Assembly: GCF_013870515.1 (NCBI RefSeq)
Contig: NZ_JACBXA010000034.1
Span: 1 to 36,794 of the forward strand
Direction: 5' to 3'
Length of the DNA stretch: 36,794 bases
Source of the DNA: Streptomyces albidus (ex Kaewkla and Franco 2022)
Lineage (GTDB): Bacteria; Actinomycetota; Actinomycetes; Streptomycetales; Streptomycetaceae
Position numbers and translations under genes: made by a program. Below are positions 1-36,794 of the stretch, in pieces (the first letter of the stretch is position 1; each line of letters starts with the position of its first letter). Below the pieces are notes generated by a model that ran no database searches, was not told the DNA's origin, and saw nothing but the letters and a program-made list of their open reading frames with translations.

Positions 1-1
1 G

Positions 2-847
2 GCCCTCGCCGAGGAGCGCGAGCGCGAACTCGCCGAGGCCCGGGCCTTCTGGGCCGCGCAGGAGACGCAGGAGAACGCGTCGGGCGACGGTTCGATGCTC
101 GCCGGCCACGGCACCGAGTACGAGGTCGCTCCGACCCCCTCCGGCTTGGACCCCGCACTGTTCGACGCTCTGCTCAAGGGCCGCGTCGACGACGACGTGC
201 TGGAGTGCCTGCGCGAGCTGCGCGACCGCGACGTGCCCGAGCCGGGCATCTTCGTACCGCGCCAGGCGGAGCGCGACATAGAGCCGGCGCTGGACATGTA
301 CGTCGAGCCCGCGGTGGAGGAGAGCGGCGCCGACGCCGCTCAGGACGCCGCCGCCGCTCCCGACACCACGTCCGCGGGCCCCGGCACGGTCAACCCGGAA
401 TCCGGCGAGGAGCATGAGAGCGGCCTCGACACACCGGACGTCGCCGCGGCCCGCCGCCGCCACCCCTCGCACCCGGACTTCACGCTCAACGGCGAGCCGG
501 CCGGGGCCGCCGGGCCCTCCGAGACCAAGCCCTCGCAGACCGTCGCCGATCACCAGCGGACCGTGGGGCGGCTGGCCGAGCTCGCGGACGCACGTACACC
601 GCTCGCCGACGTACGGCAGGGGCCGCTGGGCACGCTTGACGTGTACCTCTTCCAGGACGGCACGACCGTGTGCCTCTCACCCGGTCACCGCGAGACCGCC
701 GAACTGCTGTGCGCGGCCCTGCGGGAGGGCGACGTACCGGTGCTGATGGGCGGATCCAGCGTCTCCGGGGCCTACGCCCTGACCTTCGCGTACGGGGACG
801 GCCGCACGGCCTACCTCCTGGCCGACCGCGTCATCGCGTCGCTGTAG
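2..847 (+). CDS. Hypothetical protein, 5' end outside the window
   Basis: The open frame runs from the left edge, so the N-terminus is missing. An internal ATG lies at 95, but the upstream frame stays open with normal codon bias and encodes a charged, Glu/Arg-rich helix, so that ATG is probably not the start. About 280 residues are visible. The middle (roughly 385-560) is a low-complexity Ala/Pro/Glu/Gly linker. The last ~95 residues form a compact domain with alternating hydrophobic strands (motifs DVYLFQDGTTVCLSPG and GAYALTFAYGDGRTAYLL). No signal peptide or membrane segment can be judged. I do not recognise the family. The stop codon overlaps the convergent gene at 831-1169 by 17 bases. 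Confidence 0.75.
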   Translation, partial: ALAEERERELAEARAFWAAQETQENASGDGSMLAGHGTEYEVAPTPSGLDPALFDALLKGRVDDDVLECLRELRDRDVPEPGIFVPRQAERDIEPALDMYVEPAVEESGADAAQDAAAAPDTTSAGPGTVNPESGEEHESGLDTPDVAAARRRHPSHPDFTLNGEPAGAAGPSETKPSQTVADHQRTVGRLAELADARTPLADVRQGPLGTLDVYLFQDGTTVCLSPGHRETAELLCAALREGDVPVLMGGSSVSGAYALTFAYGDGRTAYLLADRVIASL

Positions 848-1169
848 CCGAAGCGGTGACCCGACGGGCAGCGGCCCGGACGAGAGCGACGGCTTCGGTC
901 AGTTCGCCGGGGGCGTCAACTTCGCGCAGAATTTCCGCCAGATCGTGTGCGGCTACCGCGAGCTGATCGCCGACCACGAAAACGCCCACGTCCGGGAGCT
1001 TCCGCGGCGTTCGCGCGGGGAATTCCAGGAGCTGCGCCCGGCGGGCCAACTCGCAGGCCAGCGCGAGCCCTTCGGCTGCCGCGCCCCTGCGCAGAGCGCT
1101 CTCGGGAAGCGTACGCAGACGGTCGCTCAGCAGCTGCGCCGCAGTGATCAGAGGGGCTGTATCGGACAC
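831..1169 (-). CDS. Small conserved hypothetical protein
   Basis: About 112 residues, mostly helical, rich in Ala/Leu/Arg, with no signal peptide or membrane span. The core runs from a TAAQLLSDRLRTLPESALRRG stretch to a GVFVVGDQLAVAAHDLAE segment, which resembles small Streptomyces cytosolic proteins of unknown role. The start is uncertain. The GTG at 1169 begins the part that looks conserved but has no spaced Shine-Dalgarno. A GTG at 1217 would add 16 residues and has AAGG seven bases upstream. The 3' end overlaps the convergent gene at 2-847 by 17 bases. Function unknown. Confidence 0.65.
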   Translation of the reverse strand: MSDTAPLITAAQLLSDRLRTLPESALRRGAAAEGLALACELARRAQLLEFPARTPRKLPDVGVFVVGDQLAVAAHDLAEILREVDAPGELTEAVALVRAAARRVTASATATR

Positions 1170-1267
1170 CTTGCAAGCGTATGCGCCCCCGACGGACTGT
1201 TGCCAACGCACCCGCACTCAGGCACCTTGGCGTGAAGGACTCCAAAAGGCAGCATCCGGAGGCGCCG

Positions 1268-1495
1268 ATGTCCCAGATCTTCTCCGAAGAGACCCACCGG
1301 AACATGCTCACCCGCATCCCTCTATGCACCGGTCGTGAAGTGTCCGACTGGTTGCGCACAGTCGATGAAGGCCCGTCCCTCTTCCGTTTCGAGGAAAAGG
1401 TGAGCTGGCTGCGCGGCGAACACAACCTCGCCTACGGCCACGCGAAGGCCATCATCCACGAGTACGACCTGAGGCGCGCAGCGCGCCACCGTTGA
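1268..1495 (+). CDS. DUF4287 domain-containing protein
   Basis: A 75-residue protein starting MSQIFSEETHRNMLTRIP and ending in a basic tail. The pattern of an N-terminal helix, VSDWLRTVDEGP, and then WLRGEHNLAYGHAKAIIHEY matches the short DUF4287 family, which is common in actinobacteria and has no established function. The ATG at 1268 is preceded by GGAGG at a five-base spacing. An upstream in-frame start at 1181 lacks a ribosome site and would add unconserved, Arg-rich sequence. The gene stands alone and is closed by the strong hairpin at 1541-1580. The family assignment is from motif memory. Confidence 0.8.
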   Translation: MSQIFSEETHRNMLTRIPLCTGREVSDWLRTVDEGPSLFRFEEKVSWLRGEHNLAYGHAKAIIHEYDLRRAARHR

Positions 1496-1540
1496 CCCGT
1501 CTCTCCCTCACCTCGGAAATCGGAATCTCCAGAAGCGTAC

Positions 1541-1580
1541 GAAGGGCCTGTGAGGCGGACAGCCGCCTCACAGGCCCTTC
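1541..1580. terminator. Bidirectional terminator hairpin
   Basis: Perfect inverted repeat with an 18-bp stem: GAAGGGCCTGTGAGGCGG at 1541-1558 and its complement at 1563-1580, around a four-base ACAG loop. It sits between the convergent DUF4287 and BI-1 genes. There is no U-run, as usual for GC-rich actinobacterial terminators. It reads equally well in both directions. Confidence 0.85.
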
Positions 1581-1633
1581 GCCGCGTCAGTGCGCGGTCA
1601 CGAGGTCAGGTGCGGACCTCGCCGTGAATCCCG

Positions 1634-2491
1634 TCAGTCGTTTCCTTGCAGGATCGCGATCAGCCGCAGGAACTCCAGGTAGATCCACACCAGCGTCAGG
1701 GTCAGCCCGAAGGCCGCCAGCCAGGACTCCTCGCGGGGCGCGCCGTAGGAGATTCCGTCCTCGACCTGCTTGAAGTCGAGCGCCAGGAAGAGCGCGCCGA
1801 TCACGATGCCGGCGATGCCCATGATGATGCCCAGGGTGCCGCTGCGGAAGCCGAGGCCGTCGCCGCCGCCGATGACCGCGAACAGCAGGTTCACCATCAT
1901 CAGCAGGATGAAGCCGACCGCCGCGGCGATCGCGAAGCGGTAGAACCGCCGGTTGACCCGGATGATCCGCGTCTTGTACATCACCAGCACCGCGGCGAAG
2001 ACCGCCATGGTGCCCAGCACGGCCTGCATGGCCGCACCGTCCGCGATGTAGCTGTCGACGAAGTTGCTGATCGCACCGAGGAAGAGTCCCTCGAGGGCGG
2101 CGTACGCGAGGATCAGTGCGGGCACTGCCTTGCGCTTGAACGACTGCACCAGCGCCAGCACCATCGCGACGAGACCCGCACCGATCGCGATCGGCAGGGC
2201 CAGGTCGGTGATCCAGGCCACCGCCGCCATGACGAAGACGAGACCGACCGTCATGCCCGTACGGGCGACGACGTCGTCGATCGTCATCCGCCCGGTCTGC
2301 GGCGGAGCAGCGGGCGGAGCGCCGTAGGGCTGCCCGGCGGTCTGGGGCTGCTGCTGGGCGTAAGGGTTGTTCACATAAGGGCTGTTCGCATACGGGTTCC
2401 CGGCCTGCGGCTGCTGGCCGGCGTCGAAACCGGCGTAGCCGCCTGAGCGGCTGAACCCCCGTCGCGAGAAGACCGGGTTGCTGCTCCTCAT
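1634..2491 (-). CDS. Bax inhibitor-1/YccA family membrane protein
   Basis: A 285-residue integral membrane protein. The N-terminal ~75 residues are cytosolic and rich in Pro, Gln, Asn and Tyr, with NPYANSPYVNNPY-type repeats. Roughly seven hydrophobic helices follow, from about residue 95 to 280. The C-terminal DFKQVEDGISYGAPREESW and the closing WIYLEFLRLIAIL helix are typical of actinobacterial BI-1-like proteins, which have been described as pH-sensitive calcium-leak channels in other bacteria. The exact transport role here is inferred. The ATG at 2491 has a strong GGAGGAG sequence six bases upstream. It is transcribed alone, 205 bases downstream of the Mrp operon. A TTGACT hexamer (minus strand, about 2565-2570) could be part of its own promoter, but I could not define a convincing -10. 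Confidence 0.9.
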   Translation of the reverse strand: MRSSNPVFSRRGFSRSGGYAGFDAGQQPQAGNPYANSPYVNNPYAQQQPQTAGQPYGAPPAAPPQTGRMTIDDVVARTGMTVGLVFVMAAVAWITDLALPIAIGAGLVAMVLALVQSFKRKAVPALILAYAALEGLFLGAISNFVDSYIADGAAMQAVLGTMAVFAAVLVMYKTRIIRVNRRFYRFAIAAAVGFILLMMVNLLFAVIGGGDGLGFRSGTLGIIMGIAGIVIGALFLALDFKQVEDGISYGAPREESWLAAFGLTLTLVWIYLEFLRLIAILQGND

Positions 2492-2696
2492 CTCACTCCT
2501 CCATGGCCGAACGGAACGACCTAGCCTTCAGAGTAATGCTTTAGCAAAACCAGCACGCTACTCCAGAGTCAAGAACGAAGGAAAGCAAGTCCTGGTTCCG
2601 TCTTGGTCCCGTTCTTGTACCACCCGGATCCGCTGCCCGCACAGGGGAAATACCAGGATTGTCCGGGCATTCCGGCACCTCTCCGTCGGGGGTGCG

Positions 2697-4535
2697 TCAG
2701 GGTGATGTGAGCGTGCCCGGCGCCGCGAGGAGCGCCAGCAGGGCGAGCCCTGCCACCGCCCAGGCCACGTAGTCGCCGACGTGTCCCGACTGGAGGCGCC
2801 GCAGCGGCGCCAGCAGCCTCTCCGTGACGGCCCCGCGGGGCCGCCTCGCACCCAGCACCGCCAGGCCCGCGCCCAGCGCGGTGGAGAGCAGCCCCAACAG
2901 GACGCCCGCGGTGTTCCAGTGCGCAGGCGCTGCACCGGCCGCAGGCGCCGTCTGCCCGTCCAGCACGGCTGACGCGTAGATGTCGTGCGCCGCGAAGAGG
3001 TGCGCCGCGCTGCCCGCGCCCGCCGCCCACTGCGGGACGAGACCGGCCGCGAGAGCCGCGGCCAGCAGCACGGCGGGCACCGTGAGCATCGTCACGGGGA
3101 TGCGGCGCAGACGCGTACCGGTCTCCGGGCCCTCGTCGCCGGGGACGCGGGCTCCGCCCGGCGCATCGTCGTCGTACGTCCGCGGACCGGTGCCTGCGAA
3201 CACCCGCAGCCCTGCCCGCAGTACGGCACCGCCGGTCACCGCCGAGACCACCACGAACACCGCGGTGAGCCAGTGCCCGGTGTGACCGGCGCTCTCCTCG
3301 GCGACCGCCTTGCCCAGTGAGGTGCCGAACGGAGGCATTCCGCACAGCGCCAGCCCGCCGAGCATGTACAGGGCACCTGTCAGCGGGAGTTCGCGTGCCC
3401 GTCCGTGCAACTCCTTCTCGTCGACGGAGGCGTAGCGGTCCAGCAGGATGCCGGTGCACGCGAACAGTGCGGCCTTGACGCCGCCGTGGGCCAGTACGTA
3501 GATCGCGGTGCCGGCCGTGCCCTCAGGGGAGAGCACACCCACACCGATGAGGAACAGCCCGACGTGCGCCACCGTGGAGAAGGCCAGCAGGCGCTTGAGA
3601 TGCCGCTGCCGCCAGCTCATGACCGCGCCGACCAGCGCCGTCAGCACGCCGACGGTCACGAGCGTGCGGGTGGCGGCCTCGTGCGGCACGCCGCCCGGCC
3701 CGGCGAACACCGTCCAGTACAGGCGGGTGACGCCGAAGACGCCCAGCTCCACCATGACGCCCGACAGCAGCATGCAGACGGGCGTGGGCGCCACGGCGTG
3801 CGCGTCGGGCAGCCAGAAGTGGAACGGCACGGCTGCGGCCTTCACCAGCAGCCCCGCCGAGACCAGCACGAAGGCCGCGAGCACGACGGCGTCGGGACTG
3901 CGCCCGTCGAGCTGCCGCCCGATCTGTGCCAGGCCCAGCTCGCCGGTGCGGGCGTAGAGCAGCGCGATGCCGAGCAGCATGGCGTAGCCGCCCAGGGAGT
4001 TCACGAGCCCGAAGGCCATCGCTCCCTGCAGGGGCCGGCGCTCCTCGACGCGGAAGCCCGTGAGCGCGTACGCGACGACGCCCATCAGCTCGAAGAAGAC
4101 GAAGGAGTTGAACAGGTCGCCGGTGAGGCAGAATCCGCACATCCCCGCCTGGAACAGCAGGATCAACGCGGGGAAGGAGCCGCTGCGGCGCCGTGGCGGT
4201 TCCTCGAAGTAGCGCCAGGAGTAGACGAGTACGGCGACGACGAGCAGCGATGTGAACGCGGTGAGCCCCAGCGACATCGGGTCCCCGGCCAGCACGATCC
4301 CCACGCCCTCGCCGCCGGGTCCGGGACGCCAGCCGCCGACCCAGTCGATGACGTACGGGGCGCCGTGCGCCCCTCCGGCGAGCGCCACCAGGGCGAGCGC
4401 CGCCGAGGTGGCCGCGAACGCCACGCTCACGACGTCCGAGGCGATGCGCGGTAGGCGCCGTCCGCCGACGGCCAGCACGGCGGCCCCCAGCAGCGGAACC
4501 ACGACCACGAGCGGCAGCAGTCGCGCGATGTTCAA
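2697..4535 (-). CDS. mnhD: Na+/H+ antiporter subunit D (ND2/ND4/ND5-like)
   Basis: A 612-residue polytopic protein of the proton-conducting transporter family shared by complex I and Mrp antiporters. About 14 hydrophobic helices are evident. The central block contains LILLFQAGMCGFCLTGDLFN, FFELMGVVAYALTGFR and VKAAAVPFHFWLPDAHAVAP, the last holding the conserved Lys and His used for proton transfer. It is longer than a usual MrpD (~500) because of an extended C-terminus with a loop near residue 460 and extra helices. The start is a TTG at 4535 with AAGGGA about eight bases upstream; no better in-frame start exists. It is the last gene of the six-gene operon, 35 bases after mnhC. It is probably the main ion-translocating subunit, as no separate MrpA is encoded here. 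Confidence 0.9.
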   Translation of the reverse strand: MNIARLLPLVVVVPLLGAAVLAVGGRRLPRIASDVVSVAFAATSAALALVALAGGAHGAPYVIDWVGGWRPGPGGEGVGIVLAGDPMSLGLTAFTSLLVVAVLVYSWRYFEEPPRRRSGSFPALILLFQAGMCGFCLTGDLFNSFVFFELMGVVAYALTGFRVEERRPLQGAMAFGLVNSLGGYAMLLGIALLYARTGELGLAQIGRQLDGRSPDAVVLAAFVLVSAGLLVKAAAVPFHFWLPDAHAVAPTPVCMLLSGVMVELGVFGVTRLYWTVFAGPGGVPHEAATRTLVTVGVLTALVGAVMSWRQRHLKRLLAFSTVAHVGLFLIGVGVLSPEGTAGTAIYVLAHGGVKAALFACTGILLDRYASVDEKELHGRARELPLTGALYMLGGLALCGMPPFGTSLGKAVAEESAGHTGHWLTAVFVVVSAVTGGAVLRAGLRVFAGTGPRTYDDDAPGGARVPGDEGPETGTRLRRIPVTMLTVPAVLLAAALAAGLVPQWAAGAGSAAHLFAAHDIYASAVLDGQTAPAAGAAPAHWNTAGVLLGLLSTALGAGLAVLGARRPRGAVTERLLAPLRRLQSGHVGDYVAWAVAGLALLALLAAPGTLTSP

Positions 4536-4570
4536 ACCGTCATCCCTTCCGGTCCACCCTCAACTCGCGT

Positions 4571-4915
4571 TCATCCCTTGAGTTCCGAGAGCTCGTCGGG
4601 GTCGACCGTCCCGTGGCGCTTGTGCAGTTGGATGACGAGCGCCAGCAGCAGCGCGGTCACGGTGGCACCTACGACGACGTCCGTGAGGGTCAGCGCCTGC
4701 ACGACGGGGTCGACGACGCGGGCGTCCGTCGGGATGTCGGCGAAGACGGGAGCGGTGCCGCCGTCGCGGTAGCCGATGGCGAGCAGCAGCACGTACGTGG
4801 AGGACTGCGTCACGGCGAGGCAGCCGACGGCGTGGATGAGGTTGCGGCTCGTCACCAGCCCGTACAGGCCCACGAGGAAGATCCAGCCCGCGACGAGGTA
4901 GGGCAGCAGCGTCAT
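4571..4915 (-). CDS. mnhC: Na+/H+ antiporter subunit C (NuoK-like)
   Basis: A 114-residue, three-helix membrane protein homologous to MrpC and complex I NuoK. Helix 1 starts MTLLPYLVAGWIFLVGLYGL, helix 2 holds NLIHAVGCLAVTQSSTYVLL, and helix 3 follows the conserved DPVVQALTLTDVVVGAT segment. A short charged tail (HKRHGTVDPDELSELKG) lies in the cytosol. The ATG at 4915 overlaps the TGA of mnhB in an ATGA, so translation is probably coupled. Length is normal for the family. Confidence 0.9.
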   Translation of the reverse strand: MTLLPYLVAGWIFLVGLYGLVTSRNLIHAVGCLAVTQSSTYVLLLAIGYRDGGTAPVFADIPTDARVVDPVVQALTLTDVVVGATVTALLLALVIQLHKRHGTVDPDELSELKG

Positions 4916-5676
4916 CGGCTCTCCCCCGTTCCCGGCCGCGCGCCGTCCGATTCCTCGTCGATCTCGACGACCTGGTCGAGGAAGGTGGCCAGCAGCACCA
5001 CCACACCGCACGCCACTTCCATCCCCACGGCCGCGTTGAGCACGACGACGGTGCCCCCGGAGGTGAGCGTGCCGAGCGTCCCCCACGGCAGGACGTTGGC
5101 CAGGAACGTCGAGCCGCCCAGCATGGCGGCCAGGCCGGTGACGACGTACGCGGCCTCGCCGACGACGTCCCCGACCTCGTACGGACCGAGTGGCCGGATG
5201 CGCTCCAACGCCCGGTAGTCCGCGGCGACATAGAGCAGATGCAGCGCCGTCGCCACCACCACCCCGCCCTGGAAGCCCCCTCCGGGCGTGAGCTGGCCGT
5301 GCGCCACGACGTACAGGCCCACCAGCAGCGCGACGGGAAGGAGCAGCACCCCGAGGCGGCGGATCGCAGGCGAGACGCGTGCCGGACGCGGTGGCCGGCG
5401 CCTCTCACCGGTGACCTGGCGCAGCAGCACCACGGCGCCGAGCACGGCGGCGAAGAGGATCGTCTCCTCCACGAGGGTGTCCAGGGCCCGCTGGTCGAAG
5501 TTGACGGACGCCACGGCGTTGGCGGTCCGGTGTTCGAGCGCGGCATGCACGGCACGGTCGCCGTACGGATGGAAGTTGGTGCCGAAGTCCGGCAGCTCGA
5601 CGAAGGCGCCGACGAGGAGCACCGTGGTGACGGTGGCGGCGATCAGGAAGAGCAGGAGCCTGCCCCGCCGCGTCAC
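4912..5676 (-). CDS. mnhB: MbhE-MnhB fusion subunit of Mrp-type antiporter
   Basis: A 254-residue membrane protein with two parts. Residues 1-85 have an N-terminal helix and then GTNFHPYGDRAV...TLVEETILFAAVLGAVVLL, typical of the MbhE/gas-and-proton-antiporter module. Residues ~110-240 are MnhB, with the signature VAHGQLTPGGGFQGGVV and four helices. In many Mrp systems these two parts lie at the end of MrpA and in MrpB respectively. The GTG start at 5676 overlaps the stop of the upstream DUF4040 gene by four bases (GTGA), and the stop overlaps mnhC. The tight overlaps support a single membrane complex. Confidence 0.88.
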   Translation of the reverse strand: MTRRGRLLLFLIAATVTTVLLVGAFVELPDFGTNFHPYGDRAVHAALEHRTANAVASVNFDQRALDTLVEETILFAAVLGAVVLLRQVTGERRRPPRPARVSPAIRRLGVLLLPVALLVGLYVVAHGQLTPGGGFQGGVVVATALHLLYVAADYRALERIRPLGPYEVGDVVGEAAYVVTGLAAMLGGSTFLANVLPWGTLGTLTSGGTVVVLNAAVGMEVACGVVVLLATFLDQVVEIDEESDGARPGTGESR

Positions 5677-5972
5677 CGGTCGGCCTCGCCGTCCTGGTCG
5701 TGGGCGTCGTCCTCTTCGGGGGCGTGCCGTGCGGGCGTGGCGCGGGCCACCTTCCGGACCGTCAGCACGATCATCAGGGGCGTCAGGGCGGAGCCCACGG
5801 CCAATTGGGACAGCGCCACGTCCGGGGCCTGCACGAAGACGAACAGCAGCGTGAGGGCCAGCCCCAGGAAGGAGAGCACGAGCGCCTGGCGCAGGGGCTC
5901 CCGGTTGAGCACCGCCGCGGTCGCCGTCACGGCGACCAGCACGAGCGCCACCGCGATGAGGGGATCAGTCAC
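5673..5972 (-). CDS. DUF4040/MbhD-type antiporter subunit
   Basis: A 99-residue protein with three hydrophobic helices: TDPLIAVALVLVAVTATAAV, then ALVLSFLGLALTLLFVFVQAPDVALSQ, then VGSALTPLMIVLTV. The QAPDVALSQLAV motif matches the MbhD/DUF4040 domain, which forms part of the C-terminal extension of MrpA and is a separate subunit in Mbh hydrogenases. A His/Asp/Glu-rich cytosolic tail follows. The GTG at 5972 overlaps the end of the MrpF gene by eight bases and has GAGAGGG about ten bases upstream. Its presence as a free-standing gene without a full MrpA marks this operon as a reduced Mrp version. Confidence 0.82.
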   Translation of the reverse strand: MTDPLIAVALVLVAVTATAAVLNREPLRQALVLSFLGLALTLLFVFVQAPDVALSQLAVGSALTPLMIVLTVRKVARATPARHAPEEDDAHDQDGEADR

Positions 5973-6465
5973 GTTTCGCCGCCCTCTCCCCGGAAGACGG
6001 CTCCGATCCGGACGGCCCGTCCGTGCCATCGGGTTCGGGCTCCGAACTCGGCTGGGAACCGCTGCTCGTGACCCATGCCCCGGCGAGCAGCACAGCGCCG
6101 ATGAACAGAAGCTTCACCGTCTCCCGCCCGGCGCCGGACACCACGCACAGCGGCAGGACGGTGGCCGGTACGCCGACGACCGCGGTCCAGCGAACGAGGG
6201 GTGCGGGCGGCAGTCCTCCGAGGAAGCGCGCGTACACGAGCGTGCCCGCGGGAGCGAGGATCGCGAGCACCAGCGCCAGATCCAGGTAGGTGGAACGGCC
6301 GAAGCCCTGAGCGGTGAGCAACAGCACGAACCCTGTGAGCAGTTGGGCCAGGTTCTGGGCGACCAGCCTGTTCCGCGGCTCACCCCGCACGACGAACCAC
6401 AGCACGGGGAGCAGACACAGCAACGGCACCATCGCCGCCACCAGCCAGCCCGGTGACGTACTCAT
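5965..6465 (-). CDS. mnhF: MrpF-like subunit, possibly fused to an MrpG-like helix
   Basis: A 166-residue protein. Residues 5-85 resemble MrpF: a first helix, then RGEPRNRLVAQNLAQLLTGF, then the YLDLALVLAILAPAGTLVYA block. After a GGLPPAPL turn two more helices follow (about 91-112 and 116-133), the second of which, ETVKLLFIGAVLLAGAW, resembles the last helix of MrpG. The final ~33 residues are a Ser/Pro/Glu-rich soluble tail. A usual MrpF has only ~90 residues, so this may be an F-G remnant fusion; that is inference. The ATG at 6465 overlaps the stop of the short MrpE gene in an ATGA. Confidence 0.75.
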   Translation of the reverse strand: MSTSPGWLVAAMVPLLCLLPVLWFVVRGEPRNRLVAQNLAQLLTGFVLLLTAQGFGRSTYLDLALVLAILAPAGTLVYARFLGGLPPAPLVRWTAVVGVPATVLPLCVVSGAGRETVKLLFIGAVLLAGAWVTSSGSQPSSEPEPDGTDGPSGSEPSSGERAAKRD

Positions 6466-6629
6466 CCGCGTCGCACCGCCCGTCGTGCCGCCCTGGCTCC
6501 GAAGGCGGCGACGAGCGCGGCGAGCGCACCCACCGTCAGCTCCACACGGTCCACCGTCGAGATCAGCACGAGCCACAGCCCCGTCAGCGCCACCCACCAG
6601 GCGAGCACTTCGGGGAGTGCCTTCAGCAC
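6462..6629 (-). CDS. Short MrpE-like antiporter subunit
   Basis: A 55-residue protein with two predicted helices: EVLAWWVALTGLWLVLISTV and ELTVGALAALVAAFGARAA, ending in an Arg-rich tail. This is the pattern of the first membrane part of MrpE (usual length ~160); the soluble C-terminal domain is absent. The GTG at 6629 has GAGGG about ten bases upstream. A GTG at 6638 is an alternative but has the purine run directly against it. Longer upstream extensions are Arg-rich and lack a membrane or signal pattern. First gene of the operon, ending in an ATGA overlap with mnhF, and divergent from the DUF6153 gene. Confidence 0.65.
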   Translation of the reverse strand: MLKALPEVLAWWVALTGLWLVLISTVDRVELTVGALAALVAAFGARAARRAVRRG

Positions 6630-6855
6630 CGCGAACACACCCTCGTCTCGGCCGCCATGGGCGTGTGTGTACCACGCGTGCCCGTCCGCACACCTGCACA
6701 CCGGGGGCGACGCGCCGGGGTCTCCGTGCGCTTCGCCGCACCGCTGTGCACCGGCTCCCACGCCCGTCTCCCGGCGCGGTCCGGTCCAGGACGCGCTCCC
6801 GCCGGTCTCCGAGGACCGGCCCCGCCGGGCGGCGCCTCCGCCGTACGATGAGCCG

Positions 6856-7437
6856 GTGACCAGCAGCAGACACGCGCTGCGCGCCCTTGCGGGGCGTGCA
6901 CGGCGACGCCGCACATGGGCGCTCTCCGCCCTGGTCACGATGCTGCTGGCGGGCCTGTTCGCCATGCACGGCCTCGGCCCGAATCCCTTCCCGGAACCTC
7001 ACCGCGCCGCCTCCGGCACCCATGCGGTGAACGCCGGCGCGGGCACGTACGCGGAGGCGCCAGGCAGGGCGCACCACTCCTCCTCGCATCCCGGTCGGCA
7101 CGCCGGTGCGGTGCGCCACGCGGGGCACGGCGACGTCAGGACGGGGACTCCCGGGCTGACGGGAGAGCACGAACTGCCCGGCGGGCAGCGGCAGTCCGGC
7201 GACAGGGGTCACGACAGCGGGGACTGCGCGGGCAGCGACGGAGGCGGCTGCCACGTCTCGCATGCCGACGCCACCTGTGCGGCGAGCGGGACCAGCGGCG
7301 GTCCTGTCATCGCCCTGCCCGCCGTGTGCACGCCCTCCGGCGCTCGATCCGCAGCCGTACCCGGCGAAACCGAGAAGGCCACGCCCGGCGTACGGGCACC
7401 TCCCTCACTGCACCAGCTCCAACTCCTGCGCATATAG
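6856..7437 (+). CDS. DUF6153 family protein, His-rich and membrane anchored
   Basis: A 193-residue protein with an Arg-rich N-terminus, one hydrophobic helix near residues 22-40 (ALVTMLLAGLFAMHGLG), a long His/Gly/Ser-rich extracytoplasmic region, and a closing LHQLQLLRI motif. The MHGLG after the helix and the LQLLRI ending are hallmarks, from memory, of Streptomyces DUF6153 proteins. The Cys residues (DCAGSDGGGCH, ATCAAS) and many His suggest metal binding. The GTG at 6856 has no Shine-Dalgarno. TACGAT at 6844-6849 lies six bases before it, so the mRNA may be leaderless. It is followed 81 bases later by the DUF305 lipoprotein, with which it probably works. Confidence 0.75.
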   Translation: MTSSRHALRALAGRARRRRTWALSALVTMLLAGLFAMHGLGPNPFPEPHRAASGTHAVNAGAGTYAEAPGRAHHSSSHPGRHAGAVRHAGHGDVRTGTPGLTGEHELPGGQRQSGDRGHDSGDCAGSDGGGCHVSHADATCAASGTSGGPVIALPAVCTPSGARSAAVPGETEKATPGVRAPPSLHQLQLLRI

Positions 7438-7518
7438 GCGCGCCCACGGCACCGGCCCTTCGCCGCTGCCGTGTCAGGCAAGCCCGAAATCGCTCATCGA
7501 AGCAGGAGTTGTAGACTC

Positions 7519-8157
7519 ATGAACACGTTCCGTTCCCTCAATCGCGGGGCCCTTGCCGCCGGTTCGGCTCTGGCCGCGGCCCTGCTGCTCGCCGCATGCG
7601 GCGGCGGCCAGGAGGCAGCCGGTGGCGATGACCACGGCGGCGCGCACAGTGGCGGACACGGCGGAAAGAAGAGCGCCGGCAAGTCCGGCAACGCCGCCGA
7701 CGTCTCCTTCGCCCAGGGCATGATCCCCCACCACCGCCAGGCTCTGGAGATGGCGAAGCTCGCTCCGTCCCGTGCGTCGTCGGGCGAGGTGAAGTCGCTC
7801 GCAGCCGACATCGCCGGGGCGCAGCAGCCCGAGATCCGGACGATGTCCGGGTGGTTGAAGGCCTGGGGCGAGAAGGCCCCCGCCGAGTCCTCCGGCGGTG
7901 AACACTCGGGCCATTCCGGTCACTCCATGCCCGGCATGATGACGCCCGACGACATGAAGCAGCTGAAGGACGGCTCGGGGAAGAAGTTCGACGAGGCGTT
8001 CCTGAAGATGATGGTCGCGCATCACGAGGGTGCCGTGGCGATGGCCCGTACCGAGGAGTCCGAGGGCTCGGACAAGGCGGCCAAGGCCATGGCCCGTGAC
8101 ATCAGGCGGATGCAGACCGAAGAGATCACGAAGATGCGCGGGCTGCTGGAGAAGTAA
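7519..8157 (+). CDS. DUF305 lipoprotein, putative metal-binding
   Basis: A 212-residue secreted lipoprotein. The N-terminus carries a signal peptide ending in the lipobox LLAACGGG (Cys at residue 28). A His/Gly-rich spacer follows, then the DUF305 domain with its two paired-His motifs: FAQGMIPHHRQALEMAKLA near residue 75 and MMVAHHEGAVAMARTE near residue 170. A second His/Met-rich stretch (HSGHSGHSMPGMM) sits between them. DUF305 proteins such as cyanobacterial CopM bind copper, so a role in copper or other metal handling at the cell surface is likely. The ATG at 7519 has AGGAG 11 bases upstream. Terminated by the hairpin at 8171-8200. Confidence 0.88.
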   Translation: MNTFRSLNRGALAAGSALAAALLLAACGGGQEAAGGDDHGGAHSGGHGGKKSAGKSGNAADVSFAQGMIPHHRQALEMAKLAPSRASSGEVKSLAADIAGAQQPEIRTMSGWLKAWGEKAPAESSGGEHSGHSGHSMPGMMTPDDMKQLKDGSGKKFDEAFLKMMVAHHEGAVAMARTEESEGSDKAAKAMARDIRRMQTEEITKMRGLLEK

Positions 8158-8170
8158 CCCGCTCGCATAC

Positions 8171-8200
8171 GGCGGGCCGTGCCTCGCGGCGCGGCCCGCC
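8171..8200. terminator. Terminator hairpin between convergent genes
   Basis: A 13-bp stem with one G-U pair: GGCGGGCCGTGCC at 8171-8183 and GGCGCGGCCCGCC at 8188-8200, around a four-base TCGC loop. It starts 13 bases after the DUF305 stop codon and can also serve the convergent methyltransferase gene. Confidence 0.8.
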
Positions 8201-8270
8201 CGACTTCACCTCCGTGCAGGCACGTTGGCGAAGTCCCGCCGCGGGACGGAGAGTTGTGCGCCCCTGCCCG

Positions 8271-9068
8271 TCAGGGCTTGCGGGCGACCCCCGCAAGGAT
8301 GAGCGCCTTGTGGTCGGGCACCTCTGACCCCGTGCCGTCCGGACGCCAGTGGTTCACGGGCACCAGGCCGGGCTCGACCAGGTCCAGCCCGTCGAAGAGC
8401 GCGAGGATCGCCTCGCGTGGACGGGCTTGCCCGTCGCTGACGTTGGAGCGGTAGTAGTCGGCCGCGCGCTCGGCCAGCTCCGGTTCGTCGGTGTCCGACG
8501 TGCCGTGCGAGAGCACCAGGTAGCTGCCCGACGGCAGAGGTTCCATCAGCTGCCGGACGATGGCGAGCGCCGTCTCGTCCTCCGCGATGAAGTGGAGCAG
8601 CGCGACGAGCGACACCGCGACCGGCCGTTCGAGGTTGAGCGTGTCGCGCACCTCGGACGAGTCGAGGATCGCCCGGGGGTCGGTGACGTCGGCGTGCAGA
8701 TAGGCCGTACGGCCCTCGGGGGACGAACGCAGCAGAGCCTGCGCGTACTGCAGGACGATGGGGTCGTTGTCGGCGTAGACGACCCTGGCGTCGGGGGCGG
8801 CCCCCTGAGCGACCTGGTGCAGATTGGGCTCCGTGGGGATGCCCGTACCGATGTCGAGGAACTGCCGGATCCCGGCCTCCTCGGCCAGGTGACGCGTCGC
8901 CCGGTGCATGAACGCCCGGTTGGCGGCGATGAGTTGACGCACCCCCGGCCACATCTTCTCGAAGTGCTCGGCCGCTTCGGCGTCCACCTCGTAGTTGTTC
9001 TTGCCTCCGAGCCAGTAGTCGTAGACCCGCGCGGAGTGCGGCTTACTGGTGTCGATCTCGGGATTCAC
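8271..9068 (-). CDS. SAM-dependent methyltransferase (DUF574/Methyltransf_19)
   Basis: A 265-residue cytosolic protein. The N-terminal HSARVYDYWLGGKNNYEVD is the signature of the Streptomyces-expanded DUF574 S-adenosylmethionine methyltransferases. The Rossmann SAM-binding motif is IRQFLDIGTGIPTEPNLH near residue 70, with the acidic residue at the end of strand 2 in VVYADNDPIVLQYA. The substrate is unknown; this large paralogous family is poorly characterised. The GTG at 9068 has GGAG seven bases upstream. Earlier in-frame starts back to 9359 lack conservation and would run into the divergent MFS promoter region. Confidence 0.88.
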   Translation of the reverse strand: MNPEIDTSKPHSARVYDYWLGGKNNYEVDAEAAEHFEKMWPGVRQLIAANRAFMHRATRHLAEEAGIRQFLDIGTGIPTEPNLHQVAQGAAPDARVVYADNDPIVLQYAQALLRSSPEGRTAYLHADVTDPRAILDSSEVRDTLNLERPVAVSLVALLHFIAEDETALAIVRQLMEPLPSGSYLVLSHGTSDTDEPELAERAADYYRSNVSDGQARPREAILALFDGLDLVEPGLVPVNHWRPDGTGSEVPDHKALILAGVARKP

Positions 9069-9295
9069 GTCGGTCTCCTCATGGGGCGCCCCCGCCCCGT
9101 CCCGGGCGACCGCGTTTCGCTCTCCGGCAGGGCTTGGCCAGAGTTTAGGCACACGCCGGCCCCGGATGTCCGGCTTTCGCCCACCAACCGGTCGGACCAG
9201 CGTGGACAGATTCCCGCCCCGCTGGGTACCCGCGCGCGGACCCCCGGCGTGCGTGCGCCCGAAGGCGGGACCAACAGGAGAGTGAGGGACCCTCA

Positions 9296-10807
9296 TTGGC
9301 TGGGCACTCCGTCGATCGCTCCGGGGGACGGGAGTCGGGCACCCGCCGCTGGAAGGCACTCGCCGTCTGTCTGGCGGCGGGATTCATGGCACTGCTGGAC
9401 GTCTCGATCGTGAACGTGGCCCTGCCGTCCGTGCGTGAGGGCCTGCACACGACCGAGTCCGAACTGCAGTGGGTCCTCTCCGGCTACGCCCTCTCCTTCG
9501 GCCTCAGCCTGGTCCCCGCCGGGCGCCTGGGTGACGCCCGTGGACGCCGCAGGGTCTTCATGGTCGGCCTGGCGCTGTTCACCGTGGCCTCCGCCGCGTG
9601 CGGAGCGGCCCAGAGCAGTCTCTGGCTGGTGATCGCCCGGCTCGTGCAGGGGATGGGCGGCGGCCTGATCTCACCGCAGATCTCCGCGCTGATCCAGCAA
9701 ATGTTCTCCGGACGTGAACGCGCCAGAGCATTCGGCATGTTCGGCACGGTCGTCGGCGTCTCCACGGCGGTCGGCCCGCTCCTGGGCGGGCTGCTGATCC
9801 AGGCGGCCGGCGCGACGGAGGGCTGGCGGTGGGTCTTCTACGTGAACCTGCCGCTGGGCATCGCCCTGCTGATCCTCGGCGGACGGCTGCTGCCGGACAC
9901 GCCCTCGGCCGCCACCGGCCGCGCACGTAAGGCGCAGAGCCTGGATCCGGTCGGTGTCGTCCTGCTGGGCGCAGCGGTGGTGACGGTGCTGCTCCCCTTC
10001 GTCCAGGCCCAGCAGTGGAAGGGCGACGCCAAATGGCTGCTGCTGATCGTCGCGGCCGTACTGATGACCCTGTTCGTCCGGTGGGAGTCACGTTGCAGCC
10101 GGCGCTCCACGGAGCCGCTGATCGCCCTCTCGCTGTTCCGCATCCGTTCGTACTGGCTCGGCTGCCTGCTGATCCTCTTCCACTTCGCCGGCTTCACGTC
10201 GATCTTCTTCGTGACCACGCTGTATCTGCAGAGCGGGCTGCACTTCAGCGCCCTGGAGGCGGGGATCGCCATCACCCCTTTCGCGCTGGGGTCGGGGGCC
10301 ACGGCAGGACTCGGCGGGCGGCACGTGCTCCAGTACGGGCGGTCGCTGGTGGCCTGGGGGCTCGGGATGACCGCCGTCGGCCTGGCGGGCACGGTGGTCA
10401 CCGCACACGAGGTCTCCGGACGGGACACGGGCTGGTTCCTGATGCTGCCGCTGCTGCTGGCGGGGCTCGGCAGCGGGCTCGTCATCTCGCCCAACCAGAC
10501 GCTCACGCTGGCGCAGGTCCCCGTGTCCCGCGGGGGCAGTGCGGGCGGTGTGCTTCAGACAGGCCAGCGCATCGGCGCCTCCGTCGGCATCGCAGGCGTC
10601 GGCTCGGTCTTCTTCATGCGGCTCAACTCGGGGAACGGCAGCCCGGACGCCTGGTCCGACGCGTACCAGCACGGGCTGGTCTTCTCCGTCGCCTTCGTCC
10701 TCGTGGCGCTGGCCGCGGCCCTCTGCGACATCTGGACGGCGCGCTCGGACGGCGGTCGCCGGGGGCCCAGGCGACCGAGCCCGGTCTCTCCCGAGCAGCT
10801 TCGCTGA
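9296..10807 (+). CDS. MFS transporter, DHA2 (EmrB/QacA) family
   Basis: A 503-residue drug/proton antiporter-type protein with about 14 membrane helices. Helix 1 carries the DHA2 motif FMALLDVSIVNVALPSV. The loop 2-3 motif A is GRLGDARGRRRVFMVGL. Helix 5 carries a motif C-like GTVVGVSTAVGPLLGGLL. Such proteins export toxic compounds across the cytoplasmic membrane; the substrate cannot be inferred. The start is a TTG at 9296 with GAGGG eight bases upstream; the next in-frame Met lies inside helix 1. Divergent from the methyltransferase gene with a 227-base shared upstream region. I saw no TetR- or MarR-type regulator next to it, which is unusual for a drug exporter. Confidence 0.9.
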   Translation: MAGHSVDRSGGRESGTRRWKALAVCLAAGFMALLDVSIVNVALPSVREGLHTTESELQWVLSGYALSFGLSLVPAGRLGDARGRRRVFMVGLALFTVASAACGAAQSSLWLVIARLVQGMGGGLISPQISALIQQMFSGRERARAFGMFGTVVGVSTAVGPLLGGLLIQAAGATEGWRWVFYVNLPLGIALLILGGRLLPDTPSAATGRARKAQSLDPVGVVLLGAAVVTVLLPFVQAQQWKGDAKWLLLIVAAVLMTLFVRWESRCSRRSTEPLIALSLFRIRSYWLGCLLILFHFAGFTSIFFVTTLYLQSGLHFSALEAGIAITPFALGSGATAGLGGRHVLQYGRSLVAWGLGMTAVGLAGTVVTAHEVSGRDTGWFLMLPLLLAGLGSGLVISPNQTLTLAQVPVSRGGSAGGVLQTGQRIGASVGIAGVGSVFFMRLNSGNGSPDAWSDAYQHGLVFSVAFVLVALAAALCDIWTARSDGGRRGPRRPSPVSPEQLR

Positions 10808-10819
10808 CCTCGGTCAGCG
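10802..10819. terminator. Small palindrome at converging stop codons
   Basis: CGCTGACC-TC-GGTCAGCG: eight complementary bases on each side. The palindrome contains the stop codons of both the MFS gene (ends 10807) and the DMT gene (ends 10814). The loop is so tight that one or two pairs must open, so its strength as a terminator is doubtful. Confidence 0.4.
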
Positions 10820-11731
10820 GCGCCGCTGGCGCTGGCCGCTGTCGTCGGCCGCGCCCTCGTCGCCGTCCGCAGGGACTCCGGACGGCATGGCCGGATGCCG
10901 CCCGAGCAGGAACACACCGGTGACAGCGGCCCCCAGGCCGAGGATCTCCCCGAAGAGCGCCAGCGGTGTGACGCGTACGGTGTCGCCGAGGAAGCCGATG
11001 CCGCAGGCGATCCCGGCCAGCGGTTCGGCCGCGGTCAGCGACGGCAGGGACTGCCGCAGGGGCCCGGCCTCGAAGGCGCTCTGGACGAGCACCAGCCCGA
11101 CGACTGCGGCGGCGATGACGACGTACGGCTGCCAGGTCGTGACCAGTCCGACGATGCCCGACCGCTCCAGCAGCGTGCTGGACTCACGGGTGAGGGCGTC
11201 CTGCAGTCCGTAGAGCACCCCGGCCGCCCCGGCCAGCAGCGGAGGCTCCTCCGCCAGCCGCAGATGACGGGCGACGACGACCATGGCGAGGGCGACCGCC
11301 ACGATCGTGCCGAGGACCAGCCAGCGCCGCAGCGCGCCGATGTGCGCGGTCTCCGTGCCCTCCGGTGAGCCCGCCGCCACGAAAGCGGCCACTCCCCCGC
11401 TGAGCAGCAGCACTCCGGCCCAGCCGGAGCGTCCCAGCCGCTGCCCGCTGATCCGCCGGGCCAGCGCCATCGCGAACAGCAAGTTGGTCGCCAGCAGAGG
11501 CGCGACCCGGGAGACGTCGCCCTGGGAGAGCGCCAGCGCGCTCAGGAGCTGGCCGATCACCATGAAGCCGATCCCGCAGAGCCACCGCGGCACACGCATC
11601 AGATCCAGCAGCAGCCTGAAGGAGAGGATGTCGGCGAGCGGGGCGCGTGCCGCCGCCTCCTGCTGAAGGACGAACCCGAGGCCGAGGAAACAGGCCGCGA
11701 CCAGGCCGTAGACGTAGACCAGGATCGGCAT
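10814..11731 (-). CDS. DMT (EamA-like) family membrane protein
   Basis: A 305-residue protein with about nine to ten membrane helices, starting MPILVYVYGLVAACFLGLGF. Two internal repeats of the drug/metabolite transporter fold are suggested by FGIGFMVIGQLLSAL-like and ACGIGFLGDTVRVTPLALFG-like segments. A substrate is not evident. The C-terminal ~25 residues are charged and cytosolic. The ATG at 11731 has GTGGAG about five bases upstream; the longer frame to 11806 adds Arg-rich, non-membrane sequence. Convergent with the MFS gene, with six bases between stops. Confidence 0.82.
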   Translation of the reverse strand: MPILVYVYGLVAACFLGLGFVLQQEAAARAPLADILSFRLLLDLMRVPRWLCGIGFMVIGQLLSALALSQGDVSRVAPLLATNLLFAMALARRISGQRLGRSGWAGVLLLSGGVAAFVAAGSPEGTETAHIGALRRWLVLGTIVAVALAMVVVARHLRLAEEPPLLAGAAGVLYGLQDALTRESSTLLERSGIVGLVTTWQPYVVIAAAVVGLVLVQSAFEAGPLRQSLPSLTAAEPLAGIACGIGFLGDTVRVTPLALFGEILGLGAAVTGVFLLGRHPAMPSGVPADGDEGAADDSGQRQRRR

Positions 11732-11959
11732 GCCACTCCACGGCGTTCGGCAGGCCCGCCTGAGCGGAGCCCGGTGATTCTTCCGATTCGCCCCAGCATC
11801 CCCCACGTGTCCCGGTCTGAGGCTCTACGAGGCCGCGACACAGGTGATTGCCATACCTCCTGTTTCATCAGGCCTTCGTCCGAGACAACTGCCTTGTCGC
11901 AAAACCGCACTACAGAAGCGGAAGGACGGTCATAGTTCGAATTTGTCTGAACCGCACCC

Positions 11960-11989
11960 TTGCGATTCCGGGCGAGCGCACCGAATACT
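11960..11989 (+). promoter_or_regulatory. Possible promoter of the protease gene
   Basis: TTGCGA at 11960-11965 and AATACT at 11984-11989, separated by 18 bases. Both are partial matches to vegetative -35 and -10 hexamers. A start near 11996 would give a leader of about 107 nt containing the hairpin at 12007-12040. Confidence 0.4.
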
Positions 11990-12006
11990 CCCTTCAGCGC
12001 TTGTCA

Positions 12007-12040
12007 GGGGCACGACGGGCATTTCGTCCCGCCGTGCCTC
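12007..12040 (+). promoter_or_regulatory. Leader hairpin before the protease gene
   Basis: Imperfect inverted repeat: GGGGCACG-A-CGGG at 12007-12019 and CCCG-C-CGTGCCTC at 12028-12040, with one internal mismatch, one G-U pair and an eight-base loop. It lies 62 bases before the start codon. It is not followed by a U-run, so mRNA stabilisation or a translational role is as likely as attenuation. Confidence 0.45.
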
Positions 12041-12102
12041 TTGCCTGCGCCTCACGGTCCGACTTCTCAAGCGGACCCCCGTTTCCCCTCTTGGAGGAAT
12101 GA

Positions 12103-12999
12103 GTGAGGATCAAGCGCACCACCCCCACCAGCGGTGCCCGGAGACGCACGCGGCTGATCGCAGTGGCGTCCGGTCTGGTCGCCGTGGCGGCGCTCAGCGC
12201 ACCGGCCGTCGCCGCCGAACCCCCCGCCGACACGTCAAGCGCCTCCAAGCTGTCCGCGGCGGGCAACGCCGTACGCGGTGCCGATGTCGCCGGCACCGCA
12301 TGGCACGTCGACAGCAAGAGCAAGAAACTCGTCGTCACCGTGGACAGCACGGTCTCCGGCGCCGAGATAGCGAAGATCAAGAAGGCGGCCGGCACGGACG
12401 CCCTCGAGGTCCAGCACACACCGGGCAAGTTCCGGAAACTGATCCAGGGCGGCGACGCGATCTACGCCGACAGCTGGCGCTGCTCCGCGGGCTTCAACGT
12501 CCGCAGCGGCAGCACGTACTACATCGTGACGGCCGGTCACTGCACCGACGGCGCGGGCAACTGGTACTCCAACTCCTCGCACTCCTCCGTGATCGGCCCC
12601 ACCGCCGGATCCAGCTTCCCCGGCAACGACTACGGACTCGTGCGCTACAGCTCGTCGTCGGCCAGCCACCCGGGCACCGCGGGCGGCGCGGACATCACCG
12701 GCGCCGGAAACGCCAGCGTCGGGATGTCCGTCACCCGGCACGGCAGCACCACGGGCACCCACAGCGGCTCCGTGACCGGCCTGAACGCCACCGTGAACTA
12801 CGGCGGCGGAGACATCGTCTCGGGCCTGATCAGGACCAACGTGTGCGCCGAGCCCGGCGACAGCGGCGGCTCGCTCCGCTCCGGCAGCACGGCGATAGGC
12901 CTGACCTCCGGCGGCAGCGGCAACTGCTCCTCCGGCGGTACGACCTTCTTCCAGCCGGTCGTCGAGGCACTGAACGCGTACGGGGTCAGCGTCTACTGA
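12103..12999 (+). CDS. Streptogrisin-type S1 serine protease, secreted prepro-enzyme
   Basis: A 298-residue preproprotein of the chymotrypsin-like S1 family (alpha-lytic/streptogrisin branch). Residues 1-38 are a signal peptide ending AVAA. Residues 39-114 are a short propeptide. The mature enzyme probably begins at Ile115 ([20 protein letters not shown]), giving ~184 residues, close to streptogrisins A and B. The catalytic triad is His146 in TAGHC, Asp176 in GNDYGL and Ser254 in EPGDSGGS. Cys127-Cys147 and Cys248-Cys275 match the usual disulfides. The GTG at 12103 follows GGAGG at five-base spacing. It is probably a broad or chymotrypsin-like extracellular protease for nutrient supply. It is monocistronic, closed by the hairpin at 13025-13051. 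Confidence 0.95.
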
Positions 13000-13024
13000 T
13001 CCAGCACTCACCTGCAGTCAGCGG

Positions 13025-13051
13025 CCCCCGCCCGAGTCGACCGGGCGGGGG
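13025..13051 (+). terminator. Terminator after the protease gene
   Basis: CCCCCGCCCG at 13025-13034 pairs perfectly with CGGGCGGGGG at 13042-13051 across a seven-base loop, 26 bases beyond the protease stop codon. Confidence 0.8.
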
Positions 13052-13167
13052 TCCGCCGCGTCCGGGACCGGTCACCGTGGCCTGAACGGCGGTCACGGAG
13101 CGGAGGGTGTCGCTTCGCTTCGATAACACGGCCCACCCCGGTCCACCGCACTGAATAGCTTGGACCC

Positions 13168-13494
13168 ATGAGTCTGATGACCGAGGGAGAGGCACCGGGG
13201 CCCGTACGGTTCTATCTGGCCTGTGACGACATCGGCTGCCCCGCTCGCGCAGTGTTCGACCTCGTGATCCACGAACCGCCTCCACCGATCGAAGACGATC
13301 TCTTCGGCCACATCCTGCACAGCAGCGCCCGCGCCGCCCCCTACATCGAAAAGCAGGGCTGGACGTTCACCCAGGGGATCGGCTATTGGTGCCCCACCTG
13401 CTCCACACCCCGCGCCCAGCGCCCGGCCCCGTCCAAGCCCGCCCGCCGCCCCGCCGCGCGAAGGCAGAGGCGGGACTCGAAGGGCCCGCAGTAG
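13168..13494 (+). CDS. Small Cys-pair protein, possible zinc ribbon
   Basis: A 108-residue protein. The first ~85 residues look folded: VRFYLACDDIGCPARAVFDL near the N-terminus and GYWCPTC near residue 75. The spacing of CDDIGC and CPTC suggests a four-Cys metal site. The C-terminal ~25 residues are a basic Pro/Ala/Arg/Lys tail that could bind nucleic acid. The ATG at 13168 has only a weak TTGGA before it. TAGCTT about ten bases upstream could be a -10, so a short leader is possible. It lies 82 bases before the sensor phosphatase gene in the same direction and may be co-transcribed. Family not recognised. Confidence 0.7.
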   Translation: MSLMTEGEAPGPVRFYLACDDIGCPARAVFDLVIHEPPPPIEDDLFGHILHSSARAAPYIEKQGWTFTQGIGYWCPTCSTPRAQRPAPSKPARRPAARRQRRDSKGPQ

Positions 13495-13576
13495 GAGCCG
13501 CTCCCACCTGCTGCGGTTGTGTCTGCCCGCGTCTGGATCGACCCTTGAAGAAACGTATCCGGGCTGGATTGGTGCC

Positions 13577-16006
13577 ATGAATGCGTGGAGCGAGGCCGAG
13601 ATCATCGACTTCCGTGGGCCACTGGACGTCACGAGTGCCGCCACGGTGCTGCTCGACAGCGAGAACACGGTCATCGGGTGGAGCGAGGCGGCCGAAGGCC
13701 TCTTCGGCCATTCACCGCGCGAAATTCTGGGCCGGCCGCTCGATGCGCTGATGGTGGGCCGCTCGACCCAGGAACACGCGCTGATCGAGCTGCTCGACCG
13801 CTCCGTAGGGCCCGCCTGCCGCAGCGAGGCACGGATCGCACGCCACCGGGACGGCCACCCGATGGAGGTGGCCACGACCATCTGCTCGATGTCCGGCGAC
13901 GGCGCCTCCCCTCAGATCATGGTGGCGGCGGCACTGGAGCCGCTGCGCTCCTGGGAGGCCCATCAGGCCATGCTCCGCGGACTGGCCACGCAGTCCCCCA
14001 TCGGCCTGGGCATCTACGACAGCGATCTGCGCCTGACCTGGGCCAACGCCAAATACCAGAGCGAGATCGACAGCAAGTCGGGCGAGTACATCGGAAAGCG
14101 CGTGAACGAGCTGTACTCCGAAGGCGAGGTTCTATCGGAGGGCTACCCCCAGGCGCTCGAGGACGTCATCCAGGCCGTGCTCGAGACCGGTGACCCGGTC
14201 TTCGGGCTGCTCTACCAGGCCCGTCCGCCCGCCGACCCCGACCACGAACACGTCTGGTCCTGCGCCTACTACCAGCTCAGGGACGCCGACGGACATGTGC
14301 TCGGCGTGTGCGAGGACGCCCTGGACATCACCGATCGCTACCGGGCCCAGCAGCGGCTGGCCCTCACCGTGCGCGCGGGCGTCCGCATCGGCACGACGCT
14401 CGACATGATCACCACCGCGCGTGAGATCGCCGAAGTGGTGATCCCCGCCTTCGCCGACAGCGTCACCGTGGATCTCGTCGAAGGCGTGCTGGAAGGTGAG
14501 GAGCCCCGCCCGCAGGGCGAGACCCCGTCGCTCGTACGGGTCGTGGAACGTATCGGCAGTCCGTACGCCGGTGCCGACAGCGAGGACGCCACGGCCGCGG
14601 GGCCGTACCCGGTGACGTACGAGCCCAGCTCGCCCCAGCTCGCGGCTCTCGCCTCCCGCAAGGCGGTGATCGTCGACCGGCGCGGCGAGGCGGGCGACCC
14701 GGCGTCCATGGCCGCCGTCCACTCCACTCTCGCCGTCCCGCTGCGCGCGAGGGGCACCACGATGGGGCTCGCGACGTTCATGCGCAGCGAGGACTCGGCC
14801 CCCTTCGACCACGACGAACTCTCGCTCGCCAACGAGCTGTCCACCCGTACGGCCCTGTCCATCGACAACGCACGCCGCTACACCCGCGAACGCGCCTCCG
14901 CCCTCACCCTCCAGCGCAACCTGCTGCCCCGCGGACTGCCCGACCAGTCCGCGGTCGACGTGGCCCACCGCTACCTGCCGTCCGACATCGGGCTCGGCGT
15001 GGGCGGCGACTGGTTCGACGTGATCGTCCTGTCCGGCACACGCGTGGGCCTGGTCGTCGGAGACGTGGTCGGGCACGGCGTGAACGCCGCCGCCACCATG
15101 GGCCGGCTGCGCACCACCGTCAGGGCTCTTGCCCGGCTGGACCTCTCGCCCGACGAACTCCTCTCCCGCCTGGACGACCTCGTCCTTCAGGGCGCCGAGG
15201 ACCAGGAACCGGGTGCCGGCCCCAGCGCCGACGAGGGGCTGGGCGTCGCCTGCCTCTACGCCGTCTACGATCCGGTCTCCCGCGTGTGCACCGCTGCCCG
15301 TGCGGGCCATCCGCCGGCGGCCATGGTCGACCCTGACGGACGCTTCACCCTGCTGGACATCCCGCCGGGGCCTCCCCTTGGAGTGGGCGGGCTGCCGTTC
15401 GAGGCGATGGAGGTCTCGCTTCCCGAGGGCAGCCTCCTCGCCCTCTTCACGGGAGGGCTCGTCCAGGACCGCGACCGCGACATGGACACGGGCGTCGCGA
15501 AGCTCGAGGACGTACTCAGGGACCACGAGGGCTCGTTGGAGGAGCTGTGCGACCGGGCTCTGAGCGAACTCCAGCCCGACGGACCGGCCACCGACGACGC
15601 GGCCCTGCTGCTCGTCCGTACGCACGAACTGGGAGCGGACCAGGTCATCGGCTGGGAGTTGGAGGCCGAGCCCAGCGCGGTCTCCCGCGCGCGGACCCTG
15701 GCCATTGACCAGCTCACCGAATGGGGCCTGGACGAGCTGTCGTTCACCACCGAACTCGTGGTGAGCGAGCTGGTCACCAACTCCATCCGGCATGCTTCCG
15801 GGCCCGTGTACCTGCGGCTGATCCGGGACCGCAGCCTGCACGTGGAGGTCTCCGACAAGGGGCACACCTCACCGAACCTCCGGCACAGCGCCAACGACGA
15901 CGAAGGCGGGCGCGGTCTGTTCATCGTGGCGCAGATCGTCCAGCGCTGGGGCACCCGCTACACGGCCTTCGGCAAGACCATCTGGACGGAACAGGCTCTG
16001 CCGTAG
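13577..16006 (+). CDS. PAS-PAS-GAF-SpoIIE phosphatase-HATPase regulator
   Basis: An 809-residue cytosolic signalling protein. Residues ~10-125 and ~130-250 are PAS-like sensor domains (second: PIGLGIYDSDLRLTWANAKY). Residues ~265-430 are a GAF-like domain. Residues ~465-685 form a PP2C/SpoIIE phosphatase with intact metal ligands: GVGGDWFDV, VGDVVGHGVNAAA and the terminal TDDAALLLVR. Residues ~695-805 are an RsbW-like HATPase with the N box ELVVSELVTNSIRHA and EGGRGLFIVAQIVQRWG. In the family the phosphatase dephosphorylates anti-anti-sigma proteins and the kinase domain phosphorylates them or binds sigma factors. Here both activities share one chain. The ATG at 13577 has a weak GGAT nearby; an earlier frame start at 13517 adds 20 unlikely residues. 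Confidence 0.92.
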   Translation: MNAWSEAEIIDFRGPLDVTSAATVLLDSENTVIGWSEAAEGLFGHSPREILGRPLDALMVGRSTQEHALIELLDRSVGPACRSEARIARHRDGHPMEVATTICSMSGDGASPQIMVAAALEPLRSWEAHQAMLRGLATQSPIGLGIYDSDLRLTWANAKYQSEIDSKSGEYIGKRVNELYSEGEVLSEGYPQALEDVIQAVLETGDPVFGLLYQARPPADPDHEHVWSCAYYQLRDADGHVLGVCEDALDITDRYRAQQRLALTVRAGVRIGTTLDMITTAREIAEVVIPAFADSVTVDLVEGVLEGEEPRPQGETPSLVRVVERIGSPYAGADSEDATAAGPYPVTYEPSSPQLAALASRKAVIVDRRGEAGDPASMAAVHSTLAVPLRARGTTMGLATFMRSEDSAPFDHDELSLANELSTRTALSIDNARRYTRERASALTLQRNLLPRGLPDQSAVDVAHRYLPSDIGLGVGGDWFDVIVLSGTRVGLVVGDVVGHGVNAAATMGRLRTTVRALARLDLSPDELLSRLDDLVLQGAEDQEPGAGPSADEGLGVACLYAVYDPVSRVCTAARAGHPPAAMVDPDGRFTLLDIPPGPPLGVGGLPFEAMEVSLPEGSLLALFTGGLVQDRDRDMDTGVAKLEDVLRDHEGSLEELCDRALSELQPDGPATDDAALLLVRTHELGADQVIGWELEAEPSAVSRARTLAIDQLTEWGLDELSFTTELVVSELVTNSIRHASGPVYLRLIRDRSLHVEVSDKGHTSPNLRHSANDDEGGRGLFIVAQIVQRWGTRYTAFGKTIWTEQALP

Positions 16007-16202
16007 GGGCCGTTCACGCTTCAGGGCGACAGCGAGGCACGGACGGGCCGGGCCGCGGGACACGACGCACGCCTGCAGCTCGCAATGCGCGAGCCTCCGT
16101 GGCCCGGGCCTGAGCGGCGGCCCGATCTCCTTCTCAATCCTCCCTCAAGCGGAGCCTCCTAGCCTCCTCGTCGTCCAGGAAGCAGGCGAGGAGGAAGCTG
16201 AC

Positions 16203-16502
16203 ATGCGGCGCTCGAGGGACTGGCTGCGACGACTGGCGAAGCGGCTGGGGACGGGTCTGGTCGCGGTCGGCCAGTGTCTCGGCAGCTACACCACCCCGGA
16301 GTGCTACGGGTTCATGCCGGCAGAGGAGACACGCACGGTTGAGGAGACACGGCCGGCTGACGGCGCTCCGTGTCCCGGCCATCCCGAGCGACTGATCCCG
16401 TACTCGGCTCTGCCCGCACACGAACAGGTGATGTGGCAGCAGTGGGAAGAGGCGTGGCAACACGACGGTACGGGGCACGGTTTCACCGCACCCCCTTGGT
16501 AA
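16203..16502 (+). CDS. Small protein, probable DUF6059 family
   Basis: A 99-residue protein: a basic amphipathic N-terminus (RRSRDWLRRLAKRLGTG), a short hydrophobic stretch (LVAVGQCLGSY), and a conserved-looking PCPGHPERLIPYSALPAHEQ segment. The PGHPERL motif followed by an acidic/aromatic helix matches, from memory, Streptomyces DUF6059 proteins of unknown role. The ATG at 16203 follows GAGGAGG at an eight-base spacing, a strong ribosome site. It lies 196 bases after the phosphatase gene and is convergent with bldA. It may be a membrane-associated peptide. Confidence 0.65.
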   Translation: MRRSRDWLRRLAKRLGTGLVAVGQCLGSYTTPECYGFMPAEETRTVEETRPADGAPCPGHPERLIPYSALPAHEQVMWQQWEEAWQHDGTGHGFTAPPW

Positions 16503-16572
16503 AGGCGGGACCGCACACGGGCGATGGGCTTCCGGCAGGCCAACTGCCTTGTGACCACGTGCGGGTCGGCGG

Positions 16573-16604
16573 GTACGTCACTCGTTGTACGACGAGCGCC
16601 GTAC
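16573..16604 (-). terminator. Imperfect hairpin downstream of bldA
   Basis: Outer GTACG/CGTAC pairs (16573-16577 with 16600-16604) and inner CTCGT/ACGAG pairs (16581-16585 with 16592-16596), with mismatched bases between. It lies about 66 bases beyond the tRNA 3' end and may end or process the bldA transcript. No U-run. Confidence 0.4.
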
Positions 16605-16669
16605 GCCCCTTCTTCCGCCCTTGCTCGGGCTCTCTCCGCGGCTCTTCCCGGCTCGCGTGCCTGCGCGGA

Positions 16670-16756
16670 TGGTGCCCGGAGCCGGACTTGAACCGGCACG
16701 GCCCCTAAGGGCCAACGAGGTTTAAGCTCGTCGTGTCTACATTCCACCATCCGGGC
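16670..16756 (-). tRNA. bldA: tRNA-Leu(UAA), bldA
   Basis: 87 nt including an encoded CCA. The acceptor stem is GCCCGGA/TCCGGGC with discriminator A. The anticodon arm is ACGAG-CTTAAAC-CTCGT, giving anticodon UAA, which reads the UUA leucine codon. A long variable arm (TGGCCCTTAGGGGCC) and T arm GCCGG-TTCAAGT-CCGGC confirm a type II leucine tRNA. In Streptomyces this is bldA, the only tRNA that reads UUA efficiently. TTA codons are rare there and concentrated in developmental and antibiotic-pathway genes, so bldA controls aerial growth and secondary metabolism. Confidence 0.97.
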
Positions 16757-17182
16757 ACCGGCTCCAGTAGCCCTGCCTCGCTACTCAGCGACGCACGGTC
16801 CTACCCCAGGGTGCAGGTAGAGCCTATCCAGCGTCACGCCCCCAACTGCGGGGCGCCAGCCCGATGTTGTCTTATTTTATGGGCAACTGACGAGGCGTCA
16901 GCACTACGGCCCCACTTCGGGGGCCCGCTTTCGTGCAGGCCCCGGGCTCGGAAGATGACGGAAAGTCGCCGTCCGGACACTGGAATTCACCTTCCACCAC
17001 AGGGGGTCTGGCACCCGCCCGGCCTCAGGGGAACCGTCATACCCAGGGAGGACGGCACCCGCCGGCACTACCTCGCAGGGTTGGGCCGGAAACGGGCACG
17101 GGGGCTGATCCGGGGGCGCGGAAGGACGGAGAGGATGAGTGCGTCCTGATGTTCCGAACACCGTCCCGAGGAGCACCGTCCC
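16757..17182. other. Divergent intergenic region between bldA and the ABC ATPase gene
   Basis: 426 bases without a convincing gene; an open frame across it (16733-17149) overlaps the tRNA and lacks coding features. It holds the likely bldA promoter near 16821, an unusually AT-rich patch (CTTATTTTATGGG, 16871-16883), a short hairpin (CTGACG-AGG-CGTCAG, 16887-16901), and GGCCCC/GGGGCC pairs at 16908-16925. Promoter elements for the ABC genes were not identified. Confidence 0.6.
16821..16826 (-). promoter_or_regulatory. Possible -10 of the bldA promoter
   Basis: On the minus strand TAGGCT fits a TAnnnT -10 and would start transcription near 16814, about 58 bases before the mature tRNA. The -35 at a 17-18 base spacing is a poor match, so the assignment is tentative. 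Confidence 0.35.
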
Positions 17183-17971
17183 GTGACCACCACCTACTCC
17201 CGCGTACCGGCAGCTGCGTCCGCGCCTGCAGGCATCGCGGCAGCACACGCCACCGACCTCTCCAAGGTCTACGGACAGGGCGAGACCAAGGTGGTCGCCC
17301 TGGACAACGTCTCAGTCCAGTTCCGTCAGGCCGAATACACGGCGATCATGGGCCCGTCGGGCTCCGGCAAGTCCACACTGATGCACTGCATGGCAGGCCT
17401 GGACTCCGTCACCAGCGGCAGCGCCTGCATCGGTGACACCGAACTGACGAAGCTCAAGGACAAGAAGCTGACGCAGCTGCGCCGGGACCGGATCGGCTTC
17501 ATCTTCCAGGCCTACAACCTGCTGCCCACGCTCAACGCCCTGGAGAACATCACCCTTCCGCTGGACATCGCGGGCCGCAAGCCCGACAAGGCGTGGCTCG
17601 ACCGCGTCATCGAGACGGTCGGGCTGTCCGGGCGTCTCAAGCACCGCCCCAGCGAACTCTCCGGCGGTCAGCAGCAGCGCGTCGCCGTCGCCCGCGCACT
17701 GGCGGGCAAACCGGAGATCATCTTCGGTGACGAGCCGACCGGCAACCTCGACTCCAGGGCCGGCGCCGAGGTGCTGGGCTTCCTGCGCAACTCGGTGCGG
17801 GAGCTGGGCCAGACCATCGTCATGGTCACCCACGACCCGGTTGCCGCCTCCTACGCCGACCGCGTCATCTTCCTGGCCGACGGCCGCATCGTCGACGACA
17901 TGTTCGGCCCGACCGCCGAATCGGTGCTCGAGCGGATGAAGAACCTCGACGCCAGGGTGCGTACGACCTGA
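17183..17971 (+). CDS. ABC transporter ATP-binding protein (MacB/LolD type)
   Basis: A 262-residue ATPase. Walker A is MGPSGSGKST near residue 55, the Q-loop is FIFQAYNLLPTLNALEN, the signature is LSGGQQQRVAVARAL, Walker B is IIFGDEPTGNLD, and the switch His is in MVTHDPVAASYADR. The EPTGNLD and the FQAYNLLPTL context place it in the MacB/FtsE/LolD class that drives FtsX-type permeases. The GTG at 17183 follows GAGGAG at a nine-base spacing. It pairs with the large permease 124 bases downstream. The likely role is export or extrusion of a peptide, lipid or antibiotic-like compound, or mechanotransmission to cell-wall enzymes. Confidence 0.93.
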   Translation: MTTTYSRVPAAASAPAGIAAAHATDLSKVYGQGETKVVALDNVSVQFRQAEYTAIMGPSGSGKSTLMHCMAGLDSVTSGSACIGDTELTKLKDKKLTQLRRDRIGFIFQAYNLLPTLNALENITLPLDIAGRKPDKAWLDRVIETVGLSGRLKHRPSELSGGQQQRVAVARALAGKPEIIFGDEPTGNLDSRAGAEVLGFLRNSVRELGQTIVMVTHDPVAASYADRVIFLADGRIVDDMFGPTAESVLERMKNLDARVRTT

Positions 17972-18095
17972 TCGCGACAGGCCGGCGAGGCAACGCCCGT
18001 ACGGCCCGTCCACGACCAGCGACACCGACCGAAGCTCCAGACCGCGGCCCAGCCGGCCGCCGGGCGCGGGGCGCTCTCTCCTTCAGGACTCACCC

Positions 18096-20645
18096 ATGCT
18101 CCGTACCGCCTTGCGCAACGTATTCGCGCACAAGGCCCGGCTGCTGATGACCGTGCTCGCCGTGCTGCTCGGCGTGGCCTTCGTCTCCGGCACCCTGGTC
18201 TTCACATCGACCATCTCCGCGGCGTTCCAGAAGAGCTCCGAAAAGGGCTACAGCAACGTCGACCTCGCCATCCGCCCGTCGGGCGGGCCCGATTCGGGCC
18301 GCGGCGTTCCCGGCAGCGCGTCCAAGCTCAACCAGGCGACCCTCGAAGAGGCACGCCGGCTTCCCGGAGCGGAGAGCGTCAGCGGCTCCGTGACCGGGTT
18401 CGCGGCTCTCGCCGACAAGAAGGGCAAACTCGTCGGCGAAGGCTGGCAGTCCAGCGGCGCCAACTACGACGCGGGCCGGGACGGCGAGGCGAAGGACGCC
18501 CGTTACCCGATGAGCAAGGGCCGGGCCCCGCAGGCCGGCGACGAGGTCGCCCTCGACGCGAAGACCGCCGAACGCACCGGCTACAAGGTCGGCGACACCG
18601 CCCGCATGTCGATCGACGGCCCCGTACGCGAGGAACGCGTCGTCGGCATCTTCACCACCGATGACGGCAACGTGGCTGCCGGCGGCACCCTCGTCCTCTT
18701 CGACACCTCGACCGCGCAGCGCCTCTTCGCCCAGCCCGGTCAGTACGACCAGATCACTCTGAAGGCCGGCGCGGGCACCTCTCAGGAGGAGCTGAAGACC
18801 GAGGCGAAGAAGATCCTTCCGGCCAAGGCCGAGGCCGTCACCGGCAAGAAGCTCGCGGCGGACCAGTCGGAGACCATCAAGAAGAGCATGAGCGGCATGC
18901 AGACCGCCCTGCTCGTCTTCGCCGGGATCTCGCTGTTCGTCGGCATCTTCATCATCGCCAACACCTTCACGATGCTTGTCGCCCAGCGCACCAAGGAGTT
19001 GGCGCTGCTGCGCGCGGTGGGTGCGAGCCGGCGTCAGGTGACGCGGTCGGTGCTCATCGAGGCGCTGGTGGTCGGCACCGTCGCCGGCGTCGCCGGACTG
19101 GGTGCCGGCGTCGGCATCGGAGCCGGACTGCGCTCGCTCATGGGCCGGTTCGGGGCGACCGTGCCCGACGGACCGCTGGTCGTCTCCGGAAACGCAGTGG
19201 CCGCATCCCTGGTCACCGGCATCGTGGTGACCGTGCTCGCGGCATGGCTGCCCGCCCGCAGGGCCGCGAAGATCCCGCCGGTCGCGGCCATGAGCAGCGT
19301 GCACGCGTCGGCCACGACGCGCTCGCTGGTCATCCGCAACACCATCGGCGCGCTGCTGGCGGGCGCCGGAGTCGCCCTCGTGCTCTACGGCGCGGGCATG
19401 GACGACCGCGACACGGCGAAGCTTCCGATCTCGGTCGGCGCCGGCGTGCTGCTGATCGGCGTGTTCGTGCTCACGCCTCTCCTGTCGCGGCCCCTGATCG
19501 CAGCGGCGTCCCCGTTCATGCGGATCTTCGGGGTCTCCGGGAAGCTGGCGCGTCAGAACTCCGTACGCAACCCGCGTCGTACCGCTGCCACCGCGTCCGC
19601 CCTGATGATCGGCCTCACGCTCATCACGGGCATGACGGTGATCGCCGGAAGCGTGCAGCAGGCCATCGACAAGATGGCCACCGAGGCGCTCAAGGCCGAC
19701 TACACCGTCAGCATGGCCAACCAGACGCCGATCTCGGCGGAGGTGGAGAAGCAGCTGGCCAAGGACGATCAGGTGGAGGCCCTGAGCCCGCTGCGCAACT
19801 CGCCGGCGCGGATCGGCGGTTCCACCGAGTACCTGACCGGCGTCAACGGCGAGACCATCGGCGACCTCACCGACCTCCCCTTCAGCTCGGGCGGCTGGGA
19901 CGGGCTCTCCGGCGGCAAGGCCGTCGTGGACAAGGACACCGCCAAGAGCAAGAAGTGGAAGGTCGGTTCGGCTTTCCCGGTGACCTATGAGGACGGCCGG
20001 AAGGGCAAGTTGACCGTCTCGGGTGTCTATGAGGGCAACGAGATGATCAAGGGCATCATGCTCGACACCGGCACTCTGGACCCGCACTTGAAGCGGATCT
20101 CGAACATGCAGGTGATGGTCAAGACGAAGGACGGCGTCAGCAAGTCGGCCAAGGAGTCCCTGGAGAGCGCGCTGGGCGACAACCCGGCGGTCCTCGTCCA
20201 GGACAAGAAGGACGTCTCCGAGTCCATCGCGAAGATCTTCACGCTGATGCTGAACATGCTCTACGGGCTGCTGGCCATGGCCGTGATCGTGGCCGTCCTG
20301 GGTGTGGTGAACACGCTCGCCATGTCCGTCTTCGAACGGTCCCAGGAGATCGGCATGCTGAGGGCGGTCGGCCTCGACCGCAGGGGCATCAAGCGGATGG
20401 TGAGGCTCGAGTCGCTCGTGATCTCGCTGTTCGGCGGTGTGCTCGGCATCGGGCTGGGCGTCTTCTTCGGCTGGGCCGCGGGCAAGGTGATCGGGCTGTC
20501 CCTCTCGACGTACGTGCTCGTACTCCCGTGGGACCGGATGGGCATCTTCCTCGGTCTGGCGGCTGTGGTCGGCATGCTGGCCGCGCTGTGGCCCGCACGG
20601 CGGGCCGCGAAGCTGAACATGCTCTCCGCGATCAAGAGCGAGTAG
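18096..20645 (+). CDS. FtsX-family ABC transporter permease
   Basis: An 849-residue permease with two FtsX/MacB units. An N-terminal helix (LLMTVLAVLLGVAFVSGTLVF) is followed by an extracytoplasmic domain (~40-255). Three helices follow around residues 265-410, with the typical RTKELALLRAVGASRRQVTRSV coupling segment. A second unit begins near residue 435, with another extracytoplasmic domain (~540-700) and three final helices including FERSQEIGMLRAVGLDRRGI. This duplicated layout is common for Gram-positive MacB-like permeases. The ATG at 18096 has AGGA eight bases upstream. It ends 31 bases before a strong terminator. Substrate unknown. Confidence 0.92.
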   Translation: MLRTALRNVFAHKARLLMTVLAVLLGVAFVSGTLVFTSTISAAFQKSSEKGYSNVDLAIRPSGGPDSGRGVPGSASKLNQATLEEARRLPGAESVSGSVTGFAALADKKGKLVGEGWQSSGANYDAGRDGEAKDARYPMSKGRAPQAGDEVALDAKTAERTGYKVGDTARMSIDGPVREERVVGIFTTDDGNVAAGGTLVLFDTSTAQRLFAQPGQYDQITLKAGAGTSQEELKTEAKKILPAKAEAVTGKKLAADQSETIKKSMSGMQTALLVFAGISLFVGIFIIANTFTMLVAQRTKELALLRAVGASRRQVTRSVLIEALVVGTVAGVAGLGAGVGIGAGLRSLMGRFGATVPDGPLVVSGNAVAASLVTGIVVTVLAAWLPARRAAKIPPVAAMSSVHASATTRSLVIRNTIGALLAGAGVALVLYGAGMDDRDTAKLPISVGAGVLLIGVFVLTPLLSRPLIAAASPFMRIFGVSGKLARQNSVRNPRRTAATASALMIGLTLITGMTVIAGSVQQAIDKMATEALKADYTVSMANQTPISAEVEKQLAKDDQVEALSPLRNSPARIGGSTEYLTGVNGETIGDLTDLPFSSGGWDGLSGGKAVVDKDTAKSKKWKVGSAFPVTYEDGRKGKLTVSGVYEGNEMIKGIMLDTGTLDPHLKRISNMQVMVKTKDGVSKSAKESLESALGDNPAVLVQDKKDVSESIAKIFTLMLNMLYGLLAMAVIVAVLGVVNTLAMSVFERSQEIGMLRAVGLDRRGIKRMVRLESLVISLFGGVLGIGLGVFFGWAAGKVIGLSLSTYVLVLPWDRMGIFLGLAAVVGMLAALWPARRAAKLNMLSAIKSE

Positions 20646-20676
20646 CTCCGCGGACGGCACGTTCACGCAGGGGCAC

Positions 20677-20712
20677 AGTGGCCCGGTCTCCGGCTGGCGG
20701 GACCGGGCCACT
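20677..20712. terminator. Terminator after the ABC permease gene
   Basis: AGTGGCCCGGTC at 20677-20688 pairs perfectly with GACCGGGCCACT at 20701-20712 across a 12-base loop. It can also stop transcripts from the convergent oxidoreductase gene. Confidence 0.8.
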
Positions 20713-20798
20713 TGCTTGCGGGCACCGCTCACGGGGCGGGCCCGTGCCTGACGTGCGCGCACACCCGCGCCAGCGCAGGCGCACACGGAGCTGTGCGA

Positions 20799-20840
20799 GC
20801 CGTACGAGCAGCCGCGCGGGCCGTACGAGCGACCACGCGG
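20799..20840. repeat. Tandem 21-bp direct repeat
   Basis: Two adjacent 21-bp units, 20799-20819 and 20820-20840, agree at 18 positions and both start GCCGTACGAGC. They lie between the terminator at 20677-20712 and the stop codon of the oxidoreductase gene, outside any gene I accept. Probably a local duplication. Confidence 0.6.
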
Positions 20841-20859
20841 GCTGCCCGCGCAGCCGTGA

Positions 20860-22056
20860 TCAGCCAGGCGCCTCACCGAAGTCGGGAACGGTGAGCCGCT
20901 CGCCGTCGCGCCTCGCGGACTCGTGCGCGACTATCCCGGGCAGCGTGTAGCGAGCGGACACCCATGCGTTCACGGACGGCAGGCTCCCCTCGTTGACGGC
21001 GGTGACGAAGTCGTCGACGAGGAAGTGGTGGCTGCCTTCGTGCCCGTTGGGCGCGTGCGCGAACTCCCGGGGCAGCCGCGAGCGGTCGTGGACGGGGGCC
21101 GTACCGGAGATGAAGGCGTCCCGCAGCGCCGGTGCGACGTTGTCGAGCGAGGGGTCGTCGGCGGAGAGGGTGGGGACGGCCTGGAGGTGCTCGGAGACGT
21201 CCTGCACGCCGGTCTTGTCCTGCCAGAAGCTGACGGTCGCCAACTGCTCGAAGCTGCCCTCCGTACCGAAGAAGCGGAAGCGCGACTCACGGATGTGCGA
21301 GGGATAGCCGACCCTGCGGAACTCGTTCGTGCGGAACGAACCGCCGCCTGACACCTCGAAGAGTGCCGTCGCGTTGGAGAAGTCGTTGCCGAACTGGCTG
21401 ATCTCACGGTCGAAGACGCCGTCCCCGCGGTCGTCGGTGACGCCGACTGCGCTGACACTCGTGGCATGCGTCCGCCACGCGCCCAGCACACCGCCGATGG
21501 AGTGCGTCGGGTAGAGCAGCGGCGGATAGCTGGCGGTCTCCTTCCACTTCTCGCCGCCGCTGTAGCGGTAGGCGTCGTAGAAGCCGAGGTCCATGTCATG
21601 GACGTAGTCGCCCTCGGCGTAGAAGAGACGGCCGAAGTCGTTGCCGGCGACCTTCTCGCGGGCGTAGACGGTGGCCGGGTTGTAGTGGCTCGTCTCTCCC
21701 ATCATGTACGTCAGGCCGGTCTCCTTCACGGCCTCGATGATGGCCGCGGTCTCCTCCTCGGAGACGGCCATGGGCACCGCTGAGTAGACGTGCTTGCCGG
21801 CGCGCAGCGCACGCACCGCCAGCGGGCCGTGCGTCCAGCGCTGGGTGAAGAGAGCGATCGCGTCCACACCGGTGGCGAGCATCTCGTCGAACGAGCCGAC
21901 GGTGCCTGCCAGCCCCTGGGCCGCGACGAGCTTCTCCGCGCGCTCGGGGATGAGGTCCGTGGCGTAGATGTCTCCGACGCCGGGGTGCAGCTGGAAGAGT
22001 TTGGCGAACTGGCCGGCGAACTGGCCGGCGCCGACGATTCCGATGGAGAAGGGCAC
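20860..22056 (-). CDS. Gfo/Idh/MocA family oxidoreductase
   Basis: A 398-residue NAD(P)-dependent sugar or cyclitol oxidoreductase. The N-terminal Rossmann motif is IGIVGAGQFAGQFAKLF (residues 5-21). The EKHVYS-like step appears here as AGKHVYSAVPMAVSEEE, with the catalytic-lysine region near residue 90. The C-terminal beta-sheet substrate domain has a HDMDLGFYDAYRYSGG segment. The GTG at 22056 follows AGGAAAGG at a nine-base spacing. It lies 26 bases after the binding-protein gene and is the last gene of the importer operon, so it probably oxidises or modifies the imported sugar. The exact substrate is not deducible. Confidence 0.9.
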   Translation of the reverse strand: MPFSIGIVGAGQFAGQFAKLFQLHPGVGDIYATDLIPERAEKLVAAQGLAGTVGSFDEMLATGVDAIALFTQRWTHGPLAVRALRAGKHVYSAVPMAVSEEETAAIIEAVKETGLTYMMGETSHYNPATVYAREKVAGNDFGRLFYAEGDYVHDMDLGFYDAYRYSGGEKWKETASYPPLLYPTHSIGGVLGAWRTHATSVSAVGVTDDRGDGVFDREISQFGNDFSNATALFEVSGGGSFRTNEFRRVGYPSHIRESRFRFFGTEGSFEQLATVSFWQDKTGVQDVSEHLQAVPTLSADDPSLDNVAPALRDAFISGTAPVHDRSRLPREFAHAPNGHEGSHHFLVDDFVTAVNEGSLPSVNAWVSARYTLPGIVAHESARRDGERLTVPDFGEAPG

Positions 22057-22082
22057 GAGCGAAGCCTTTCCTGTGCGTGCCG

Positions 22083-23474
22083 TCAATTGTCCTGCTGGAA
22101 GAGGTAATTGATCTGCTTGTTGGTCTCCGTGAGGGAGCTGACGGGGGCGCCGCCCGCGTACACGTCCTGCATGGCGGGGATCATCATGGCGTTGATGTCG
22201 GAGGCGTGGTCGGTCACCGGGAAGGGGAACGTCGTCCCCTCCTCTATGTGCCGGGTGAAGGGCGAGACGTCCAGCCCGTTGCGGCGGTGGGCGGCGATGG
22301 CGGCGGCCGTGCCGTCACGGGTGGCGGGGAAGACGACGGCGTCCTTGCCCACCAGGTTCTGGCACTTGTCGGAGGCGAGGAAGGCGACCCACTCGGCGGC
22401 GCCTTGCTTGTTCTTCGCCTTCCGGGTGATCGAGTCGGCGAGGCCGCCCAGCATCGAGGCCCGCTTGCCGGTCGGGCCCTCGGGCGTCGGCGCGATGCCC
22501 AGGTCGACGCCCTTGAGGCCGTCGAACGTGCTGAGCATCCAGGAGCCGTGCAGGGCGACGGCCGCCTTGCCCGAACCGAGTTGCGTCTCGGGGTGGTTGG
22601 TCTCGGAGAAGTCCTCGAGGGGAGCCATGTAGCCCTTCTCCGCGAGGCCGAAATACCACTCGATGGTCCGCTGGAAGCGCTTCTGGTCGTAGTTGTAGTG
22701 CTCGCCCCACGGGTTCTCGTCGGTGTACTTCCAGCCCGCCGAGCCGGTGAAGGGGCTCCACTGCGCCTGGCCGTGGTTGTCTCCTCCGGCGTCGTTCGTG
22801 GCCAGGCCGTACCTCACCACGTTGTCCTTGTCGAAGCCCGGCTCGTCCCCGCGCTTTCCGTTCGCGTCGAGGGTGAGGCGGGCGACGGCCTTCTCGAAGC
22901 TGCCGCCGTCCCGCGGGTTCCAGGACAGGGAACCGAGTTCGTCCTCGCTGAGGCCTGCCGCCTCGGTCAGCTTCCTGTCGTAGAACATGCCGATGGTGTC
23001 CCAGTCCTTCGGGGCGCCGTATCGGTGGCCGTCCCGGCCGGTCCAGGGTTTCGCAAGGCCCGGCTGGAAGTCGGAGGCCTTGATGCCACGGGTCGGCCCG
23101 AGCTCGTCGAGCGGGCTGAGAACTCCGAGTTCGGCGTACTGCGGGTACTTCGAGACGTGGTTGGTGAAGACGTCGGGCTGGGTTCCCGCGATGAAGCTCG
23201 CCGTGAGCTTCGTCCAGTACGAGTCCCAGCCGACCTGGGTGATCTTCACCCGCAGGCCGGGGTTCTCCTTGTGGAACGCCTTGGCGCACGCCTGGTAGGC
23301 GGGCAGCTGGTTGGCGTCCCACATCCAGTACGAGACGGTGCGCTTGTCCGCTGCGGACGACGCCTGCGGCGCGCAGCCGGCCAGGGGCAGGGTCAGGGCG
23401 GCCAGCGCCGCGAAGGCCGTAGCGCACACCGTGGTGGGTCGGCCCCGGCGGGCACGGGGCGTCGTTGCTCTCAT
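22083..23474 (-). CDS. Carbohydrate ABC transporter substrate-binding lipoprotein
   Basis: A 463-residue family 1 extracellular solute-binding protein. A basic N-terminus and hydrophobic core lead to the lipobox LPLAGCAPQ (Cys34). The mature part starts TVSYWMWDANQLPAYQACAK, typical of sugar-binding proteins. ITQVGWDSYWTKLTASFIAG and PDVFTNHVSKYPQYAELGVL follow, and the C-terminal lobe contains ALHGSWMLSTFDG. The ATG at 23474 follows AAGGAGAG at a proper spacing; an in-frame GTG at 23489 overlaps that ribosome site and is rejected. It lies 11 bases after the second permease gene. It delivers a sugar to the two permeases; no ATPase is encoded here, so a shared MsiK-type ATPase is likely used. 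Confidence 0.93.
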   Translation of the reverse strand: MRATTPRARRGRPTTVCATAFAALAALTLPLAGCAPQASSAADKRTVSYWMWDANQLPAYQACAKAFHKENPGLRVKITQVGWDSYWTKLTASFIAGTQPDVFTNHVSKYPQYAELGVLSPLDELGPTRGIKASDFQPGLAKPWTGRDGHRYGAPKDWDTIGMFYDRKLTEAAGLSEDELGSLSWNPRDGGSFEKAVARLTLDANGKRGDEPGFDKDNVVRYGLATNDAGGDNHGQAQWSPFTGSAGWKYTDENPWGEHYNYDQKRFQRTIEWYFGLAEKGYMAPLEDFSETNHPETQLGSGKAAVALHGSWMLSTFDGLKGVDLGIAPTPEGPTGKRASMLGGLADSITRKAKNKQGAAEWVAFLASDKCQNLVGKDAVVFPATRDGTAAAIAAHRRNGLDVSPFTRHIEEGTTFPFPVTDHASDINAMMIPAMQDVYAGGAPVSSLTETNKQINYLFQQDN

Positions 23475-23485
23475 CGCACTCTCCT

Positions 23486-24442
23486 TCACTTGATCCCGCT
23501 GAAGCCGATGGAGTTGACGATGCGCTTCGCCAGCAGGGCGAACAGAAGGATCATGGGCAGGGCGGCGACGACGGTGGCCGCCATCAGCCCGGCCCAGTCC
23601 GTGCCGGTCTGCGGGGTCTGCGCGCGGAAGACGCTGAGCGCGACGGTCAGCACGCGCGAACTGCCGCTGTAGGAGACCATCAGCGGCCAGAAGTAGTCGT
23701 TCCAGGCGGTGATGTAGGTGAGGATGCCGAGCGTCGCGATGGGGGCCGTGGACATCGGCAGGATCAACTGGAAGAAGACTCTGACCTTCCCCGCTCCGTC
23801 GATGAGCGCGGCCTCCTCCACCTCACGCGAGACGTTCATGAAGAACTGCCGCAGGAAGAAGACGGCGAAGGGCGTCATGAACATCGTCGGCAGCGCGATG
23901 CCGAACAGGCTGTCCACCAGGCCGACTTCCTTGATCAGCACGAAGTTAGGCAGCAGCGTGAAGACCGTCGGCACCATCAGCCCGCCCAGCACGAACCCGA
24001 AGACGGCGTCCCTGCCCCGCCAGCGCAGCCGCGCGAAGGCGTAGGCGGCCATGGCGGAGAAGAGCACCTGGCAGAAGGTGATGACTGTGGAGACCAGCAC
24101 CGAGTTGGCCAGGTAGCGCCAGAAGTCGAGGGATCCGCCCGAGCCGCCCTCGGCGAGCGCGTCCTCGGTGCTCTGCAGCCCGAAGACGCGCAGGAAGCCG
24201 CCGAAGCTGAAGTCCGCGGGAAGCGGCGAGGCGGGTGCCTGGGCGAGGGCCGTGTTCGTGGAGAGGGCCGTGCGCAGCATCCAGTAGAACGGGAACAGCG
24301 TGATCAGGGTGATCACGATCATCGCGGCCCAGGCCAGCAGACGCCCGTACGAGAAGGGGCGGCGCCCCTGCTTCCCGGAGGACTGCTCGGTGCGGGCGTC
24401 GGGCCCGCTCTGCGTTTGTGCGTACGTCGTCGTCGCTGTCAC
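23486..24442 (-). CDS. Carbohydrate ABC transporter permease (MalG type)
   Basis: A 318-residue permease with six helices. The EAA loop is EEAALIDGAGKVRVFFQLIL, followed by the LPMSTAPIATLGILTYITAWNDYFWPL pattern characteristic of MalG-like subunits. The first ~45 residues are a polar cytosolic extension. The GTG at 24442 has AAGG seven bases upstream. A longer frame from 24484 would overlap the preceding permease gene by 26 bases. It partners with the MalF-type permease immediately upstream. Confidence 0.93.
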   Translation of the reverse strand: MTATTTYAQTQSGPDARTEQSSGKQGRRPFSYGRLLAWAAMIVITLITLFPFYWMLRTALSTNTALAQAPASPLPADFSFGGFLRVFGLQSTEDALAEGGSGGSLDFWRYLANSVLVSTVITFCQVLFSAMAAYAFARLRWRGRDAVFGFVLGGLMVPTVFTLLPNFVLIKEVGLVDSLFGIALPTMFMTPFAVFFLRQFFMNVSREVEEAALIDGAGKVRVFFQLILPMSTAPIATLGILTYITAWNDYFWPLMVSYSGSSRVLTVALSVFRAQTPQTGTDWAGLMAATVVAALPMILLFALLAKRIVNSIGFSGIK

Positions 24443-24458
24443 GGCAGACCTTCCCTTC

Positions 24459-25364
24459 TCAGTCGAGGTCCGACTGCCCGGCACGAGCGAGCCGGTACTG
24501 GACGACGGTGATCACGGTCAGTACGAGCATCAGGGCGACGGAGATCGCCGAGGCGTATCCGAACTGCAGGCGCCCGAACGCGAGGTCGTATACGTAGAGC
24601 TGCAGCACGTTGGTGGCGTTGGCGGGCTTGCCGTCGCTGGTGACCGAGACGGTGTCGAACACCTGGAACGAGCCGATGACGGTGATGATCAGGACCAGCG
24701 ACAGCACCGGCCGCAGCAGCGGCACCGTGACGGCCCAGAACATCCGCCACTCGCTCGCCCCGTCCACGCGCCCCGCCTCGTAGATCGTGGAGGGTATGGA
24801 CTGCAGCCCGGCGAAGATCAGCAGCGCCGTATAGCCCACGTGCCGCCAGACGTTGACGAGCGCGATGGTCGGTATCGCCCATGCCGCGTCGCCGAAGAAG
24901 GCGATCCGATCGAAGCCGAGGGCCTCGACCATCTCGTTGCCCACACCCAGCTGTGTGTCGAGGATCCACAGCCAGACGATCCCGGCGACGACGTTCGAGA
25001 CCAGGTAGGGCGCGAGGACGATTCCGCGCAGCAGCGAGGAGTTGGTGAGGCGGTGCATCAGCACGGCTATCAGCAGCGCGACGACCGTCTGGACGCCGAT
25101 GTTGACCACCACGTAGTGCAAGGTCACGCCGAGCGAGTCCCAGAAGACCGGATCGTTGACCAGCCTGCGGTAGTTGTCCAGGCCGACCCACTTCTCCGAG
25201 GACAGCAGGTCGAAGCTGGTGAAGCTGAGGTAGACGCCGCGCAGCGTCGGCCACACGAGGAAGACGAGATAGCCGAGCATCGCGGGGGCGATGAAGGCGG
25301 CGGCGACTCGGGCGTCGCCGGACGCGCGGCGTGGCACCGCACTTGCCGACTTGGTGACGGCCAC
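24459..25364 (-). CDS. Carbohydrate ABC transporter permease (MalF type)
   Basis: A 301-residue permease with six helices, starting with a short basic segment and FIAPAMLGYLVFLVWPTLRG. The EAA loop is IYEAGRVDGASEWRMFWAV, followed by TVPLLRPVLSLVLIITVIGS. The GTG at 25364 follows AGGGGG at a seven-base spacing. It is the first gene of the operon permease-permease-binding protein-oxidoreductase and reads from the promoter at 25419-25447, divergent from the ROK regulator. Confidence 0.93.
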   Translation of the reverse strand: MAVTKSASAVPRRASGDARVAAAFIAPAMLGYLVFLVWPTLRGVYLSFTSFDLLSSEKWVGLDNYRRLVNDPVFWDSLGVTLHYVVVNIGVQTVVALLIAVLMHRLTNSSLLRGIVLAPYLVSNVVAGIVWLWILDTQLGVGNEMVEALGFDRIAFFGDAAWAIPTIALVNVWRHVGYTALLIFAGLQSIPSTIYEAGRVDGASEWRMFWAVTVPLLRPVLSLVLIITVIGSFQVFDTVSVTSDGKPANATNVLQLYVYDLAFGRLQFGYASAISVALMLVLTVITVVQYRLARAGQSDLD

Positions 25365-25417
25365 GGGCAGACCCCCTTGTCCGCGTGGTTCCGGGATCTG
25401 TCGTCCCGACGGGACTT

Positions 25418-25433
25418 ACTTCTACGCGGAAGT
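25418..25433. promoter_or_regulatory. Candidate ROK operator 1
   Basis: Inverted repeat ACTTC-TACGCG-GAAGT, overlapping the -10 of the importer promoter. The right half continues as GGAAGTTATAGACGTGTC (25428-25445), which matches GGAACTTATGAACACGTC at 25512-25529 in 13 of 18 positions. A repressor bound here would block the importer operon. Confidence 0.55.
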
Positions 25434-25447
25434 TATAGACGTGTCAA
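25419..25447 (-). promoter_or_regulatory. Promoter of the sugar importer operon
   Basis: On the minus strand TTGACA (25442-25447) is a perfect -35, followed by a 17-base spacer and TAGAAG (25419-25424) as -10. The leader would be about 45 bases. It overlaps candidate operator 1. Confidence 0.6.
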
Positions 25448-25485
25448 GGCATCGCTCAATGCCCCCGAAGCTCGATTCCGGCCAC

Positions 25486-25518
25486 AAGTTCCGGCCTGTA
25501 TAGTTCTGGACGGAACTT
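25486..25518. promoter_or_regulatory. Candidate ROK operator 2
   Basis: AAGTTCCG at 25486-25493 and its exact complement CGGAACTT at 25511-25518, 17 bases apart. They flank TATAGT (25499-25504), a good -10 facing the ROK gene. The half-site shares GGAA(C/G)TTAT with operator 1, fitting one regulator that controls both directions. Confidence 0.55.
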
Positions 25519-25632
25519 ATGAACACGTCGCCTAAGCTGATCCGCGGCCGCCTTCGAGGGCCCGCACAACCCCGTGCCGACGCCCGGCGTCTTCCGCCCC
25601 GCCCGCCCCGACTACCGCTCCGGAGGCCCTGG

Positions 25633-26790
25633 TTGAGCAGTTCAGCCCCCAGCTGGCGCCCGCTGACCCCCGCGGAGCGGGCAGTGGCGATCGAGGTGCT
25701 CACCAACGGACCGAGCCCCCGCAGCGTGATCGCACGGCGGCTCGGCATGTCCGGCGGCAGCCTCACCCGCCTCGCCAAGCCGCTGATCGACTCCGGTCTG
25801 CTGCTGGAGGTCCACGCGCCCTCCGCCGCGGTCGCCGGCCTGGGCCGCCCCGGCCGCCCCCTGGACATCGTCACCGACCCCTGGCACTTCGTGGGCCTGA
25901 AGGTCACCGGGGACACCGTCTACGGCGTGGTCACCACGCTGAAGAGCACGGTCGTCCGCCGTGAGGACCGCGAGCTGAAGTCGCAGGACCCCGAGGTCGT
26001 CGCCGACGCCGCTCACTCGATCGTGCGGTCCTTCGCCGTCGACTTCCCTCAGCTCGCCGGCATCGGCGTCGGCATGGGAGGGCCGGTGCGCGACCGGGCC
26101 GTCATCGTCGACTCCCCGTACCTGGACTGGCAGGACGTGCCCTTCGCGGAGCTCTTGGAGCGGCGCACTGATCTCCCGGTGGTCCTGGAGAACGACGTCG
26201 CGGCGCTGGTCGAGTCGGAGACCTGGTTCGGCGCGGGGCGCGGCACGGACCGCTTCGCGGTCCTCACCATCGGCGCCGGCATCGGATACAGACTGGTCAT
26301 CGGCGGCGAACCGGTCCCCTCACCGGACTCCTGGCAGGAGACGGGAGACCACTGGATCCTCGATCCGAACGGGCCGCTGACCCCGCACGGCCGGCGCGGA
26401 AGCGCCACGTCCCTGCTGTCCATCCCGAGCATCGAATACCAGATGCACGCCGCCACAGGCCGCCCGGTCGACTACGAGGAGATCCTCGACCTCGCTCGCA
26501 AGCAGCACCCCGCCGCCACCCGGATCATCGACGAGGCGGCTCGTGGGCTGGGCATCCTCATCGCCCAGATCGCGAACTTCGCCCTGCCGGAGAAGATCCT
26601 CCTCGCGGGCGAGGGCGTGGGGCTGGTGGACGTGGCCGGCCACATCGTCCACGACACCGTCGCCGCGCACCGGCCGCCCCTCGCGCCTCCCGTGAATCTG
26701 GAGACGAAGATCTCCGACTTCCACGACTGGGCACGCGGAGCGGCCGTCCTGGCGATCCAGGTGCTGGTGCTCGGTCACACGGACGACTGA
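25633..26790 (+). CDS. ROK family transcriptional regulator
   Basis: A 385-residue repressor-type ROK protein. Residues ~10-60 are a winged helix-turn-helix (ERAVAIEVLTNGPSPRSVIA then GMSGGSLTRLAKPLIDSGLL). The ROK fold follows, with GIGVGMGGPVRDRAVIVDSP and LENDVAALVESETWFGAGRG, and a glycine-rich FAVLTIGAGIGYRLVIGG. The cysteine zinc motif of classical ROK proteins is replaced by HGRRGSATSLL. The TTG at 25633 has GGAGG six bases upstream and is preferred. An ATG at 25519 would add 38 Arg/Pro-rich residues without a ribosome site, though it could be translated from a near-leaderless transcript starting near 25511. It is divergent from the sugar operon and probably senses its substrate. Confidence 0.9.
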   Translation: MSSSAPSWRPLTPAERAVAIEVLTNGPSPRSVIARRLGMSGGSLTRLAKPLIDSGLLLEVHAPSAAVAGLGRPGRPLDIVTDPWHFVGLKVTGDTVYGVVTTLKSTVVRREDRELKSQDPEVVADAAHSIVRSFAVDFPQLAGIGVGMGGPVRDRAVIVDSPYLDWQDVPFAELLERRTDLPVVLENDVAALVESETWFGAGRGTDRFAVLTIGAGIGYRLVIGGEPVPSPDSWQETGDHWILDPNGPLTPHGRRGSATSLLSIPSIEYQMHAATGRPVDYEEILDLARKQHPAATRIIDEAARGLGILIAQIANFALPEKILLAGEGVGLVDVAGHIVHDTVAAHRPPLAPPVNLETKISDFHDWARGAAVLAIQVLVLGHTDD

Positions 26791-26875
26791 CGACGGCCGG
26801 GGCCGCCCCCGCTTTCTCTCGCGTGCGAGGACGCGCACCCGGGAGAGCACCGGACAGCCGCCGGGCCCTTGTTCG

Positions 26876-28195
26876 TCAGCTCGCGCGCCAGTCGCGGGTG
26901 CGCAACGGCAGACCGGAGTCGCCGCTGCCGGGTGTACGGACCGCGAGGATCTGGTTGATGCCGATGCGGTTCCGCTCGAAGGACATCGCCGAGGCGGCCA
27001 TGTAGAGCCGCCAGACGCGAGCCCGCCCCGGCGAGGTGAAACGGACCGCGCGGCGGAATCCCCGCTCCAGGTTGGCGACCCAGGCGCGGAGCGTCAGGGC
27101 GTAGTGCTCACGCAGCGACTCCACGTCCCGCACCTCGAAGCCGGCCTCCTCCAGCACTCCCACGGTCTGTGCCATCGGCGCCAGTTCGCCGTCGGGGAAG
27201 ACGTAGGCGTCGATGAAGTCGTCGACCTGGTAGGCCGATTCGTCCGTCAGCGGGCGCCGCGCGATCTGGTGGTTCAGCAGACGCCCGCCCGGCCTCAGCA
27301 GTGCGTGGAGCGAGTCGGCGTACTGGCGGTAGCGGTCCTTGCCGACGTGTTCGGCCATTCCGATGGAGGCGATGGCGTCGTACGGTCCGTCGGGGACTTC
27401 GCGGTAGTCCTGCACGCGGATCTCCACGCGGTCGGTCAGCCCCTCCTCGGCCACGCGCTTACGCGCGTAGGTCGCCTGCTCGTGGGAGAGCGTGATGCCG
27501 ACAGCCCGTACGCCGTACTCCCGCGCCGCGTGCAGCACCAAGGAGCCCCATCCGCAGCCCACATCCAGCAGCCGCTGCCCCCGGCGCAGCGCCAGCTTCC
27601 GGCAGACGAGGTCGAGCTTGGCGTGCTGGGCGCCCTCCAGAGTGGGTGTGGTGCCCGGCTCCTCGGTCTCCCAGTAGGCGCACGAGTAGACCATGCTCGG
27701 GCCGAGCACCAGTTCGTAGAAGTCGTTGCCCACGTCGTAGTGGTGGCTGACGGCCCGTCGGTCCCGGCCGCGCGTGTGACGGATGCCGACGCGGCGCCGG
27801 ATCTCCTCACCGGGCGGCGGCGGAGGGGGCAACAGACCGCCGAGAGAGATCAATTCGCGCACCGCGGCACGGACGTCCGGGTCACGGGCCAGCTCCAGAG
27901 CGCTGCGTGAGGGCTCGCTCTCCTCGCCCTTCTCCCAGAGCAGGCCCTCCAGTTGACCGAGGAGTTCGTACAGTTCGCCGTCGGTGTCCAGTTCCCCGGC
28001 CACCCATGCGCGGGCGAGACCCAGTTCGCCCGGCCGCCACAGAATGCGGCGCAGCGCGCGCCGGTGACGGATGCGGAGGACCGGAGCGCCCGGCGGACCG
28101 GCTTCACTGCCGTCCCAGGCGCGAATACGGATCGGAAGCGGAACGCCAAGAACCCGCTCGGCGAGCGCAGTGAGTCGTGGCGCGACTTCGGTCAT
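26876..28195 (-). CDS. cfa: Cyclopropane-fatty-acyl-phospholipid synthase family
   Basis: A 439-residue SAM-dependent methyltransferase that adds a methylene or methyl group to unsaturated phospholipid acyl chains. The N-terminal ~140 residues are the family's lipid-binding region (RIRAWDGSEAGPPGAPVLRI). The catalytic domain has SHHYDVGNDFYELVLGPSMV, the SAM motif RLLDVGCGWGSLVLHAAREY (near residue 210) and IASIGMAEHVG. The C-terminus has QVDDFIDAYVFPDGEL. The ATG at 28195 follows GGAGG at an eight-base spacing. Convergent with the ROK gene and 253 bases downstream of ndh on the same strand, with a palindrome in its own upstream region. Confidence 0.92.
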   Translation of the reverse strand: MTEVAPRLTALAERVLGVPLPIRIRAWDGSEAGPPGAPVLRIRHRRALRRILWRPGELGLARAWVAGELDTDGELYELLGQLEGLLWEKGEESEPSRSALELARDPDVRAAVRELISLGGLLPPPPPPGEEIRRRVGIRHTRGRDRRAVSHHYDVGNDFYELVLGPSMVYSCAYWETEEPGTTPTLEGAQHAKLDLVCRKLALRRGQRLLDVGCGWGSLVLHAAREYGVRAVGITLSHEQATYARKRVAEEGLTDRVEIRVQDYREVPDGPYDAIASIGMAEHVGKDRYRQYADSLHALLRPGGRLLNHQIARRPLTDESAYQVDDFIDAYVFPDGELAPMAQTVGVLEEAGFEVRDVESLREHYALTLRAWVANLERGFRRAVRFTSPGRARVWRLYMAASAMSFERNRIGINQILAVRTPGSGDSGLPLRTRDWRAS

Positions 28196-28240
28196 TGCAC
28201 ACACCTCCGTGAAGGAAGGGGTGGAACCCCGTACATGCAA

Positions 28241-28253
28241 CACGATTGTCGTG
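28241..28253. promoter_or_regulatory. Palindrome upstream of cfa
   Basis: CACGA-TTG-TCGTG, a perfect five-base inverted repeat, 46 bases before the cfa start codon. On the minus strand it lies between a TTGCAC -35-like hexamer and TACGGG, so a regulator could bind between the promoter elements. The regulator is unknown. Confidence 0.4.
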
Positions 28254-28331
28254 CAAACTATGCCGACTCACACACCGACGGCGAAGGGGTCGTTCCGGCA
28301 ACTGCGCGTAAAGAGTGCCGGGAAACGACGA

Positions 28332-28367
28332 AGGGGACGCCCGCACCACGGATGGCGGACGTCCCCT
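28332..28367 (-). terminator. Terminator after ndh
   Basis: AGGGGACG-C-CCGC at 28332-28344 pairs with GCGG-A-CGTCCCCT at 28355-28367, 12 of 13 pairs, with a ten-base loop. It lies about 80 bases beyond the ndh stop codon. Confidence 0.7.
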
Positions 28368-28447
28368 CCACGGGAACTCTCTTCGACCTGTGGCCCGGCT
28401 GACCGCTCGTCAGCACGGTGCGCCACAGCGGCGCAACAGGTCCGGCG

Positions 28448-29872
28448 TCAGGACGCCTTGGCCTCTTCCCTCTGCTCGGCGGCCCGGCTCTCCTTCACCC
28501 GGGTCTTCCGCTCCGCCGCCGCCTCTTCCGTGGCGGCTGCGGTGACGGGCGAGGCCGCCTCGTAGAACTCCTCACGCGGGTGCTCCATCGCACCGAGAGA
28601 GACCACCTCACGCTTGAGGAACATGCCGAGCGTCCAGTCGGCGAATACGCGGATCTTCCGGTTCCAGGTCGGCACCGCCAGACCGTGGTAGCCACGGTGC
28701 ATGTACCAGGCGAGACGGCCCTTGAGCTTGATCCTCGTCTTGCCGAAGACGATCATCGCGACGCCCTTGTGCAGACCCAGGCCGGCGACGGCACCCTTGT
28801 TGCCGTGCTTGTACTCGCCCTGCGGGAAGCCGCGCAGCGCCGAGATGATGTTGTCGCCGAGTGCCTTGGCCTGGCGCAGCGCGTGCTGGGCGTTGGGCGG
28901 GCAGTAGGCCGGTCCGTCGTTGCGTGCGGCCAGGTCCGGCACCTGGGCGTTGTCGCCGGCGGCCCAGATGTGGTTCGTGCCGCGGACCTGCATGGTGGCG
29001 TCGACGTCCACGTGGCCCTTGGGGCCGAGCGGCAGGCCGAATCGCGCCAGTGCCGGGTTCGGCTTCACACCCGCCGTCCACACGATGGTGCTGGAGTCGA
29101 CCTCGAGGCCGTTCTTGAGGACGACGTGACCGCCGACGCAGGACTCCAGCGAGGTGCTGAGGTAGACCTCGATGCCGCGGCTCTTGAGGTGCTCGAGGGC
29201 CCACTCGCCGAGCTTCGGACCGACCTCCGGGAGGATGCCCGGGGCGGCGTCGACGAGCATGAAGCGCATGTCCTCGCGTCGCACGTTCGGGTAGTAGCGG
29301 GCGGCGTCGCGCGCCATGTCCTCGACCTCGCCGATGGTCTCGGCACCAGCGAATCCGCCTCCGACGAAGACGAAGGTCAGCGCGCGGCGCCGGACGTCCT
29401 CGTCGTTGGTCGAGTCGGCCTTGTCCAGCTGCTCCAGCACGTGGTTCCGCAGCCCGATGGCCTCCTCGACGCCCTTCATGCCGATGCCGTTCTCGGCCAG
29501 GCCGGGGATCGGGAAGGTGCGGGAGACGGCACCCATGGCGATGACCAGGTAGTCGAAGGGCAGGTCGTAGGCCTCGCCGACCAGCGGGGCGATCGTGGCG
29601 ACCTTACGGTCCTGGTCGACGGTGGTGACGCGACCGGTCAGGACCTCGGCCTTGGGCAGCACGCGTCGCAGCGGGACGACGACGTGACGCGGCGAGATGC
29701 TGCCTGCGGCGGCTTCGGGGAGGAAGGGCTGGTACGTCATGTACGAGCGCGGGTCGACGACGGTGACGGTCGCCTCGCCGTAGCGCATCTTCTTCAGGAT
29801 GCGGCGCGCCGCGTACAAGCCGACGTACCCGCCGCCCACTACGAGGATTCGGGGACGCTCCGTGGTGCTCAT
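28448..29872 (-). CDS. ndh: Type II NADH dehydrogenase (NDH-2)
   Basis: A 474-residue flavoprotein that passes electrons from NADH to quinone without pumping protons. The first dinucleotide motif is RILVVGGGYVGLYAAR (residues 8-23, FAD). The second is VFVGGGFAGAETIGEVEDM near residue 170 (NADH). The C-terminal FAD contact is IWAAGDNAQVPD near residue 300. The C-terminal ~80 residues contain a membrane-associating amphipathic segment (RKIRVFADWTLGMFLKREVV) and a Glu/Ala-rich tail. The ATG at 29872 has only a distant AGGTGG. The Rex-like site at 30178-30193 lies 306 bases upstream, suggesting control by NADH/NAD+ ratio. Confidence 0.92.
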   Translation of the reverse strand: MSTTERPRILVVGGGYVGLYAARRILKKMRYGEATVTVVDPRSYMTYQPFLPEAAAGSISPRHVVVPLRRVLPKAEVLTGRVTTVDQDRKVATIAPLVGEAYDLPFDYLVIAMGAVSRTFPIPGLAENGIGMKGVEEAIGLRNHVLEQLDKADSTNDEDVRRRALTFVFVGGGFAGAETIGEVEDMARDAARYYPNVRREDMRFMLVDAAPGILPEVGPKLGEWALEHLKSRGIEVYLSTSLESCVGGHVVLKNGLEVDSSTIVWTAGVKPNPALARFGLPLGPKGHVDVDATMQVRGTNHIWAAGDNAQVPDLAARNDGPAYCPPNAQHALRQAKALGDNIISALRGFPQGEYKHGNKGAVAGLGLHKGVAMIVFGKTRIKLKGRLAWYMHRGYHGLAVPTWNRKIRVFADWTLGMFLKREVVSLGAMEHPREEFYEAASPVTAAATEEAAAERKTRVKESRAAEQREEAKAS

Positions 29873-30256
29873 GCCATCGAGTATCCACCTGGCCTGGGGG
29901 GTGACCTCGTGAGGGGCTTCACAAGCATCCCCCCACCCCCTGCTACACTGCGCCGCCACGCATCCGGGGCCGTCGAGCCCCCACCCGGCGGGCAAGCCTC
30001 GAAGGGCCGCGGCACAGGCCGTGAGCTGCACTTATCGTCTTCACCACGAGAATGTCGCCGAGGCTGCAACACGGACGTGATCCGGCCGGAATTCGCCGTT
30101 CTCGAAGCTCTGGCCCGGCCGGTGCCTCACATCAGCCCCGAACGGGTGTGATCTGCGTCCGACGAGGCACTTTTCCAAGTGAATTATTTCACGAGACTGC
30201 TTCTGGAGGGCTTCCGCAGGGCCACACGGAGCCCTTTCAAAGGAGTTCGGGCGTGC
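29873..30256 (-). other. Long leader/promoter region of ndh
   Basis: 384 bases without a gene. The Rex-like palindrome at 30178-30193 contains AATAAT (minus strand, 30183-30188), a good -10, which would give a leader of about 300 nt. No conserved riboswitch or convincing small gene was recognised in the leader. Confidence 0.5.
30178..30193. promoter_or_regulatory. Candidate Rex operator (ROP)
   Basis: AGTGAATTATTTCACG contains GTGAA-N4-TTCAC, and 14 of 16 positions fit the TGTGAAnnnnTTCACA form known for Streptomyces Rex. Rex represses respiratory genes and is released by NADH. ndh is, as I recall, one of its targets in S. coelicolor. The site covers the likely -10 of ndh. Confidence 0.7.
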
Positions 30257-31183
30257 TCAAGTGAGGCTCCAGGCAATGCCGTCGAGGATGTCGTGCTCGC
30301 TGACGACGACCTCCTCGGCACCCGTACGTTCCATGATCGTCAGCAGTGCCAGTGCGCCCGCCCCGATCACGTCCACGCGGCCGGGGTGCACGACGGGGAT
30401 CGCCGCGCGTTCGTCGTGGGTGGCGGAGAGCAGCCGCTGCGCGATCTCGCGGACCTGCACTGCCGAGACCCTCGAGTGATGGATCGCGGCGGAGTCGTAG
30501 GAGTCCAGGCCGAGGGCGATGCCTGCGACGGTGGTGACCGTGCCGGCGAGGCCGACGAGCGTACGGGCCTCCGCCAGCGGAACCGTCCGCTCCACCTCGT
30601 CCAGCGCGGAGGCGACGTCGGCCCGCACGGCCTCGATCTGCGCGGGGGTGACCGGGTCGGAGAGCTCATGGCGCTCCGTGAGCCGTACGCAGCCGACGTC
30701 CACGGAGCGCGCTGCACGCACCTCTTCGTCACCCACCACGAACTCGGTCGAGCCACCGCCGATGTCCACGACGAGATACGGCTTCTCCAGGTCGCGCCGT
30801 CCGCTCAGCTCCTTGGTGGCGCCGGTGAAGGAGAACTGCGCCTCCTGGTCACCGGTGATGACCTCCGGTTCGACACCGAGGATGTCGACGACACCCCTCA
30901 CGAACTCGTCCCGGTTCTTCGCGTCCCGCGACGCGGAGGTGGCGACGAAACGCAGGTGCTCCGCCCCGAGTTCCTCGATCGTCCGCGCGTAGGTGCGGCA
31001 GGCGGTGAAGGTGCGCTCCAGCGCCTCCGGCGCGAGCTGTCCGGTGCGGTCGACGCCCTGGCCGAGCCGGACGATCTCCATTCGCCTGTCCAGGCTCTTC
31101 AGCTCGCCCGTGGCCGGGTCGGCGTCGGCCACCAGCAGCCTGATCGAGTTGGTGCCGCAGTCAACGGCGGCGACGCGGGTCAT
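30257..31183 (-). CDS. Ppx/GppA exopolyphosphatase
   Basis: A 308-residue member of the sugar kinase/Hsp70/actin-fold phosphatases that hydrolyse polyphosphate or pppGpp. The phosphate-1 motif is VAAVDCGTNSIRLLVAD (residues 4-20). The phosphate-2 motif is YLVVDIGGGSTEFVVGD near residue 136. The acidic GDQEAQFSFTGA segment holds the catalytic Glu region. Only the two core domains are present, as usual for short actinobacterial Ppx proteins. The ATG at 31183 follows GAGGAG at a six-base spacing. It is the last gene of the conserved divIC-DUF501-ppx string and lies about 100 bases after DUF501. Confidence 0.92.
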   Translation of the reverse strand: MTRVAAVDCGTNSIRLLVADADPATGELKSLDRRMEIVRLGQGVDRTGQLAPEALERTFTACRTYARTIEELGAEHLRFVATSASRDAKNRDEFVRGVVDILGVEPEVITGDQEAQFSFTGATKELSGRRDLEKPYLVVDIGGGSTEFVVGDEEVRAARSVDVGCVRLTERHELSDPVTPAQIEAVRADVASALDEVERTVPLAEARTLVGLAGTVTTVAGIALGLDSYDSAAIHHSRVSAVQVREIAQRLLSATHDERAAIPVVHPGRVDVIGAGALALLTIMERTGAEEVVVSEHDILDGIAWSLT

Positions 31184-31283
31184 GCGCTCTCCTCACGACG
31201 GAAGGACCCCAGCGTATGCGCGCACAGGCACCGCACAGTCCACACACCGGCCACTGAGGGCCCGGCCCCCGCACCGCGCGGGC

Positions 31284-31847
31284 TCAGCTCCCGGCAGGCT
31301 CCGACGGGGACGCAGAGAGCTGCCCGTCCTGTCCGGACGGAGAGACGCAGGGGCCCTTGGCCCACCACTCGGGTAGCAACGCCAGCGCCTCGTCACCGAG
31401 CGGATTGACGCCGGGTCCGGCCACCAGGGAGTGCGCGACCAGTACGTGCAGGCACTTCACACGGTCGGGCATGCCGCCCGCGCTGGGGAAGCCGCTGAGC
31501 ACCTCGATGGCGTCCCGGCGGGCGAGGTAGTCCTCGTGCGCGGCGCGATAGGCAGCGGCCAGGTCCTCGTCCTCGGCCAGCCGCGCCGTCATCTCCCGCA
31601 TCAGCCCGCTCGCCTCCAGCGTTCCGATCGCGGAGGCGGCACGCGGGCAGGTCAGGTAGTACGTCGTGGGGAAGGGGGTGCCGTCCTCCAGCCGGGGTGC
31701 CGTCTCCACGACGTCCGGCAGGCCGCAGGGGCAGCGGTGCGCGATGGTGCGCAGACCGCGCGGCGGGCGGCCCAACTGCTCCTGGAACGCGGCCACATCC
31801 GCGTCCGTGGGGGGCGTGGGCTCGGTCTGCGGCGGGGGCGTGTCCAT
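31284..31847 (-). CDS. DUF501 domain-containing protein
   Basis: A 187-residue cytosolic protein of unknown function, found next to divIC-like and ppx genes in many actinobacteria. The core is FQEQLGRPPRGLRTIAHRCP, then CGLPDVVETAPRLEDGTPFP, then TTYYLTCPRAASAIGTLEAS, with three Cys that could form a metal or redox site. The MPDRVKCLHVLVAHSL motif near residue 130 is typical. The C-terminal tail is Ser/Pro/Gly rich. The ATG at 31847 has a weak upstream purine run (GAAAGAG, far). It lies 180 bases after the divIC-like gene on the same strand. Confidence 0.92.
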   Translation of the reverse strand: MDTPPPQTEPTPPTDADVAAFQEQLGRPPRGLRTIAHRCPCGLPDVVETAPRLEDGTPFPTTYYLTCPRAASAIGTLEASGLMREMTARLAEDEDLAAAYRAAHEDYLARRDAIEVLSGFPSAGGMPDRVKCLHVLVAHSLVAGPGVNPLGDEALALLPEWWAKGPCVSPSGQDGQLSASPSEPAGS

Positions 31848-32027
31848 CGGTGTCGGGGCTCTTTCCGGATGTGAGGAAGGGTCACGCGGCGCTGCCGCGG
31901 GGGTCGTTGAAGTCCTGCTGAGGTGTGCGGACGCGCGGCGGGCGGCCCGTTCGCGTGGCGCTCACGTGCCGAGGGGAGCCGCACGCCGGAGTGCGCCGGG
32001 GTGGCCCGGACTGCACAGGCGCCAGCG

Positions 32028-32495
32028 TCAGCCGCCCGTGTCGGCCTTGTCGACGCCGTCCCAGAGGTTCTGGTACCAGGCGCGGTCGGGGTCTCGGTCC
32101 GCCGGCCTGCGCGCACCGCCCGTACCGTCGCGGACGGTGTACCCGGTCTCCCCGGGACGCACGAAGTGCAGGTGCTCCCGGGCACGTTGCTCGACGTACG
32201 CCGGGTCCTGCCACCGTGCCCGCTGCTCCCGCAGGCGCTTCACCTGTTCTCTGGCGTGCTCCGCCTGACGCTGCTGCTCGGCGATCTCCGAACGCTGCGA
32301 GACGTACTGACGCATCGGATAGGCGAGCGCGACGACGAGGGAGCAGACGACCAACGCGAGCAGTGCGGCCCGTCCGGTGAGGCGGCTGCGGCGCGGAGTG
32401 CGCACCGTGCGGCCCCTGGCGCGGTAGACACGCTCGGCGGCCTGGGTGCCGAGCGCCCTGAGCCTGGTCGCGGTGGAGAACCGATCCGCGGGCAC
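32028..32495 (-). CDS. Septum formation initiator (FtsB/DivIC-like)
   Basis: A 155-residue bitopic division protein. Residues 1-42 are a basic cytosolic tail. A single membrane helix runs about residues 43-62 (AALLALVVCSLVVALAYPM). A coiled coil follows (~65-97, SEIAEQQRQAEHAREQVKRL), then the conserved RWQDPAYVEQRAREHLHFVR and PGETGY. In the divisome such proteins pair with FtsL-like partners. The GTG at 32495 has GGGGAGG three bases upstream, a short spacing. It lies between eno and DUF501 and is separated from eno by the hairpin at 32589-32618. Confidence 0.9.
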   Translation of the reverse strand: MPADRFSTATRLRALGTQAAERVYRARGRTVRTPRRSRLTGRAALLALVVCSLVVALAYPMRQYVSQRSEIAEQQRQAEHAREQVKRLREQRARWQDPAYVEQRAREHLHFVRPGETGYTVRDGTGGARRPADRDPDRAWYQNLWDGVDKADTGG

Positions 32496-32588
32496 GTTCC
32501 TCCCCTGTCCCCTGACAGCTGTCCGTGAGCCTGGTGGCCGATACGCCGGACCCCGCCCGGATCAGTCCGGACAGGGCCCGGTCCGGGC

Positions 32589-32618
32589 CCCCGCCACCGT
32601 ACGGGAACGGCGGCGGGG
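32589..32618 (-). terminator. Terminator after eno
   Basis: CCCCGCCACCGT at 32589-32600 pairs with ACGGCGGCGGGG at 32607-32618; the one mismatch on the plus strand becomes a G-U pair on the minus-strand RNA. The loop is six bases. It sits 21 bases beyond the eno stop codon. Confidence 0.75.
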
Positions 32619-32638
32619 ACGGGCGCAGCGACGGCCCT

Positions 32639-33964
<1,326 letters not shown>

Positions 33965-34144
33965 ACGGGCGCGGGGGCGTGCCCCGGTCGGCCCGTCGTG
34001 TCGGGCGGCGGAACAGCAGGCGAAGCTCCAGCTCAGGAGTGCCGTGCACGTCACGTATTTTGTTTGGGAGCGGAAGAAAACATGGGGCGGCCTCGCCGGT
34101 CCGTATCGGAGCAGCGGGCTCGCCCGGCCTTCACCGGAGGGGTG

Positions 34145-35197
34145 TCAGAGGTTCAACTCCTGGCCGGGCCGGATCAGGTCGGGGTCCGAGCCGACGACGT
34201 CGCGGTTGCGCTCGTACAGCTCCGCCCAGCCGCCGCGCACCTCGTACTCGTCCGCGATCCCGGAGAGCGACTCGCCCTTGGAGACGCGGTGGTCTTCAGC
34301 GTCGGAGCCGGCGTCACCCCTGTCGTCGTCCTCGCGGGACGGGTGCTCGTCCGACTCCTCGCGGCCGCCGCTGCCGGGGCCGATCGGGTCAGCGGGCTCC
34401 CACAAGTAGCCGTCGTCTCCGGCGTCCGCACCGGGGCTCGCGGCGTCGCCGGATTCGTCCGCGTCGCCGGAGTCCCCGGAGTCGCCGGAATCAGCGGAGT
34501 CACCGGAGTCCTCAGGGGCGGCCTCGTCGGAGTCCTCGGAGCCGGACGGGGAGCCCGAGTCGGCAGACTCGTCCGAATCCGAGGGGTCTTCCGAGGGATC
34601 CGAGGACTCGGACGGGTCAGCAGACTCATCAGGCGCCGGCTGCGTCGCGTTGTCGGGGAACCCGGCGCTGTCACCGTCGCCGGATTCCTCCGAACCGCCG
34701 GTGCCGTCCTCGGAGGCCGAGTCCGACGGCGCCGAGGGATAGGGGCGTTCAGGGACGGGAGCCTCGGAATCCGAGCCGGAGGCGTCCCCGTCGAGATCGG
34801 GGGTCTCGGGCGAATCCTCTGAAAGCCCGGCGTTCTCCGCGCAGTCGGACCACGCGTCACGGCCCTCGGCCTGCAGGATCCTCTCCGCGACCTCGATCTG
34901 CTGACCGCGGCTGGCGAGGTCGGGCCGCTCGGCGTATTCGGTGCCGCCGTACTCGTCCCAGGTCTCCTCGTCGAGTTGGAGCCCGCCGTAGAAGCCGTTG
35001 TCGTCGTTGGCGCTCCACAGGGCGCCGCTCTCGCACTCGGCCACCTTGTCCCAGGTCCCCGCGTCCGCCGCGTTCGCCGCAGTCGCCCCGAGGAACGGGA
35101 TGGCGATGCCGACTCCCGCCGCTCCCGCCTTGACCACGAACGAGGGCGCCTGACGGGGGCGTCGGTGGCGCCCGCTCCCGGAGAACAAGGGCGGCAT
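34145..35197 (-). CDS. Resuscitation-promoting factor (Rpf) with LysM domain
   Basis: A 350-residue secreted cell-wall hydrolase. Residues 1-43 are a signal peptide (ending ATAANA). Residues 46-122 are the lysozyme-like Rpf domain, with catalytic Glu56 in VAECESGALWS, GFYGGLQLDEETW, and Cys55/Cys119 for the disulfide. Residues ~126-300 are a long Ser/Asp/Glu/Pro-rich acidic linker. Residues 302-349 are a LysM peptidoglycan-binding domain (HRVSKGESLSGIADEYEVRG). Rpf proteins cleave peptidoglycan and promote spore germination in Streptomyces. The ATG at 35197 has GGAGAGG 11 bases upstream. The promoter region carries phased GTCAC repeats. The gene symbol is left blank because Streptomyces has several Rpf paralogues. 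Confidence 0.93.
   Translation of the reverse strand: MPPLFSGSGRHRRPRQAPSFVVKAGAAGVGIAIPFLGATAANAADAGTWDKVAECESGALWSANDDNGFYGGLQLDEETWDEYGGTEYAERPDLASRGQQIEVAERILQAEGRDAWSDCAENAGLSEDSPETPDLDGDASGSDSEAPVPERPYPSAPSDSASEDGTGGSEESGDGDSAGFPDNATQPAPDESADPSESSDPSEDPSDSDESADSGSPSGSEDSDEAAPEDSGDSADSGDSGDSGDADESGDAASPGADAGDDGYLWEPADPIGPGSGGREESDEHPSREDDDRGDAGSDAEDHRVSKGESLSGIADEYEVRGGWAELYERNRDVVGSDPDLIRPGQELNL
34437..34790 (-). repeat. Low-complexity coding repeat (acidic linker)
   Basis: Irregular tandem GGAGTC/GGACTC-type hexamers encode Ser-Asp, Ser-Glu and Asp-Ser-Gly pairs of the Rpf linker, for example DSGDSADSGDSGDSGDADES. Length polymorphism between strains is likely. Confidence 0.75.
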
Positions 35198-35272
35198 GTG
35201 GGGGGACCTCTCCTAGGGACAAGGAAGTTGCCGCCTGAAGTTAGCTCCGAAAGCCCATCATCACAAGGCTGT

Positions 35273-35325
35273 GTCACGCAGATCACGTCGCGGTCACACC
35301 TGTGATGTTCCGTCACAGCCGTTAC
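35273..35325. promoter_or_regulatory. Phased GTCAC direct repeats, possible MtrA-type operator
   Basis: On the plus strand GTCAC (35273), ATCAC (35282), GTCAC (35293), GTCAC (35312) and GTTAC (35321) start 9, 11, 19 and 9 bases apart, close to whole helical turns. MtrA response regulators bind direct GTNAC repeats and control cell-wall hydrolases. Overlapping TGTGA/TCACA dyads (35294-35317) mean a Crp-like protein is an alternative. The repeats lie 76-128 bases before the rpf start. Confidence 0.5.
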
Positions 35326-36632
35326 ACCTCGCGGGGGGCCTCGCTCACCTCGGGCGTGAACTCCACCGGCAGCGTGCGCAGTCCGCGCATGATGAGACCG
35401 CCGCGCCACCGCAGTTCGGACGGCTCCGCGGCCAGACGTACATCCGGCAGACGCCTCAGAAGCTCACCGATCGCAGCACGGCCCTCGAGCCGGGCGAGCG
35501 GCGCTCCGAGGCAGTAGTGGATGCCGTGGCCGTAGCCCAAGTGCTGGTTGTCGCGCCGCCCCAGGTCCAGGATGTCCGGCTCGTCGAACTTTGCCGGGTC
35601 CCTGTCGGCCGCCGCCAGGACCACCAACACCGGCTCGCCTTCGGCGATGTGAGCACCGCCGATCACAAGCGGCTCGGTCGCGAAACGCCAGGTCGCAAGC
35701 TCCACCGGACCGTCGTAGCGGAGCAACTCCTCGACCGCCGTCGCCAGCAGCGCCTCGTCCCCCTCCGTCACCGCCCTGTGCAGACGGGCGCGTTGCTCGG
35801 GGTGGTGGAGCAGCGTGTACGTGCCGTTGCCGATCAAGTTGACCGTCGTCTCGAAGCCGGCGAAGAGAAGGATGAAGGCCATCGCGGCGGCCTCGTTCTC
35901 CGTCAGCTGCTCGCCGTGGTCGCTTGCGCGGATGAGTCCCGAGATGAGGTCATCGCCCGGGTTCTCCCTTTTGCGATGGATGAGTTCGGCGAGATAGTTG
36001 CGCATCTTCTTCACGGCACGGCCCACGCCGCCGCGCGGCGGTCCGGACTGCCCCGGCTTGTGATGGCGCAGCATCATGCCCGCCCAGTCACGGAAGTCGT
36101 CCTGGTCCTCCGCGGGAACGCCGAGCATGTCGCAGATGGCGTAGATGGGCAGCGGAAATGCGAACTCGTGGATCAGGTCCGCCTCGCCGCGCGCCGCGAA
36201 GCCGTCGATCAGCCGGCCGGTCAACTCCCGTACCCGCGGCTCGAACTCGGCGACCCGTGCCGGCGTGAACGCCTTCGAGACCAGACGACGCAGCCGCGTG
36301 TGATCCGGCGGATCGATGTTGAGCAGGTGCGTCATCAGATTCGCACTGCGCTCGCCCGGGATGCCGACCTTGCCCTTGCCGTGGGCCGAACTCTCGCTGT
36401 GGTGCACCGGGTTCTTGCTCAGCCGCTGGTCGGCAAGCGCCTGCCGGGCGTCCGCGTAACGCGTGACCAGCCAGGCCTCCACCCCGCTGGGCAGTTCGGT
36501 GCGGCGTACGGGGGCGTGCTCGCGCAGCCACGCGTACGCGGGATAGGGATCGGCAGCGAAGTCCCAGTCGAAGAGCGGGGGCATGGGCGGAGGGGACGAC
36601 GCTCGGGCCGTGCCGTGGGGCTTGTCTTGCAC
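35322..36632 (-). CDS. Cytochrome P450
   Basis: A 436-residue soluble bacterial P450. The I-helix oxygen-activation motif is LLFAGFETTVN (near residue 245). The ExxR motif is EELLRYDGPVE. The heme-binding loop is LGYGHGIHYCLGAPLAR, with the Cys ligand near residue 380. The B-C region has LLNIDPPDHTRLRRLV. No membrane anchor is present, as expected for CYP107/CYP105-like actinobacterial enzymes that use ferredoxin. No ferredoxin gene is adjacent. The GTG at 36632 has no ribosome site, but a promoter ends just before it, so the mRNA may be leaderless. The substrate is unknown. Confidence 0.93.
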   Translation of the reverse strand: MQDKPHGTARASSPPPMPPLFDWDFAADPYPAYAWLREHAPVRRTELPSGVEAWLVTRYADARQALADQRLSKNPVHHSESSAHGKGKVGIPGERSANLMTHLLNIDPPDHTRLRRLVSKAFTPARVAEFEPRVRELTGRLIDGFAARGEADLIHEFAFPLPIYAICDMLGVPAEDQDDFRDWAGMMLRHHKPGQSGPPRGGVGRAVKKMRNYLAELIHRKRENPGDDLISGLIRASDHGEQLTENEAAAMAFILLFAGFETTVNLIGNGTYTLLHHPEQRARLHRAVTEGDEALLATAVEELLRYDGPVELATWRFATEPLVIGGAHIAEGEPVLVVLAAADRDPAKFDEPDILDLGRRDNQHLGYGHGIHYCLGAPLARLEGRAAIGELLRRLPDVRLAAEPSELRWRGGLIMRGLRTLPVEFTPEVSEAPREV

Positions 36633-36638
36633 GCGTCG

Positions 36639-36666
36639 ACGCTAGCGGGTGCGCCGGGCGGGTCAG
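36639..36666 (-). promoter_or_regulatory. Possible leaderless promoter of the P450 gene
   Basis: CTGACC (36661-36666, four of six matches to TTGACA), a 16-base spacer and TAGCGT (36639-36644). The start point would fall at or within a few bases of the GTG at 36632. Confidence 0.5.
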
Positions 36667-36681
36667 GCCAGCGGTACGGGT

Positions 36682-36711
36682 GAGGGCAGGCCCGCCCCCG
36701 GGCCTGCCCTC
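36682..36711. terminator. Strong hairpin near the right edge
   Basis: GAGGGCAGGCCCG at 36682-36694 pairs perfectly with CGGGCCTGCCCTC at 36699-36711 around a CCCC loop. It probably ends a minus-strand gene lying beyond the right edge, insulating the P450 promoter. Confidence 0.75.
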
Positions 36712-36794
36712 GGTGTCCGTCCCGTTCCGCGGCGGGGGTGGACACCGAGGTGTTCCGGGCCTCGACGAAGTGGTGCGCTTCGGCCTGGTGCCCT
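36712..36794. other. Unresolved right edge
   Basis: 83 bases with no start codon plus ribosome site that I trust on either strand. A minus-strand frame reading HQAEAHHFVEARNTS looks coding-like but has no stop before the P450 gene. I cannot assign this edge. Confidence 0.3.

Follow-up and report, generated by a model that had tools for sequence, protein, structure and literature searches.

The gene of the type II NADH dehydrogenase, ndh, is preceded throughout the genus Streptomyces by a pair of Rex-type operators, the spacing of which appears to have been kept in evolution near whole helical turns of the DNA. Judged from sequence comparison, this genus-wide pair in helical register would be a new result, and no description of it was found in the literature searched, which lay mostly outside subscription journals. 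The best explanation for the arrangement, to which roughly an even chance is given here, is that the paired Rex operators control ndh by means of a DNA loop. The window, which is the whole stretch of DNA analysed (36,794 nucleotides of Streptomyces albidus, contig NZ_JACBXA010000034.1), contains one such locus, with the following features:

28448-29872, minus strand: ndh, type II NADH dehydrogenase of 474 aa, with a Pyr_redox_2 domain
29907-29924, minus strand: proximal Rex-type operator TTGTGAAGCCCCTCACGA, 34 nt upstream of the ndh ATG
29940-29945, minus strand: TAGCAG, candidate -10 of ndh from conservation only, within the conserved block GGCGGCGGAGTGTAGCAG
30022-30029, minus strand: middle element GCAGCTCA, phased to both operators
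30177-30194, minus strand: distal Rex-type operator TCGTGAAATAATTCACTT, the 18-mer being read in the ndh sense from 30194 to 30177
30257-31183, minus strand: gene of the Ppx/GppA family, upstream of the ndh intergenic region

Both genes are found on the same (minus) strand, with ndh, whose ATG is at 29872, as the downstream one.

The distal site had been recognized in the preliminary description as a palindrome of Rex-operator form assigned to ndh, 306 nt from its start codon; the distance is correct, and both the form and the assignment are borne out by the motif and its conserved position. The palindrome, GTGAATTATTTCAC at 30179-30192, is real and not a product of chance, a similar paired site being present upstream of ndh in 388 of 392 Streptomyces genomes when altered spacings and altered proximal sites are included. 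The single exact occurrence of GTGAANNNNTTCAC in the window coincides with it, and when one mismatch is allowed three matches are obtained against 0.36 expected, one of 100 shuffles also reaching three; genome-wide, 11 exact sites were counted, versus 2 for the reversed control pattern. Compared with the Rex operator consensus of S. avermitilis, TTGTGAANNNNTTCACAA (PMC5355995), the 18-mer of the window has three mismatches, none of them within the core, and stands at the weak end of the range, since the distal sites of 151 distinct loci show 0 (one locus), 1 (107), 2 (37) or 3 (6) mismatches. The commonest distal form, TCGTGAAGTTCTTCACAA, present in 84 of these loci, matches the consensus as closely as the cydA1 and rex sites listed in PMC5355995, and the commonest spacer within the site is GTTC (84/151). 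The half-site facing the proximal operator is the better one in 106 loci, equal in 38 and worse in 7, including the window. Conservation around the distal site is asymmetric and, in the alignment of the loci, reaches past the Rex motif. The distal motif is likely to be a Rex operator, which Rex would occupy; CRP was set aside as a binder on its consensus only. In six loci (L037, L040, L064, L069, L080 and L088) a further palindrome, GAACATGTTC-like and two mismatches away from the Rex consensus, stands at -238 or -239 relative to the ndh start, and other loci have weaker forms of it between -226 and -239.

The proximal operator, with its match core at 29909-29922, was absent from the earlier list of features. 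It carries two mismatches to the consensus in the window, and two (79) or three (72) among the 151 loci, while its better half-site faces the distal operator in every one of them. The commonest proximal form, TTGTGAAGGGGCGCACGA (72/151), is identical to the site given for ndh2 of S. avermitilis in Table 1 of PMC5355995, and the same study reports that S. avermitilis Rex bound an ndh2 probe in EMSA, the binding being weakened by NADH. Both operators of the window lie upstream of a respiratory gene with no more than three mismatches to TTGTGAANNNNTTCACAA, at a position conserved upstream of orthologues. Moreover, a Rex-type DNA-binding domain is encoded by one gene of the source genome (PF06971 match, 72.4 bits), and a one-mismatch operator, TTGTGAACGCGTGCACAA, is present in the locus of this gene (L182:1539-1556), where it is likely to serve autoregulation.

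The known Rex operators of S. avermitilis (rex, cydA1, atpI, nuoA1, wblE, hppA and ndh2) share the same motif, and the site listed for ndh2 is the counterpart of the proximal operator described here; in the available text of PMC5355995 one site is given for ndh2, with no mention of the distal site or of a pair. The search in that study covered 350 bp upstream of the predicted genes. Its Table 1 places the Rex site 119 nt from the predicted start of ndh2 (SAV3529), as compared with 32-34 nt from the ndh start in 140 of the present loci (34 nt in the window), which suggests that the start of SAV3529 is annotated too far downstream; if so, the distal site would fall outside the 350 bp limit.

With regard to conservation, 80 loci from relatives were retrieved on the basis of ndh, and 79 of them have both sites, the remaining one (L029) ending at a contig end. 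The pair pattern matched 378 of 392 Streptomyces genomes, while the reversed control was not found among the matches listed. In nine of the 14 non-pattern genomes the pair exists at spacings of 198, 240 (five genomes), 287 (with a changed proximal end), 312 or 333, and in another (G117) at 301 with one proximal half changed; only a 57% identical paralogue was seen in G030 and G135, and no proximal match was found in G001 and G373. At the level of the order, 178 of 197 genomes matched, all of them in the one genus (g1) to which 181 of the 197 belong. From outside the genus but within the family, the single genome examined (G503) shows 2 mismatches in the distal and 4 in the proximal site, at a spacing of 264, and such a pair was found in none of 13 genomes from two other families. 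In loci of a further genus (g4, family f3; L196-L200, L202, L203 and L208), two weak Rex-like dyads with 4-5 mismatches each, 17 bp apart upstream of ndh, replace the distant pair. The set of 151 loci was obtained from 169 by removing duplicates, after dropping L029 and a chance pair match not belonging to ndh (L174); L185 was left out owing to a contig end, and no ndh motif was obtained from L209 and L212. When the intergenic region was used as a blastn query, 72 of 101 genomes gave matches, mostly over the 84 nt adjoining ndh; this had suggested that the distal site is not conserved, but was overturned by the anchored comparison of loci.

The spacing of the pair is quantised. Measured from the distal core to the proximal end, the distance in the 151 loci takes the values 240 (3 loci), 263-265 (4), 275 (1), 286-290 (84) and 297-301 (59), with spacings of 302 and 311 also among the matches listed for the wider genome set; the window, at 286, is in phase. 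The two main classes lie about one DNA turn apart. Length changes were inferred by parsimony on a tree of the ndh coding sequences of the 151 loci, and the 57 changes so obtained, a count which errors in the tree may inflate, were of 1 nt (33), 2 nt (3), 9-13 nt (18, with a mean of 10.6), and 24, 48 and 49 nt (one each), with no change of 3-8 or 14-23 nt on this tree. Among 74 disjoint closest pairs of loci, the length differed by 0-2 nt in 62, by 3 in one, by 10-12 in nine, by 23 in one and by 48 in one. As a control, the flanking interval from the ppx stop to the distal site was treated in 129 loci, the 22 of 151 without a confident ppx stop being dropped; this interval ranges from 8 to 294 nt, and the sizes of its changes are widely spread. 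With phase bins which, like the length range of 291-296, were picked after the data had been seen, no genome out of 392 had a total length in this gap between the two main classes, off-phase changes among those of 3-60 nt numbered 36 of 69 in the control versus none of 21 in the operator spacing (Fisher p 4e-6), and changes of 3-20 nt fell in the 9-13 bin in 18 of 18 cases for the operator spacing versus 18 of 39 for the control (p 5e-5).

It is the sizes of the changes, and not the period of the classes, that point to a spacing constrained to whole helical turns: taken alone, the eight spacing classes yield a best period of 11.4 without significance (p 0.16), and the changes of 24 and 48-49 nt fit multiples of 10.6 badly. 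The sequence between the sites is poorly conserved apart from a few elements, and pairwise alignments (50-73% identity) place the length difference at different positions in each lineage. Internal gaps of 3-4 nt that cancel out to a net 0 or 1 are seen in ten close pairs; the alignment itself may have produced them, and they are not counted as evidence. A coding region between the operators was ruled out, as length differences of a single base and of 11 nt occur.

As for the ndh promoter, the strongest conserved promoter-like block is GGGCGGCGGAGTGTAGCAGA, some 65-86 nt from the ndh start codon and next to the proximal site, so that transcription of ndh would be expected to start near 29930. 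Two like operators therefore flank a predicted promoter, according to sequence and conservation. A scan of 29700-30400 for sigma-70 and terminator consensus sequences found nothing. With a loose pattern, a dyad of the form TGACC-N2-GGTCA is seen in the -35 zone of ndh, 67 nt ahead of the end of the proximal operator, in 82 of 151 loci. The preliminary description had proposed instead that an AATAAT inside the distal operator is the -10 of ndh, followed by a leader of about 300 nt acting as a second control layer. The window does contain AATAAT, and a weak promoter there is conceivable, but apart from the window only L012 and L171 share the hexamer (3 of 151 loci). A leader of that length is also made unlikely by the -10-like block conserved at 29940-29945, by the proximal site. 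Nor does an RNA layer fit the alignment-wide fold (RNAalifold on either strand of 106 sequences, starting at the distal site and stopping 100 nt short of the proximal end), in which no conserved base pairing other than the palindrome itself was found, or the difference of about one DNA turn between the main length classes; the proposal as a whole is regarded as very improbable. A start near 29930 comes close to the case which that description had named against itself, a start near 29900 with no Rex effect on ndh, but a Rex-type site is found there too. A conserved structured RNA was rejected on the same fold, the single-sequence folds of the first 20 sequences being only 1.3-1.4 sd below mononucleotide shuffles; an Rfam search of 29000-31300 returned two sub-threshold matches.

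The other elements of the interval bear on two further explanations. The distance from the middle element to the distal site is 130, 142-143, 153, 164-167 or 175-177, and to the proximal site 110, 121-124 or 133, in the 143 loci with a unique match, 8 of 151 being dropped for want of one; under a looser best-match placement the element stands at other distances in 9 of 151 loci, and one scan gave no match in 4 of 151. Since this element is phased too, some protein besides Rex may play a part. It could be that the phasing is real and that the distal or middle partner is GlnR, DasR or a LacI-type repressor with a TTGTGA-N-TCACAA-like operator, the region being a complex of several proteins on a single face of the DNA in which Rex acts only at the proximal site, an alternative considered unlikely although it has several points in its favour. 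Besides the quantised position of the middle element toward both operators and the asymmetric conservation beyond the distal Rex motif, the GlnR-enriched promoters of S. venezuelae include Sven_2895 (SCO3092), for which the motif TTCACAAGGGGTGAAC is listed and the expression value given as 1 (PMC3087709), and the core of this motif falls at the middle element in the aligned locus L071; furthermore, DasR binds in vivo at SCO3092/scr3092 of S. coelicolor (PMC4398421). These GlnR and DasR targets concern the same region, for which neither study, in its available text, draws a link with Rex or with another operator. Within the 151 loci, the GlnR core TCACAAGGGGTGAA is present in three, the window not among them, and a DasR-type half-site, TGGTCYAS, in 46, in every case 151-154 nt ahead of the end of the proximal operator; in a best-match scan the full DasR consensus was barely above shuffles, and it is the half-site at one fixed position that stands out. 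Against such partners, the distal site is usually nearer to the Rex consensus (one mismatch in 107/151) than the proximal one (two or three).

A divergent promoter pointing away from ndh, GGAA[CT]-N17-20-GTT, which we take to be of the SigR type, is present in 121 of 151 loci, versus 0.44 in shuffled sequences and 10 on the ndh strand. In 120 loci its position, some 78-106 nt ahead of the end of the proximal operator, stays within a 3-base range, and one more locus has it elsewhere. A divergent small RNA might then arise from this promoter, with the distal operator as its roadblock or terminator, the spacing following the length of the RNA and not the phase of the DNA. A non-coding RNA named for the ndh locus of S. 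coelicolor, scr3092 (PMC4398421), speaks for this explanation, which is nevertheless held to be improbable: neither strand shows a conserved RNA structure in the folded part, and the length of an RNA has no cause to shift by steps of one DNA turn. A terminator of the divergent transcript beside the distal palindrome, suggested by GC stems in some loci, was set aside once the alignment-wide fold gave no support. The window itself weighs against both alternatives, as it has no GlnR motif at the middle element, no DasR half-site and no SigR-type divergent promoter, yet has retained the two operators together with the middle element and the in-phase spacing of 286, which indicates that the phasing is independent of these elements.

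The reading preferred here is a Rex repression loop, of which lengths quantised in this way would be the signature through helical phasing; a poorly conserved interval without RNA pairing, the length of which yet changes in steps of about one turn, points to a loop as well. According to this model, Rex bound at the proximal operator, just downstream of the ndh promoter, would block that promoter, and the distal operator, about 270 bp upstream, would be held on the same face of the helix. Rex, or a complex containing it, would close a loop of some 25 turns by binding to both, enclosing the ndh promoter and, in most relatives, the divergent SigR-type promoter. At a high NADH/NAD+ ratio Rex would leave the DNA, the loop would open, and ndh would be expressed, so that NADH would be re-oxidised. 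Rex is a dimer and, to our knowledge, not known as a tetramer; in the simplest model the loop would be formed between Rex dimers, and any bridging protein is only putative. No report of looping by Rex was found in the literature searched. More tentatively, and with somewhat less than an even chance, the redox-controlled loop may operate at ndh genus-wide and, in the relatives, also join the inputs of GlnR, DasR and SigR, that is, nitrogen, aminosugar and thiol stress signals in addition to NADH/NAD+.

Among the known systems, several Rex sites are found at cyd of Bacillus subtilis, and we know of no phased distal operator among the Rex targets of this species. There, Rex represses yjlC-ndh and cydABCD (PMC5355995). 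The closest likeness is offered by the LacR loops of E. coli, which likewise depend on two operators and on helical phase, and which in vivo fit 11.08-11.60 bp per turn (PMC1762422); the period of the spacing classes at ndh, 11.4, is within this range, while the single steps average 10.6. The LacR loop, however, involves a tetramer and has been proven by experiment, whereas the ndh pair is deduced from natural variation in spacing.

This natural variation in length over hundreds of genomes amounts to a ready-made helical-phasing experiment, and the sizes of tree-based insertions and deletions between paired operators could reveal other hidden loops in bacterial genomes. If the loop is true, it would represent a mode of action of Rex absent from the papers found, and the known ndh operator would be one half of a larger switch. 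Streptomyces ndh would then be a compact model for the way in which redox, nitrogen and aminosugar signals come together at one promoter.
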